From Bacteroidia bacterium (GTDB lineage: Bacteria; Bacteroidota; Bacteroidia; Chitinophagales; Saprospiraceae): a stretch of DNA of 49,504 nt. Under the pieces are notes generated by a model that made no database searches, was not told the DNA's origin, and worked only from the letters and a program-made list of their open reading frames with translations. Made by a program: the position numbers and the translations under genes. The stretch is taken from positions 1-49,504 of the forward strand of contig JAUIEA010000011.1 in NCBI GenBank assembly GCA_030429045.1, written 5' to 3'. Of this stretch, positions 1 to 49,504 are shown piece by piece (the first letter of the stretch is position 1; each line of letters opens with the position of its first letter).

Positions 1-1467
1 CATTTCTCGCACCGTGTTCAATCGCTGGATCTGGGATTCCCGGACAGCAGAATTGTCCACTTCCAGGATATTGAAATCCGGCTTTTCGTCTGTCCTGAAC
101 TGGTTGACCCCGACAATGTGATCCTGCCCGCTGTCTATCCGGGCCTGCTTACGGGCCGCTGCCTGTTCGATCCGCATCTTCGGAACACCCTTTTCCAGCG
201 CTTTGGTCATCCCGCCCAGTTCTTCCACTTCCCGGATGTGGGCCAGGGCGCGTTCGACCAATTGCTGCGTGAGGGATTCGACATAGTACGACCCACCCAG
301 CGGATCGACCACCCGAGTGATCCCGATGGACTGTTGCATGAACTTCTGGGTGTCCCTGGCAATCCGCGCTGAATAATCTGTCGGCAGGGCAATGGCTTCA
401 TCCAGGGAGTTGGTATGCAGTGATTGTGTTCCGCCCTGAACCGCTGCCATGGCTTCCAGGCAGGTCCTGGCAATATTGTTATAGGGGTCCTGTTCGGTCA
501 GGCTCCAGCCCGATGTCTGGCAATGGGTTCGCAGGGCCATGGATTTCTGGGAGGAAGAGCCAAATTGCCGGACAATGCTCGCCCAGAGCAACCGTCCGGC
601 CCGCATCTTGGCCACCTCCATCAGATGATGCATGCCGATCCCCCAGAAAAAGGAAATGCGGGGAGCAAAATCATCCAGGGCCAGCCCGGAGGCGATCCCG
701 GTACGCAAGTACTCGATCCCGTCTGCCAGGGTATAGGCCAGCTCAAGATCGGCAGGAGCACCGGCTTCATGCATATGATAGCCGGAAATACTGATCGAGT
801 TGAATTTGGGCATTCTCCGGCTGGTATATCCGAAGATGTCCCCGATGATCCTCATACTCGGTGCCGGCGGATAGATATAGGTATTCCGCACCATGAACTC
901 CTTGAGGATATCATTCTGGATGGTCCCACTGAGCAGTTCGGGAGGCACACCCTGCTCTTCCGCAGCCACGATATAGAAGGCGAGGATGGGAATCACAGCT
1001 CCGTTCATCGTCATGGAGACCGACATCTCCCCGAGGGGGATTTGATCAAAAAGGATGATCATATCCTCTACGGAATCGATAGCCACGCCGGCTTTGCCGA
1101 CATCACCCACTACCCGCGGATGGTCTGAATCATATCCCCGATGGGTGGCCAGGTCAAAGGCTACTGACAAGCCCTTTTGTCCGGCCGCCAGGTTGCGTCG
1201 ATAGAAGGCATTACTCTCCTCGGCAGTGGAAAAACCGGCATATTGCCGGATCGTCCAGGGTCGAACAGCATACATGGATGCATAGGGACCCCTGAGATAG
1301 GGCGCCTGACCGGCCCCGAAGGCGGCCATCTCCTGCCGGGGGACATCCTCAGGCATATATGTGGCCTGAACCCCGATTCCTTCAGCCGTCATCCATGGGG
1401 CTTCTTCCCGGATGGGCGTTGGTCTGCGGAGGAGATAGGGGTCAAATGGAATCTTGGTGAACGACAC
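1..1467 (-). CDS. mutB: Methylmalonyl-CoA mutase, large (catalytic) subunit, C-terminus beyond window
   Basis: Adenosylcobalamin-dependent isomerisation of methylmalonyl-CoA to succinyl-CoA, used in propionate metabolism. 489 codons are visible; the gene runs off the left edge, so the C-terminal B12-binding domain is not seen. Family hallmarks in order: LRGPYASMY near residue 58 (substrate Tyr), [46 protein letters not shown] (substrate Arg), [10 protein letters not shown] (catalytic-site His), [11 protein letters not shown] and [16 protein letters not shown]. An in-frame TGA lies 13 codons upstream of the chosen start; the first plausible start after it is GTG (1467-1465), giving the family-like N-terminus [12 protein letters not shown]. 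Divergent from the M16 peptidase across 147 bp. The small subunit is not in the window. Family certain; start fairly sure. Confidence 0.93.
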
Positions 1468-1602
1468 GTTTTCGGGTTGGGTAACGCCCCAATTTACGGG
1501 CCTTCACCGGAGATTTCCCAATCCTGTGTCGAAATAACCCTGGGGTGGTGACCTTTGTGTCCTCGATCGTCCAACCAGGATCGATCACTGCTGCATTCAT
1601 CC

Positions 1603-1610
1603 TACCTTTG
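1603..1610 (+). promoter_or_regulatory. Bacteroidota -7 promoter element (TACCTTTG)
   Basis: Exact match to TAnnTTTG. It ends 4 bases before the ATG of the M16 peptidase, so a start site 5-8 bases downstream would give a leaderless transcript. No clear -33 element seen. Confidence 0.6.
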
Positions 1611-1614
1611 ACGC

Positions 1615-2847
1615 ATGGTCCACTTTGAACGCCATACCCTTTCCAACGGTCTTCGGGTGATTATCCATCGGGACCCCAGTACACCCATTGCCGTCCTGAA
1701 TGTGCTGTATAATGCCGGTTCACGAGTGGAATCGCCCCATCGAACAGGTCTGGCGCACCTCTTTGAGCATCTGATGTTCAGCCAGTCCCGGCATGTCCAT
1801 GACTTTGACGAAGCCATTCAGCATGCAGGAGGAGATTGCAATGCCTTCACCAATACCGATATCACCAATTTCTATGACATGATCCCGGTGGAAAACCTGG
1901 AGACGGCCTTTTGGCTGGAGTCAGACCGGATGATGGGATTGAAGTTTTCGCAAGAGGAGCTGGATATCCAGAAAAAGGTGGTGATCGAAGAATTCAAGGA
2001 AACCTCCCTGGACCAGCCCTATGGCAACCTGTGGCACCTGATGGCCGATTCGGTTTACAAGGAACACCCCTACCGATGGCCGACCATCGGGCTGACCCCG
2101 GATCATATAGCCAATGTATCTCTCCAGGAGGTCAAGGCCTTTTTTCACCACTGGTACCGGCCCAATAATGCCATTGTTTGCGTTGCCGGCGATGTGGATC
2201 CCCAAAAGGTACTCGGCCGGATCGAAGCGTGGTTTGGTCAGATCCCCTCTGGGCCAGAACACGACTTGCCCGCGTTTCAGGAACCCGTCCAGACACATCG
2301 GCGGGAGATTGTGCGTCGGGATGCCGTACCGCTGCCTGCTCTGTATATGGGCTTTCAATGCCCCGGACGGCTGGAACCCGGGTACTATGCCGCGGACCTG
2401 ATCACGGATATCCTGGCCAATGGACCGTCTTCCAGATTGTACAGGCGGCTGGTCATGGACCGGGAATTGTTCAGCCATATCGATTGCTATCAAACCGGAA
2501 CCCTCGATCCCGGGGTCATCATGATCGAAGCCAAACCCGCACCCGGACTGGGGCTGGAAGAAGCCGAAGACATTATCTGGAAGGAACTGGAAGACCTGGC
2601 CACCACCCCCATCCCGGAACGGGAACTGGAAAAGATCAAGAACAAGAATGAAGCCGCCATTGCCTTTTCCGAGGTGGCCATCGTGCACAAGGCCATGAAT
2701 CTGGCTCATTGTGAATGGCTGGGAAAACCCGATCTGATCAATCAGGAGATCGAACACTATCGTGCTGTTTCACTCGGGGATGTGCGGGATACGGCTGCCG
2801 ATCTCTTCCAAAAGCAACGGGCCAACCTGGTTTTCTACCACCCTTGA
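1615..2847 (+). CDS. M16 family zinc metallopeptidase (pitrilysin/insulinase type)
   Basis: Zinc protease of 410 aa, about the length of a single M16A/M16B subunit. The inverted zinc motif HLFEH is at residues 48-52, and the distal Glu ligand fits in VVIEEFKE near 125-126, the spacing expected for the family. The N-terminal NGLRVIIHRDPSTPIAVLNV and GSRVE-GLAHLFEHLMF segments are typical of the M16 N-domain; the C-terminal half is the non-catalytic M16 domain. No signal peptide is visible, so the protein is probably cytoplasmic or an unprocessed periplasmic enzyme. Many Bacteroidota encode a second, non-catalytic partner next to it; here the next gene is unrelated. It starts just behind a TACCTTTG promoter, which supports this ATG. 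Confidence 0.9.
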   Translation: MVHFERHTLSNGLRVIIHRDPSTPIAVLNVLYNAGSRVESPHRTGLAHLFEHLMFSQSRHVHDFDEAIQHAGGDCNAFTNTDITNFYDMIPVENLETAFWLESDRMMGLKFSQEELDIQKKVVIEEFKETSLDQPYGNLWHLMADSVYKEHPYRWPTIGLTPDHIANVSLQEVKAFFHHWYRPNNAIVCVAGDVDPQKVLGRIEAWFGQIPSGPEHDLPAFQEPVQTHRREIVRRDAVPLPALYMGFQCPGRLEPGYYAADLITDILANGPSSRLYRRLVMDRELFSHIDCYQTGTLDPGVIMIEAKPAPGLGLEEAEDIIWKELEDLATTPIPERELEKIKNKNEAAIAFSEVAIVHKAMNLAHCEWLGKPDLINQEIEHYRAVSLGDVRDTAADLFQKQRANLVFYHP

Positions 2848-2933
2848 CGGCAGGGTGTATGACCTCAAGCCGACAATTCCTGTTTTAATTTGGGATTTCA
2901 ACTAAAAAGTACAGCCAGCTGGAGAGCAATCGC

Positions 2934-2941
2934 TATTTTTG
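2934..2941 (+). promoter_or_regulatory. Bacteroidota -7 promoter element (TATTTTTG)
   Basis: TAnnTTTG match 33 bases upstream of the ATG at 2975, leaving a short 5' leader. It supports the downstream ATG over an upstream in-frame start at 2939, which would lie inside the element. Confidence 0.55.
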
Positions 2942-2974
2942 TTAGATATCCTTCCATCAAAGCCCTTATTCGTT

Positions 2975-4885
2975 ATGAAGAAACTATTACTCCTCTTATT
3001 CCTCGCATCGACCTTTTCTGTGGCAAATGCACAGATCAGTATCATCTACTACGAGGATTTTTCCAATGGAATGCCTGCAGACTTCAGTCTGTATGATGTA
3101 GATGGCAACACGCCATTCTATACTGTATTCCAGGGTGCAGATCCATGGATCGTCCTGCCGACATTTGCAGATGCAGCCATCAGCACTTCCTATTATTCAC
3201 CAGCAGCAGCCTCCGATGACTGGATGGTGACCGGGAAGATCGATGTACCGGCCCCTTCTGTGCCGGAAAACAAGGTGTTGGCCTCCTGGTTTGGTGCCTG
3301 CACCAATGCAACCTATCCCGATGGATATTCCGTGTACATTTCCACCACTGGAAACACGGTTGCAGATTTTACAGACATGGTGTACACCACAGCAAACGCA
3401 ACTGTTGCCGGATCCGCCCAGAGTTATGACCTTTCTACCTATGCCGGTCAGTCCATCTGGATCGCCTTTCGCAATACTTCCTTTGATGGTGACATCCTCA
3501 TGATCGACGATATCCTTGTCGGTGAATTTGCACCACGTGATATCTCTGCTGTCGATATTACCAACCGTGGATACAATCCCGAAGGCAATCTTCCCCTCAA
3601 GCTGGAGGTCTTCAATGTCGGTCATGAAACCATTACCGATGTGGAGATCAACTATACCATTGATGGAGGAACTGCGGTGACCGCTACGGCAACAGGCTTG
3701 AACATCAAGCCCTTCACAAGCGGAGTGATCACCCACCCCACCCCCTGGGACGCAGACGGTGGACTTCATGAGGTGGAGATGTCCGTGAGTATGATCAACG
3801 GCGCAGAAGATGCCAATCCGATGAACAATGACATCAATCTGGAGACCTCCATCTATTCTTCAGCCAACACGGTGGGTCGGAAGGTTATGACAGAAACCTA
3901 TACCAGCTCTACTTGCGCGCCCTGCCAGCCGGGAAATGCAAAACTGCACGGTATTCTGAATGGTCTCACTCCTGCCGAATATCCAGTTGTCCTGAAATGG
4001 CAACAGAACTTCCCGGGCACAGGTGATCCATATTGCACGGATGAGACAGTCAACCGTCGTCAGGTGTATGGCATCAATGCCATTCCCGACACTCGCGTAG
4101 ATGGTGATTACTGGTTCGGCAACACCAACAACATCACCAAGAATAATATCGTCGGTGGATCAAGCCGCGCAGGATTGGTCGAATTCGAAGCGACTTATTC
4201 TGTTGATGAGGAAAATCAGACGGTGAACATCAAAGGAAAGATGACACCCAAGACCCCAACTCTCTTTGGTACCCGTCTGATGATGGTCATCAAGGAGAAG
4301 GAAACCACGATGAACAAGAAGTCCAACGGCGAAAATGAGTTTCTCGATGTGGTAAAAAAGGTCATCAACGGCCTGGATGGAACGGATGTTGGCGGTTTAG
4401 CTGTCGACGAAGAATTTACATTTGATGTGACCTATGAATTCATGGGTGACTACCGTCTTCCGATCGATGGTCAGGCAGTCAACCGCATCAATCACGATAT
4501 CGAACATTCCGTTGAAGATTTCGGCGACCTCTCAGTCTCGCTCTGGTTGGAGTATCCTCGCGATGAGTATATCCTGAATGCCGCAGATGCGGAGCTTGAA
4601 ACCGTCAGCACGGATGCTCCGGTGGCGTTGTCCAACTTCGAGATCTTCCCGAATCCAGTGGCCAATGAATTCCAGGTATCTCTAGACCTGCAAGAAAGTC
4701 TGGATTGCAACATTATGCTCTACAGCAGCGATGGAAAAGCAGCTTTGTCTGTCTTTAACGGCACCCTGACCCAGGGATCACACAAGATCGGAGCGGTTGT
4801 TCGCGATCTGGCTGCCGGTACTTATTTCCTCCACCTGCGTTCAGCTGATGGTGTGAGTATTCAAACCGTACAGGTCAATCGATAA
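2975..4885 (+). CDS. Secreted T9SS cargo: cleaved-adhesin domain plus Omp28-like CxxC domain
   Basis: 636 aa. A signal peptide (MKKLLLLLFLASTFSVANAQ) sets the start. Residues about 21-185 resemble the cleaved-adhesin/choice-of-anchor J jelly roll (YYEDFSNGMPADFSLYDVDG, SDDWMVTGKIDVP, IWIAFRNTSFDGDILMIDDI). Residues about 187-300 look like an Ig-like/CARDB-type domain. Residues about 300-560 resemble the Omp28 family, with a thioredoxin-like STCAPC (Cys314, Cys317). The last 80 residues (FEIFPNPVANEF ... LAAGTYFLHLRSADG) are a type A T9SS sorting domain, so the protein should cross the outer membrane through T9SS and be anchored or released at the surface. It stands alone, with its own promoter and a strong terminator. 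The substrate is unknown; the CxxC suggests redox or disulfide chemistry at the surface (inference). Confidence 0.85.
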   Translation: MKKLLLLLFLASTFSVANAQISIIYYEDFSNGMPADFSLYDVDGNTPFYTVFQGADPWIVLPTFADAAISTSYYSPAAASDDWMVTGKIDVPAPSVPENKVLASWFGACTNATYPDGYSVYISTTGNTVADFTDMVYTTANATVAGSAQSYDLSTYAGQSIWIAFRNTSFDGDILMIDDILVGEFAPRDISAVDITNRGYNPEGNLPLKLEVFNVGHETITDVEINYTIDGGTAVTATATGLNIKPFTSGVITHPTPWDADGGLHEVEMSVSMINGAEDANPMNNDINLETSIYSSANTVGRKVMTETYTSSTCAPCQPGNAKLHGILNGLTPAEYPVVLKWQQNFPGTGDPYCTDETVNRRQVYGINAIPDTRVDGDYWFGNTNNITKNNIVGGSSRAGLVEFEATYSVDEENQTVNIKGKMTPKTPTLFGTRLMMVIKEKETTMNKKSNGENEFLDVVKKVINGLDGTDVGGLAVDEEFTFDVTYEFMGDYRLPIDGQAVNRINHDIEHSVEDFGDLSVSLWLEYPRDEYILNAADAELETVSTDAPVALSNFEIFPNPVANEFQVSLDLQESLDCNIMLYSSDGKAALSVFNGTLTQGSHKIGAVVRDLAAGTYFLHLRSADGVSIQTVQVNR

Positions 4886-4909
4886 GTTGATCGATAGACA
4901 TCGTACATC

Positions 4910-4948
4910 AAAAAAGAGGCTGACCTTGTGGTCAGCCTCTTTTTTTTA
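4910..4948. terminator. Bidirectional intrinsic terminator
   Basis: Near-perfect 16-bp inverted repeat (A-run, GAGGCTGACC, loop TTGT, GGTCAGCCTC, T-run). It lies between the convergent T9SS cargo (stop 4885) and the M50 peptidase (stop 5049). A and T runs flank the stem, so it can work for both strands. Confidence 0.88.
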
Positions 4949-5048
4949 TGCCTCGCCAAAAGCGATAAGCAATGCTCAATTGAGGCCATTCCGTAGCAAT
5001 CCAAATGGGATTCCGATCAAAGCAGACCCCGATCGTGACATGAGTTGG

Positions 5049-6176
5049 TCAGGACTCGGAAGTTGTTGCAAATCCGCCGTGTCGCTGGGACCAGTAAAGC
5101 ACATGATCGATTTGGTCGCGATCCAGTACACCGTATACAGAGCCACCTTCATCCAGGACAACCAGCAAGGCATGTGGGTCGCGTTGAAAGTACGGGAAGA
5201 GGTCTGTCAAGGGTGCATCCCTTCGCACCATTCCGCTGATTGGTTTAGCCACGTATGAGACAGACAATCCACTATGTCCGCTGGCCCTGGCCTTGAGGAG
5301 TTCATGCGCACGTACATACTGGGTGATCTGGCCATGGCCTTCATCCAGGGGGAAATGGGTCTCCAGACTGTGTTGCAGCATCAGGATAGCTTCTGAGATC
5401 AGCGTATCACTGCGAAGACGGGTCATCAGGCGCCGAGTCACCTGACCGGCCGTAAACTGGCGATAAAGATGGTCGCTCTTGACCATTTTCAGTTCCTGGG
5501 TAGCCATGAAATAGACAAACAGACCGATCAGACCCAGAAAGAGTTCTTCCTGCCAGATGGCAAAGATCATAAAGAGAATGGCCAATCCACGCCCGATCCC
5601 GGCAGCATAGTTAGTCGCCTTCAGTCGTCCCATTCGCAAGGCCAGCAGGGACCGCAAAACACGTCCTCCATCCATGGGAAAAGCCGGGATCATATTGAAC
5701 AGGACCAGGTAGAGGTTCATCCAGAACAGGAGCGGCACAAAATTTCCGATCCAGAACACAGCTGTTTCAGATTCGCCCTGGATACTCACTCCGCGAGGGA
5801 GAAAAAGCCAGGCGATCATTCCCAGGAATATGGCTATGACAATATTTACGGCCGGGCCAGCGAGTGCTACCCACAATTCCTGGGTCGGCTTTTCGGGGAT
5901 CTTGTGCAGTCGGGCCACCCCGCCAATAGGTGATAGAATGATATCCCGGGTGGCGATGCCAAAGCGTTTTGCCGTCAGGGCATGGCCAAATTCATGCAGG
6001 ACAACACATGCAAACAAACTGAGGATCAGCAGACCCAGGACGCCGATGGCCGGCCAGTCCATCCCATACCGGGTACCCGTATACCACACCCACAACAAGA
6101 GCAATCCAAAACTCCAATGGATGCGAACCGGAATGCCCCGAAAGGTAAAGATCAATATAGAACCTCGTTCAGCCAT
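5049..6176 (-). CDS. Site-2-protease-like M50 membrane metallopeptidase with CBS-type C-terminus
   Basis: 375 aa integral membrane zinc protease. HEFGH at residues 61-65 is the zinc/catalytic motif, and NMIPAFPMDGGR near 161-171 supplies the third zinc ligand (Asp169). Several hydrophobic helices surround them (about 22-32, 43-60, 103-125, 145-160, 195-225). The soluble C-terminal part (about 245-375) contains ARASGHSGLSVSYVAKPISG and a closing ...GVLDRDQIDHVLYW segment, consistent with one or two degenerate CBS motifs that could sense a nucleotide. Such proteins cleave transmembrane segments, for example of anti-sigma factors; the substrate here is not evident. It lies 28 bp downstream of the acyl-CoA dehydrogenase on the same strand, so the two may be co-transcribed. 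Confidence 0.88.
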   Translation of the reverse strand: MAERGSILIFTFRGIPVRIHWSFGLLLLWVWYTGTRYGMDWPAIGVLGLLILSLFACVVLHEFGHALTAKRFGIATRDIILSPIGGVARLHKIPEKPTQELWVALAGPAVNIVIAIFLGMIAWLFLPRGVSIQGESETAVFWIGNFVPLLFWMNLYLVLFNMIPAFPMDGGRVLRSLLALRMGRLKATNYAAGIGRGLAILFMIFAIWQEELFLGLIGLFVYFMATQELKMVKSDHLYRQFTAGQVTRRLMTRLRSDTLISEAILMLQHSLETHFPLDEGHGQITQYVRAHELLKARASGHSGLSVSYVAKPISGMVRRDAPLTDLFPYFQRDPHALLVVLDEGGSVYGVLDRDQIDHVLYWSQRHGGFATTSES

Positions 6177-6204
6177 TGAGGTAGTTAAAACCGGAACTCA
6201 CCGG

Positions 6205-7368
6205 CTAGACGACACCCACATAGGGGCTTCCCGACAAAATGCTGCGGGAAATGACCAGTCGCTGGATCTCGGATGTCCCTTCATAGATCTGCGTGATCTT
6301 GGCATCACGCATCAAGCGCTCGACGTGATATTCCTTGACATACCCATACCCCCCATGGACCTGGACCGCCTCCGTAGCGGTGCGCATGGCCATTTCCGAG
6401 GCGAATACCTTTGCCATTGAGCTGGCCGTATCATAATCCTTTCCCTGGTCCTTGAGCCAGGCAGACCGGTAAACGAGTAGGCGTGCAGCTTCGACCTCGG
6501 TGGCCATATCCGCCAGTTTGAAGGCGATGGCCTGATGCTGGCTGATCGGCTTGCCAAAGGCTTCACGCTCCTGGGCATAGGCCAGAGCCAGCTCGTACGC
6601 ACCTGCCCCGATTCCCAATGCCTGGGCAGCGATCCCTATTCGACCACCCGACAATACCTTCATTGCGAATTTGAATCCAAAGCCATCTTCACCGATCCGG
6701 TTGGCCTTGGGGACCACCACATCTGTATACATGATGGTATGAGTATCTGACGCGCGAATGCCCAACTTGTCCTCTTTGGCACCTACCGTCACACCCTTCC
6801 AGTCGGTTTCGACGATAAAGGCATTGATCCCGCGATGGCCCTTCTCTGCATCTGTTTGGGCGATCACCAGGTGCACGTTTGAGGTCCCTCCGTTGGTGAT
6901 CCAGTTCTTTGTTCCGTTGAGTAGATAATGGTCACCCATGTCTACAGCCGTCGTGCGCTGACTGGTCGCGTCACTGCCCGCTTCAGGCTCTGACAGACAG
7001 AATGCACCGATCCACTCACCTGTGGCCAGTTTGGTGAGATAGTTCTGTTTCTGATCCTCGGTACCAAAGGTCTCCAGGCCCCAGCACACCAGGGAGTTGT
7101 TGACTGACATGATGACCGAGCAGGATGCGTCCACCTTGGAGATCTCTTCCATGGCCAGGACATAGGACACGGAGTCCATCCCTCCACCTCCATAAGCGGG
7201 ATCAACCATCATGCCCAAGAATCCGAGTTCGGCCATTTTACGCACCTCCTCTTTTGGATACCGCATCTCACGATCGCGATCAATAACTCCGGGAAGAAGT
7301 TCTTTCTGGGCAAATTCTCGGGCAGCTTCCTGGACGGCCAGCTGTTCTTCGGTCAGGTTGAATACCAT
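6205..7368 (-). CDS. Acyl-CoA dehydrogenase (short/medium-chain type)
   Basis: 387 aa, full length for the family. FAD enzyme that introduces the trans-2 double bond into acyl-CoA in beta-oxidation or branched-chain degradation and passes electrons to ETF. Signatures: CLSEPEAGSDA (FAD/substrate contact), WITNGG, the central DKLGIRAS, and near the C-terminus the second signature QVHGGYGYVKEYHVER followed by IYEGTSEIQR, whose Glu is the catalytic base in short-chain enzymes. The best match by memory is the butyryl/short-branched-chain group; chain length cannot be fixed from sequence alone. Transcribed from a -7 element at 7395-7402, with the M50 gene following at 28 bp. Confidence 0.93.
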   Translation of the reverse strand: MVFNLTEEQLAVQEAAREFAQKELLPGVIDRDREMRYPKEEVRKMAELGFLGMMVDPAYGGGGMDSVSYVLAMEEISKVDASCSVIMSVNNSLVCWGLETFGTEDQKQNYLTKLATGEWIGAFCLSEPEAGSDATSQRTTAVDMGDHYLLNGTKNWITNGGTSNVHLVIAQTDAEKGHRGINAFIVETDWKGVTVGAKEDKLGIRASDTHTIMYTDVVVPKANRIGEDGFGFKFAMKVLSGGRIGIAAQALGIGAGAYELALAYAQEREAFGKPISQHQAIAFKLADMATEVEAARLLVYRSAWLKDQGKDYDTASSMAKVFASEMAMRTATEAVQVHGGYGYVKEYHVERLMRDAKITQIYEGTSEIQRLVISRSILSGSPYVGVV

Positions 7369-7394
7369 GATAGTTCTATTTCAAAAGTGGAGTA

Positions 7395-7402
7395 CAAAGA
7401 TA
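7395..7402 (-). promoter_or_regulatory. Bacteroidota -7 promoter element (TATCTTTG)
   Basis: TAnnTTTG match on the minus strand, 26 bases upstream of the acyl-CoA dehydrogenase ATG at 7368. Confidence 0.6.
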
Positions 7403-7460
7403 GGCCTTCCGGATGAACCCGTTTGCATTTCAAAACGAGAACCCTTTCTCCGGATCGCCA

Positions 7461-7775
7461 TTATCTGGCAGAGCCGCCAACCCGCTCCAGGAGCGTTCGA
7501 AAGGCCACGAATTTGCCCTCATATCGTTCGCGATGTGACAACTGGAGCGCCGGCGCATGATCTGCCTGATACACGGCCAGTTCATCCAATCCCGGACAGA
7601 GATACTGCACCGCATAGGTGCAGACTTCCGGCTTATCATCCATCAGGCGAAGCAATTGGTATTCGGTGAACAGTCCCGTATCCATGACCTCCGGGATATG
7701 GGTCTGTTGCATCCATTCCAGCCAGTCAGTCACGATCTCCTGATCCAGCTGGATGGTCACATTATAGATGAGCAT
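7461..7775 (-). CDS. DUF4286 family protein
   Basis: 104 aa small soluble protein. It matches my memory of the DUF4286 family of Bacteroidota: MLIYNVTIQLDQEI at the start, WLEWMQQTHIPEVMDTGLF, a central CTYAVQY strand and a C-terminal KFVAFRTLLE helix, the alpha+beta layout of small dimeric ferredoxin-like domains. Function unknown. It sits 17 bp downstream of the long TPR protein and is probably the last gene of that leftward unit. No signal peptide, so cytoplasmic. Confidence 0.8.
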   Translation of the reverse strand: MLIYNVTIQLDQEIVTDWLEWMQQTHIPEVMDTGLFTEYQLLRLMDDKPEVCTYAVQYLCPGLDELAVYQADHAPALQLSHRERYEGKFVAFRTLLERVGGSAR

Positions 7776-7792
7776 ATCAATTCAGTTGACGA

Positions 7793-9598
7793 CTATTGCA
7801 ATTTATCCCCTCTCAGATAGCGAAATCTCTTTCGCGCATCTACGGCAAAGGTACTGCCTGAATAATCGGTAAAGATCCGTTCATACATGTTCATGGCCTG
7901 TTCCGGATCGGCCAGGGGGCCTTCATACAACCGCCCCAGTTCGAAGAGGGCATTATCTGCGCGGATCTCTTCCGGAAACTCTTCAACGATCCGTTTCAGG
8001 ACAGTCTCCGCTCTGTTCCACTCACGGTCCTTGATGTAGATCTTGCTCTTCAGGTAGAGGACATCGTCCTCCAGGGAATGGAATGGATACGTAGCCACAA
8101 GGCTGTCCAGTTTGACCAGGGCATCCGGATGCCGGTTTTGGAAGACCAGCATTTCTGCATCTGCATAGGCAGCCATGGCCAGGGTGGTGGTATCCAGGCC
8201 GAGGTTGTCCATGATGAATACGGATAGGTCCAGCGCATCATTCGCGATCAGCTTGGATGTGGAGGCCTTCAGGATATCAAACTGGGCCTGCGCCCATTGA
8301 AAATCACCGTTATAGTAGGACAACTTGGCATTTCGATAGCGGGCTTCATGGCCCAGTGCATCGTCTTTATAGAGCTTGTCTACCTGTGAATACAACAGGG
8401 TCGCCTCCCAGATCTCACCTTCCATCAGATAGTAATCTCCCAATTGCAATTTAGCCCGGGACTGCAGATCCTGTTCCATCCCGGGAAGGGCAACAACCTC
8501 TTTCAAGAGTTCTATTGCCTTTGGCAGGTCCTGGAGGTACAGGGCCTCCAGTTCTGCTTGTTCCATGATCAGCGGGGCGATCAGACGGTTCCGATTGTCG
8601 CCGGTCAGGAATTGCTCATATTCGGCCTCCAGGTCCAACAGGTCCTGACGGGTATAGGTGGGTGATTGGACCAGTCGACGCCGCTTTGCATTCAGGAGTT
8701 GTTTCTTGGCCTCGTAATAATAGATCGAACCCGGTCCTTTCTGATCGATCAGATATTGAAAGGCCTCAATGGCAGGATCAAAGTCTTGCTCGTTGGCAGC
8801 GATCTGTCCCAGATGAAAGATCCGGTTCCCGTTTTCACCCAGCTTGAGGTCCAGGGCCTTGGTCTGCCGCAGGGCATTCCGATAATCCTTTTTCTGGAGA
8901 AAGGTCCAGGTCAGTAACTCGATCATCGAGACATCATCCGGGTCCTCATTTATCCTGCCATACAACTGCGCCTGCAATTCGTCCATGAACTCCTCCGGGA
9001 GGTAGCGCTGGATGTTCATCTGGATCTTCCCCTGTTGCCTTGGATTCGCAGCGAGATATTGCAGATAGTAGGTGATCATACTGGGGAAATCACCAGCCTG
9101 CAACTGGAGATTGCCCTGGTACTCGGCAAAGATGGCCGGTTGATTGAGCAGTTGTGCGCCCTTGGTATAGACCTCCATGGCCAGGTCGTACTTCTGATCT
9201 CTGGTCAGGGCATTGCCCAGCAGAATGATCTGGTACTGATCGGCTGGCATTTCACGTATGGCCGTCTGGTACTGTTGCTCCGCCTCTTCATATCGCTCCT
9301 GGCTTTCGAGGAGTTTGCCCAGGCTGACGTAGAGCTTGACAGCACGGGAATTCTTTTTCAATTCACGCTTTAACACTCTCTCCCCTTCCTCAAACTGCTT
9401 CAACTTGAGCAGGCAATCCACATACCGATCAAAATAGTATTCACTACTGGTCTGGGCATCGTACAACCGCTGGAAGAGTTGACCTGCCTTCTCGTACTCT
9501 CCATTCTGATAGTACTGTTCGGCAAGCTTGGACTCCTGGGCCAGGATCGGGGCCAGAAGGAAAAAGAAGATGGCTAAAACGGATATGGCTTTCGACAT
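7793..9598 (-). CDS. Periplasmic TPR-repeat protein
   Basis: 601 aa. Starting at the ATG at 9598 gives a clean signal peptide (MSKAISVLAIFFFLLAPILA, cleavage before QES); an upstream in-frame ATG at 9643 would add 15 residues ahead of it. The mature protein is helical, with many TPR-like units (for example AEQYYQNGEYEKAGQLFQRL, LGKLLESQERYEEAEQQYQ, LDSLVATYPFHSLEDDVLYL and the YfgC/BamD-like IVEEFPEEIRADNALFELGR near the C-terminus). Repeats near the end resemble outer-membrane-assembly TPR proteins such as BamD/CpoB, but no lipobox is present. Likely a periplasmic scaffold. It is followed at 17 bp by the DUF4286 gene. Role unassigned. Confidence 0.85.
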   Translation of the reverse strand: MSKAISVLAIFFFLLAPILAQESKLAEQYYQNGEYEKAGQLFQRLYDAQTSSEYYFDRYVDCLLKLKQFEEGERVLKRELKKNSRAVKLYVSLGKLLESQERYEEAEQQYQTAIREMPADQYQIILLGNALTRDQKYDLAMEVYTKGAQLLNQPAIFAEYQGNLQLQAGDFPSMITYYLQYLAANPRQQGKIQMNIQRYLPEEFMDELQAQLYGRINEDPDDVSMIELLTWTFLQKKDYRNALRQTKALDLKLGENGNRIFHLGQIAANEQDFDPAIEAFQYLIDQKGPGSIYYYEAKKQLLNAKRRRLVQSPTYTRQDLLDLEAEYEQFLTGDNRNRLIAPLIMEQAELEALYLQDLPKAIELLKEVVALPGMEQDLQSRAKLQLGDYYLMEGEIWEATLLYSQVDKLYKDDALGHEARYRNAKLSYYNGDFQWAQAQFDILKASTSKLIANDALDLSVFIMDNLGLDTTTLAMAAYADAEMLVFQNRHPDALVKLDSLVATYPFHSLEDDVLYLKSKIYIKDREWNRAETVLKRIVEEFPEEIRADNALFELGRLYEGPLADPEQAMNMYERIFTDYSGSTFAVDARKRFRYLRGDKLQ

Positions 9599-9674
9599 GA
9601 TGTGCAGACCTGAATCAATCACAAGGTAGAACGCAACAATCATGCAAAAGTTATATGACCATGATTTCCTCAGA

Positions 9675-10586
9675 TCACTTCAGCTTGAACTTGACGGGCA
9701 GATTGAACATCACCCTGACCGGCTTTCCCCGTTGCTTGCCCGGCGTCCATCGCTTTCCGTCTGTATTCATGAGCTCGACAACCCGCAATGCTTCATCTCC
9801 ACAGCCTCCGCCGATCTCGCGAACGATCTTGGCTTCTTTCACCCGGCCATCCTTTTCGACGACAAAGGAGATCACGACTGTGCCTTCTACCCCGTTTTCC
9901 CGAGCAATCGTAGGATATTCGATGTTCTTATAGATGAATTCCAACAACTTTTCCTTTGCACATTCCTCCTTCTCCTTCTTGCTGCCCAGGTCTTCACAGC
10001 CGGGGAACCGGGGCATGTCTTCAGCAATGACAAAGATCTCTTCCTCCTTGGGTGGAGGCGGGGGCGGTGGTGGAGGTGGTGCTGCCTGGGTTTGGACTGG
10101 CTCGGGCGCATGCACTTCAGTTTCCCGGTCAATACTCTGATCGACAAATTCAGGTTGGTCCAGATCCTCAATGAACTCTTCCGGAACTTCCTGGATAACC
10201 GGGGGCGGGGGCGGCGGAGGCGGAGGCGGGGGTTCTGCGGATCTTGGCACCTCCATGGTGATATCCTCAGCCAGGTCCAGTGCATTGTCCGGAATGAACA
10301 CCTCTCGTTCATAGGTGGTCCAGTTCAAGGCGGCCACCACAATGAACAAGGTGGCGAGTAACCCATATCGCAGGAAGCTCTGGCTGTATCTGAACGTGTC
10401 CACTTCGGGAAATTTACTCCGCCCCAGAAGCAGGTTGCGTTCTTTCCGAAAGCGGTACCGGGTCTTCAGGACTTCCCGGTCATAATGATTCAACCGATAG
10501 CGAAAGAAAAGGATGATCCCGATGGTCAGAAGAAATATTCCTCCAATCAGGACTAATGTCATGTTGCTGGTGAAGGAGACGTTCAT
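9675..10586 (-). CDS. TonB-family energy transducer (paralogue 1)
   Basis: About 303 aa from ATG 10586 (an ATG at 10643 would add 19 residues not matched in the paralogue). Layout: short N-terminal transmembrane helix (about 12-30), a cytoplasmic basic stretch (RYRFRKERN), a second transmembrane helix (about 68-86), then a periplasmic part with two polyproline runs of 11 and 10 residues, and the C-terminal TonB domain (IEYPTIARENGVEGTVV ... VRVMFNLPVKFKLK). Uses the ExbB/D proton gradient to drive TonB-dependent receptors such as the one at 42-46 kb. Three cysteines (FPGCE, EEC, GGGCG) are shared with the other two copies. The two-helix N-terminus differs from the single-helix textbook TonB. 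Confidence 0.88.
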   Translation of the reverse strand: MNVSFTSNMTLVLIGGIFLLTIGIILFFRYRLNHYDREVLKTRYRFRKERNLLLGRSKFPEVDTFRYSQSFLRYGLLATLFIVVAALNWTTYEREVFIPDNALDLAEDITMEVPRSAEPPPPPPPPPPPVIQEVPEEFIEDLDQPEFVDQSIDRETEVHAPEPVQTQAAPPPPPPPPPPKEEEIFVIAEDMPRFPGCEDLGSKKEKEECAKEKLLEFIYKNIEYPTIARENGVEGTVVISFVVEKDGRVKEAKIVREIGGGCGDEALRVVELMNTDGKRWTPGKQRGKPVRVMFNLPVKFKLK

Positions 10587-10778
10587 GATCCGTGCATTTG
10601 GTATTCCAATGTACCTCAGGATCAAGTGAAACGTCGATGACATCGGTCAGCCTGTATACTGCTTTCCATTCGTGTGAAATGTGATCACCATCCCGCCCGG
10701 CATGAGGCAAAACAACCTCCTTCTTCCACGTCCAGGTAATAAATTCGGCCTTTACCGGAGTGAGAAAGCCTGTCTGGA

Positions 10779-11696
10779 CTAGTGCAGCCTGAATTTGACA
10801 GGTAGGTTGAATTGGACCCGGACGGGTCTGCCCAGCTGCCGGCCGGCAATCCATCTGAGTCCTTTGGCATTCATCAGTTCGATGACCCTCAAGGCTTCCT
10901 GGCCACACCCGCCACCGATCTCCCGAACCACTTTTGCAGACTGAACAGACCCGTCCGTTTCGACAATGAAGGAAACGACCGTCGTGCCTTCAATGCCGTT
11001 CTTACTCGCCATTGCCGGATACTGGATATGACCATATATGAAGGCCAGCAGTGCCTGCCGGGCGCAGGCTTCCCTATCTTTTTTACTCGGCAGGTCCTCG
11101 CAGCCGGGAAAACGGGGCATGTCTTCTGCAACCACCCACAATCGATCCTCCTCATCCGGCATCACCGGCTGGACTACAGGTGTCAGACGGGCATCTCGGT
11201 TCGCCAATGCATCCCCGTTTTCAAGACTGGTGGAGATCACCTTTTCTACCGGGGGAAATTCCTCCTCCACCAGGGCTGTATGTATGTCCGTGTCGGGAAT
11301 GATCTCACGCCATTCAACGGGAACCCTGGGGAGGGGTGGGCGCTTGTGAGTGGTCAGCGGAATATCTTCAAGATCCAGGATATCCACATAGTTCTCCTCT
11401 CCTGGCCGGGTGGAGGGTCGGTGCTCCGGATTGGTCCATTCCATCAGCCCATAGACGAAAACAATGGAAATCAATAACCCCATTTGAAAGAACAGGGCCC
11501 GATGTGCAAAGACATCTACTTGCGGGTATTGACGAAGACCAGGGTACACGTCCTGTTTTATGCCTGATTTTCTGACCCGTTGAAGGTGTTCGCTCCGAAA
11601 CACCCTGTATCGATATTTAATGATGTGAATACACCCGAATACAATTGCGATCAAGCCGATGATCAAGCCTAAGGTGTGCAGTCCGGACATGCCCAT
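10779..11696 (-). CDS. TonB-family energy transducer (paralogue 2, no polyproline)
   Basis: About 305 aa from ATG 11696 (in-frame ATGs at 11738 and 11690 are possible). It has the same two-helix layout and C-terminal TonB domain as its neighbours (MPRFPGCEDLPSKKDREAC, IQYPAMASKNGIEGTTVVSF, VQFNLPVKFRLH). The long polyproline runs of the other two copies are absent; the linker instead reads RPPLPRVPVEW ... VVQPVMPDEED. The three conserved cysteines are kept. A shorter, less rigid linker may change reach across the periplasm or partner choice (inference). It lies 193 bp upstream of paralogue 1 and after a terminator that closes paralogue 3, so it needs its own promoter, which I could not identify. 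Confidence 0.86.
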   Translation of the reverse strand: MGMSGLHTLGLIIGLIAIVFGCIHIIKYRYRVFRSEHLQRVRKSGIKQDVYPGLRQYPQVDVFAHRALFFQMGLLISIVFVYGLMEWTNPEHRPSTRPGEENYVDILDLEDIPLTTHKRPPLPRVPVEWREIIPDTDIHTALVEEEFPPVEKVISTSLENGDALANRDARLTPVVQPVMPDEEDRLWVVAEDMPRFPGCEDLPSKKDREACARQALLAFIYGHIQYPAMASKNGIEGTTVVSFIVETDGSVQSAKVVREIGGGCGQEALRVIELMNAKGLRWIAGRQLGRPVRVQFNLPVKFRLH

Positions 11697-11814
11697 GGTC
11701 ACTGTTTTTGGAGGTGAAGAGGACACCTTCAACACCATTGGCAGATCAGAAGGGCCTTCTATCCAAATAGATGCATCTGAGCACGCGGATTGGCGGATGA
11801 TGAAGGAAAAAGAT

Positions 11815-11849
11815 GCGTAAACAGGCCGCGAACCATTGCCTGTTTACGC
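11815..11849. repeat. 12-bp perfect inverted repeat (hairpin)
   Basis: GCGTAAACAGGC and its exact complement, separated by 11 bases, in the 227-bp gap between TonB paralogues 2 and 3. It is next to a terminator hairpin but has no T-run of its own. Could be a second terminator stem, an mRNA leader structure for paralogue 2, or a regulator site. Confidence 0.6.
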
Positions 11850-11863
11850 CCTCCTGACCACAA

Positions 11864-11900
11864 TAAAAAAGGGTGGCCCGGAAGTACTTCCGGGCCACCC
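11864..11900 (-). terminator. Intrinsic terminator after TonB paralogue 3
   Basis: Perfect 15-bp stem (GGGTGGCCCGGAAGT and complement, tight loop) followed on the minus strand by a T-run. It lies 23 bp beyond the stop of the gene at 11924, closing the gcvH-vanZ-tonB unit. Confidence 0.88.
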
Positions 11901-11923
11901 TTTACTCTTGATTTGTCGATCCC

Positions 11924-12826
11924 TTATTGAAGCTTGAACTTCACGGGCAGGTTAAACTGCACCCGAACCGGCTTTCCCCTCTGTTTCCCAGGAGTCCACT
12001 TCAGGCCTTTGGCATTCATCAGTTCGACGACGCGAAGTGCTTCCTGGCCACAACCGGCACCGATCTCACGGACCACTTTTGCCGCTTTTACAGAACCATC
12101 CTTTTCGACGACGAACGTCACCACCGCTGTTCCTTCAACCCCGTTTTCGCGGGCGATCGGCGGATACTTGATATTGGCATAAATGAACTCCAACATCTTC
12201 TGAGTCGCACAGGCTTCCTTTTCTTTCTTGCTGCTTTCATTTTCGCAACCCGGGAAACGCGGCATATCCTCGGCGATCACAAAGATCTCCTCTTCTTTTG
12301 GTGGGGGAGGAGGAGGTGGCGGAGGTGGTGGTGCAGAGGGCGGCGGTGCTTTAACCTCTTCCTCCTTGTCCAGGCTCTGATCGACAAACTCGGGCTGGTC
12401 CTCATCCTCGATCAACTCTTCCGGCACTTCTTCAATGACCGGTGGCGGAGGAGGTGGTGGAGGCGGAGGCGGTTCTGCGGTACGTGGCGGCTCGATCTCA
12501 ATATCTTCTGCCATTTCCATCGCCCCTTCCGGAATATAGATCTGCTCTTCAAACGTCGTCCAGTTGAAAGCCAACAGGACGATCAAGAGGGATGTGAGCA
12601 GACTGAACTTCAAGAACGTATCACTCAAACGAAAGGCATCCACCTCGGGGTACTTCGTCCGGGTAGCTAACAGGTCAGACCGTTCACGCTGGGCATGTTG
12701 ATCACGCAGATGCTGGATATCATACCCATTGAGCTTCCTTCTGAAAAAGAAGATCAGCCCGATGATAATGGCCAGTAGAACGACCAAGAGGATAATGACG
12801 GTGGTTCCTGAAAATGCCAGATCCAT
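11924..12826 (-). CDS. TonB-family energy transducer (paralogue 3)
   Basis: 300 aa from ATG 12826. The stop of the VanZ-like gene (12829) is 2 bp upstream, so the genes are translationally close; an upstream TTG would overlap it. Helix 1 is IILLVVLLAIIIGLIFFF, helix 2 is about 65-82, then two polyproline runs flanking VIEEVPEELIEDEDQPEFV, then a TonB C-terminal domain nearly identical to paralogue 1 (FPGCEN, YPPIARENGVEGTAV, VRVQFNLPVKFKLQ). The strong similarity to 9675-10586 indicates a recent duplication. It closes with a strong terminator. Confidence 0.9.
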   Translation of the reverse strand: MDLAFSGTTVIILLVVLLAIIIGLIFFFRRKLNGYDIQHLRDQHAQRERSDLLATRTKYPEVDAFRLSDTFLKFSLLTSLLIVLLAFNWTTFEEQIYIPEGAMEMAEDIEIEPPRTAEPPPPPPPPPPPVIEEVPEELIEDEDQPEFVDQSLDKEEEVKAPPPSAPPPPPPPPPPPKEEEIFVIAEDMPRFPGCENESSKKEKEACATQKMLEFIYANIKYPPIARENGVEGTAVVTFVVEKDGSVKAAKVVREIGAGCGQEALRVVELMNAKGLKWTPGKQRGKPVRVQFNLPVKFKLQ

Positions 12827-12828
12827 AG

Positions 12829-13209
12829 TCAACTTGTTTTTTTCACTAAGATAAAAATGCCATAGCTCGCAAAAGCGCCGATAATATTAGCAACAATATC
12901 CGGTACCTCAAAATATCGGTCCTGATGAATGGCCGACTGGAGGTATTCCAGAACGATGCCATACAGGCTCATGACCACCAGTCCGATGATCACCCATCGA
13001 ACCGGCTGTGCTTTCTGCTCCAGCACCACCCATCGAATCCATAAACAGGACCAGCATCCATAAACAAAGGCATGTGCCAGTTTGTCCGTGCCGACCCAGG
13101 TCCAGATATCGATAGCCGGCAACGTTTTGCCGGGCAATAGTGACAGGACAGTGATCAGAGCCCCCCACAGCACCACTGGAAGGTTTGGCTGTCGAAGGAA
13201 AGATGCCAT
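12829..13209 (-). CDS. VanZ-like family membrane protein
   Basis: 126 aa with four hydrophobic helices. Family marks: ALITVLSLLPG after the first residues, GTDKLAHAFVYG (the DK-x-xHx3Y motif typical of VanZ-like proteins), GIVLEYLQ, and a closing DIVANIIGAFASYGIF. VanZ-like proteins are small inner-membrane proteins of poorly known function; here there is no vancomycin-resistance context. It is 34 bp downstream of gcvH and 2 bp upstream of a tonB gene, a small unit also common in Bacteroidota by memory. Confidence 0.88.
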   Translation of the reverse strand: MASFLRQPNLPVVLWGALITVLSLLPGKTLPAIDIWTWVGTDKLAHAFVYGCWSCLWIRWVVLEQKAQPVRWVIIGLVVMSLYGIVLEYLQSAIHQDRYFEVPDIVANIIGAFASYGIFILVKKTS

Positions 13210-13243
13210 GAAATGGAAAAGTGGTGGTTGCCGGAGAAAAAAA

Positions 13244-13633
13244 TTATCCGACCAGGTCCTGATAGGCTGCAGCGTCCATCAGGCCATCCAGCTCCTTGGG
13301 ATCCGTCATTTCAATTTTGATGATCCAACCCTTGCCATAGGGATCCTCGTTGATCACGGCCGGGTTGTCCCCTTCCTTTTCATCGATCTCCTCGTTGAAG
13401 GCCACGATCTTACCGCTGACCGGCATGAAGAGGTCGGATGTCGTTTTCACGGCTTCAACCGTACCGAAAACATCATCGATGCCAATGGTTTCGCCGACCG
13501 TATCGACTTCGACATAGACGATCTCCCCCAATTCGGATTGGGCAAATTCGGTGATACCGACCACGGCAGTGTTTCCTTCGACGAGGATCCATTCGTGTTC
13601 CTTGGTGTACTTCAGATTATCCGGATACTGCAT
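13244..13633 (-). CDS. gcvH: Glycine cleavage system H protein
   Basis: 129 aa, full length. Lipoyl carrier protein that shuttles the aminomethyl group between the P, T and L proteins. The lipoylated lysine is Lys63 in GTVEAVKTTSDL, inside a standard biotinyl/lipoyl fold (KYTKEHEWILVEGN at the start, MPVSGKI after the lysine). The start at 13633 gives the family N-terminus MQYPDNLKYTKEHEW; a longer in-frame start at 13666 would overlap the -7 element at 13664-13671. First gene of the gcvH-vanZ-tonB unit; no other gcv genes are in the window. Confidence 0.96.
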   Translation of the reverse strand: MQYPDNLKYTKEHEWILVEGNTAVVGITEFAQSELGEIVYVEVDTVGETIGIDDVFGTVEAVKTTSDLFMPVSGKIVAFNEEIDEKEGDNPAVINEDPYGKGWIIKIEMTDPKELDGLMDAAAYQDLVG

Positions 13634-13663
13634 ATGTGCTTCTCGTATGAATGATGAAAGGTC

Positions 13664-13671
13664 CAAAAATA
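13664..13671 (-). promoter_or_regulatory. Bacteroidota -7 promoter element (TATTTTTG)
   Basis: TAnnTTTG match 30 bases upstream of the gcvH ATG. It decides the start at 13633 rather than 13666. Confidence 0.6.
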
Positions 13672-13723
13672 ATCGAAAGGACCGTGGTTCACCCGTGGGG
13701 GTGGATGTTTTTTCGCTGATGGA

Positions 13724-15037
13724 TCAGCTATTTTTGTTTTGGACGAACTCCTGGACCCACTCAATGGTCACTGATTTGGGTCGTTCAAGGGGGAGGCTCA
13801 ACGCCCGGCTCCAACACAGTGCTGAGAGCACGCCCAACGCCCGGCTGACCCCGAAGAGAACGGTGTAGAAGCTGTATTGGTCCATTCCGTAGTGCACCAG
13901 GAGTGCGCCGGAGTGGGCGTCCACATTGGGCCATGGATTCTTCACCTTTCCCAGGGATTCCAGGATGGGCGGTACCACCTTGAACACTTTCCAGATGGTC
14001 TCGACGATCTCCGAGTTGGGGGTATACTTTTTGGCAAACTCCATTTGAGCGATAAACCGTGGATCCGGCTTGCGCAGGACGGCATGACCGTATCCCGGAA
14101 TGACCTTCCCGGCGGAGAGGGTCGACTTGACATAATCCTCGATCTGCTTTTCGGTGGGTGCCGTCGTTCCCAGGGCGTCATTCATCTTGAAGACCCACTT
14201 GATCACTTCCTGGTTGGCCAACCCGTGCAACGGACCTGCCAACGCGTTCAGCCCCCCGGCCAGAGAGAGATAGGCATCGCTTAATGTCGATCCGATCAGG
14301 TGGGTGGTGTGCGCAGAGGCATTACCGCCCTCATGATCCGCATGGATGGTCAGATACAAGCGCATGAGACTGCGGAAGTCCGGCTTGTTGATGCCCAGCA
14401 TATGCGCAAAATTACCCGCCCAGTCCAGGGAGATATCCGGTGCGATATGATCACCCTCAAAATAGGTGCGGCGATAGATATAAGCGGCCACGCGGGGAAG
14501 GCGTGCAATGAGGTTCATGGTGTCCTCGTAAGTCGCATCCCAGTATTCGTTGCGGTTCATGCCTTCCGCATATCGCCGGGCGAATACGCTGGTCTGCTGC
14601 ATGGCCATGACCGCCGTAGACAGCTGAGTCATGGGGTGCGCATCCACCGACAGGGCATCAATGGTCTTGAACACATAGGCCGGCACATTGCTCCGGCGGG
14701 TCCATTGATCCGTCAGCCACCTCACTTCTTCTGAAGTCGGGATCTCTCCGACCAGCATCAGCCAGAACAGGCCCTCCGGAAGCGGTTCGTCATCGCCTTC
14801 AGCAGTAGGCAGAAGCTTGCTCAACTCGGGAATAGAATACCCCCGAAAACGGATGCCCTCCTGCGGATCCAGGGCCGAAGGCTCCCAGACCATCGCCTTG
14901 ATGCCACGCATCCCCCCGAAAATCTGGCTCAGGTCCACAGTATCCACCTGTGTATCAGAATGATCCTTCAAAAGATCCTTCACCTCCTGTCCCAGTGCAG
15001 TCGCCTTCGCAATAAACTTTTCTTTGAGCTGATCCAT
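13724..15037 (-). CDS. gltA: Citrate synthase (eukaryote-like type)
   Basis: 437 aa, condenses oxaloacetate and acetyl-CoA at TCA cycle entry. The sequence follows the mitochondrial-type enzyme rather than the short E. coli-like type: IFGGMRGIKAMVWE, GIRFRGYSIPE, HPMTQLSTAVMAMQ, DHEGGNASAHTTHLIGSTL. Catalytic residues are visible: His in GPLHGLANQE, His in GYGHAVLRKPDPRF, Asp in NVDAHSG. The eukaryote-like form is usual in Bacteroidota. Monocistronic, with a -7 element 56 bp upstream. Confidence 0.96.
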   Translation of the reverse strand: MDQLKEKFIAKATALGQEVKDLLKDHSDTQVDTVDLSQIFGGMRGIKAMVWEPSALDPQEGIRFRGYSIPELSKLLPTAEGDDEPLPEGLFWLMLVGEIPTSEEVRWLTDQWTRRSNVPAYVFKTIDALSVDAHPMTQLSTAVMAMQQTSVFARRYAEGMNRNEYWDATYEDTMNLIARLPRVAAYIYRRTYFEGDHIAPDISLDWAGNFAHMLGINKPDFRSLMRLYLTIHADHEGGNASAHTTHLIGSTLSDAYLSLAGGLNALAGPLHGLANQEVIKWVFKMNDALGTTAPTEKQIEDYVKSTLSAGKVIPGYGHAVLRKPDPRFIAQMEFAKKYTPNSEIVETIWKVFKVVPPILESLGKVKNPWPNVDAHSGALLVHYGMDQYSFYTVLFGVSRALGVLSALCWSRALSLPLERPKSVTIEWVQEFVQNKNS

Positions 15038-15093
15038 GGCTTATCTATTTGTATCGAAACCCGCCAAACATCATTCGGTTGACGGATGGTCGG

Positions 15094-15101
15094 CAAAAAT
15101 A
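15094..15101 (-). promoter_or_regulatory. Bacteroidota -7 promoter element (TATTTTTG)
   Basis: TAnnTTTG match on the minus strand, 56 bases upstream of the citrate synthase ATG. Confidence 0.55.
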
Positions 15102-15180
15102 GAATTTAACCATCATCTTTGCCACTGGATCTGATTATTTCCATGGTAGGACCTATCATTTATCAAAACAGGATCGACAG

Positions 15181-15771
15181 GTGCATTTGATCGAGGACAT
15201 TCTGGTCAGTGATGATGTGCTGACCGAAGCTTTTGCCTGCGACCTGGAGGCCTGCAAGGGTGCCTGTTGCTGGAAAGGTGACTTTGGCGCACCCCTGGAT
15301 CTGGAGGAAGTAGAAACACTACAGCGCATTCTCCCTGAAATTCAACGATTTCTCAGCCCGGCCGGACTATCGGTCATCCAATCCGAAGGTACCTCTGTCT
15401 ACTTTGAGGATCTCGGCAAGCCGGGTACCCCGCTGATCGATGGTGGCCCCTGTGCCTATCTGACATTTGATCGTCTGGGGGTGGCCCAATGTGGTATCGA
15501 AAAGGCCTGGGAAGCAGGTGAGACCCAGTTTCGCAAACCCATCTCCTGCCACCTCTATCCGATCCGGGTCCTGGGCCATCCGGCAGCAGGTTATGAGGCC
15601 CTGAACTACGAACGATGGGAGATCTGCTCCGCTGCGTGCAGCCGGGGAAAGCAAACCCGGATGCCCCTGTATGTCTTTGCCCGGGAGGCGCTGGTTCGCA
15701 AATATGGAACATCCTTTTATGAGGCTCTTGCTGCCGCTGCGGCACATTTATCCGAAGAATCCACCGAATAG
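15181..15771 (+). CDS. DUF3109 family Cys-rich protein
   Basis: 196 aa from a GTG start; no ATG lies in frame just upstream. Cysteines fall in a fixed pattern: CDLEACKGACCWKGD (near 20-34), GGPCAYL, AQCGIEKAWEAG, PISCHLYPIRV and ICSAACSRG. This matches the DUF3109 family of Bacteroidota by memory and resembles YkgJ-type putative zinc or iron-sulfur proteins. The GDFGAPLDLEE segment after the CC pair is the most family-specific part. Function unknown. Single gene between citrate synthase (divergent) and a foldase. Confidence 0.85.
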   Translation: MHLIEDILVSDDVLTEAFACDLEACKGACCWKGDFGAPLDLEEVETLQRILPEIQRFLSPAGLSVIQSEGTSVYFEDLGKPGTPLIDGGPCAYLTFDRLGVAQCGIEKAWEAGETQFRKPISCHLYPIRVLGHPAAGYEALNYERWEICSAACSRGKQTRMPLYVFAREALVRKYGTSFYEALAAAAAHLSEESTE

Positions 15772-16019
15772 CCGGACTTCTTGAAACTTCCGCCTTCCGT
15801 TTTCGTATGAAAGGAGGATACCCTGGGATTGGATTATATGGTCCAAACCCATTACCTTTGCATGGCTTTTTTCAAAAAGGACATCTTATTTATTAAAATA
15901 ATTTGAATACAAAAATTACCCCTTTCGTAAGGGCTTGCTATTCAAAGATTTATAATAAGACACTTTCGATCAAAGCACATACATTGATTTTTTTGAAATA
16001 TCTAAATACTCGTTGATCT
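15772..16019. other. AT-rich intergenic region upstream of ppiD-like gene
   Basis: 248 bp without a credible gene. It contains a TACCTTTG (15853-15860) and then about 160 bp that is markedly AT-rich compared with the rest of the window, ending at the foldase ATG. Either the -7 element drives a long leader, or another promoter lies in the AT-rich part. No terminator hairpin was found after the DUF3109 gene. Confidence 0.5.
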
Positions 16020-18128
16020 ATGGGATTGATGAATACCATCCGGAAGAACCCAATCATTCTTCTGCTCTCTATCGGCCTGGCCATGGCCGGTTTCATCTTG
16101 ATGGACATGATGACTTCCGGAGGCCCGCAGTCTGCAAATCAATTCACACTTGGCAAGGTTAATGGCCAACGAATTGACTGGCAGATCTTTAGCGATACAG
16201 AAAATCGATTGTTCGGAAATAGCGGCGCTGACGTTTTCCAACGCAAACAGCAGCTCTGGAACTATTTTGTCGAAAAGATCCTCATTGATGACATCGCCGA
16301 TGACCTCGGCCTGGGTGTCGGAAAAGAAGAGCTGGTCGATCTTGAGTTCGGAACCAATCTGAGCCCGATCATTCAGCGGAACTTCATGGATCCCAATACC
16401 CGTCAGGTAGATCGACAGCAGCTCAACAGCCTGCGACAGGCCATTGACGCTGACCAGCTCCCACCTGACCTGCGCACCTTCTGGGCCGAACAGGAAAAAG
16501 AGATCGTCAAGGACCGCTTGCAATCCAAGATCGTCACCATGGTGGCCAAAGGCATGTATTTGCCAACCTGGCAGGCAGAGATGATGAACAAGGACCGCTC
16601 CACCCAAAGTGAGGTGGCGTATGTCCGCATCCCCTTCGATGTTGTCAGTGACAGCGAAGTCACCGTGACCGACGATGACCTCAATGCCTACCTGAAGCAA
16701 CACCGCGCCAAATTCTATCAGGACGAAGAGTCCCGGGCGATCAGCTTTGTCAGTTTTGATGTCAAACCGACCGCAGAAGACTCTGCAGCCATCTACAATG
16801 ATCTGGCAGAATTGGTTGGCCCCTTCAGGGAGTCCACCAACGACACCCTCTTCATTGAGAACAACTATGGCTTCATGGATGGAGCCTACTACCAGGATGA
16901 CTTCTTTACGACCCCGGAGGCTGACACCCTGTTCAGCATGCCCGCAGGATCTGTATACGGACCCTTTGTCGAAAACGGACAATACCTGGTGGTAAAAATT
17001 CTAGATCGGATGATCGTTCCCGATTCAGTTCGGACACGTCACATCCTGATCCAGGCCAAAGATCCGGCGGCCATCGAACAGGCTCAAACCACGATCGACA
17101 GTCTGAAAGGCCTCGCTGAATCAGGCACCGTCTCGTTTGACACCCTGGCACTGCAATATGGCCAGGATGCCAGCCGGACCACAGGTGGCGACCTCGGATT
17201 TGCCGCTCAGGGAACCATGGTCAAGCCCTTTAATGACCTGATCTTCTATCAGGCCACTCCGGGCAAATACTACACTGTAACGACGCAGTTTGGAGTCCAC
17301 CTGGTACAGGTCACCGATCGCAAGTTCATCGAAAACAAGGTCGGCCTTCGCATGGGTATCCTCAATGAGGCCATCATCCCATCCGAAACCACCCAGAAAC
17401 GCGCCTACCAAAAGGCCCTTGAAGCGGTCAGTCAGTATCGCGACCTGGCCAGCCTGGAACAGGCCTCAACCGAAAACAGTGATCTGGTCGTCCAGACAAC
17501 CGCTCCATTCCGTGCAAACGATTTTGCCCTCGGTGTCCTCGGACAAGGATCTTCCATTCGGGATATCATCCGCTGGGCCTTCAAGCAGGGTTCTGTGGGC
17601 AATATCTCTCCGGAGGTATATGCCTTTGAAGATGAACAGGCTGGATATACCAACAGGTATGTGGTCGCCGGCCTCTCTTCCATCCGCCCCGCAGGGGATG
17701 CAACACTCGAGTCAGCTCGTACCGACCTGGAGCTTCTGGTGCGCAACCAGGCCAAGGGAAAGAAGATCGCTGCTGACATCGGATCGAATACAGATCTGAA
17801 CGGCCTGGCCCAAACCTATTCCACCAATGTGGACACGGCCAAGACGATGAGTTTTGCCAGCTCCTTCCTGACCGGGATCGGCAGTGAACCCAAGCTGATC
17901 GGCACAGTAGTGACCCTGGAAGTCGGTTCCACCTCGGCACCTATCGTAGGCAATAACGGCGTATACGTCGCCAAGGTGATCAGCCGTCCCGGAGATGTAC
18001 CACCAGCGAACGTGGCCTTGATGCGGCAGTCGTTGAAGATGCAAAAGTCGAATTCGATCGGATTCCGATTTGTGGAATCCCTCCGCAAGGGAGCCAAGTT
18101 GGAAGACAACCGATCCAACTTCTTCTAA
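16020..18128 (+). CDS. PpiD-like periplasmic peptidyl-prolyl isomerase/foldase
   Basis: 702 aa. N-terminal membrane anchor (about 11-30, PIILLLSIGLAMAGFILMDM), then a SurA_N/PpiD-like chaperone part (about 40-330) and a parvulin domain (about 338-437: VRTRHILIQAK, LALQYGQDASRTTGGDLGF, FGVHLVQVTDRK). The rest (about 440-700) is a second chaperone-like region. The layout matches PpiD, which helps secreted proteins leaving the Sec channel. Compared with the three other foldases at 25.8-30.1 kb, this one is membrane-anchored. It stands alone, with a strong terminator after it. Confidence 0.87.
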   Translation: MGLMNTIRKNPIILLLSIGLAMAGFILMDMMTSGGPQSANQFTLGKVNGQRIDWQIFSDTENRLFGNSGADVFQRKQQLWNYFVEKILIDDIADDLGLGVGKEELVDLEFGTNLSPIIQRNFMDPNTRQVDRQQLNSLRQAIDADQLPPDLRTFWAEQEKEIVKDRLQSKIVTMVAKGMYLPTWQAEMMNKDRSTQSEVAYVRIPFDVVSDSEVTVTDDDLNAYLKQHRAKFYQDEESRAISFVSFDVKPTAEDSAAIYNDLAELVGPFRESTNDTLFIENNYGFMDGAYYQDDFFTTPEADTLFSMPAGSVYGPFVENGQYLVVKILDRMIVPDSVRTRHILIQAKDPAAIEQAQTTIDSLKGLAESGTVSFDTLALQYGQDASRTTGGDLGFAAQGTMVKPFNDLIFYQATPGKYYTVTTQFGVHLVQVTDRKFIENKVGLRMGILNEAIIPSETTQKRAYQKALEAVSQYRDLASLEQASTENSDLVVQTTAPFRANDFALGVLGQGSSIRDIIRWAFKQGSVGNISPEVYAFEDEQAGYTNRYVVAGLSSIRPAGDATLESARTDLELLVRNQAKGKKIAADIGSNTDLNGLAQTYSTNVDTAKTMSFASSFLTGIGSEPKLIGTVVTLEVGSTSAPIVGNNGVYVAKVISRPGDVPPANVALMRQSLKMQKSNSIGFRFVESLRKGAKLEDNRSNFF

Positions 18129-18143
18129 GGGATATTCATCCCT

Positions 18144-18182
18144 AAAAAAGCCGGAACAGGAATCTGTTCCGGCTTTTTTTTT
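18144..18182. terminator. Intrinsic terminator after ppiD-like gene
   Basis: Sixteen-bp inverted repeat (A-run, GCCGGAACAG, loop GAAT, CTGTTCCGGC, T-run of about 11), 15 bp beyond the stop at 18128. The flanking A/T runs make it usable from the opposite strand for the gene ending at 18236. Confidence 0.9.
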
Positions 18183-18235
18183 GTCCCTGAGGATCGAAGA
18201 CCATCTACCTGAAGATCGGGAGATCCGTCAGAACA

Positions 18236-18823
18236 TTACTCCTGTTTTGCAGCGATCGACCGAATAGCCGCATAAAGGGCCTTTTCATCCCCTGGCCGGT
18301 ACTTGCGCTTGTGGTAGACGATCTCTCCCGAAGCATCCAGGACAAAGGTCTGAGGCAATCCGTTCAATCCGCCGGGGAGGATCCTGCCAAATTCACGATG
18401 CACATCGTTAAAGGCCATCCAGGGCCATTGCCCTTCTTCGACCCGCCTGGTAAATGCATCAAAGTTCTTCGCAAAATCCGTAGAGATCGCTACCAGGTTG
18501 AAATCTGTCTCCCGGCTCCATTCAGGTACCTCCTTTTTCAGTGCTTCCAATTCCATTCTGCAGGGAAAACAGGTGGTCAGCCAGAAAAGCAGGACGGTAG
18601 GTTTTCCATTGGTCGGCAAAACCTGGTCAGAGGTCGTCAGGGTCCCATCCGGACGTTTTAATTCAATATCATAGGGATACACTGACTGAATGTCTGCCGC
18701 CGGGCGGGCAGTATCCATGATATAGTTCGGTGTACGGGTCTGCAGGGCCTTTTCCTCGCCTTCCTGAGCCCGGAGTCCCAGGGAGAGCAGACTCAACAGT
18801 ACACATAAGATCATTCGTTCCAT
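18236..18823 (-). CDS. TlpA-like thioredoxin-fold protein, exported
   Basis: 195 aa with signal peptide (MERMILCVLLSLLSLGLRAQ). The thioredoxin fold carries the active-site pair Cys85 and Cys88 in WLTTCFPCRMEL, preceded by PTVLLFW and followed by a cis-Pro-type LPQTFVLDASGEIVYH, typical of TlpA/ResA reductases. Thus a periplasmic thiol-disulfide exchange protein that may serve cytochrome maturation or the cysteine-bearing periplasmic proteins encoded here. It begins 7 bp after the TPR lipoprotein stop and is probably co-transcribed with it. Confidence 0.9.
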   Translation of the reverse strand: MERMILCVLLSLLSLGLRAQEGEEKALQTRTPNYIMDTARPAADIQSVYPYDIELKRPDGTLTTSDQVLPTNGKPTVLLFWLTTCFPCRMELEALKKEVPEWSRETDFNLVAISTDFAKNFDAFTRRVEEGQWPWMAFNDVHREFGRILPGGLNGLPQTFVLDASGEIVYHKRKYRPGDEKALYAAIRSIAAKQE

Positions 18824-18829
18824 AAGTTG

Positions 18830-19831
18830 CTATTGTGTTGGCTGAAGTTGTGCCAGTGCCTGTTTGGCCCGGGCCATGGATGGGTCCAGCAGGAGGGCCT
18901 GTTGATAATCCGAGATCGCCGCCTGCAGATCACCGAGTTGTTCCTGGACATTTCCCCGCGCAAAATAAGCCATCGCACGAGTGGGATCCACTTTCAGGGC
19001 CATATCAAATTGCTTCCGGGCGTCCAGCAGGCTGTCCATTTCCAAATAGATCAATCCGGAGTTGTAGAGCGCATCTGCATATTGTGGATTGCGCAGCACC
19101 AATTCGCGGTATACGTCCAGCGCATCCTGAAGCCGTCCCTGATCCTGTAAATATTCTGCCAGGGCATGACGGGCATGATCACTGGTCGAATCCAGCCGGA
19201 CAGCGGTTTCAAAATAACGAAGTGCCAGCGGCTTCTTTTCCTGGCTCAGCAATTTACCACATTCGATCCAGGCATCAATGAGGTCCGGGTCCTGCTCGGT
19301 GGCTTCCTGAAACCGTTTGATCGCGGCCACTGGGTTTCCTTCTTCCCGATGGATCATACCCGCCCAGAACAGGCCCTCTGCATTTTGAGGGTCCAGGGTC
19401 ATGATGCGGGCGATCGTCTGTTTGGCCGGGTCGTAAAATTTCAGGATATATTGGAATTCCACCAGTTTCAACAAGGTGGGAATCCGCTCGGGAAAATATT
19501 CAACCGCCTTGTATAAGGTGTTGATGGCCATTCGCGAGTTATAGTAATCCAGGTACACATCAGCCAGCAAGTGGTAGCTGTCGATATCCATGCTGTCCAG
19601 GGTCAGTGCCCGATTGAGGTCAAGGATCGCCTGATCATAGGCTTCCCGGTCTGCATAGGCCTGGGCCCGTTGGCGATACAACTGATGGTCAGCTGGATTC
19701 TTCTGAATGGCCAGGGTGATCTGATCGATCTCCGGATATCCGGTCAGCGAAACAGCAGACTCAGCAGGATCAGAGGATTGACAGCCGGCAGTGAGGATCA
19801 TCATCGCCAGCAAGACAGGATAGATGCGCAT
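18830..19831 (-). CDS. TPR-repeat lipoprotein
   Basis: 333 aa. Lipobox LTAGC (Cys17) after a short signal peptide, so lipid-anchored. About eight TPR units follow in register (for example AQAYADREAYDQAILDLNRA, LAEYLQDQGRLQDALDVYRE, ALYNSGLIYLEMDSLLDARK, FARGNVQEQLGDLQAAISDY). TPR lipoproteins often act as scaffolds in envelope complexes. The -7 element TATTTTTG ends 6 bp before the ATG, giving a near-leaderless transcript that continues into the TlpA-like gene. Confidence 0.9.
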   Translation of the reverse strand: MRIYPVLLAMMILTAGCQSSDPAESAVSLTGYPEIDQITLAIQKNPADHQLYRQRAQAYADREAYDQAILDLNRALTLDSMDIDSYHLLADVYLDYYNSRMAINTLYKAVEYFPERIPTLLKLVEFQYILKFYDPAKQTIARIMTLDPQNAEGLFWAGMIHREEGNPVAAIKRFQEATEQDPDLIDAWIECGKLLSQEKKPLALRYFETAVRLDSTSDHARHALAEYLQDQGRLQDALDVYRELVLRNPQYADALYNSGLIYLEMDSLLDARKQFDMALKVDPTRAMAYFARGNVQEQLGDLQAAISDYQQALLLDPSMARAKQALAQLQPTQ

Positions 19832-19837
19832 ATGTTA

Positions 19838-19845
19838 CAAAAATA
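19838..19845 (-). promoter_or_regulatory. Bacteroidota -7 promoter element (TATTTTTG)
   Basis: TAnnTTTG match only 6 bases upstream of the TPR lipoprotein ATG (19831), another leaderless arrangement. Confidence 0.62.
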
Positions 19846-19992
19846 GAGCTTTTGCAAGATCCCTGTTATTTGATTACCAATTCCCGTTTCGGATCGTAAT
19901 TCATCAAAATTGACCGGATATAGCCAAAAACCGAGGCTTTCAGGCAGCGAATGCTGGTCACATTCCGTTAAACGCAGTACCTTGTCTATGGT

Positions 19993-20544
19993 ATGGATGT
20001 TTCTCTTCATCTCTCTGTAGACGAGCCCGATCTGATCGCAGCTTGTGTCCGGCAAGAGCGCTGGGCGCAACAGCGGGTGTATGAGGAATATTATGGTAAA
20101 ATGATGGGCGTATGCCTTCGTTATGCCAGTCAGGAAGACGAAGCAAAGGACATGTTGCATGAAGGCTTCATCAAAGTCTTCCGCTATATCTCCAGGTATA
20201 AACCCGGAACCTCCCTCCAGGCCTGGATCCGGACCATTGTCGTCAACACCTGCATTGATCACTATCGGCGAAACCATCGCAGACGGACAGACGACCTGGA
20301 TCAGATCCAGAGCCTGTCCAACGGAGATACCTCTGCCCTGGATATGATCTCTGCCGAGGAGATCCTGATCCTGGTCAGAAATTTATCTCCCGCCTATCGA
20401 ATGGTATTCAACCTCTATATCCTTGAAGGATATTCACATAAAGAGATTGCGGAAATGCTGGATATCACTGAAAGCACTTCCCGATCAAATCTGGTGAAAG
20501 CCCGATTGAAATTACAGGATGCGATCAAAAAGAAATGGCATTGA
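19993..20544 (+). CDS. ECF-type RNA polymerase sigma factor
   Basis: 183 aa sigma-70 family, region 2 and region 4 only. Region 2 spans about 12-95 (VYEEYYGKMMGVCLRYASQ, EAKDMLHEGFIKVFRYISRY, LQAWIRTIVVNTCIDHYRR). Region 4 spans about 125-180 (LSPAYRMVFNLYILEGYSHK, EIAEMLDITESTSRSNLVKA). Its stop codon overlaps the start of the next gene by one base, so the two are translationally coupled, the usual layout of an ECF sigma and its anti-sigma partner. A partial -7 match (TACCTTGT, 19978) lies 8 bases before the ATG; autoregulation by its own sigma is also possible. Confidence 0.93.
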   Translation: MDVSLHLSVDEPDLIAACVRQERWAQQRVYEEYYGKMMGVCLRYASQEDEAKDMLHEGFIKVFRYISRYKPGTSLQAWIRTIVVNTCIDHYRRNHRRRTDDLDQIQSLSNGDTSALDMISAEEILILVRNLSPAYRMVFNLYILEGYSHKEIAEMLDITESTSRSNLVKARLKLQDAIKKKWH

Positions 20545-21950
20545 TGAAGAACTTCGACCGCTGGATAAAAAGTGAATTGGACCCATATGAGGCATCCCGC
20601 CCGGATGCTGCCTGGGATCAGTTTGCGTCCAGGTTGGATCAGGCCGAATCCCAGGATGCCGAGAACGCCCAGTTTGACCAGGCTCTAAAGAACAAACTCG
20701 AACAGGTTGAGGCACCCTATGAACCCTCGCACTGGCAACACTTCCTGCAAACCCTGGAACGCCAGGCTCGTCAGCGGGCAGACATGCTTCGATTGAAAGT
20801 GGTTGAGGCCGCCCTGTTCATGCTCATCCTGCTCACCCTGTGGAACCTGAATGCCCCCGATTACCGGCCGGATACATCCCACCTTCCGATGGCCAGCCTG
20901 TCTGAGAGCCAGCCGGGACCGGTCGAAGGTCCGGCTCCTTCTCCAGAAGGGATGGCCTCCGCGCAGACGACCGAGGGTCTTTCTGTTCTTCCTCCAAACC
21001 ATGGATCATCATCCGTATCTGAGCCAACTTTTACCCCGGTATCTCCGGTGCAGACGGTCACCAGCACCCTCCGACTCGCCGTACATCAACCGGTCCAAGA
21101 AATGGTCAATAGCCGGAATCCAAGCATAGTTTCTCCAGGCCCGGCATTCCCCTCAATACCGGATCACCCTGTTGAGCAGCCTGTCCCGTTACTGGACAAT
21201 GTTCATCCACAACTTGACCCATTACCCGTCCTGGTCACCTCACTTCCTGTTTCTACCCGATCCAATATTCGCCACCGGCTGAGTATGGCCATCAACGGCG
21301 ACATGAACTATGTCATGACCCCTTACGATCAACTCCTGGTCAAGAAGGGATATGACCAGCTGGTTTCCGGATATGGCGCCTCTCTCGGGTATTCCCTGGA
21401 GGGCCCTCAATGGGGACTGCGGTCGACCGTGACCTATCACCGTAAATACTATCTCCCCAAACCCTATACGGAGGTTTTTGATGGGGATATCCAGCGAGGT
21501 TATTTCAGTGAGACACTGCGCGACATCGAATTGAACATGATCAGCCTTTCAGTTCTCGGCCAACGGACGTTTTCACGCGTCAACCGTTGGCATACCTACG
21601 GGTTGATCGGAGGTTCTGCACATCTGGCCTTTCAGGCCAATTACGACCGAAAGCAATCCTATACACCAGGTGCGGATCCGAATCCGAGTGGCGTGACACC
21701 CGAGCCCCTGACGGAATCCAAAACCAGTCAGAAGCGGTATGCCGATGGTCTCTTTGAAGGTGGGAACCTGGCTGAGAATTCCTATTTGACCATTGACGTG
21801 GGCGTGGGTTTGGAATGGCACCTGGCCGGACGAACCAGTCTCTTTATGGAGCCGATCTACCAACACAACCCCTTCCAGAAGTCCCTGGGACCCAACAAAG
21901 ACAGGATCAATACCTTAAGCATCTCCCTGGGTGCAAGAGTCAGTCTCTAG
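20544..21950 (+). CDS. Putative dual-membrane-spanning anti-sigma factor (cytoplasmic domain, TM helix, linker, OM beta-barrel)
   Basis: 468 aa from the ATG that overlaps the sigma stop (TGATG); an ATG at 20535 is less likely. Residues 1-80 are charged and helical with two related motifs (AAWDQFASRLDQAE near 22-35 and SHWQHFLQTLERQ near 62-74). Residues about 86-102 (VVEAALFMLILLTLW) are the only transmembrane helix. Residues about 105-240 are Pro/Ser-rich and probably disordered. Residues about 245-468 show alternating strands and end in LSISLGARVSL, as an outer-membrane beta-barrel does. There is no signal peptide, so the N-terminus should stay in the cytoplasm next to the sigma factor. This matches the Dma architecture reported from Bacteroides. 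Signal and target genes are unknown. Confidence 0.75.
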   Translation: MKNFDRWIKSELDPYEASRPDAAWDQFASRLDQAESQDAENAQFDQALKNKLEQVEAPYEPSHWQHFLQTLERQARQRADMLRLKVVEAALFMLILLTLWNLNAPDYRPDTSHLPMASLSESQPGPVEGPAPSPEGMASAQTTEGLSVLPPNHGSSSVSEPTFTPVSPVQTVTSTLRLAVHQPVQEMVNSRNPSIVSPGPAFPSIPDHPVEQPVPLLDNVHPQLDPLPVLVTSLPVSTRSNIRHRLSMAINGDMNYVMTPYDQLLVKKGYDQLVSGYGASLGYSLEGPQWGLRSTVTYHRKYYLPKPYTEVFDGDIQRGYFSETLRDIELNMISLSVLGQRTFSRVNRWHTYGLIGGSAHLAFQANYDRKQSYTPGADPNPSGVTPEPLTESKTSQKRYADGLFEGGNLAENSYLTIDVGVGLEWHLAGRTSLFMEPIYQHNPFQKSLGPNKDRINTLSISLGARVSL

Positions 21951-21973
21951 GGATCGTATCCACCCGCATTCCC

Positions 21974-21981
21974 TACCTTTG
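21974..21981 (+). promoter_or_regulatory. Bacteroidota -7 promoter element (TACCTTTG)
   Basis: TAnnTTTG match 10 bases upstream of the purD ATG. It separates purD-murF/alr from the sigma operon. Confidence 0.6.
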
Positions 21982-21991
21982 ACAAAAAGCT

Positions 21992-23266
21992 ATGAAGGTC
22001 CTCCTGCTAGGCGGTGGCGGGCGAGAACATGCCCTCGCCTGGAAGATTTCTTCCAGTCCATCCTGTGAGCAACTCTATATCGCACCCGGAAATCCGGGCA
22101 CCGCTCAATGCGGTCAGAACCTGGATATCAATCCGCTGGATTTTCAGTCTGTGGCCGCCTTTTGCCGGGAAGCACAGATCGACCTCCTCCTCGTCGGGCC
22201 GGAAGAACCCCTGGTCAAAGGCGTTACCGATGTATTGAGAAAGGACCCCGCCATCCAACATCTGATCATTTGTGGTCCGGATGCTGCCGGTGCCCGACTG
22301 GAGGGCAGCAAAGCCTTCGCCAAGGCCTTCATGTCTGAATTTCAGATCCCGACTGCGCGATATGGTGAATTCGATCGGGACCAGGCGGAGGAGGCCATCC
22401 GCTTCCTGGATACCTTCACGCCCCCCTATGTCATCAAGGCCGACGGACTGGCAGCAGGAAAGGGCGTCCTGATCTGCGATCGAAAGGAAGAGGCTGCCGA
22501 AGCCATCACAGGCATGTTTTCCGGCGAATTTGGCGAAGCCGGACACACCATCGTCCTGGAAGAGTTTCTGGATGGGATCGAGTTTTCGGTATTTGCCCTG
22601 ACGGATGGAAAGAACGCCTGCATCCTCCCTGTCGCCAAGGATTATAAACGTATCGGTGAAGGGGACACCGGACCCAACACAGGCGGGATGGGCGCTGTCA
22701 GTCCCGTTCCATTTGTCGATGAGGCCCTTATGGAAAAGGTCCGCACCCGAATTGTCACGCCGACAGTCCGGGGGTTGTCATCGCGCGGGATCGTATACCA
22801 GGGATTTCTGTTTATCGGCCTGATCCTGGTGAAGGGTGAGCCTTATGTCATCGAGTATAACTGCCGGATGGGCGATCCCGAAACTGAAGTGGTGATGCCC
22901 CGTCTGTCCACGGACTTCCTGGAACTGATGACGGCGATGCACGAACAGCGACTGGACCAGGTGAAGATCGAAATGGACCCCCGTACGGCCCTGACCGTGA
23001 TGCTGGTTTCGGGCGGGTATCCCGGATCCTACCGGAAGGGAATGCCCATTGCCGGAATTCCGGAAGAACTCGCCCCGGATACCCTGGTCTTTCATGCAGG
23101 TACGCGTCACGACGCCGACCAACTGGTGACCAATGGCGGGCGGGTACTGGCCTGTACGGCTTATGGACACGATCTCGAACAAGCCCGAAAAGGGGCCTAT
23201 GAACTGGCCCGAAAGATCAGCTTCGAGGAGATGAACTATCGGCGGGATATCGGAATGGATCTCTGA
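21992..23266 (+). CDS. purD: Phosphoribosylamine-glycine ligase
   Basis: 424 aa, full length. ATP-grasp enzyme of de novo purine synthesis making GAR from phosphoribosylamine and glycine. Signatures: MKVLLLGGGGREHALAWK, YIAPGNPGTAQ, LLVGPEEPLVKGV, ATP-grasp segments YVIKADGLAAGKGV and VLEEFLDGIEFSVFALTDG, and NCRMGDPETEVVMPRL (metal/ATP site). Its TGA shares one base with the next ATG, so purD and murF/alr are translationally coupled. Confidence 0.97.
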   Translation: MKVLLLGGGGREHALAWKISSSPSCEQLYIAPGNPGTAQCGQNLDINPLDFQSVAAFCREAQIDLLLVGPEEPLVKGVTDVLRKDPAIQHLIICGPDAAGARLEGSKAFAKAFMSEFQIPTARYGEFDRDQAEEAIRFLDTFTPPYVIKADGLAAGKGVLICDRKEEAAEAITGMFSGEFGEAGHTIVLEEFLDGIEFSVFALTDGKNACILPVAKDYKRIGEGDTGPNTGGMGAVSPVPFVDEALMEKVRTRIVTPTVRGLSSRGIVYQGFLFIGLILVKGEPYVIEYNCRMGDPETEVVMPRLSTDFLELMTAMHEQRLDQVKIEMDPRTALTVMLVSGGYPGSYRKGMPIAGIPEELAPDTLVFHAGTRHDADQLVTNGGRVLACTAYGHDLEQARKGAYELARKISFEEMNYRRDIGMDL

Positions 23267-25722
23267 TGGAACGGGTACTGGACAGCGGACATATTTCCAA
23301 TGCTCAGTGGTTTCCCTCCGAGCCGGAAAGAGCGGTATTCAGCCGGGTCTCGACTGATAGCCGCACCTTGTTCCAACCGGCCACAACGCTGTTCTTTTGC
23401 CTCCGCGGCCCCAGACATAATGGCCATCTCTATCAACAGGAGGCCTGGGAAAAGGGCGTCCGGCACTTTGTCGTCGACCACATCCCCGAAAGCCCTCTAC
23501 CAGACACCTGCTACCTCCTGGTTGAGAACACCCTGGATGCGTTGCAACAACTGGCAAAGGGCCATCGGGAGCAGTTCCGTTACCCTGTCATAGGTATTAC
23601 GGGCAGCAATGGGAAGACCACGGTAAAGGAATGGCTCTACCTCGTACTCAAGGATGATGAGGGGATCATCCGCAGCCCCCGCAGTTTTAACAGCCAGATC
23701 GGTGTACCGCTTTCGCTGACCATGATGGGTCCGGAACACCAGCTCGCCCTCATCGAGGCGGGCATTTCCCGGCCCGGTGAAATGGCCATCCTGGAAACAC
23801 TGATCCAGCCGGATATAGGCGTCCTGACCAGCCTGGGAAGTGCCCATGACGAGGGGTTTCCGGACCGGGAAATGAAGCTCAGAGAAAAACTGCTGCTGTT
23901 CCGGAACAGCAGCACATTGGTGGTTCCCCTGTCCATCGTGAAGGCGTATCCCGCCTCTTTTTCAACCCTCTCAGCCCGGATGGTCACCTGGTCAGATACC
24001 GAACCTGCTGATCTGCAGATCCTCCACAAACGAGACCTGGAACATCGCATGGAAGTCACCTTCCGCTATCAGGAGCAGGAAGGCAGGGTCATACTGCCTC
24101 AAAATGACGAGGCTTCCTTCGCCAACGCCATGACCTGCCTGCTCACCGCCCTGATCTATGGAAAAGACGTGACCCGGATCTGTGATCGGATGCGCAGCCT
24201 GTCCGGTTTATCCATGCGACTCGAATCGAAAGAAGGGTGGAATGGCAATCTGATCATCAATGACTACTACAATGCTGATCTTGAAGGGGTTCGCATCGCG
24301 TTATCCTTTCTCAATCAACGACGCGGCAAACGCTCTGCCTGGATCATTCTCTCCGATCTGGACGATACCGGGCTCCGAACCTTTGATCTCGTGCAACGCA
24401 TTGCTGCTCTTCTTCGGGATATACCCTTCCAACGGCTCTCCTGCATTGGCACACAGGGTCCTGAACTGATCCGGGAATTGGGCAACCCCCTGGAGGCCAC
24501 CTGGTATCCGGATGTGCGATCTTTTCTCGACAACAACGATTTCCAATCCGTGGGAGACACCGCCATCCTGATCAAAGGGGCCAGGCGGTTTGCCCTGGAG
24601 GAGATCAGCCGAAAACTGACCCGATTTGTCCATCGGACCCGGCTTGAGGTCAATCTGACGGCACTGTCCAACAACCTGAAGGCTTATGCGGAGGGGCTTC
24701 AACCTGCCACCAGGATCATGGTGATGGTCAAAGCCTCCGCCTATGGAAGTGGCAGCGCAGATATCGCCCGGTTGCTGGATTTCCAACGTGTGCATTACCT
24801 GGGAGTCGCCTATGCGGATGAAGGGGTCGAATTGCGCCAGGCCGGTCTGCAACTCCCCATCATGGTGATGAATCCGGATGAATCCAGTTTCGCCAGCATG
24901 ATCCAGCATCGACTGGAACCGGAGATCCATTCACTGGATCAACTCCGTCAATTCCTGCATTTTCTGTCCCCTGCCGATCCCGTCACTCCCATTCACCTGA
25001 AGGTAGAGACCGGTATGCACCGCCTGGGATTCGAAGAGGACGAACTCAGCAGCCTGGTCGAGTTACTCGCCGGCCAGGAACAGGTCTTTATCTCCTCCTG
25101 TTTTACCCACCTGTCAGCCAGTGAACAACCTGCGCACGATCCCTTTACCCATCAACAGGCAGCCCGATTTATTCGATTTACGGAGCACTTGAATCAGGCG
25201 CTGGGATACACGCCAATGCGGCATATCCTGAATTCGGCAGGTATTACACGATTCCCGGAATATCAGTTTGACATGGTTCGTCTGGGTATTGGCCTGTACG
25301 GACTGGACCATGATCCATCGAGCCCGTTTCAACCGGCCCTGACCCTGAAAACACATATTGCCCGCATCCATCGCGTTCCAGCCGGTGATTCAGTGGGGTA
25401 TGGCCGACTGGGCATAGCATCATATGATCGAACCATTGCAACCTTGGGCATTGGCTATGCCGATGGCTTGCTCCGGTTGGCAGGGGAGGGCCGGTTTTCG
25501 GTCCGTATCAATGGTCAGGCAGCCCCGACGGTCGGAGCGATCTGTATGGATATGTGTATGGTCGACATCAGCCATATTCCGCGGGTCCAGGTCGGTGATG
25601 AAGCCATTCTTTTTGATGATCAATACCCGATCACCCATTTGGCCCAAAGCTTGCAAACCATCCCCTATGAGGTTCTGACCAATATTTCATCCCGTGTGAA
25701 CAGGATCTACTATCACGAATAG
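23266..25722 (+). CDS. murF-alr: Bifunctional MurF (tripeptide:D-Ala-D-Ala ligase)/alanine racemase
   Basis: 818 aa fusion of two consecutive supply steps for cell-wall precursors. The MurF part (about 1-450) has the P-loop GITGSNGKTTVKEW at 110-123, the SFNSQIGVPLSL segment, and an EMKLREKLLLF region with the lysine that is carbamylated in Mur ligases. The Alr part (about 455-818) has the PLP lysine Lys489 in VMVKASAYGSG, the second-base Tyr712 in SVGYGRLG, and GIGYADGLLR. The fused form is common in Bacteroidota. The alanine racemase supplies D-Ala, MurF attaches D-Ala-D-Ala to the UDP-MurNAc-tripeptide. Cytoplasmic. It follows purD with a one-base overlap. Confidence 0.95.
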   Translation: MERVLDSGHISNAQWFPSEPERAVFSRVSTDSRTLFQPATTLFFCLRGPRHNGHLYQQEAWEKGVRHFVVDHIPESPLPDTCYLLVENTLDALQQLAKGHREQFRYPVIGITGSNGKTTVKEWLYLVLKDDEGIIRSPRSFNSQIGVPLSLTMMGPEHQLALIEAGISRPGEMAILETLIQPDIGVLTSLGSAHDEGFPDREMKLREKLLLFRNSSTLVVPLSIVKAYPASFSTLSARMVTWSDTEPADLQILHKRDLEHRMEVTFRYQEQEGRVILPQNDEASFANAMTCLLTALIYGKDVTRICDRMRSLSGLSMRLESKEGWNGNLIINDYYNADLEGVRIALSFLNQRRGKRSAWIILSDLDDTGLRTFDLVQRIAALLRDIPFQRLSCIGTQGPELIRELGNPLEATWYPDVRSFLDNNDFQSVGDTAILIKGARRFALEEISRKLTRFVHRTRLEVNLTALSNNLKAYAEGLQPATRIMVMVKASAYGSGSADIARLLDFQRVHYLGVAYADEGVELRQAGLQLPIMVMNPDESSFASMIQHRLEPEIHSLDQLRQFLHFLSPADPVTPIHLKVETGMHRLGFEEDELSSLVELLAGQEQVFISSCFTHLSASEQPAHDPFTHQQAARFIRFTEHLNQALGYTPMRHILNSAGITRFPEYQFDMVRLGIGLYGLDHDPSSPFQPALTLKTHIARIHRVPAGDSVGYGRLGIASYDRTIATLGIGYADGLLRLAGEGRFSVRINGQAAPTVGAICMDMCMVDISHIPRVQVGDEAILFDDQYPITHLAQSLQTIPYEVLTNISSRVNRIYYHE

Positions 25723-25797
25723 TGAACGAAACACAACATTCCGTGTAAATACAAAGTTATCGAAGCCGAAATTGCCCCGTCAGCAGGGCACATTTCG

Positions 25798-25805
25798 TAC
25801 TTTTG
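25798..25805 (+). promoter_or_regulatory. Bacteroidota -7 promoter element (TACTTTTG)
   Basis: TAnnTTTG match 33 bases upstream of the first foldase gene (ATG 25839). Confidence 0.58.
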
Positions 25806-25838
25806 CCGCTTGTCTGTTAGAACAAAACCGTAGTTATC

Positions 25839-27821
25839 ATGAAACACCTTCGGAATGCCCTTTTAGGGCTCCTTTTTCTCGGCCCAATGGTCAGCCTGCA
25901 GGCGCAAAGCCAGGAGGACCCCATTCTCTTCAGTGTCGACAATGATCAGGTTCCCGTCAGTGAATTCGTGTATATCTATACCAAGACGAATGGTCTGAAA
26001 GCTGATTTCGGCAGGCCCTCCCTCTCTGAATACCTGGACTTGTACAAGAAGTTCAAGATGAAAGTACGCAGGGCCAGGGAAATGAAGCTGGATACCATCC
26101 CCTCTCTGAAAAATGAACTGGCCGGATATCGCAAGCAACTGGCGAGTAATTATCTGATCGATAAGGAAGTGACCAACCAATTGATCCAGGAAGCCTATGA
26201 GCGAATCCAGGAAGATGTCCGGGTCAGTCACATTCTGGTCAAGTTGGAGGCCGATGCCAGCCCGGAGGACACGGTCATCGCCCGAAAGAAGATCGTGGAA
26301 GCTAAGAAAGCCCTTGCTGCAGGCAAGTCCTTTCTGGAAGTGGCCCGGATGTACAGTGAAGATGAGTCTACCGCTACCAAAGGCGGTGATCTCGGCTTTT
26401 TCACCGCTCTGTTTCCATCCGGTTTTTATGCCCTTGAAACGGCTGCCTACGAGACACCCAAGGGGGAGGTCAGTGATATCATCCGGACCAAATTGGGTTA
26501 CCACCTGGTCAGGGTCACAGATCGTCGCCCGGCACGCGGAGAGATCGAAGTGGCCCACATCCTGGTCCGCAAGATCAAGGGAGACAATTCTGCAGATGCC
26601 CGCACCAAGATCGACAGCATCTACCATGCCCTGAAGAACGGAGCTGACTTTGATGAACTGGCCAGAGAACTTTCCGAGGACAAGCTCTCTGCAGCCAAGG
26701 GTGGCAACATCGGATTCTTCGGGATAAACCGTTATGAATCTTCTTTTGAAGATGCTGCTTTTGGTCTCTTTGCAGACGGTGACTACACCAAGCCCTTCGA
26801 GACGTCCAGTGGCTATCATATCGTCAAACGGATCAGCAAGCGGGGTATTGACTCAGAAGACCTGGCCAAGCGGCGCCTGGAACCATTGGTCAAGCGGAAT
26901 GAGCGATTCGAGTTGGCCAAGACCAGCATGATCCAGAAGATCAAGTCCGAGATCGGAGTAGAGGAGCAGAATGATGTGTTGATCAAGTACACCCAGATGC
27001 AGAATGATTCGTTTTACACCTTCCTGTGGCGGCCCTCTTCCGGCAAGTTGGGGTCTAAGACCATCCTCAAGCTGGGCAAACACAAGGATGTTTCCGTCGC
27101 GGAATTTGAAGACTTCCTGTTGAAAAATGCCGGCAAACGGGTCAATCAAAAGCGCACCAACGATCTGGTATCGGGAATCCGGGTCTTGTTCGACGAATTC
27201 GTCAAGGATGAGTGCATCAAATTTGAGGAGTCCCAACTGGAAGACAAGTATCCTGATTTTAAAGCATTGATGCGGGAATACGAGGAGGGCATCCTCCTGT
27301 TCGAAGCCACCAAGCGCATCGTCTGGGATCGGGCGGGCCAGGATACGATCGGCCTGGAAGCCTTCTTTGCCAATGAGGTCAAGGACAAATATCAGTGGGG
27401 AGAGCGGGCCCGGGTGACCTACTATTCCCTGAAAAGCAGTGATACTGAATTGCTGGAGGATGTACGGAAATTCGCAGATGGACAGCCCAGTGACAAGGTC
27501 CTCAAGAAATTCAACAAGGGCGATGAGCCGATCCTGAGCGCTCGGGAACTCATCTATGAACACGGTAAAAACCCGGCCGTAGACGAGATGGTCTGGGCCC
27601 CAGGTACGCTTTCCTACAATGAAGAGGATAAGCGATCCAAGGGCTGGAACTTCATGAAGATCGAAGAGATCCTCCCGCCGACGCCAAAAACACTGGATGA
27701 GGCTCGTGGCTATGTGATCGCAGATTATCAGGACAAGCTGGAGAAGGACTGGATCCACGAGTTGAAAGAGCGATATCAGGTGAAAGTCAACCAGCAGGTC
27801 TTTGAATCCCTGATCAAGTGA
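25839..27821 (+). CDS. Periplasmic peptidyl-prolyl isomerase with two parvulin domains
   Basis: 660 aa with signal peptide (MKHLRNALLGLLFLGPMVSLQAQ). After a chaperone-like segment with KKFKMKVRRAREMKLDTIPS, two parvulin domains follow: about 128-232 (VRVSHILVKLEAD, TKGGDLGFF, LGYHLVRVTDRR) and about 235-336 (EVAHILVRKIKG, AKGGNIGFFG, SSGYHIVKRISKR). The remaining 320 residues are a C-terminal chaperone-like region. It belongs to the SurA/PpiD class that keeps outer-membrane proteins soluble in transit. First of three co-transcribed foldase genes; overlaps the next by 4 bases (GTGA). Confidence 0.9.
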   Translation: MKHLRNALLGLLFLGPMVSLQAQSQEDPILFSVDNDQVPVSEFVYIYTKTNGLKADFGRPSLSEYLDLYKKFKMKVRRAREMKLDTIPSLKNELAGYRKQLASNYLIDKEVTNQLIQEAYERIQEDVRVSHILVKLEADASPEDTVIARKKIVEAKKALAAGKSFLEVARMYSEDESTATKGGDLGFFTALFPSGFYALETAAYETPKGEVSDIIRTKLGYHLVRVTDRRPARGEIEVAHILVRKIKGDNSADARTKIDSIYHALKNGADFDELARELSEDKLSAAKGGNIGFFGINRYESSFEDAAFGLFADGDYTKPFETSSGYHIVKRISKRGIDSEDLAKRRLEPLVKRNERFELAKTSMIQKIKSEIGVEEQNDVLIKYTQMQNDSFYTFLWRPSSGKLGSKTILKLGKHKDVSVAEFEDFLLKNAGKRVNQKRTNDLVSGIRVLFDEFVKDECIKFEESQLEDKYPDFKALMREYEEGILLFEATKRIVWDRAGQDTIGLEAFFANEVKDKYQWGERARVTYYSLKSSDTELLEDVRKFADGQPSDKVLKKFNKGDEPILSARELIYEHGKNPAVDEMVWAPGTLSYNEEDKRSKGWNFMKIEEILPPTPKTLDEARGYVIADYQDKLEKDWIHELKERYQVKVNQQVFESLIK

Positions 27822-28687
27822 TCCGCAACCCTGTTCATATCGGGTCTGGATGCCTGGCCCTGGTCTTCCTCATGATCAGTGCCTGCCAGTATACGGAGGA
27901 ACCGGACCGGAGCGAAGATCAACTGCTTGCGGAAGTCTATTCGCGCCAGCTGTACTACAGTGATATGGCCAGCATGATCTATGACGGGGTCACGCCGGAA
28001 GACAGTACACTGATCGTCAATGCCTACGTGGAACGATGGGTCCGGGAGCAACTGCTGATGCAAAAAGCGGAGGAAAACATTCCCAAGGACCTGAATCTGA
28101 ACAAGCTGGTCAATGACTATCGGGAATCGTTGATCCTCAATAATTATGAGCGGCTGCTGATCGAATCCCAACTGGATTCGACCGTGACCTCCCAGCAGCT
28201 CACAGAATTCTATGAGGCCAACAAGGATCAGTATCACCTGGAAAAACCGATCGCGCATATACTCTTTCTTCAGATCAAGGACGATCGGCCCAATCTGGAT
28301 CATGCCCTGAATTGGTGGAATGACCCCGACCCCGAAAATCTGAAGCGCCTGAACCGGTATGCCAAACGGTATGCTGAGAAGGCCATGCTGGCGGACAGTA
28401 CCTGGATCCCTCTGGAAGACGTGGTGCACATGTTACCTCCCGGAGTGATGAGTGAAAGTTCCGCAACGCCAGGCAAGGAAATCCGGTTCAAGGATCAGGA
28501 TGTCAACTACCTGCTGAAGATCAGGGATATTCGATCTACCCTGGAGATCGCCCCCCTGGCCTACATCCGTGATCAGGCGACCCGTGCGATCCTGCACCGG
28601 CGCCAGATCGATCTGATCAATCGGGTCAAGGAGCAGCTTTACGAACTGGAGATTCGTAAAAACAACGTTAAAGTGTATACCCGATAG
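27818..28687 (+). CDS. SurA-N-like periplasmic chaperone lipoprotein
   Basis: 289 aa from a GTG that overlaps the preceding stop. Lipobox-like LMISACQ (Cys23), so probably membrane-anchored by lipid. VNAYVERWVREQLLMQKAEE and LNKLVNDYRESLILNNYERLL resemble the SurA N-terminal chaperone helices. A HILFLQIKDD segment at about 147 resembles the first strand of parvulin, but GGDLG and the other parvulin motifs are missing, so isomerase activity is unlikely. It reads as a chaperone-only paralogue of its two neighbours, the middle gene of the three-foldase operon. Confidence 0.78.
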   Translation: MIRNPVHIGSGCLALVFLMISACQYTEEPDRSEDQLLAEVYSRQLYYSDMASMIYDGVTPEDSTLIVNAYVERWVREQLLMQKAEENIPKDLNLNKLVNDYRESLILNNYERLLIESQLDSTVTSQQLTEFYEANKDQYHLEKPIAHILFLQIKDDRPNLDHALNWWNDPDPENLKRLNRYAKRYAEKAMLADSTWIPLEDVVHMLPPGVMSESSATPGKEIRFKDQDVNYLLKIRDIRSTLEIAPLAYIRDQATRAILHRRQIDLINRVKEQLYELEIRKNNVKVYTR

Positions 28688-28717
28688 GCCCGGAACCCAT
28701 CAGGAACTCGTTTCTTT

Positions 28718-30103
28718 ATGACTATGTCCATTATGTGTAGAATATCCCTTTCGTTTTTCCTCATCCTCGGTTTGGTTGTCACACTCCAGGCCCAGGAAAG
28801 AAAATTGATTGACAAGGTCGCCGGAACGGTCGGGGCCGAGATCATCCTCCTCTCAGATATTGAGTCACAGCTCGCCTATATGCAGGCCCAGAGAGGTGCT
28901 GCACCTCCGAATGCCCGTTGTATGATCCTCGAGAACCTGCTCGGTCAAAACCTGTTGTTACACCAGGCCCGGGTCGATTCGATCCAGATCACAGATGATG
29001 AGGTAGAAGCCCAGATCTCCGCACGGGTGGATCGAATCCTTGCACTGATGAACAATGATCACCAGCAGTTTGAGGATTATTACGGAAAAACGGTGTCAGA
29101 GATCCGGGGCGAGTTTCGCGAACCCATCCAAAACCAGATCCTGATCGACCGCATGCAGAACAAGGTGTTGTCTTCCATCACGATCACTCCAGCAGAAGTC
29201 AGGTCCTTTTTCGAGCGGGTACCCAAGGATAGCCTCCCTTACTTCAATTCGGAGGTGGAAATGGCTGAGATCATCTATTACCCCAAGGTCAATGAAGAAC
29301 AAAAGCAGAATGCCTATCTCCAGATCTCACGCATTAAAAAGTTGATCACGGAGGAGAAAAAGGATTTTGCAGCGGTCGCATCGGAATATTCTGACGATGT
29401 GGGATCTGCCCGGGTTGGTGGCGATTTGGGATGGCAAAAGCGAGGTACGTTCGTGCCCGAGTTTGAGTCCGTTGCCTACAACCTCGAACCTGGTGAGATC
29501 TCTGATATTTTTGAAACCCCATTCGGATACCATATCGTCCAATTGCTGGAGCGACGGGGCAACCTGCTGCATACGCGGCACATCCTGATCACCCCGAAGA
29601 TCGAACAATCCGATCTGGATCTGGCGATCCACGTTCTCGATTCATTGCGCAAGGCCATCTCTGTTGACTCCCTGCTCACCTTCGAAGAAGCCGTAAAGGC
29701 GCATGGGGATGAGAACACTACCAGTTTCAATAATGGTGGACGCATGCTCAACCCGCAATCCGGAAATACCTTCTTTGAGATCGGAGACCTGGATCACCGG
29801 TTGTTCTTCGTCATCGACACCCTGCAGGTGGGCCAGATCAGCGCTCCCATACCCAACCAGGATCCCACCGGCAAGGTCAGTTTTCAAATGATCAAGCTGC
29901 TGTCACGTTCGCGTCCCCACAAGGCCAGTTTGAAAACGGATTACTCCAGGATCAGAGAGGCCGCGCTTGCGGAAAAGAAGAATGCACATCTCGACAAATG
30001 GATCCAGGCACATATCGCCAGGACCTATATCGAGGTAGACCCGGCCTATCATACCTGTCCGTTACTGGACCGATGGATCACCCCTTCCCATCCCCGGCCC
30101 TGA
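28718..30103 (+). CDS. surA: SurA-like periplasmic chaperone/peptidyl-prolyl isomerase
   Basis: 461 aa with signal peptide ending VVTLQAQ. It follows SurA: N-terminal chaperone part (about 28-170: [35 protein letters not shown]), parvulin domain 1 (about 179-282: [36 protein letters not shown]), a second, more divergent parvulin domain (about 283-400, starting [10 protein letters not shown]), and a C-terminal helix. SurA delivers unfolded beta-barrels to the BAM complex. Last gene of the operon. Three ATGs within 15 bases make the exact start uncertain. Confidence 0.9.
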
Positions 30104-30171
30104 TCAGCTGATTGGGTTCGAAAACCGGTTCTTGTCAACCTGAAGGACAGGCTCTGTGCCGGTTTTGCGTA

Positions 30172-30603
30172 TCAGGCGGATTTTACCTGGTAGTCCTTTT
30201 GAAACAAAGGCCAGTTGGACTTCTGACTGAAGTATAAAGCAAACCCGAAGGCGAACAGCCACAAGAAGTTCACATTCCGGGTAATCATGAATGCGATCAG
30301 GGTGACCATGTTGGCCCCTTCACACAGGACCCATCCGAAGAACAGGGGGGCACGGTAGTGGGTAATCTTTTGTTCCACATCCCACTCCTGCCGGATCTGC
30401 GACCGACGATGGCGATACCAGAAAAAAGGCACCGTGGCTGCGACCAGCAGAAACACGATACAGGCGGTGAATAGTGTCTGCCCGCCCACATCCTGTGGGG
30501 GTAATCCCTTCCGATAAACCCACAATGCAGGTATCAACAGGATCAACTGGCTCATGCCCAGGATCAACCAGACAAACTGTAAAACACGGAATTGAGGATG
30601 CAT
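30172..30603 (-). CDS. Small four-helix membrane protein, unknown
   Basis: 143 aa from ATG 30603; a longer in-frame start at 30732 would run back through the terminator at 30615-30656 into the transporter gene and is unlikely. Four hydrophobic stretches (about 9-25, 43-60, 86-105, 110-122) with basic loops (WYRHRRSQIRQEW). I do not recognise the family with certainty; similar short hydrophobic proteins occur widely in Bacteroidota. No motif or neighbour points to a function. Confidence 0.65.
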   Translation of the reverse strand: MHPQFRVLQFVWLILGMSQLILLIPALWVYRKGLPPQDVGGQTLFTACIVFLLVAATVPFFWYRHRRSQIRQEWDVEQKITHYRAPLFFGWVLCEGANMVTLIAFMITRNVNFLWLFAFGFALYFSQKSNWPLFQKDYQVKSA

Positions 30604-30614
30604 GGGGTAAAAAT

Positions 30615-30656
30615 AAGAAAGGCCGGGACCCTTTCGGATCCCGGCCTCATTTTTTA
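30615..30656. terminator. Intrinsic terminator between POT transporter and small membrane gene
   Basis: Inverted repeat AGGCCGGGA ... TCCCGGCCT with a 10-base loop containing CCC/CGG pairing. T-rich sequence follows on the minus strand and TTTTTT on the plus strand. It lies 13-54 bp after the transporter stop (30669). Confidence 0.8.
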
Positions 30657-30668
30657 TACTGTCAAGCC

Positions 30669-32606
30669 TTATCTCAAGCCATGCATCCATCTGGTGACCA
30701 TTGGTCCCAGGATGAATAACAACAGGCCACAACCCATGGCAAAGAAGCCCAGTAGCCGGAAGACACCCAGACTCAGACTCAGCGAATCTCCTTTCAGGCA
30801 GGAGATCACTTCACCCGTTGAACTCTTTTCCACCGCCTCGGCAACAGCTGCCTTTGGCATGACGGTCACACCTTGGGCAAGGGAGGCATCCTTGGTCAGT
30901 ACAGAGACCAGAGACTTGTTCATCTCCTTTTCCCGGAGAGCCTCGATCTTCATACCATCCGCCTTTTCCTTGATCTCCTGGATCTGCAGTTGAGCGACAT
31001 AGTAAGGTGTCGGAGAACTGGCATTCAGTTCTGCGACAAACTCATCGCTGATCAGTGCTTGCTCCAGGGACAGATCCCCCAGAAAATCCGGCTTTTGCAT
31101 CGCCAATTCCAGAACATCGTCCGCAAAACATCCACGGAAGCTTTCGCCTTGCACGATCTCCAGCTCATTCACAGCCGTGAAATTGGCAATGTGCTTACCG
31201 GCCTGGTGCGCAATGGAAGATGACAGGAACCAGATCCCCATCAGGAATCCAACGATCTGAGAAGGTGCCAGTTTGGTCACCAGGGACAATCCGACCGGGG
31301 AAAGGGTCAATTCACCAAGCGTGTGCAACAGGTACAGGGTAATCAGGAAGATGGCCGGAACCATCCCGCCGATAGCACTTCCCTTTCCGAGGGTCAGTAC
31401 CAGGAATCCCAACCCGAGCAGGAGCAGACCGATCCCGAATTTATATGGTGCAGCAGGCTCTTTTCCCGAATTGGACAGTTTGATCCACATCCAGGAATAG
31501 ATCGGGGCAAAAATCATGATAAACAGCGGGTTTACTGCCTGGAAAAAGGTGGTGGTCAACTCCGCTCCCATGATGTTCTTGTTCACGTTTCGATCCGTGA
31601 ACAGGTTCAGTGCGGACCCGGCCAGTTCGAAGAAGGTCCAGAATACCGTAGTGAACAGCAACAACAACAGGATCACCCAGATCCGCTGCTGTTGTTCCCG
31701 GTTGTACTTTCCGGAGAGCACCAGCAAATAGATGATCACACCCCCGCCGATTATGGCCAGGACATAATCCACGACATCATCATTCCTGATCAGAAGCCAG
31801 GAGATACCCACCAGCAGGATGGTGGCCAGATAGGGCATGATCTTGCCATTGATGCCTGCAAAACCGGCTGATCTGTGATCTTCCGGAATAAGACCGATCG
31901 GGCGATAGGTATCCATTTGATTGCCATCCTCATCGACATCGGTCATCAGCCATCCGGCCTTTTGTGCCCAGATCATGATCAGCAAGCCGAGGACCATTCC
32001 GATACCGGCTGTGAGAAAGCCATATTTCCACCCTTCGATCTCCCCGATCGCACCGCAAGTCAGCGGTGTCAGGAAGGCACCGATATTGATCCCCATGTAG
32101 AAGATGGTGAACGCACCGTCCCTGCGGCCATCTCCCGTTCTGTAGAACTTGCCGATCATCGAGGAGATGTTCGGTTTGAAGAAGCCGTTACCGACGACCA
32201 GGAGAGCCAAACCGATGAAGAAGGTGACCTGGTCATCCAGAAAGAGGGTGAACTGACCCAATGCCATCAGGATGGAACCCCAGATGATGGCATTTCGGAA
32301 ACCCATCATCTTGTCGGCGAAGTAACCACCCAGGATCGGGGTGAGGTATACCAATGCGCCATACGCTGCGTAGATGCCAAATGCTTTCTCGTCTTCATAG
32401 CCAAACCCACCATTCAACAAGGTGGAGGTCATGTAGAGCACGAGAATGGCACGCATGCCATAGTAGCTGAAACGCTCCCAGAGCTCAACCATGAACATGG
32501 CAAACAAAGCCTTGGGATGGACCTTCCGATTGGAAAATATGACGAAGGCCACCCAGGCCGCCACGGCCACCCAGGAGATTAACATGAGTTTATACGCAGG
32601 ATGCAT
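30669..32606 (-). CDS. Proton-coupled di/tripeptide transporter (POT/PTR2 family) with large C-terminal insertion
   Basis: 645 aa, versus about 450-500 for typical bacterial POT proteins. The ExxERFxYYG proton-coupling motif is intact (ELWERFSYYG, 41-50), and the PTR2 signature FYMGINIGAFLTPL is at 169-182. About 13 transmembrane helices precede residue 475. Residues about 478-610 are a non-membrane segment of some 130 residues (rich in charged helices: LQIQEIKEKADGMKIEALRE) before one last helix (VFRLLGFFAMGCGLLLFIL). The MHPAYK start is the first ATG, and a TATATTTG promoter lies 40 bases upstream. Imports small peptides as carbon and nitrogen source. The insertion has no recognised domain. 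Confidence 0.9.
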   Translation of the reverse strand: MHPAYKLMLISWVAVAAWVAFVIFSNRKVHPKALFAMFMVELWERFSYYGMRAILVLYMTSTLLNGGFGYEDEKAFGIYAAYGALVYLTPILGGYFADKMMGFRNAIIWGSILMALGQFTLFLDDQVTFFIGLALLVVGNGFFKPNISSMIGKFYRTGDGRRDGAFTIFYMGINIGAFLTPLTCGAIGEIEGWKYGFLTAGIGMVLGLLIMIWAQKAGWLMTDVDEDGNQMDTYRPIGLIPEDHRSAGFAGINGKIMPYLATILLVGISWLLIRNDDVVDYVLAIIGGGVIIYLLVLSGKYNREQQQRIWVILLLLLFTTVFWTFFELAGSALNLFTDRNVNKNIMGAELTTTFFQAVNPLFIMIFAPIYSWMWIKLSNSGKEPAAPYKFGIGLLLLGLGFLVLTLGKGSAIGGMVPAIFLITLYLLHTLGELTLSPVGLSLVTKLAPSQIVGFLMGIWFLSSSIAHQAGKHIANFTAVNELEIVQGESFRGCFADDVLELAMQKPDFLGDLSLEQALISDEFVAELNASSPTPYYVAQLQIQEIKEKADGMKIEALREKEMNKSLVSVLTKDASLAQGVTVMPKAAVAEAVEKSSTGEVISCLKGDSLSLSLGVFRLLGFFAMGCGLLLFILGPMVTRWMHGLR

Positions 32607-32646
32607 AGTGCAGAATAGTTAGATGATTTGGTGAATAGATTACTAC

Positions 32647-32654
32647 CAAATATA
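32647..32654 (-). promoter_or_regulatory. Bacteroidota -7 promoter element (TATATTTG)
   Basis: TAnnTTTG match 40 bases upstream of the POT transporter ATG. Confidence 0.55.
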
Positions 32655-32732
32655 TCGCTTTTCTTTGTTCGGCCACCCTATTCCGCAAAGTGGGTCGAAA
32701 GAGGGCTTCCCACACCTGCGCGAAACGGCTCT

Positions 32733-33023
32733 TCAGTCCCCGATACCACCGGTCAGATTGAGGAGATCGAGGTGGGGAAACTGGTTGTGTAGTCGTTGAA
32801 TGGCGATCTGGCTGCGAATGCCTTTCCGGCAATACAGGACGACAGGGCGATGCGGATCGAGCTCGTTCACACGCCGTAGGATCTCACCCAGGGGAATGTG
32901 GATGCCCCCGATATGGTGGCGGACCCGTTCCTCTTCTTCACGGACATCGATCAGCTGGAAAGGAATTTGTTCTTCCTTCCAGGTATCCAGAGTCTGCTGA
33001 TCAATTGATCCTGTCGGCGGCAT
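32733..33023 (-). CDS. Rhodanese-like domain protein
   Basis: 96 aa single rhodanese domain. The start at 33023 (MPPTGSIDQQ) avoids overlap with the DUF4230 gene that ends at 33050. Catalytic Cys65 sits in VVLYCRKGIRSQIA, a standard persulfide loop, and QLIDVREEEERVRHHIGGIHIPLGEI is the classic N-terminal motif. The C-terminus stops at LLNLTGGIGD, a few residues shorter than usual GlpE-type domains, which commonly continue with a further 4-10 residues after GGI. Sulfurtransferase or sensor role. Last gene of a leftward cluster. Confidence 0.85.
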   Translation of the reverse strand: MPPTGSIDQQTLDTWKEEQIPFQLIDVREEEERVRHHIGGIHIPLGEILRRVNELDPHRPVVLYCRKGIRSQIAIQRLHNQFPHLDLLNLTGGIGD

Positions 33024-33049
33024 CGGGCAAGATACTTCTCCGGAAGCGA

Positions 33050-33649
33050 TCAGGGAAGATCCTTGAGATGCAATTGATCGCGATATCGCAGTTGCCATCC
33101 CGATCGGTCTGCCAGGGCACGCAAGGTTTTGAAGAAGAGATCTGCGCGCTGGTCCGCCTGGCGGAACAGGTCACTTTCCAGCACCTTCTGCCGGAGTTTT
33201 GTTCGAATGTCCGTCTCCATTCGATTGATATCCGAGGCCTGAAACGTGTTAAATGTGCCGGCGTCCAGATCGTAATAATCCAGATCAATCTCCAATGCCA
33301 GGATTTTCGGAGATGGCAACGAACTGAATATGAACATCCTGTCTGCTTCTCTGATCTCCACTTCAATATTGTCCAGATCAAATCCGACCAGAGCCCTTGC
33401 CCTGGCACGGATCAGGGCTTTCTTACGCAAGGGGGAGATATCATACCCCCAGTAGTCCTCATACTTGTAGATCTCCAGAAAGTCTCCTTCATTGGTCACC
33501 AGCTTGGCTACATCCCGATACTGTTCCAGCAGGACGTCCGAATCGGTTTCGATCTGAGTTTTCATGGCTCGTTGGCCATACCACCATCCGAGTAGGAGCA
33601 TGGCCATCAGGACCAACAGGCCGAGGAACAGATTTCGAAGAGAACGCAT
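33050..33649 (-). CDS. DUF4230 family membrane-anchored protein
   Basis: 199 aa. N-terminal transmembrane helix (about 6-24, LFLGLLVLMAMLLLGWWYG), then a soluble domain with YKYEDYWGYDISPLRKKALI, the GFDL and PKILALEIDLDYYDLDAGTF segments and a basic C-terminus. This matches DUF4230 by memory. Probably one membrane pass with the domain outside the cytoplasm. Function unknown. It lies 7 bp downstream of the DUF3108 gene and is almost certainly co-transcribed with it. Confidence 0.8.
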   Translation of the reverse strand: MRSLRNLFLGLLVLMAMLLLGWWYGQRAMKTQIETDSDVLLEQYRDVAKLVTNEGDFLEIYKYEDYWGYDISPLRKKALIRARARALVGFDLDNIEVEIREADRMFIFSSLPSPKILALEIDLDYYDLDAGTFNTFQASDINRMETDIRTKLRQKVLESDLFRQADQRADLFFKTLRALADRSGWQLRYRDQLHLKDLP

Positions 33650-33656
33650 AAGCAGA

Positions 33657-34523
33657 TCAGTTGTGAATACGAGAGGTGACCGGATAGCGCAGCCCCTTGT
33701 AACTCTTCAGGACCGCCTTGACCGAACCGACTGATACAGGTGACTCGATCAGCAGGGGCAGGTGGTTCTGGTCGTCGGTTGCATAAATTTTCATTTCATT
33801 CCCCTTCTCGAAGACATGTCCGGGTATGGTTTGGGGAATAAAGCTCAATGCTTTGAATTCACCTTGTCCCCGTACTTCCAACTGGTGCACTTTTCCGCCA
33901 TATTCCACAGTCAGGGGATATTCTTCCCGATCCAGAAAGACCCGAACCGGAAAGGTGAATCCCTTGTTTCGCCCTTCAAAGTTTTGATTCCGGGTATAGT
34001 AGATCGAGGACAGGATGTCATGCGCACATCCGGTCAGATTGAACTTTCGCACTTCCAGAGGGTGCTTGCCCCTCTTGCGACGGGATGTCACCTCATGTGA
34101 TGTCGGAGAATAGGTCACTTCTTCATGCAGGGAATAGCCTCCTTCCTTCACGTCCCTGATCGTATGGATCGGCTGAAGAGTCTGTTTGTCCACGATGGCT
34201 TCATAATAGTCCCGGACTTTAAAGAACCATTCGTAACTCGAATATGTCCTTCCTTTTGCGGACAACTTGTAGGTACTTCCCTGGTCCTCCACCTTGAATG
34301 TGACTTCCCCGGCGGACAGCCAGACGAAGTTCCAGTTATAATAGATCTTGTAGACCACCTCTTCACCCCCGATGAAGGCCACATTTTCTGTCGCACAAAG
34401 GTCAAATCCTTTGACATCCGGAGTATCGGCCTGCCCGAATGCCTGGCCATTCGGATGGATGGGCATGAACAACAGGAATCCCAGCAACAGGATATTAGTG
34501 CATATGGTATGAAGTGCGAGCAT
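33657..34523 (-). CDS. DUF3108 family periplasmic protein
   Basis: 288 aa from ATG 34523, which gives a hydrophobic signal segment (ALHTICTNILLLGFLLFM) and overlaps the upstream gene by 29 bp; a start at 34568 would overlap more. The mature part is beta-rich (EEVVYKIYYNWNFVWLSAGE, STYKLSAKGRTYSSYEWFFK, HPLEVRKFNLTGCAHDILSS, KIYATDDQNHLPLLIESPVS), a lipid-binding-like barrel of the DUF3108 type. The neighbouring flippase-like gene hints at a role in envelope lipid handling, but that is inference only. Confidence 0.82.
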   Translation of the reverse strand: MLALHTICTNILLLGFLLFMPIHPNGQAFGQADTPDVKGFDLCATENVAFIGGEEVVYKIYYNWNFVWLSAGEVTFKVEDQGSTYKLSAKGRTYSSYEWFFKVRDYYEAIVDKQTLQPIHTIRDVKEGGYSLHEEVTYSPTSHEVTSRRKRGKHPLEVRKFNLTGCAHDILSSIYYTRNQNFEGRNKGFTFPVRVFLDREEYPLTVEYGGKVHQLEVRGQGEFKALSFIPQTIPGHVFEKGNEMKIYATDDQNHLPLLIESPVSVGSVKAVLKSYKGLRYPVTSRIHN

Positions 34524-35466
34524 GAGGCAGGTGTTTATAGAGGTTTTTTCTGAAGAGAAGGGCAGCACCGAACAATCCGGGGATCAGTAAATTGATCAGC
34601 CACAAGAGCAGGGATGCTGCAGCCGCCTGGACGGGTTGCATCACCATGACACCACCCAGCAGAACGGCTAACTGGATCCGAGTCATCCATCCAAGCGCCG
34701 GAGGTAAGGGTAATATAGTCTGGAGAAAGAAGATGGTAAAAACGAATATGAAAAGATGACCGATATTCTGATCCAAACCAACAAAATACAAGAGCAATAC
34801 AAACTGAAAGCAATAGGTAACATACCGTAATAACGCCCAACCCCCTGCTGTCGTTACAGCTGCAGTTCCTAAAATATTCCTAAAATGCTCGATGGTCCTT
34901 TGAAAAAAACGTCTCAGCGTCGGGTTCATTCTGACGATCAGAATGCCCGCAACCAGGCAGGACACAGTGATGATCACTGACCTCCATGACAATTGGACCA
35001 GGTCCCTGACGGCCCCCATGTGATCGGAAAACAAGACCACACTCCCGCCGATCAGGGCGATCCAGATGGCCTGGATCACACTACCTGCCATCGTAGCACT
35101 GACCACTTTGGGGCGCTGATCTGCTGGAAAGAACAACATCCTTCCGGCAAATTCGCCCATCCGATTGGGCAGGAACATAGAGGCGGTAATGCCGGCCAGA
35201 ACGCTCTGGCAAGTGGCCTTTCGGGGAACTGTTCCTGCATCGCCCAACAAGGCATGAAACTTCATCATTTCCAGGCCCCAGTTCACCGGGACCAGTAGTA
35301 CGGCGACCATCAGAAAGGCCCATGAGAATGACCAGCTCTCCGATCCAACCGGCCAGTGATCTGTGTTCATCCGATCACGGATCATGACAAAAAAACCCAG
35401 CGATAGCATCACAAACAAGCCTGCCTGCACGAATTTCATCCAAGAAGAAGGAAGGACACGATCCAT
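34495..35466 (-). CDS. Flippase/lysylphosphatidylglycerol-synthase-TM-like membrane protein (UPF0104 type)
   Basis: 323 aa, about eight to nine transmembrane helices. NWGLEMMKFHALL near the start, GITASMFLPNRMGEFAGRML and LPLPPALGWMTRIQLAVLLG resemble the LPG_synthase_TM/UPF0104 family of integral membrane proteins, some of which move lipids. Start: ATG 35466 rather than 35508, since the longer form would overlap ruvC, which runs the other way from 35496. It leads the leftward unit flippase-DUF3108-DUF4230-rhodanese. Confidence 0.78.
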   Translation of the reverse strand: MDRVLPSSWMKFVQAGLFVMLSLGFFVMIRDRMNTDHWPVGSESWSFSWAFLMVAVLLVPVNWGLEMMKFHALLGDAGTVPRKATCQSVLAGITASMFLPNRMGEFAGRMLFFPADQRPKVVSATMAGSVIQAIWIALIGGSVVLFSDHMGAVRDLVQLSWRSVIITVSCLVAGILIVRMNPTLRRFFQRTIEHFRNILGTAAVTTAGGWALLRYVTYCFQFVLLLYFVGLDQNIGHLFIFVFTIFFLQTILPLPPALGWMTRIQLAVLLGGVMVMQPVQAAAASLLLWLINLLIPGLFGAALLFRKNLYKHLPHARTSYHMH

Positions 35467-35495
35467 AAGGATAAAAGTATCACTAATTTTAGGCG

Positions 35496-36059
35496 ATGAG
35501 TCAATCACCTCTTCGGATTCTGGGAATTGATCCCGGTACTAATTTTCTGGGATATGGCATTGTACAGGTCGAGGGGAAAACCCTGCACGTCCTGGAATCA
35601 GGGGTCCTTACACTGACTCATCTCTCCACTTCGTCGGAAAAGCTCAAGCGAATCTTTGAACGCACCCGGTCACTGATCGTGCAACACGATCCTCATGAAT
35701 TGGCCATCGAAGCTCCCTTTTTCGGCAAGAATGTGCAATCCATGTTGAAACTCGGTCGCGCACAAGGCGTTTCCATTGCGGCTGCTCTGTCGCAGGGAAT
35801 ACCCTATTCTGAATATGCCCCTCGAAGAGTCAAACAGGCCGTCACAGGAAAAGGTGGTGCCAGTAAGGATCAGGTTGCTGCCATGCTCGAGCATATCCTG
35901 AACATCCCGGTACGCGGAGAATTAAGTGAAGATGCGAGTGATGCGTTGGGGGTAGCCGTATGCCACTACTATCAAATGACAGGAAAATTCACAGCTCCAG
36001 AAAAGGGGAATTCCTGGGCGTCCTTTATCAAGCAGAACCCCAAGCGGCTGCTCCCCTAG
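35496..36059 (+). CDS. ruvC: Holliday junction resolvase RuvC
   Basis: 187 aa endonuclease that cuts Holliday junctions with RuvAB. The four acidic catalytic residues fit: Asp12 in LGIDPGTNFLGYG, Glu72 in LAIEAPFF, and Asp146/Asp149 in SEDASDALGVAVCH. Also typical: APRRVKQAVTGKGGASKDQV. Its start region is shared head-to-head with the flippase gene over about 30 bp, and its 3' end overlaps the convergent HIT gene by 4 bases. Confidence 0.97.
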   Translation: MSQSPLRILGIDPGTNFLGYGIVQVEGKTLHVLESGVLTLTHLSTSSEKLKRIFERTRSLIVQHDPHELAIEAPFFGKNVQSMLKLGRAQGVSIAAALSQGIPYSEYAPRRVKQAVTGKGGASKDQVAAMLEHILNIPVRGELSEDASDALGVAVCHYYQMTGKFTAPEKGNSWASFIKQNPKRLLP

Positions 36060-36457
36060 TTTGAAGCCAGATGCGTCCCCACCCTCCTGGCTAATGCTTC
36101 CATTTCCTCCGGAGACACCTCCACAGGGGGATTCTTGAAATTCAAATCACTGACCTGGTTGATCGGAACCAGATGTATATGGGTGTGTGGCACTTCCAGG
36201 CCGATCACTGCCACCCCGATGCGGGCGCAGGTCACCTCCTTTTCCAGAGCCAGGGCTACCTGCTTCGCGAAGAGCATCAAACCGGTCAGCTCTTCATCTG
36301 CCATTTTAAAAATATAGTCCGTTTCCTTTTTCGGAATGACCAGGGTATGTCCCTTCGCCAGGGGCCGGATATCCAGGAAAGCGAGGTAATTGTCGTTTTC
36401 TGCGATACGATAACACGGGATCTCCCCTTCGATAATACGTGTAAAGAGGGTAGGCAT
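36056..36457 (-). CDS. HIT family nucleotide-binding hydrolase
   Basis: 133 aa. The histidine triad HTHIHLVPI is at 91-99, and TLFTRIIEGEIPCYRIAEND with LAFLDIRPLAKGHTLVIPKK is the standard N-terminal half. Belongs to the HINT/PKCI group of purine nucleoside phosphoramidases. It lies 4 bp downstream of greA and is probably co-transcribed with it. Confidence 0.93.
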   Translation of the reverse strand: MPTLFTRIIEGEIPCYRIAENDNYLAFLDIRPLAKGHTLVIPKKETDYIFKMADEELTGLMLFAKQVALALEKEVTCARIGVAVIGLEVPHTHIHLVPINQVSDLNFKNPPVEVSPEEMEALARRVGTHLASN

Positions 36458-36461
36458 AAGC

Positions 36462-36944
36462 TTAGTTAGGTCTGGCTGAAATATCCTTGATCAGAAAAGT
36501 CACCGGGCCGGCAGGTGTTTCCACCAGGGCTGTATCCCCTACCGCTTTTCCCAACAAGCCTTTCCCGATCGGTGAACTGGCAGAGATCTTTTTCAACTTC
36601 AGGTCAGCCTCAGATTCAGACACCAGTTGATAGGTCATTTCCTTTCCCGTCTTCTCATTGGCGATGGTCACATAAGCGAGGAGGACCACCTTGCTGGTAT
36701 CCAGCTGTGTCTCATCGAGGATCCGGACATTTGCCAGGGTTTTTTCCAGCTCATTGATCTTCATTTCGAGCATGCCCTGGGCATCCTTGGCTGCATCGTA
36801 CTCGGCATTCTCCGACAGATCGCCCTTCTCCCGGGCTTCCGCAATCGCCAGGGCCATTTCCTTCCTTCCGGAAGTCTTCATTTCTTCAAGTTCACTCTTC
36901 AGGCGATCATAGCCTTCTTGCGTGAGGTAGGTAATTTGAGACAT
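36462..36944 (-). CDS. greA: Transcription elongation factor GreA
   Basis: 160 aa. Rescues backtracked RNA polymerase by stimulating transcript cleavage. The N-terminal coiled coil carries the acidic tip in KGDLSENAEYDAAKDAQ, and the C-terminal FKBP-like domain contains SPIGKGLLGKAVGD. Full length, start unambiguous. Followed by the HIT gene at 4 bp. Confidence 0.96.
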   Translation of the reverse strand: MSQITYLTQEGYDRLKSELEEMKTSGRKEMALAIAEAREKGDLSENAEYDAAKDAQGMLEMKINELEKTLANVRILDETQLDTSKVVLLAYVTIANEKTGKEMTYQLVSESEADLKLKKISASSPIGKGLLGKAVGDTALVETPAGPVTFLIKDISARPN

Positions 36945-37047
36945 AACAAATCATTCAAATGGTCAAAACCGAATAGAATGTACGGAACTTCTGTGAACCC
37001 ATAAAAAAGTGGCTTCAAAAGGCCTTCTTCTCCGGCTAGTCGTATAA

Positions 37048-37087
37048 CACAAAGAACGTTTCTGCCTTGACAGAAACGTTCTTTGTG
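37048..37087. repeat. 17-bp perfect inverted repeat between greA and porV-like gene
   Basis: CACAAAGAACGTTTCTG and its exact complement around a 6-base loop, 28 bp past the PorV-like stop. It lacks a clear T-run, so it is either a poor terminator for the 37-46 kb operon, an RNA-stabilising hairpin, or a dyad for a DNA-binding protein. Confidence 0.75.
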
Positions 37088-37114
37088 ACCCAAAAATACG
37101 GGTTTATTTACTTC

Positions 37115-38152
37115 TTAGAGGTTGATCCGAACCCCAATATTGTGTGTTCCTTTGAAGATCTTGGTAACACGGTATCCATAATCGATCGCCAGAGTGTGTT
37201 CCGGCTTATCACGATTGATCGGCAATACCAGACTTGCACCGGCGGCTACACCGGTATACAGCGGACTGTTCTCTGCAGTTGTAGAGGTGGTTCCGATCTC
37301 ATAGCGATACGCACCACGTACGATGAACATCTCCCGAATCGCCAATTCCAGGCCACCACCCAAATTATCCCGTGAGAACGAATTCGAGGTGAAATTACCC
37401 AGAGCGGTCAATCGGTTGCGCTCTCCCAGGTAAAAATCGTAGGAGAGTCCGATGTTCAACATGGAAGGTAATTCAAAACGTGACACTCGCTGCAAGATCC
37501 GGATGGTCGTTCCGTTCTCGTTCGGGTTGGGCACCTCCAGAGAAAGTCCTTCACCATTGAATCGGAGCGGACCGCCCACATTTCGCAGGGAAATTCCCAT
37601 TTTGAAATCGCCAGTCACATACTGTACACCAGCATCCAGGGCAAATCCGAAGGCACTGACGTTGGACAATCCTTCCGAGACACCCCGGGCAAGGATACCC
37701 ACAGATACCTTATTGGCGAAGATGTGCGAATAACCCATTCCCAGATTGAAGTACGATGGCGAGAAAGTCGCTCCTGTACCTCCTGGCTGGGCATCGGTCG
37801 TCACATTGATATCTCCAAAACTCAAGCTCATCAAGCTCAGGCCGAAGGCACCGTTTTCACCGACTTTTTGAGCCAGTCCGACAGCATTAAAACTGATGTC
37901 TGCACCTTCCAGATAGCGGGTGTGTGCAATATTGACCTCTGTGCGATTGATCCGTGACAATCCGGCTATATTCAACCGCATTGCCTCAACTCCAGTAACA
38001 AAACTGGTATTGAGCCCATGAACTCCGGCCATCCGGGCCCAGGGCACCATCAACAACTGCGCAGCTCCGGCTTCACCCTGACGATCAGGGTTGCCGGCAA
38101 ACAGGAAACTGGTCAGGCAGATCCCAAACAAGGCAGCGTATAACTTCTTCAT
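37115..38152 (-). CDS. PorV/PorQ-family outer-membrane protein
   Basis: 345 aa with signal peptide (MKKLYAALFGICLTSFLFA). The sequence runs as outer-membrane beta strands throughout (GAFGLSLMSLSFGDINVTTD, AFGFALDAGVQYV, FKMGISLRNVGGPLRFNG, HTLAIDYGYRVT) and ends in GVRINL. This is the PorV/PorQ family (DUF3308), whose known members shuttle T9SS cargo from the translocon to the attachment complex. Several paralogues occur per genome; the main porV is not shown to be this one. Third gene of a leftward cassette, 86 bp after the giant secreted protein. Confidence 0.88.
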   Translation of the reverse strand: MKKLYAALFGICLTSFLFAGNPDRQGEAGAAQLLMVPWARMAGVHGLNTSFVTGVEAMRLNIAGLSRINRTEVNIAHTRYLEGADISFNAVGLAQKVGENGAFGLSLMSLSFGDINVTTDAQPGGTGATFSPSYFNLGMGYSHIFANKVSVGILARGVSEGLSNVSAFGFALDAGVQYVTGDFKMGISLRNVGGPLRFNGEGLSLEVPNPNENGTTIRILQRVSRFELPSMLNIGLSYDFYLGERNRLTALGNFTSNSFSRDNLGGGLELAIREMFIVRGAYRYEIGTTSTTAENSPLYTGVAAGASLVLPINRDKPEHTLAIDYGYRVTKIFKGTHNIGVRINL

Positions 38153-38237
38153 AGAAACCCGTTTTCTGGTTTTGCTTTGAGGGGTATAGAGAAGACTGGG
38201 AGCACTCTGGCTAAAGCATCATGCTCCCAGTCGACAA

Positions 38238-41200
38238 TTAAAGTTTTGATGGATCAAACTGACGCTGAACACCGAACCATTTCAAGGTTCGCTCTCCAAC
38301 ACCCGGAACATCCACATGAATGAGGTAGATACCACTGGCGACCGGAATGCCCTTATCGTTGTTCAGATCCCACTCCAAATTAGGAATAATTTGTGTGGTG
38401 CCAACGGCAGCATTCGTTCTTTCCGCCTGGGAAATCCCCATCTCATTACGGTTGAAACGTCGTATGAATTTACCATCCAAAGTATAAATCGAGACAGTCG
38501 CCACGGCGGGTAGATTGGTGATCTTCACCGTCGTTGCAAACTCGTTGGCCTCATAGTAGGACAAGCCATAATACGGATTGGGTACGACATCGATCGCAGC
38601 CAGCAATTCCGGATATCCAGGAGGTTGAACCGGATTCGCCTCACGGCCTTCGATCGTCCACTCATACGCCGGTAACGTCTGGTTGACAAAAGTGCCGGGG
38701 GCTATCGCGTAAGAACGGTCTACCCGCAGTTTGGTCACCATTTGATTGGGGATCAATCCAGCAGCCCAGGATGTCAGGAAGGCATCCTGTGTCAGGATCG
38801 GCATGGATGTCCAGGTCACCTGACGCAGCGTGGTAATGGGCAAACCGGAAATACCCGGCTTGAGCAATTTGGCATGGTATGCAGCACACTCGTCATACGG
38901 ATCCCTGGTCACATAAATGGTATGTTGTCCACCGAAGACATTGACCAATGGAATGGTGATATCGCCATCCAGGATATCCTCATTTGATGGGTTCCAGATC
39001 ATGTCCCGGCCATTCGCCCCGAGGGTGAATTCAGCTCCGGGGAACAGATCGTTGATCACATCAGGATAGAACACCGAGTTCTCTCCGTAGAAGATATTCA
39101 GACGCTGTCCGGTCTCTACATCGACAGCATAACCAGGGAACCATCCCAGGCCAGTGGTCGAAGGATCATAGACCGGATCGCCATTGGCATCCGGCATCAG
39201 CTCCAGACTGGCGTGAGCACGCAGTTTCATATGGCTGGCATTCCCTTCGATCGGCAGATCCGGGATACCCGGTCCCGTGTAGTTTTTATACACGTCACTC
39301 GCTGTTTCTACAACGATACAGCGACTCCACTTTGAACGGTCAGAGGTGAACACGATATCCACATTATTCAGGGAGTCGAGTGCATTCTTCTTATTCTGGG
39401 TCACCTGTGAGTTTGAAGAGCTCACCCAGGCCGGCGTGATCAATGGCAGCGTCTCATCCGGATCGAGCTGATAGGCACAAAGGACATAGGGATACCATGT
39501 ACCACCGGCCACACTGCTGAACGCCTGATCCGGATCCTGTTCAAAGAAGAAGTCATTCTCAGGATCATCCGTAGGGATGAAATTGTTGAATGTACCATCG
39601 ATCAGGGCACCATACCACTGCTGGCCAGTGGGGTTGGCATAATCAAGTTCTCCACCGATCAGGCCGTTTCTGGCCTCGATCTTCGACCCTGCATAGGGTG
39701 TTTGTCCTAGCGTGATCGAAATACCATACTCGCGGAATACCTGCTCATTGACTTTGGACAGTCCGATATCCGGCTTGGAAATAACCGTGTTACCGGCATC
39801 ATCCATGTATTCCAGAATCCAGGTAGCGGCATCCGAAAGGACTCCATTAGATTGCACCGCAGGGTCTTCCATCAACAGACGATACCGTCCGTCACGAACC
39901 GCAAAAGGATTGAATACCTTGACGTTTACAGGCGCATGTCCGCTTTCATAGCGAATACGACCATCAAATGAGCCACTCAACAGCAGTTCATACATATCGT
40001 CCTCGAGGTCCAGGAAGTTTCCTCCGGCGCCTTCACCATCAAGGCGGGTCACCTGGAAGCCATCTCCGTAGGCACTGTTGAAATTGATATCTGTAATGGG
40101 TCGTGGTGTCACCTTGTACACCCGCACGTTGTTACGTCCTTCCAGATAGGCAGTCCGTTGTCCCACTGGCGGTTCTACGGAGAAATCAAAGTCACCGAAA
40201 TTGTTGTGTGCATAGGCGACTACCGTATAGTAGTAGTCTCTGTGGTTGATCAGGCTTTGATCTGATTTTGCGAACAGATCTTTGGTGATCCGGAAGGTGT
40301 GGCGAATCCCCTGATCCTGCCCATTGACTTCCAACGTCGGGAGCCAGACCGGGTTTTCTATGCCGGCATACTTGGTGGAAGCCCAGTTGTAGATCCTTCC
40401 AATGCCATTCTGAATATCCACCTGATAGGCCAATTGGGCTTTTTCAGGATTTCCAAGTTCAGAAAGAGACACGTTCGCATTTGCCAATTGATAGATCTTG
40501 TAGCCTTCAAACTTGTAGAGACGCTCGGTCTCCGGCAGGTTTGTCGGTGCCCGGAGATCCAGGTCCTGGTAGGCTTCAAATGCATTGTTGGTGATCAGGG
40601 TATCTGGCTCATTGCTCAATACGGCAATGATCTGCTCATCCAGTTCTACCCAGTCCATATTCGGGGCATCCGGACCATCTGTGATGGCGAAGCAGTTGTC
40701 GAACAAAGCCTGGGCAATACCATCGGCAAAGAGCAGACGATCCAAACTGGGGCAAGGATAATCCTCGTCGGGGACAAAGACCACCCCAATGATCAATTCG
40801 TTGATCGCACCCGGCTTCAGTTCGAAAGGCCCTGAGGCCTGCAGGGTACGACGATCTCCGAATTCGAGGTCGGCAGTACACATGCTCCAACCCGTTGCAT
40901 CGTTGGGTGCTTCCGGGAAGGCGTAGTTGGTAACATCCTGACTCAGGACATTATATCCGCCACCACCTTTGGTGAAACGTGTTCCATCCTTCCAGGAGCC
41001 CGACATGAAGCGATAGTATTCCCGGAAGTTGTCGGGATCGGTCATGGCTTCGGGCCAGGTACCAGCATCTCCACCACCACCACGGTTGTAGTAGGTAAAG
41101 GAAGACATCCCCAATTCTTTAAAAATTTCTGATACAACTTCAATTGTATCACCGTCAAGAATAATAGTTGATGTATCTAAACCAATGACTGAATTCAAAT

Positions 41201-42326
41201 CCAGAGGGCCGCGGAAATAATCCACGCCGAGAATGGGCACTTTATCACAATAGGTGGGTACACCCTGGGCACAGTTACAATTCGGGAAGCCATCCAGGGC
41301 ATCTTCATTGTAGACATACATCAGGCTCTCAGTAGTGTCGCAGCCAATATAGTCATCGGTAGAACAACCCAGATCCGGGTCGGTCCACATGGCAAAGTAG
41401 GTGCTATCCAATGGTTGAGTTCCCCTGTTGATCAGGCGATAACGCTGGAAGGTCATATCATTGACCTCGTCATTGGTCGCATAGGCAAAGGCCTGAACCT
41501 GAACCTCCATACGCAGGGGCTCAGGGCTACTGGTCTGGGTGTGGTCATTACCAGCATCATTGTAGATCCAGAAGATCATCTGGTCCGGATAGCGGGGGTC
41601 TGTTTCACACCCACGAATTCCAATCCTTGGATAGTCACCGTCAAGCGGATCATACTTAGTGTCTCCATTTTGATCCCAAAAATCAGCTAATGCTCCGAAC
41701 TGGTTGTCTGGAAGGGTGAAGTTATATCCCTCTTCAAACCAGGGGTTCCCCAGAGCGGGCCAGTACAGGACATTATCCGGGAATTTGTCTCTTTCGGAAG
41801 GGTCCACGCGTCCGGTTACCGGATCGCGGTTGAGGATATAGAAACGACGGGCTTCATCAATTTCTTCACCGGTCACTTCAAAGTGACGGTCCCAGTTGAG
41901 ACAGATCGAATCATTTGTAATACCCCCTTGTTGTTCATCCAGGGGACCGGGCCAGTAATCGTTACCACTTTGGCGGTATGTTTGAGCCGCCACTTTGAGG
42001 TTGTCACCAGGAGCAAATCCACCCAGCCAGACAGAACCGGCAAAAATGGCACTCACCTCCGTCTGACCGGAAGCAGGATCCACCTTGGGGACAATATATC
42101 GGCCGGAAGTCAGATCCCACCACACATCTCCTCCACCCAGTAGACGGGCGCGGACGTTATTGATATCCATATCCGTAGAGGATCGGGATTGCGCACAGTC
42201 CTCACGGAGAGTCGCCTTGTGGGAGTTGCCTCCAATCTTACCTTGGTTGGGATTGATGTTGGCAAATACCGGCACCAAGAAAGTCGCCAGCATGAACCCC
42301 AAGACGCAGCGTTTCAGATTTTTCAT
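38238..42326 (-). CDS. Very large secreted protein with T9SS-like C-terminal region
   Basis: 1362 aa from ATG 42326, which leads straight into a signal peptide (MKNLKRCVLGFMLATFLVPV); an in-frame ATG at 42356 overlaps the receptor stop. Repeated beta-sandwich-like segments, many acidic Asp/Asn loops (NDDK, DGDT) and Cys pairs (CNCAQGVPTYC). The C-terminal region (IDVVPNPYYGLSYYEANEF ... SGIYLIHVDVP) resembles the FlgD/T9SS target domain but is less canonical and is followed by a 20-residue tail (LKWFGVQRQFDPSKL). Probably exported over T9SS to the surface as partner of the receptor and PorV-like protein. I do not recognise the central domains. Confidence 0.72.
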   Translation of the reverse strand: MKNLKRCVLGFMLATFLVPVFANINPNQGKIGGNSHKATLREDCAQSRSSTDMDINNVRARLLGGGDVWWDLTSGRYIVPKVDPASGQTEVSAIFAGSVWLGGFAPGDNLKVAAQTYRQSGNDYWPGPLDEQQGGITNDSICLNWDRHFEVTGEEIDEARRFYILNRDPVTGRVDPSERDKFPDNVLYWPALGNPWFEEGYNFTLPDNQFGALADFWDQNGDTKYDPLDGDYPRIGIRGCETDPRYPDQMIFWIYNDAGNDHTQTSSPEPLRMEVQVQAFAYATNDEVNDMTFQRYRLINRGTQPLDSTYFAMWTDPDLGCSTDDYIGCDTTESLMYVYNEDALDGFPNCNCAQGVPTYCDKVPILGVDYFRGPLDLNSVIGLDTSTIILDGDTIEVVSEIFKELGMSSFTYYNRGGGGDAGTWPEAMTDPDNFREYYRFMSGSWKDGTRFTKGGGGYNVLSQDVTNYAFPEAPNDATGWSMCTADLEFGDRRTLQASGPFELKPGAINELIIGVVFVPDEDYPCPSLDRLLFADGIAQALFDNCFAITDGPDAPNMDWVELDEQIIAVLSNEPDTLITNNAFEAYQDLDLRAPTNLPETERLYKFEGYKIYQLANANVSLSELGNPEKAQLAYQVDIQNGIGRIYNWASTKYAGIENPVWLPTLEVNGQDQGIRHTFRITKDLFAKSDQSLINHRDYYYTVVAYAHNNFGDFDFSVEPPVGQRTAYLEGRNNVRVYKVTPRPITDINFNSAYGDGFQVTRLDGEGAGGNFLDLEDDMYELLLSGSFDGRIRYESGHAPVNVKVFNPFAVRDGRYRLLMEDPAVQSNGVLSDAATWILEYMDDAGNTVISKPDIGLSKVNEQVFREYGISITLGQTPYAGSKIEARNGLIGGELDYANPTGQQWYGALIDGTFNNFIPTDDPENDFFFEQDPDQAFSSVAGGTWYPYVLCAYQLDPDETLPLITPAWVSSSNSQVTQNKKNALDSLNNVDIVFTSDRSKWSRCIVVETASDVYKNYTGPGIPDLPIEGNASHMKLRAHASLELMPDANGDPVYDPSTTGLGWFPGYAVDVETGQRLNIFYGENSVFYPDVINDLFPGAEFTLGANGRDMIWNPSNEDILDGDITIPLVNVFGGQHTIYVTRDPYDECAAYHAKLLKPGISGLPITTLRQVTWTSMPILTQDAFLTSWAAGLIPNQMVTKLRVDRSYAIAPGTFVNQTLPAYEWTIEGREANPVQPPGYPELLAAIDVVPNPYYGLSYYEANEFATTVKITNLPAVATVSIYTLDGKFIRRFNRNEMGISQAERTNAAVGTTQIIPNLEWDLNNDKGIPVASGIYLIHVDVPGVGERTLKWFGVQRQFDPSKL

Positions 42327-42355
42327 TCTACGCGGTTTTTTAAAGCATTCAACCA

Positions 42356-45300
42356 TTAAAATTCAAATATGGCACCGAGGAAAATTCGACGGGGAAGGTT
42401 AAAGAACCCGGGGTTGAGTACAGCCCAGCTGTACACATCCAGGTAGTAGTTCGGATCACGGCCTACGTCCTCCAGGGTTTGGATGGCTCCTGATCCAAAA
42501 GTGGAAGCCAGGAATCCATCGTCATCAGCAGATCCGGAAGCACTGTAAACTCCGAGTACATTTTTGATATCAAGTACGTTCTGCACCCTCAAATAGGTAT
42601 TCAACCAGAGTGGACGTGCATTCTCAATATTCTTGTTGGTCAGATCGAAACGTTTGTCGATCCGCATATCCAGGTTAAAACGCCAGGGCAAACGGTTGCC
42701 GTTGATCGTTCCGGAGTTTCCGGATCCACCAAAGGTCGTAGGCACCAGGTTCTTTGTATAGGGTCGGCCGGATACGGCACTCGCCTGGAGGTTGACTCCG
42801 ACGTCCTGCAGGATATCGGCGCCCATCACACGTGGACCGTTGTATTTCTTGCCTCGGCCATACCGATAATCCAGCAACATGTTGAACGTGTGACGCTCAT
42901 CATAACTGAATGGGAACAGGGTCCGGATATTCAGACCCCTGTTGGTCAAACCATTCTGTGAGTTGGCATCAGAACCCGTACCATCTGCAAACTGCAGGGT
43001 ATAGTTGGCGTTGATCTGAATATTGTTCGTCCGGCGCAGATCATATTCAATGGTAAAGGCTTTCACCGTACCAAAGTCAATATTGCCGTATGTGTCATAG
43101 TTACTGACCGGTGCAGGGACATAGAGTACCGTGCGACGCTGGATCAGATCACGCAATTCGCGATAGTAGGCTGACAGGCGGAGAGCAGAGGAATTGGTCA
43201 GCTTCTGCTGGAATCCCACCTCGTACACTATGGTTCGCTCCGGCTGGAGATTCGGGTTGTTCGCCGGTGTCCGTCCCTGATCTTCAAAGTAGAAATAGTT
43301 CAGAGGGGTTACGATGGTATTGGAAGTCGGACGACTGATCAATACATCGTAGTTGGCAAAGAAGTTCGATTCATCCGAAATGGGGAAGGAGAATGCCAGA
43401 CGTGGCACCCAGAACAACTTTGACTTGTAATCTTCAAAGGAAGTGGCGGGATCATAGTTCGGAGAACGAATATCCCGAATATTACCATCCTGTTGTGCGT
43501 AGTAAGGTGTGGAGGTAGAGGTACCATAGATGGAGGTTCCATCTGGAGCAGGAGCACCGTTTGGATAATACCACTGATCATTCACCCGGAAGGCCTTGAT
43601 CTCTGTGGATCCCTCCTGGTCGACATAGACTTTGTAATTGTCCCCGATGTTAGCCGGCTTGGACTCCTGCAGGACAGAGCTGTAGTAGTTGTCCGCCGTC
43701 ATGATGTCATACAGGGCATATTGGTCTTTCAACACAGAGGTATTGGCATCGTACCGGTCAGCCCGCAAACCCAGGCGGAAGATGATGTCCTTGTATTGGA
43801 ACTTGTCCTGGACCCACATCCCCAGATAGGTTGGTCTCCAGGCGCCCACGTTATATTCCCGCCGTCCGGTGACCTCATCAACAGCCCAGAAATCATTAAA
43901 CGAAACGTTGCCGCTCAATCGGTTGCCGAGGTAATCATACCCGTAGTACCCGAGCAATCCCTGGTCATTCAACTCACGGGCGGAAAAGAGATCCAGCGAC
44001 ATATCTGAAGGATCGATCTCATCCACATCGACATATTCATTGTCGGCGATACCCAGTTTTGCACGGATAGAACGCCAGAACTGGCCCGCGACATCTGATG
44101 ACCGTAAAGCATATTCTGCCAGCATCAGACCGGGTACAACGGCGGATTCAAATGAATCAATTGGTCCCGCCAGGTAGTCCAGTCCAACGATATTTTCATT
44201 GGCCTTCAATCCTGCCAATACCCACAGACGGTTCGGGCTGATCACATAGGCACGGTTGTCCCGCTGCTCGTACATCGCTCCGATGGTCAGGGTGTGACGG
44301 CCTTTGGCTGATCCACCTGGCAAGAGGTCAAAGGACAGACCACCGGTGAAGGTGACCGTCTTGTCCTCTGTCTTCACAAAGCGGTTATAGACCGTATGCA
44401 CATTATTGAAGTATCCGTAAATGGAGGTCAGGTTTGTTGGAATGAAACCATTCCGGGCCAGATAGGCACCGTCGTCTTCCGTGTCAGAAGGGACCAGGGC
44501 GTTGTACAGTGACAGTCCCGGGTTGGCACTATTGGATGGATCAAACCCCCTGAAATTGCGGGAGAATCCGGTATGGCCATAGAAGTTGAACGTGGAATCC
44601 ATTGTTCCTGTCCAGTCTGAATTGGGTGCAGTATAGGATGCTACGCCCTCCGATGGGGAATAATCATAGTTGAACTTTCCCAGGTGGCCATAATCAAAGA
44701 AACGGTCCTCATGGCGAGGATCATAGTTTGTGGAATTATTGAACTCGAATGCAAACTGCATATAGTAAGAGGCGTTCTGGATAATGGAAGAACTCGCTTC
44801 GCCGCTGGCATTGGTAGAACGGCCCAGGCGGTGACGCAATCTGGACAGAACCCGATAGGTATTGTCGTAGTTGGTCGGATTATACTGCGTATTCAGGAGG
44901 GTCCAGTCTGCTCCACCAGATCCGGAACCGGTACTGTGCCCGTTGTAACTGGGTGTGAACTTATCGACGATCTGGTTCAGGGTACCAGTGATCGCCAGGT
45001 CAATGTTCTTGTTGAATCGGAAATCCAGCTTGGATGTCACATCCAATTGCTTTTCCCGTTCGTTCGGCCTTGTTTTCAGCAGTTCAACATCGTTGTTGTC
45101 GATCTGCTCGGCTGTTGGGACCAGGACATTGTTGGTTCCGATGCGTTCCAGCGGATTGGCTTCGATCTCCTTGAGTTTTTCATCCTTGATGACGTACACC
45201 CCGGTCGCTGCAGGTCCATCATCTTCGCGGGTCCGATAACGTCCGGACAGGCGGAATCCGAGGATCGGGTCGCCATCACTCTTTTTCCAGATGGGCCCGG

Positions 45301-46060
45301 AGACATATCCGTTGACCATATTATACCCGAAGGCATCCAGGTACTGGGATGTTTCCAGTTCGACCTGTCCACTGTACGTTTTGCTGGCTCCTTTCGAGGT
45401 AATGGATACACCACCTCCGGTCACGTCCCCGATTTCGGCTGAGAAACCACCGGTGATGACCTGAAGTTGGTCAATCTCCGTCTCCGGAGGCAATGTTCCG
45501 GTAATCCGGATTCCATCCAGGTAATAGTTGGTCGCATTCGAGCGGCTACCCCGGATGTTCACTGCTCGTCCCTCATCCTGGGAGGACAGTCCAGCTGTGG
45601 TAGCAGCCAGTGCGTTGATATTCTTTGTCGGCAGGTTGCGGATCTCCTCACCGGTCTTGATCCCACCTCGCGTGGTGTTATCCTGTTCGATCAGGGGGAC
45701 CCGATAGTCGGTTACCACGATCTCGTCGAGATTGACCCCGGCTGAGAGTTCGAAGTCCAGCTTGTTGGCTTTTCCGGCAAAGACAACTACTCCATTGACC
45801 CGTTGGGTATTCAGCCCCACATAAGAGGCTTCTACATCGTAGGTGCCCGGGTCGATATTGGAAAAGCTGTAATTCCCGTCGAAGTCGGTCAAAACACCAG
45901 TGATCAATGCCCCGCCTTTATAGAGCGCGACACTGGCCGAGATAGCCGGTTCACCGGTATCGTCCAGGATCTTACCGGCCAGAGAGCTTTGCCCGGTTTG
46001 GGCTATACCCAAAGCCAGTGCAAAAAACAACATACAGAAAGAGGTAAAGATTCTCCTCAT
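42356..46060 (-). CDS. TonB-dependent outer-membrane receptor (SusC-like/CarboxypepD_reg type)
   Basis: 1234 aa with signal peptide (MRRIFTSFCMLFFALALGIA). N-terminal carboxypeptidase-regulatory-like beta-sandwich (about 25-105, GKILDDTGEPAISASVALYK, TDFDGNYSFSNIDPGTYDVE), a plug domain (about 115-235: TRGGIKTGEEIRNLPTKNIN, AVNIRGSRSNATNYYLDGIR), and a long beta-barrel ending RRIFLGAIFEF with the terminal aromatic. No SusD partner is next door; instead the next genes are a giant secreted protein (shares the TAATG stop/start region) and a PorV-like protein. Imports an unknown substrate driven by TonB. A near-consensus -7 element (TGTCTTTG, complement of 46087-46094) lies upstream. Confidence 0.93.
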   Translation of the reverse strand: MRRIFTSFCMLFFALALGIAQTGQSSLAGKILDDTGEPAISASVALYKGGALITGVLTDFDGNYSFSNIDPGTYDVEASYVGLNTQRVNGVVVFAGKANKLDFELSAGVNLDEIVVTDYRVPLIEQDNTTRGGIKTGEEIRNLPTKNINALAATTAGLSSQDEGRAVNIRGSRSNATNYYLDGIRITGTLPPETEIDQLQVITGGFSAEIGDVTGGGVSITSKGASKTYSGQVELETSQYLDAFGYNMVNGYVSGPIWKKSDGDPILGFRLSGRYRTREDDGPAATGVYVIKDEKLKEIEANPLERIGTNNVLVPTAEQIDNNDVELLKTRPNEREKQLDVTSKLDFRFNKNIDLAITGTLNQIVDKFTPSYNGHSTGSGSGGADWTLLNTQYNPTNYDNTYRVLSRLRHRLGRSTNASGEASSSIIQNASYYMQFAFEFNNSTNYDPRHEDRFFDYGHLGKFNYDYSPSEGVASYTAPNSDWTGTMDSTFNFYGHTGFSRNFRGFDPSNSANPGLSLYNALVPSDTEDDGAYLARNGFIPTNLTSIYGYFNNVHTVYNRFVKTEDKTVTFTGGLSFDLLPGGSAKGRHTLTIGAMYEQRDNRAYVISPNRLWVLAGLKANENIVGLDYLAGPIDSFESAVVPGLMLAEYALRSSDVAGQFWRSIRAKLGIADNEYVDVDEIDPSDMSLDLFSARELNDQGLLGYYGYDYLGNRLSGNVSFNDFWAVDEVTGRREYNVGAWRPTYLGMWVQDKFQYKDIIFRLGLRADRYDANTSVLKDQYALYDIMTADNYYSSVLQESKPANIGDNYKVYVDQEGSTEIKAFRVNDQWYYPNGAPAPDGTSIYGTSTSTPYYAQQDGNIRDIRSPNYDPATSFEDYKSKLFWVPRLAFSFPISDESNFFANYDVLISRPTSNTIVTPLNYFYFEDQGRTPANNPNLQPERTIVYEVGFQQKLTNSSALRLSAYYRELRDLIQRRTVLYVPAPVSNYDTYGNIDFGTVKAFTIEYDLRRTNNIQINANYTLQFADGTGSDANSQNGLTNRGLNIRTLFPFSYDERHTFNMLLDYRYGRGKKYNGPRVMGADILQDVGVNLQASAVSGRPYTKNLVPTTFGGSGNSGTINGNRLPWRFNLDMRIDKRFDLTNKNIENARPLWLNTYLRVQNVLDIKNVLGVYSASGSADDDGFLASTFGSGAIQTLEDVGRDPNYYLDVYSWAVLNPGFFNLPRRIFLGAIFEF

Positions 46061-46273
46061 GGTTCACCCAAATTTGAAGTTAGGTTCAAAGACAGCGTGC
46101 AATGTTAAAAAAATTAACGTCATCAGCGAAATCAATCTTCAAGTTTGTCTTGTAACAGACAATCCCGAAATGGGGGCAAAAGCCCGTATTCAGTAGGCTG
46201 ATCATATGTATTCCATGGATTCAGCGCACGGAACACAAATGTTAAAATTTTCATACGCACAATTCCATCGCAT

Positions 46274-47216
46274 TTATTTTTCTTTCCAAAATCGGATCCG
46301 TTCCAACAGGACTTCGGCGATCCGCTCCAGGGATTCAGTGGTCCATCCCGCAATATGGGGACTGAGGACGACCTGTTCCATCTCAAAAAGCCGCTGATAC
46401 GTGATCGGATCCGATTGCTGCTGGCTGTCCGGCTTTTCAAGTTCAAAGACATCCAGACAAGCACCCCCAACCCGTCCCTCTTCCAGGGCGGCGACCAGGT
46501 CGGCCGTGTGGATACACTGGCCGCGCGAGGTGTTGATGATCACCACTCCCGGTTGACACCCGGCCAGGTATCGGGCATTGACATAATGGCGGGTTTCCTC
46601 ACTCAGGGGCAGATGCAGCGATAGAATATCTGCTTGCGCCTGCACGGTACGGGCATCCACGCACTCGACCCACGGAAGCTCAGTGGTCCATGATCGGGTA
46701 TACTTGTCATGACCCAGGACACGGACTCCCATGCCTTGCAGCTTACGGGCAAACGCACAGCCTGTGTGCCCCATCCCGACAATTCCCACCGTTCTGCCGG
46801 CGACCTCCCATCCCCGATTCATTTCCCGGTGCCATGAGAAATGTCGGACCTGTTGATCTGCCCGCAGAAGGTGGTTTGTCAGGCAAAGCAACATGAGCGT
46901 GTTCGGCGACCGCATTGCTGTTTCCTTCCGGAGCGCCAAATACGGCAACCCCATTTTCGGCAGCAGCCTCCCGGTCGATGATCTCCATGCCCGAGCCCAA
47001 TCGCGCGATGAACTTCAGACGGGTTGCGCCCTCGATCATGGCCCGATCTGCCCGGATCTTACTGTTGATCACCAGGCCGTGATAACCATCTATCACTTTC
47101 CGGACCTGGTCCAGTGTGATATCGGGTTGCTCATCCACCGCATAACCCAGATCGGTTAAACCGGCTGGTAATCCGGGATGAACATGGTCTGTGATCAGGA
47201 CACGCTCTTTTTGCAT
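46274..47216 (-). pseudogene. D-2-hydroxyacid dehydrogenase (SerA-like), frameshifted
   Basis: NAD-dependent 2-hydroxyacid dehydrogenase broken into two frames. Frame 1 (47216 to about 46896) encodes the N-terminal part to FIARLGSGMEIIDREAAAEN and NAVAEHA. Frame 2 (about 46895 to 46274) continues with LMLLCLTNHLLRAD and has the Rossmann loop VGIVGMGHTG, the Arg in INTSRGQ, the Glu in LDVFELEKP and the His in LSPHIAGWTTE, so all active-site parts survive. Family members read NAVAEHALMLLCL here; the bases CACGCTCATG are two short of that. Either a real 2-bp deletion or a sequencing error. The -7 element at 47232-47239 fixes the start at 47216. Confidence 0.85.
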
Positions 47217-47231
47217 GCTCCAATGTACGGA

Positions 47232-47239
47232 CAAAGCTA
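47232..47239 (-). promoter_or_regulatory. Bacteroidota -7 promoter element (TAGCTTTG)
   Basis: TAnnTTTG match on the minus strand 15 bases upstream of ATG 47216; an in-frame ATG at 47234 would lie inside it. An intact promoter argues that the frameshift below it is recent or artefactual. Confidence 0.55.
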
Positions 47240-47401
47240 TTTCCTGTTGCCTGTCCGGTCAAGACACAATTGCCGACCGGTCCGGCATTGCTCCCCAAGT
47301 GCAGGACTGGATGTACTGATGAAACAAATGACAGCCAATAGTCATTTATATGGCAGAGGTTAGCCGTAAATCCTTCACCTTTGCGGCGAAATATGATCCA
47401 C

Positions 47402-48637
47402 ATGAAAACACGAACAATCGATCCCAAACAACTGTCTGTAAAGGATCTGCACCAATTTATCCTGGGATCGGTAGCGCCCCGACCGATTGCCTTTGCATCG
47501 ACCCTCGATCAGGAGGGTCGCCCCAATCTGGCCCCCTATTCCTTTTTCAATGCGTTCAGTTCGAACCCGCCTGTGCTGGTGTTCTCATCGAATCGCAAGG
47601 TCAAGGACAATCAAACCAAGGATACCCTCCACAACATTCGGGAAACAGGCGAAGTGGTCATCAATGCCGTCAACTTTTCCATGATGCGCCAGATGGCCCT
47701 GGCCAGCATCGAATACCCCGCTCATGTTGACGAATTCGTCAAGGCGGGATTCACCCCGTTGGAATCCGATCTGGTCAAGCCCTTTCGCGTCGCAGAATCC
47801 CCAGCTCAAATGGAATGCAAGGTCAAGGATATCATCACCTTGGGAGAAGAGGGCGGTGCAGGCCATCTGATCATCTGTGATGTTCTGCGCATGCATATCC
47901 ATGAAGATGTCATCGATGAGCAGGATCGGATCGATCCACATCGCATAGATCTGGTTGGCCGGATGGGTCGGGCCTATTATGTTCGAGCCAGCGGAGCCGC
48001 TATTCATACCGTGTTCCAACCCGTCAATGCCATGGCGATCGGTGAATGTACGTTTGGCGCAGGTCGTACCTATCCGCACACTGTTTTCGTAACGCTGGGG
48101 ACGGGCGTTGGCGGAGCGTTGATGATTAACAATCAGCTCTATCGCGGCGCGCATTCGATGGCCGGAGAAATCGGCCATATCTCCATTGATAAAGACGGTA
48201 TTAAATCGCCCCAGGGACAGGGTGGACTGGAGCAGTATGTCGGAAATCGCCGTATTGTTGAACGCGCATTGGCGGAGCTGGAAAAAGGCCGGCCGTCAGT
48301 GCTGGATGAAATCGTCGGCGGAGATCGCAGTAAAATTTCACCAAAGGAAATTAAAGCCGGTGCCGTGCAGGGCGATGAACTCTGCCTGGAAATTCTTGGC
48401 TTTGTGTGTTCATGCATCGCGACAGCTTTCGCATCGATCACTTACATGATCCAGCCGCAGGCGTTTATCGTCGGCGGCGGTGTCGCTCAGGAGGCGGATC
48501 AGTTATTCGATATGCTTCGTGCGGAAGTGAAAAACCGACTCAGTCCCTATTTCCACGAGCGGCTGGAAATCAAACCGGCTGAACTTGGAAACAGTGCCGG
48601 CATCATCGGCTGCGCCACGATGGCGCTGATTGAATAG
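47402..48637 (+). CDS. Chimeric ORF: flavin reductase N-part joined in frame to ROK kinase C-part
   Basis: 411 aa from ATG 47402 (47393 also possible). Residues to about 207 are a flavin-reductase-like (FMN-binding split-barrel) protein: VAPRPIAFASTLDQEGRPNL, FFNAFSSNPPVLVFS, VVINAVNFSMMRQMALASIE, LVKPFRVAESPAQMECKV, RMGRAYYVRASG. Such proteins are about 290 aa, so the last 80 or so residues are missing. From the VNAMAIGE segment on it is a ROK-family protein lacking its first ~105 residues including the phosphate loop: FVTLGTGVGGALMINNQL, HSMAGEIGHISID, GGLEQYVGN, IQPQAFIVGGGVA, GNSAGIIGCATMAL. The usual ROK zinc cysteines near GGLEQYVGN are absent. Codon use changes at the switch. Best read as an assembly join, not a functional fusion. 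Confidence 0.85.
   Translation: MKTRTIDPKQLSVKDLHQFILGSVAPRPIAFASTLDQEGRPNLAPYSFFNAFSSNPPVLVFSSNRKVKDNQTKDTLHNIRETGEVVINAVNFSMMRQMALASIEYPAHVDEFVKAGFTPLESDLVKPFRVAESPAQMECKVKDIITLGEEGGAGHLIICDVLRMHIHEDVIDEQDRIDPHRIDLVGRMGRAYYVRASGAAIHTVFQPVNAMAIGECTFGAGRTYPHTVFVTLGTGVGGALMINNQLYRGAHSMAGEIGHISIDKDGIKSPQGQGGLEQYVGNRRIVERALAELEKGRPSVLDEIVGGDRSKISPKEIKAGAVQGDELCLEILGFVCSCIATAFASITYMIQPQAFIVGGGVAQEADQLFDMLRAEVKNRLSPYFHERLEIKPAELGNSAGIIGCATMALIE
48023..48043. other. Probable chimeric junction (assembly or recombination breakpoint)
   Basis: These 21 bases encode VNAMAIG. The segment is plausible in both parents: flavin reductases end this strand with a QPV....IG pattern, and ROK proteins have a conserved NDVNAMAxGE-type motif. 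A shared stretch of about 20 bases would be enough to mis-join reads from two genomes. Confidence 0.7.
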
Positions 48638-48690
48638 AAAATTATACTCTGACTTCTTTCCGACAAGTTCGCACTTCAAATCTATGGTAA

Positions 48691-49353
48691 ATGGTTGATG
48701 GTCCCGGGGTACGCACGTTGAGATACTTCTACGAATATTATACGCTGGATCCATTCCTCTTTTATTCCTGGATTTTGATTATCACCTTTTCGATTTGTTT
48801 GCATGAGTATGCGCATGCGCAAGTCGCTTTGTGGAAAGGTGACGATACAGCAGCCCGAATGGGCCACCTGACATTAAACCCGCTCGTGCAGATGGGATGG
48901 ATGTCGCTTGTTTTACTGGCCGTAGTGGGGATTGCCTGGGGTGCCGTTCCGGTAGATCGTCGTAACTTGAAGGGAAGATCGGCTATGGCGCAGGTTGCTT
49001 TTGCCGGTCCGTTTGCGAACCTGATCTTGGCGGTGCTGTTTGCCGTGCTGTTTGCTGTTGCCTATAAGGCCGGCCTGTCTCCAGAGGTTCAGCGGTTTCT
49101 TGAACTGGGATCCATGGCTAACGGCGTACTGTTCCTGTTTAACATGCTGCCGTTTCCCATGTTTGACGGGTGGACGGTGTTGTCTCTTTTTGTTCCGCAG
49201 ATGGAGCGCATCGATGCTCGACAACTCTCGGGATTTTCATGGATCGCGATCCTCGTCATCTGGACGACGGGAATATTTGGTTTCATTTGGAATGCCGGAT
49301 CCGGCATCGGTGAGTTTGTGTTCCGACTGACGCTGTCCGTGCTCGGTGGTTAG
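48691..49353 (+). CDS. M50 site-2-protease-like membrane metallopeptidase
   Basis: 220 aa, shorter than the M50 protein at 5-6 kb and of the minimal type without CBS or PDZ domains. HEYAH at 38-42 and NMLPFPMFDGW near 151-161 provide the zinc site. Hydrophobic helices at about 24-38, 70-85, 100-127, 141-155 and 183-200. An alternative start is TTG 48718. Because it follows the chimeric breakpoint it probably belongs to the second genome. Function in that organism unknown. Confidence 0.85.
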   Translation: MVDGPGVRTLRYFYEYYTLDPFLFYSWILIITFSICLHEYAHAQVALWKGDDTAARMGHLTLNPLVQMGWMSLVLLAVVGIAWGAVPVDRRNLKGRSAMAQVAFAGPFANLILAVLFAVLFAVAYKAGLSPEVQRFLELGSMANGVLFLFNMLPFPMFDGWTVLSLFVPQMERIDARQLSGFSWIAILVIWTTGIFGFIWNAGSGIGEFVFRLTLSVLGG

Positions 49354-49367
49354 GGCAGCCGGATGGT

Positions 49368-49504
49368 CTAGTTATTTCGCAGGTGCGAGATCACATCCCG
49401 CATGGTATCGGCGATCGATATCTCCGGTTTCCAGCCCAGTTCATTCCGGATGCGCGAGCAGTCGATAAGCGGCTGCGAATCGGTAGGCCGGAAAAGCGAA
49501 GGAT
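49368..49504 (-). CDS. NAD-dependent epimerase/dehydratase (nucleotide-sugar SDR), C-terminal fragment
   Basis: 45 codons ending in TAG; the gene continues past the right edge. The visible tail, LFRPTDSQPLIDCSRIRNEL followed by GWKPEISIADTMRDVISHLR, is the C-terminal substrate-domain end of extended SDR enzymes such as GDP-mannose 4,6-dehydratase or GDP-6-deoxy-mannose reductase (RP-D-x-x-x-x-x-D-x-S-+-LGW-P). Convergent with the M50 gene across 14 bp, and likewise on the far side of the breakpoint. Confidence 0.8.
   Translation of the reverse strand, partial: PSLFRPTDSQPLIDCSRIRNELGWKPEISIADTMRDVISHLRNN

Follow-up and report, generated by a model that had tools for sequence, protein, structure and literature searches.

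RESULTS

An ECF sigma gene overlapped by a second gene

We analyzed a stretch of 49,504 nucleotides from a Bacteroidia bacterium, called the window below, in which two overlapping genes lie behind a predicted promoter (Table 1). The first ORF codes for an ECF sigma factor, with scores of 57.8 and 54.4 bits against Pfam Sigma70_r2 and Sigma70_r4_2 (cut-offs 24 and 25.7) and of 96.5 bits against the NCBIfam sigma70-ECF model (cut-off 42.9). The protein consists of regions 2 and 4 alone, and the other models over cut-off are overlapping ones for sigma region 4 or ECF factors. The second ORF has two candidate start codons. The ATG at 20535 lies inside the sigma ORF and gives a 10-nt overlap, and the ATG at 20544 has one base in common with the sigma stop codon. 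Three of four relatives from the same genus start at the residue matching ATG 20544, with a 4-nt overlap (MRQFD, MKDFD, and MTFDD; MKNFD in the window), and the closest genus relative carries both ATGs, as the window does. The true start of the second gene may be ATG 20544. The preliminary description had placed both genes correctly, and the overlap that it reported between an ECF sigma gene and the next gene is confirmed with either start.

Table 1 Features of the sigma-dma locus in the window
Feature	Coordinates	Strand	Basis
Predicted sigma-dma operon promoter, AGGCAGC (-35) ... CGTT (-10), 17-nt spacer; 23 nt separate its end from the sigma start	19942..19969	+	Word pairs, two-box model, PWM
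ECF sigma factor, 183 aa, regions 2 and 4	19993..20544	+	Pfam and NCBIfam
Dma-type anti-sigma candidate, 471 aa (468 aa from ATG 20544)	20535..21950	+	AlphaFold2 model; family matches
W-unit 1, residues 7-36, helix pair, WDQF	20553..20642	+	Unit HMM 31.8 bits; helices 2-18, 25-56
W-unit 2, membrane-proximal, residues 47-76, WQHF	20673..20762	+	Unit HMM 33.2 bits over 47-72
Transmembrane helix, residues 84-102, invariant K88/E91 near the cytoplasmic end	20784..20840	+	Hydropathy, alignment, AlphaFold2 helix 64-105
Disordered Pro/Ser-rich periplasmic tether, residues 103-245	20841..21269	+	pLDDT <50 for 110-241; length kept, sequence not
8-strand beta-barrel, residues 246-471, predicted outer-membrane domain	21270..21947	+	AlphaFold2, PDB neighbors
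Conserved island, predicted surface loop 3, residues 405-415 GLFEGGNLAEN	21747..21779	+	G405, G410, N415 each 74/77
Conserved island, predicted surface loop 4 and start of strand 8, residues 452-457 GPNKDR	21888..21905	+	G452 72/77

Conservation of the gene pair

A search with the 471-residue protein (E ≤ 0.01) gave matches in 34 of the 36 other genomes of the family, some covering one end of the protein only. As a single sequence it matched none of 23 genomes from other families of the order at the same threshold, and none of the viral contigs searched. A profile built from alignment A2 (see below) found matches (E ≤ 0.001) in 100 of 148 genomes from the order, and many of these matches cover a part of the profile only. 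We also scanned named genomes with a sigma alignment, A3, which returned at least 559 relatives, and kept the best 80; these 80 loci and the genomes carrying G handles overlap, and the counts are not additive. The groups named among the best 80 of at least 559 are Saprospiraceae, Lewinellaceae, Chitinophagales, and genera of theirs, or carry a wider Bacteroidota label, and three of the 80 are cultured strains (Phaeodactylibacter luteus, Membranihabitans marinus, and Flavilitoribacter nigricans). The top sigma relative among the matches listed, that of Saprospiraceae bacterium Tobar13m-G19, is 96% identical.

All of these 80 sigma genes, the best of at least 559, are adjoined by a Dma-like ORF with at least one W motif, followed by a hydrophobic stretch and a long remainder. 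This ORF was taken as the longest one starting between -44 and +197 nt from the sigma stop, and 4 of the 80 run off their contig. Gene neighborhoods were compared across 20 regions, none longer than 20 kb: four from the genus (one of them a 6.8-kb contig) and 16 from elsewhere. The gene order of the window is kept in the four genus regions, and in the 16 others only sigma and Dma stay together; among these, an unrelated TPR match lies further off in L064, and the Dma gene of L066 was missed by tblastn. Clustering of ORFs found sigma and Dma in 16 of the 16 non-genus regions. The next cluster, which we take to be a DNA topoisomerase/gyrase A-like gene, was present in seven of them, and two more clusters in five each. 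The preliminary description had suggested that the system would work without a separate sensor, which fits the finding that no third gene family is common to more than 7 of the 16 regions outside the genus.

Flanking SurA-like and TlpA-like genes were considered as a functional clue and discarded: their order is conserved within the genus (four regions) but in 0 of the 16 others, and a one-mismatch motif scan of the window, given below, yielded no site besides the sigma promoter and an intragenic one. Three SurA/PpiC-type peptidyl-prolyl isomerase genes lie near the pair, one at 16020-18128 identified by Pfam and two, at 25839-27821 and 28718-30103, by NCBIfam below cut-off; such genes occur in three of the four genus regions, the fourth being a short contig, but the 16 other regions have none. 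The window also contains a single 818-aa ORF combining a Mur ligase middle domain with alanine racemase domains (23266-25722) and, near its end, a gene for an M50-family peptidase (48691-49353; Pfam Peptidase_M50, 45.7 bits).

Predicted fold and topology of the second protein

The second protein was modeled with AlphaFold2 from the 26-row alignment A2, composed of the window protein and 25 relatives. The model has three N-terminal helices (residues 2-18, 25-56, and 64-105) of moderate confidence, with block means of 64 to 79 up to residue 70. The C-terminal barrel reaches block-mean pLDDT values mostly above 90, its count of eight strands treating residues 312-318 as part of a loop hairpin. 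When residues 241-471 were compared with the PDB, the best row was OmpA (a model entry; Z 17.6, 168 residues aligned, rmsd 2.5), and the crystal structures of NspA (Z 16.2, 155 aligned, rmsd 3.0) and OmpW (Z 15.4, 168 aligned, rmsd 2.6) were also among the top rows. Pfam barrel models scored under their cut-offs on the window protein (15.7 and 14.6 bits versus 28.7 and 27), and the relative from F. nigricans exceeds the cut-off for OMP_b-brl_2 (41.1 versus 27). Insertion of the barrel into the outer membrane is predicted from this model. Since both barrel ends are on the same side and the tether would be in the periplasm, the long loops should face outwards. Loops 1 to 3 are on average more variable than the strands. 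The conserved residues of loops 3 and 4 represent a possible sensing site.

Hydropathy peaks at the transmembrane helix, within the third helix of the model. Because this hydrophobic stretch is far from the N terminus, a cleavable signal peptide of the ordinary kind is unlikely, as judged by hydropathy alone. All 26 rows of the alignment have K88 and E91, and by a loose test a K/R-x-x-E motif is present near the start of the transmembrane segment in 77 of 77 complete proteins (the window protein and 76 of the relatives next to the best 80 of at least 559 sigma genes). In 69 of the 77, the 15 residues that precede this segment are richer in Lys and Arg than the 15 that follow it, with means of 3.6 and 1.3, respectively. 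At the sequence level, an N-in topology is supported for the Dma-like protein.

The segment that connects the membrane helix to the barrel contains 26 Pro in 143 residues. In the 77 complete proteins, the distance between these two domains ranges from 115 to 220 residues, with a median of 162 and a coefficient of variation of 0.12; the cytoplasmic part varies from 42 to 199 residues, with a coefficient of 0.32. Sequence identity between linkers is 10.5%, versus 9.5% after shuffling, 29.0% for the barrels, and 66.2% for the sigma factors. Conservation of length without conservation of sequence is the behavior expected of a tether that crosses the periplasm, and supports such a role. Taking approximately 0.35 nm for each residue of an extended chain, a linker of 115 residues would cover some 40 nm, which suffices to bridge a periplasm 20 to 30 nm wide.

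Alternatively, the protein might operate in two pieces, the linker being cut during biogenesis to leave the barrel in the outer membrane and the anti-sigma part in the inner membrane as separate chains, with signaling by a RIP-like proteolytic route. Predicted disorder would make the linker easy to cut, and regulated proteolysis is the usual route of ECF factor release. However, a linker that is always cut need not keep at least 115 residues, and yet its length is conserved; moreover, with identities at the level of shuffled sequences no conserved cleavage site is visible at that level. We thus regard the two-piece arrangement as improbable and favor a chain that stays continuous between the two membranes.

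The preliminary description had anticipated these elements: a single transmembrane helix with no N-terminal signal peptide, a long Pro/Ser-rich linker, and a beta-barrel within residues 245-468, for which it had proposed structure prediction as the check. The model and the hydropathy profile agree with each of these, and the eight predicted strands are where the barrel was expected. It had likened the whole to the dual-membrane-spanning anti-sigma factors (Dma) reported in Bacteroides, and this comparison is upheld by the fold prediction, the topology, the tether of kept length without sequence conservation, and the pairing with sigma in 80 of 80 relatives (the best of at least 559). Its occurrence in a distant lineage of Bacteroidota also stands, in a genome of the Saprospiraceae type with matches across the family.

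Tandem units in the cytoplasmic part

The two W-xx-F motifs noticed in the preliminary description, W27-F30 and W67-F70, turned out to belong to tandem copies of one unit, with a consensus of roughly FDxIIKxKLExLEAPYDPxHWxLLEQRLDE. W67 is invariant in the 26-sequence alignment, and the units match no Pfam or NCBIfam model. Among 81 proteins (the window protein and those paired with the best 80 of at least 559 sigma genes), a unit HMM detected one copy in 6, two in 44, three in 25, four in 4, and five in 2; a simpler motif count gave one to six W motifs in 77 proteins. L097, a protein from a different family within the order, carries four units; its second and third copies differ very little, so arrays can grow by duplication. 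Identities between first and last units (means of 0.252 to 0.297, 55 proteins) did not reveal which unit is ancestral. In the four-unit protein of F. nigricans, helix pairs were predicted with block pLDDT values of 47 to 65 up to residue 140, and at this low confidence the model lends weak support. A single-unit profile matched 89 of 296 Bacteroidota genomes (E ≤ 0.01), among them 52 of 57 genomes that share the class but belong to other orders and 22 of 223 from other classes (rows counted by hand).

The genome of the window has 17 Sigma70_r4_2 loci. At six of them, the window included, the sigma gene is followed by a long Dma-like protein (L032, L033, L036, L040, L041, and L043), the ORFs of L033 and L040 running past the analyzed piece. 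The five further pairs each show, by eye, a single unit-like stretch. Among these five, Pfam barrel models exceed cut-off in L041 only; L033 falls slightly short of it, L040 and L043 match weakly, and L032 has no match. At L034 and L037, sigma is followed by a short protein with a unit-like stretch and a transmembrane segment, that of L037 carrying a W without the exact W-xx-[FLMI] motif.

These pairs bear on the function of the second protein, whose role as an inhibitor is inferred. It might instead be an activator of sigma, a membrane anchor, or merely a co-expressed outer-membrane protein. Nevertheless, 8 of the 17 loci continue with an N-terminal unit-like stretch and a transmembrane segment, whether or not a long C-terminal part comes after it. 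This pattern suits a module that binds sigma better than it suits passive co-expression, and a protein of the same layout acts as an inhibitor in Phocaeicola vulgatus, according to the accessible part of PMC9308784. We therefore consider a non-inhibitory role very unlikely and treat the protein as an anti-sigma candidate.

The two longest profile-matched ORFs were examined as natural sigma-Dma fusions and rejected, as they are unit and transmembrane proteins fused to Plug/VWA domains. In two genomes from another family of the order (L197:939-3623, minus strand, and L198:3289-5742, plus strand), an ORF that is sigma-like by eye precedes a protein of 895 or 818 aa, respectively, with one W-unit, a transmembrane segment, a linker, a TonB Plug domain, VWA domains, and a YfbK C-terminal domain, and without a barrel.

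A conserved motif upstream of the sigma gene

The word pair GCAGC-N17-CGTT is present upstream of 65 of 81 sigma genes (the window and the best 80 of at least 559), and the largest word-pair count in five shuffles was 5. A two-box model with a spacer of 16 or 17 nt recognized 77 of the 81, 73 of them with 17 nt, a count that is not independent since the model was trained on 68 of these genes. None of 272 other ORFs from the 20-kb regions and the window scored with it. The promoter of the window reached a PWM score of 23.6 when the window was left out of training. Scanning the window with one mismatch allowed yielded this promoter and one intragenic site (2 matches, 1.07 expected).

Over the entire genome, the exact motif with a 17-nt spacer occurs 17 times, versus 18 for a reversed control. 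Two of these matches are intergenic, one before the sigma gene and one before a deacetylase gene; the other 15 are inside ORFs, some of which may be spurious. A narrower pattern gave 5 matches versus 3 for the control in this genome. In eight further genomes, a narrower pattern gave 30 versus 8, and 9 of the 30 fall between ORFs, two of them before sigma genes and none before a deacetylase gene. With a still narrower pattern, 20 other genomes gave 20 matches versus 5. Nine of the 20 are intergenic, including five upstream of sigma genes and two upstream of deacetylase genes. The last two are in G031 and G032, which lay outside the first deacetylase test described below. Another match falls within the 3′ end of a 519-aa ORF, with a small gene following 34 nt further on (L315 in the genome of the window, L239, L241, and L243); it is kept there in all four genus genomes scanned, which coding constraint could explain.

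Candidate target genes

The deacetylase of the window's genome scores 91.5 bits against Pfam Polysacc_deac_1 (cut-off 23.1), and NCBIfam places it near PdaB, NodB, peptidoglycan deacetylases, and related models, none of which reaches cut-off. The motif before this gene was first noticed in G000, G002, and G167, in the latter inside a 108-aa ORF. Deacetylase matches in 38 of 40 genomes were reduced to 30 loci, of which 29 were scored, L313 not being placed. The motif precedes the NodB-type deacetylase gene in 13 of 22 family genomes, the window's own included, and is missing in 9; without G000 and G002, the count is 11 of 20. In other families of the order, it was found upstream of this gene in 0 of 7 genomes.

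Behind one intergenic match is a gene for a 266-aa lipoprotein, related to another motif-preceded lipoprotein (BLASTP E 2e-15, single pair). This family of lipoproteins (L352 to L372, about 260 aa) occurs in 20 of the family's 36 other genomes and in 1 of 23 outside it; the gene was not found in the genome of the window at E ≤ 1e-6, and the two members scanned have no Pfam match over cut-off. GCAGC-N16/17-CGTT lies upstream of 19 of 21 lipoprotein loci, 14 of them with 16 nt, the shorter spacer having been admitted after inspection of these upstream regions; with 17 nt alone the count is 5 of 21. Without the two loci that prompted the search, it is 17 of 19.

The motif was identified by conservation, in a genome with 17 Sigma70_r4_2 loci, and GCAGC-N16/17-CGTT might instead be recognized by a different sigma factor, as its promoter, or by an activator, which would place the operon under outside control. 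This is unlikely, however: ECF factors of Flavobacterium psychrophilum have been assigned a motif whose -10 region carries a CGT box (available passages of PMC9723704), and the motif of the window goes along with the window-type sigma gene (77 of 81 as above), did not turn up close to seven further sigma genes in the window's genome (17-nt model, best score 8.2), and is lacking before the deacetylase gene in the other families. We thus favor recognition by the sigma factor of the pair, whose predicted output would be envelope modification together with autoregulation. The preliminary description had suggested envelope or vesicle genes as possible targets. Envelope genes are retained, given the motifs before the deacetylase and lipoprotein genes; vesicle genes found no support in this analysis.

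Other genes preceded by the motif are an outer-membrane barrel gene in G004 (L244:1578-2231, plus strand; Pfam OMP_b-brl_2; motif at 50 nt) and a 205-aa gene without Pfam match in G078 (L339:1555-2169, plus strand; motif at 26 nt), both possible genome-specific targets. Intergenic sites before a 393-aa gene, two genes that are CarboxypepD-like by eye, and a 180-aa gene (L260, L267, L269, and L275, from other genomes of the family) may mark real targets or be chance matches.

DISCUSSION

We propose, as the probable reading, that the two genes form a signaling unit of the Dma kind. The tandem W-units would retain the ECF sigma factor at the inner membrane. From there, the same chain is predicted to continue as a single helix and some 140 disordered residues spanning the periplasm, and to end as the eight-stranded barrel in the outer membrane. 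Changes at the barrel, caused by a ligand at the conserved surface-loop islands, by outer-membrane damage, or by failed barrel assembly, would loosen or cut the chain and free sigma. Failed assembly is an attractive signal because the barrel itself would be a client of the barrel-assembly machinery. The freed sigma factor would transcribe its own operon from the GCAGC-N17-CGTT motif and, through the same motif, the NodB-type deacetylase gene and, in relatives, the lipoprotein gene. New Dma protein made from the same operon would then close the loop.

More tentatively, the number of units, from one to five, could set how many sigma molecules a single outer-membrane event controls, or how tightly, in a system guarding an envelope regulon across Saprospiraceae; we hold this to be possible rather than probable. 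If true, it would describe a dual-membrane regulator of tunable valence, with an envelope-modifying regulon and its own promoter code across that family.

How sensing at the outer membrane is relayed to transcription is a central question of envelope biology, to which a single chain through both membranes would be a very direct answer. The presence of the pair in nearly all family genomes searched, including cultured strains, makes the idea of one chain in two membranes testable outside the gut. The constraint on tether length, a repeat array that can be varied, and the predicted promoter and target genes offer handles for such tests.

In cell-surface signaling of the FecR/FecA type, an event at the outer membrane controls an ECF factor, as proposed here. 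FecR uses a separate outer-membrane receptor, whereas in the window the barrel and the anti-sigma part are in one chain. The founding paper on Dma is reportedly that of Pardue in PNAS in 2024. The domain organization of Dma2 of Bacteroides thetaiotaomicron is described in the accessible part of PMC13088901; as with Dma1/Das1 and Dma2/Das2, the ECF sigma gene of the window adjoins a gene for an anti-sigma part, a transmembrane helix, a disordered tether, and a C-terminal barrel. According to the same passages, loss of Dma1 or Dma2 raises vesicle output in B. thetaiotaomicron, whereas the output predicted for the pair of the window is the deacetylase, with the lipoprotein in relatives. The anti-sigma part of the window protein is a tandem of two units, with one to five in its relatives, which may set it apart from the Bacteroides Dma proteins.

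EcfO of Bacteroides fragilis is said, after Ndamukong in 2013, to have a role in oxidative stress, unlike the output predicted for the window, and the likeness between the two pairs is one of description. The EcfO pair is named as a similar sigma/anti-sigma pair in the available passages of PMC9308784, which deal with the M0N98_03761/03760 pair of P. vulgatus, of the same layout as that of the window. In those passages, loss of the anti-sigma factor turns on a protective regulon, and an envelope-stressing toxin raises expression of the sigma gene 33-fold, an induction that fits the self-promoter motif of the window. The P. vulgatus response lengthens the O-antigen and gives partial protection against the toxin (PMC9308784, same part); both inducer and output are predictions in the case of the window.

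No paper joining "saprospir" with "anti-sigma factor" and "ECF sigma" was found in open-license full text, and the passages of PMC12596196 and PMC12045153 that cite Dma are silent on repeats. In the accessible parts of PMC13088901 and PMC9308784, the Dma kind is studied in gut Bacteroidales. The kind itself is already known; the present locus shares its layout and would add tandem repeats to its sigma-facing end, along with a promoter motif of defined sequence and a regulon predicted to serve the envelope.
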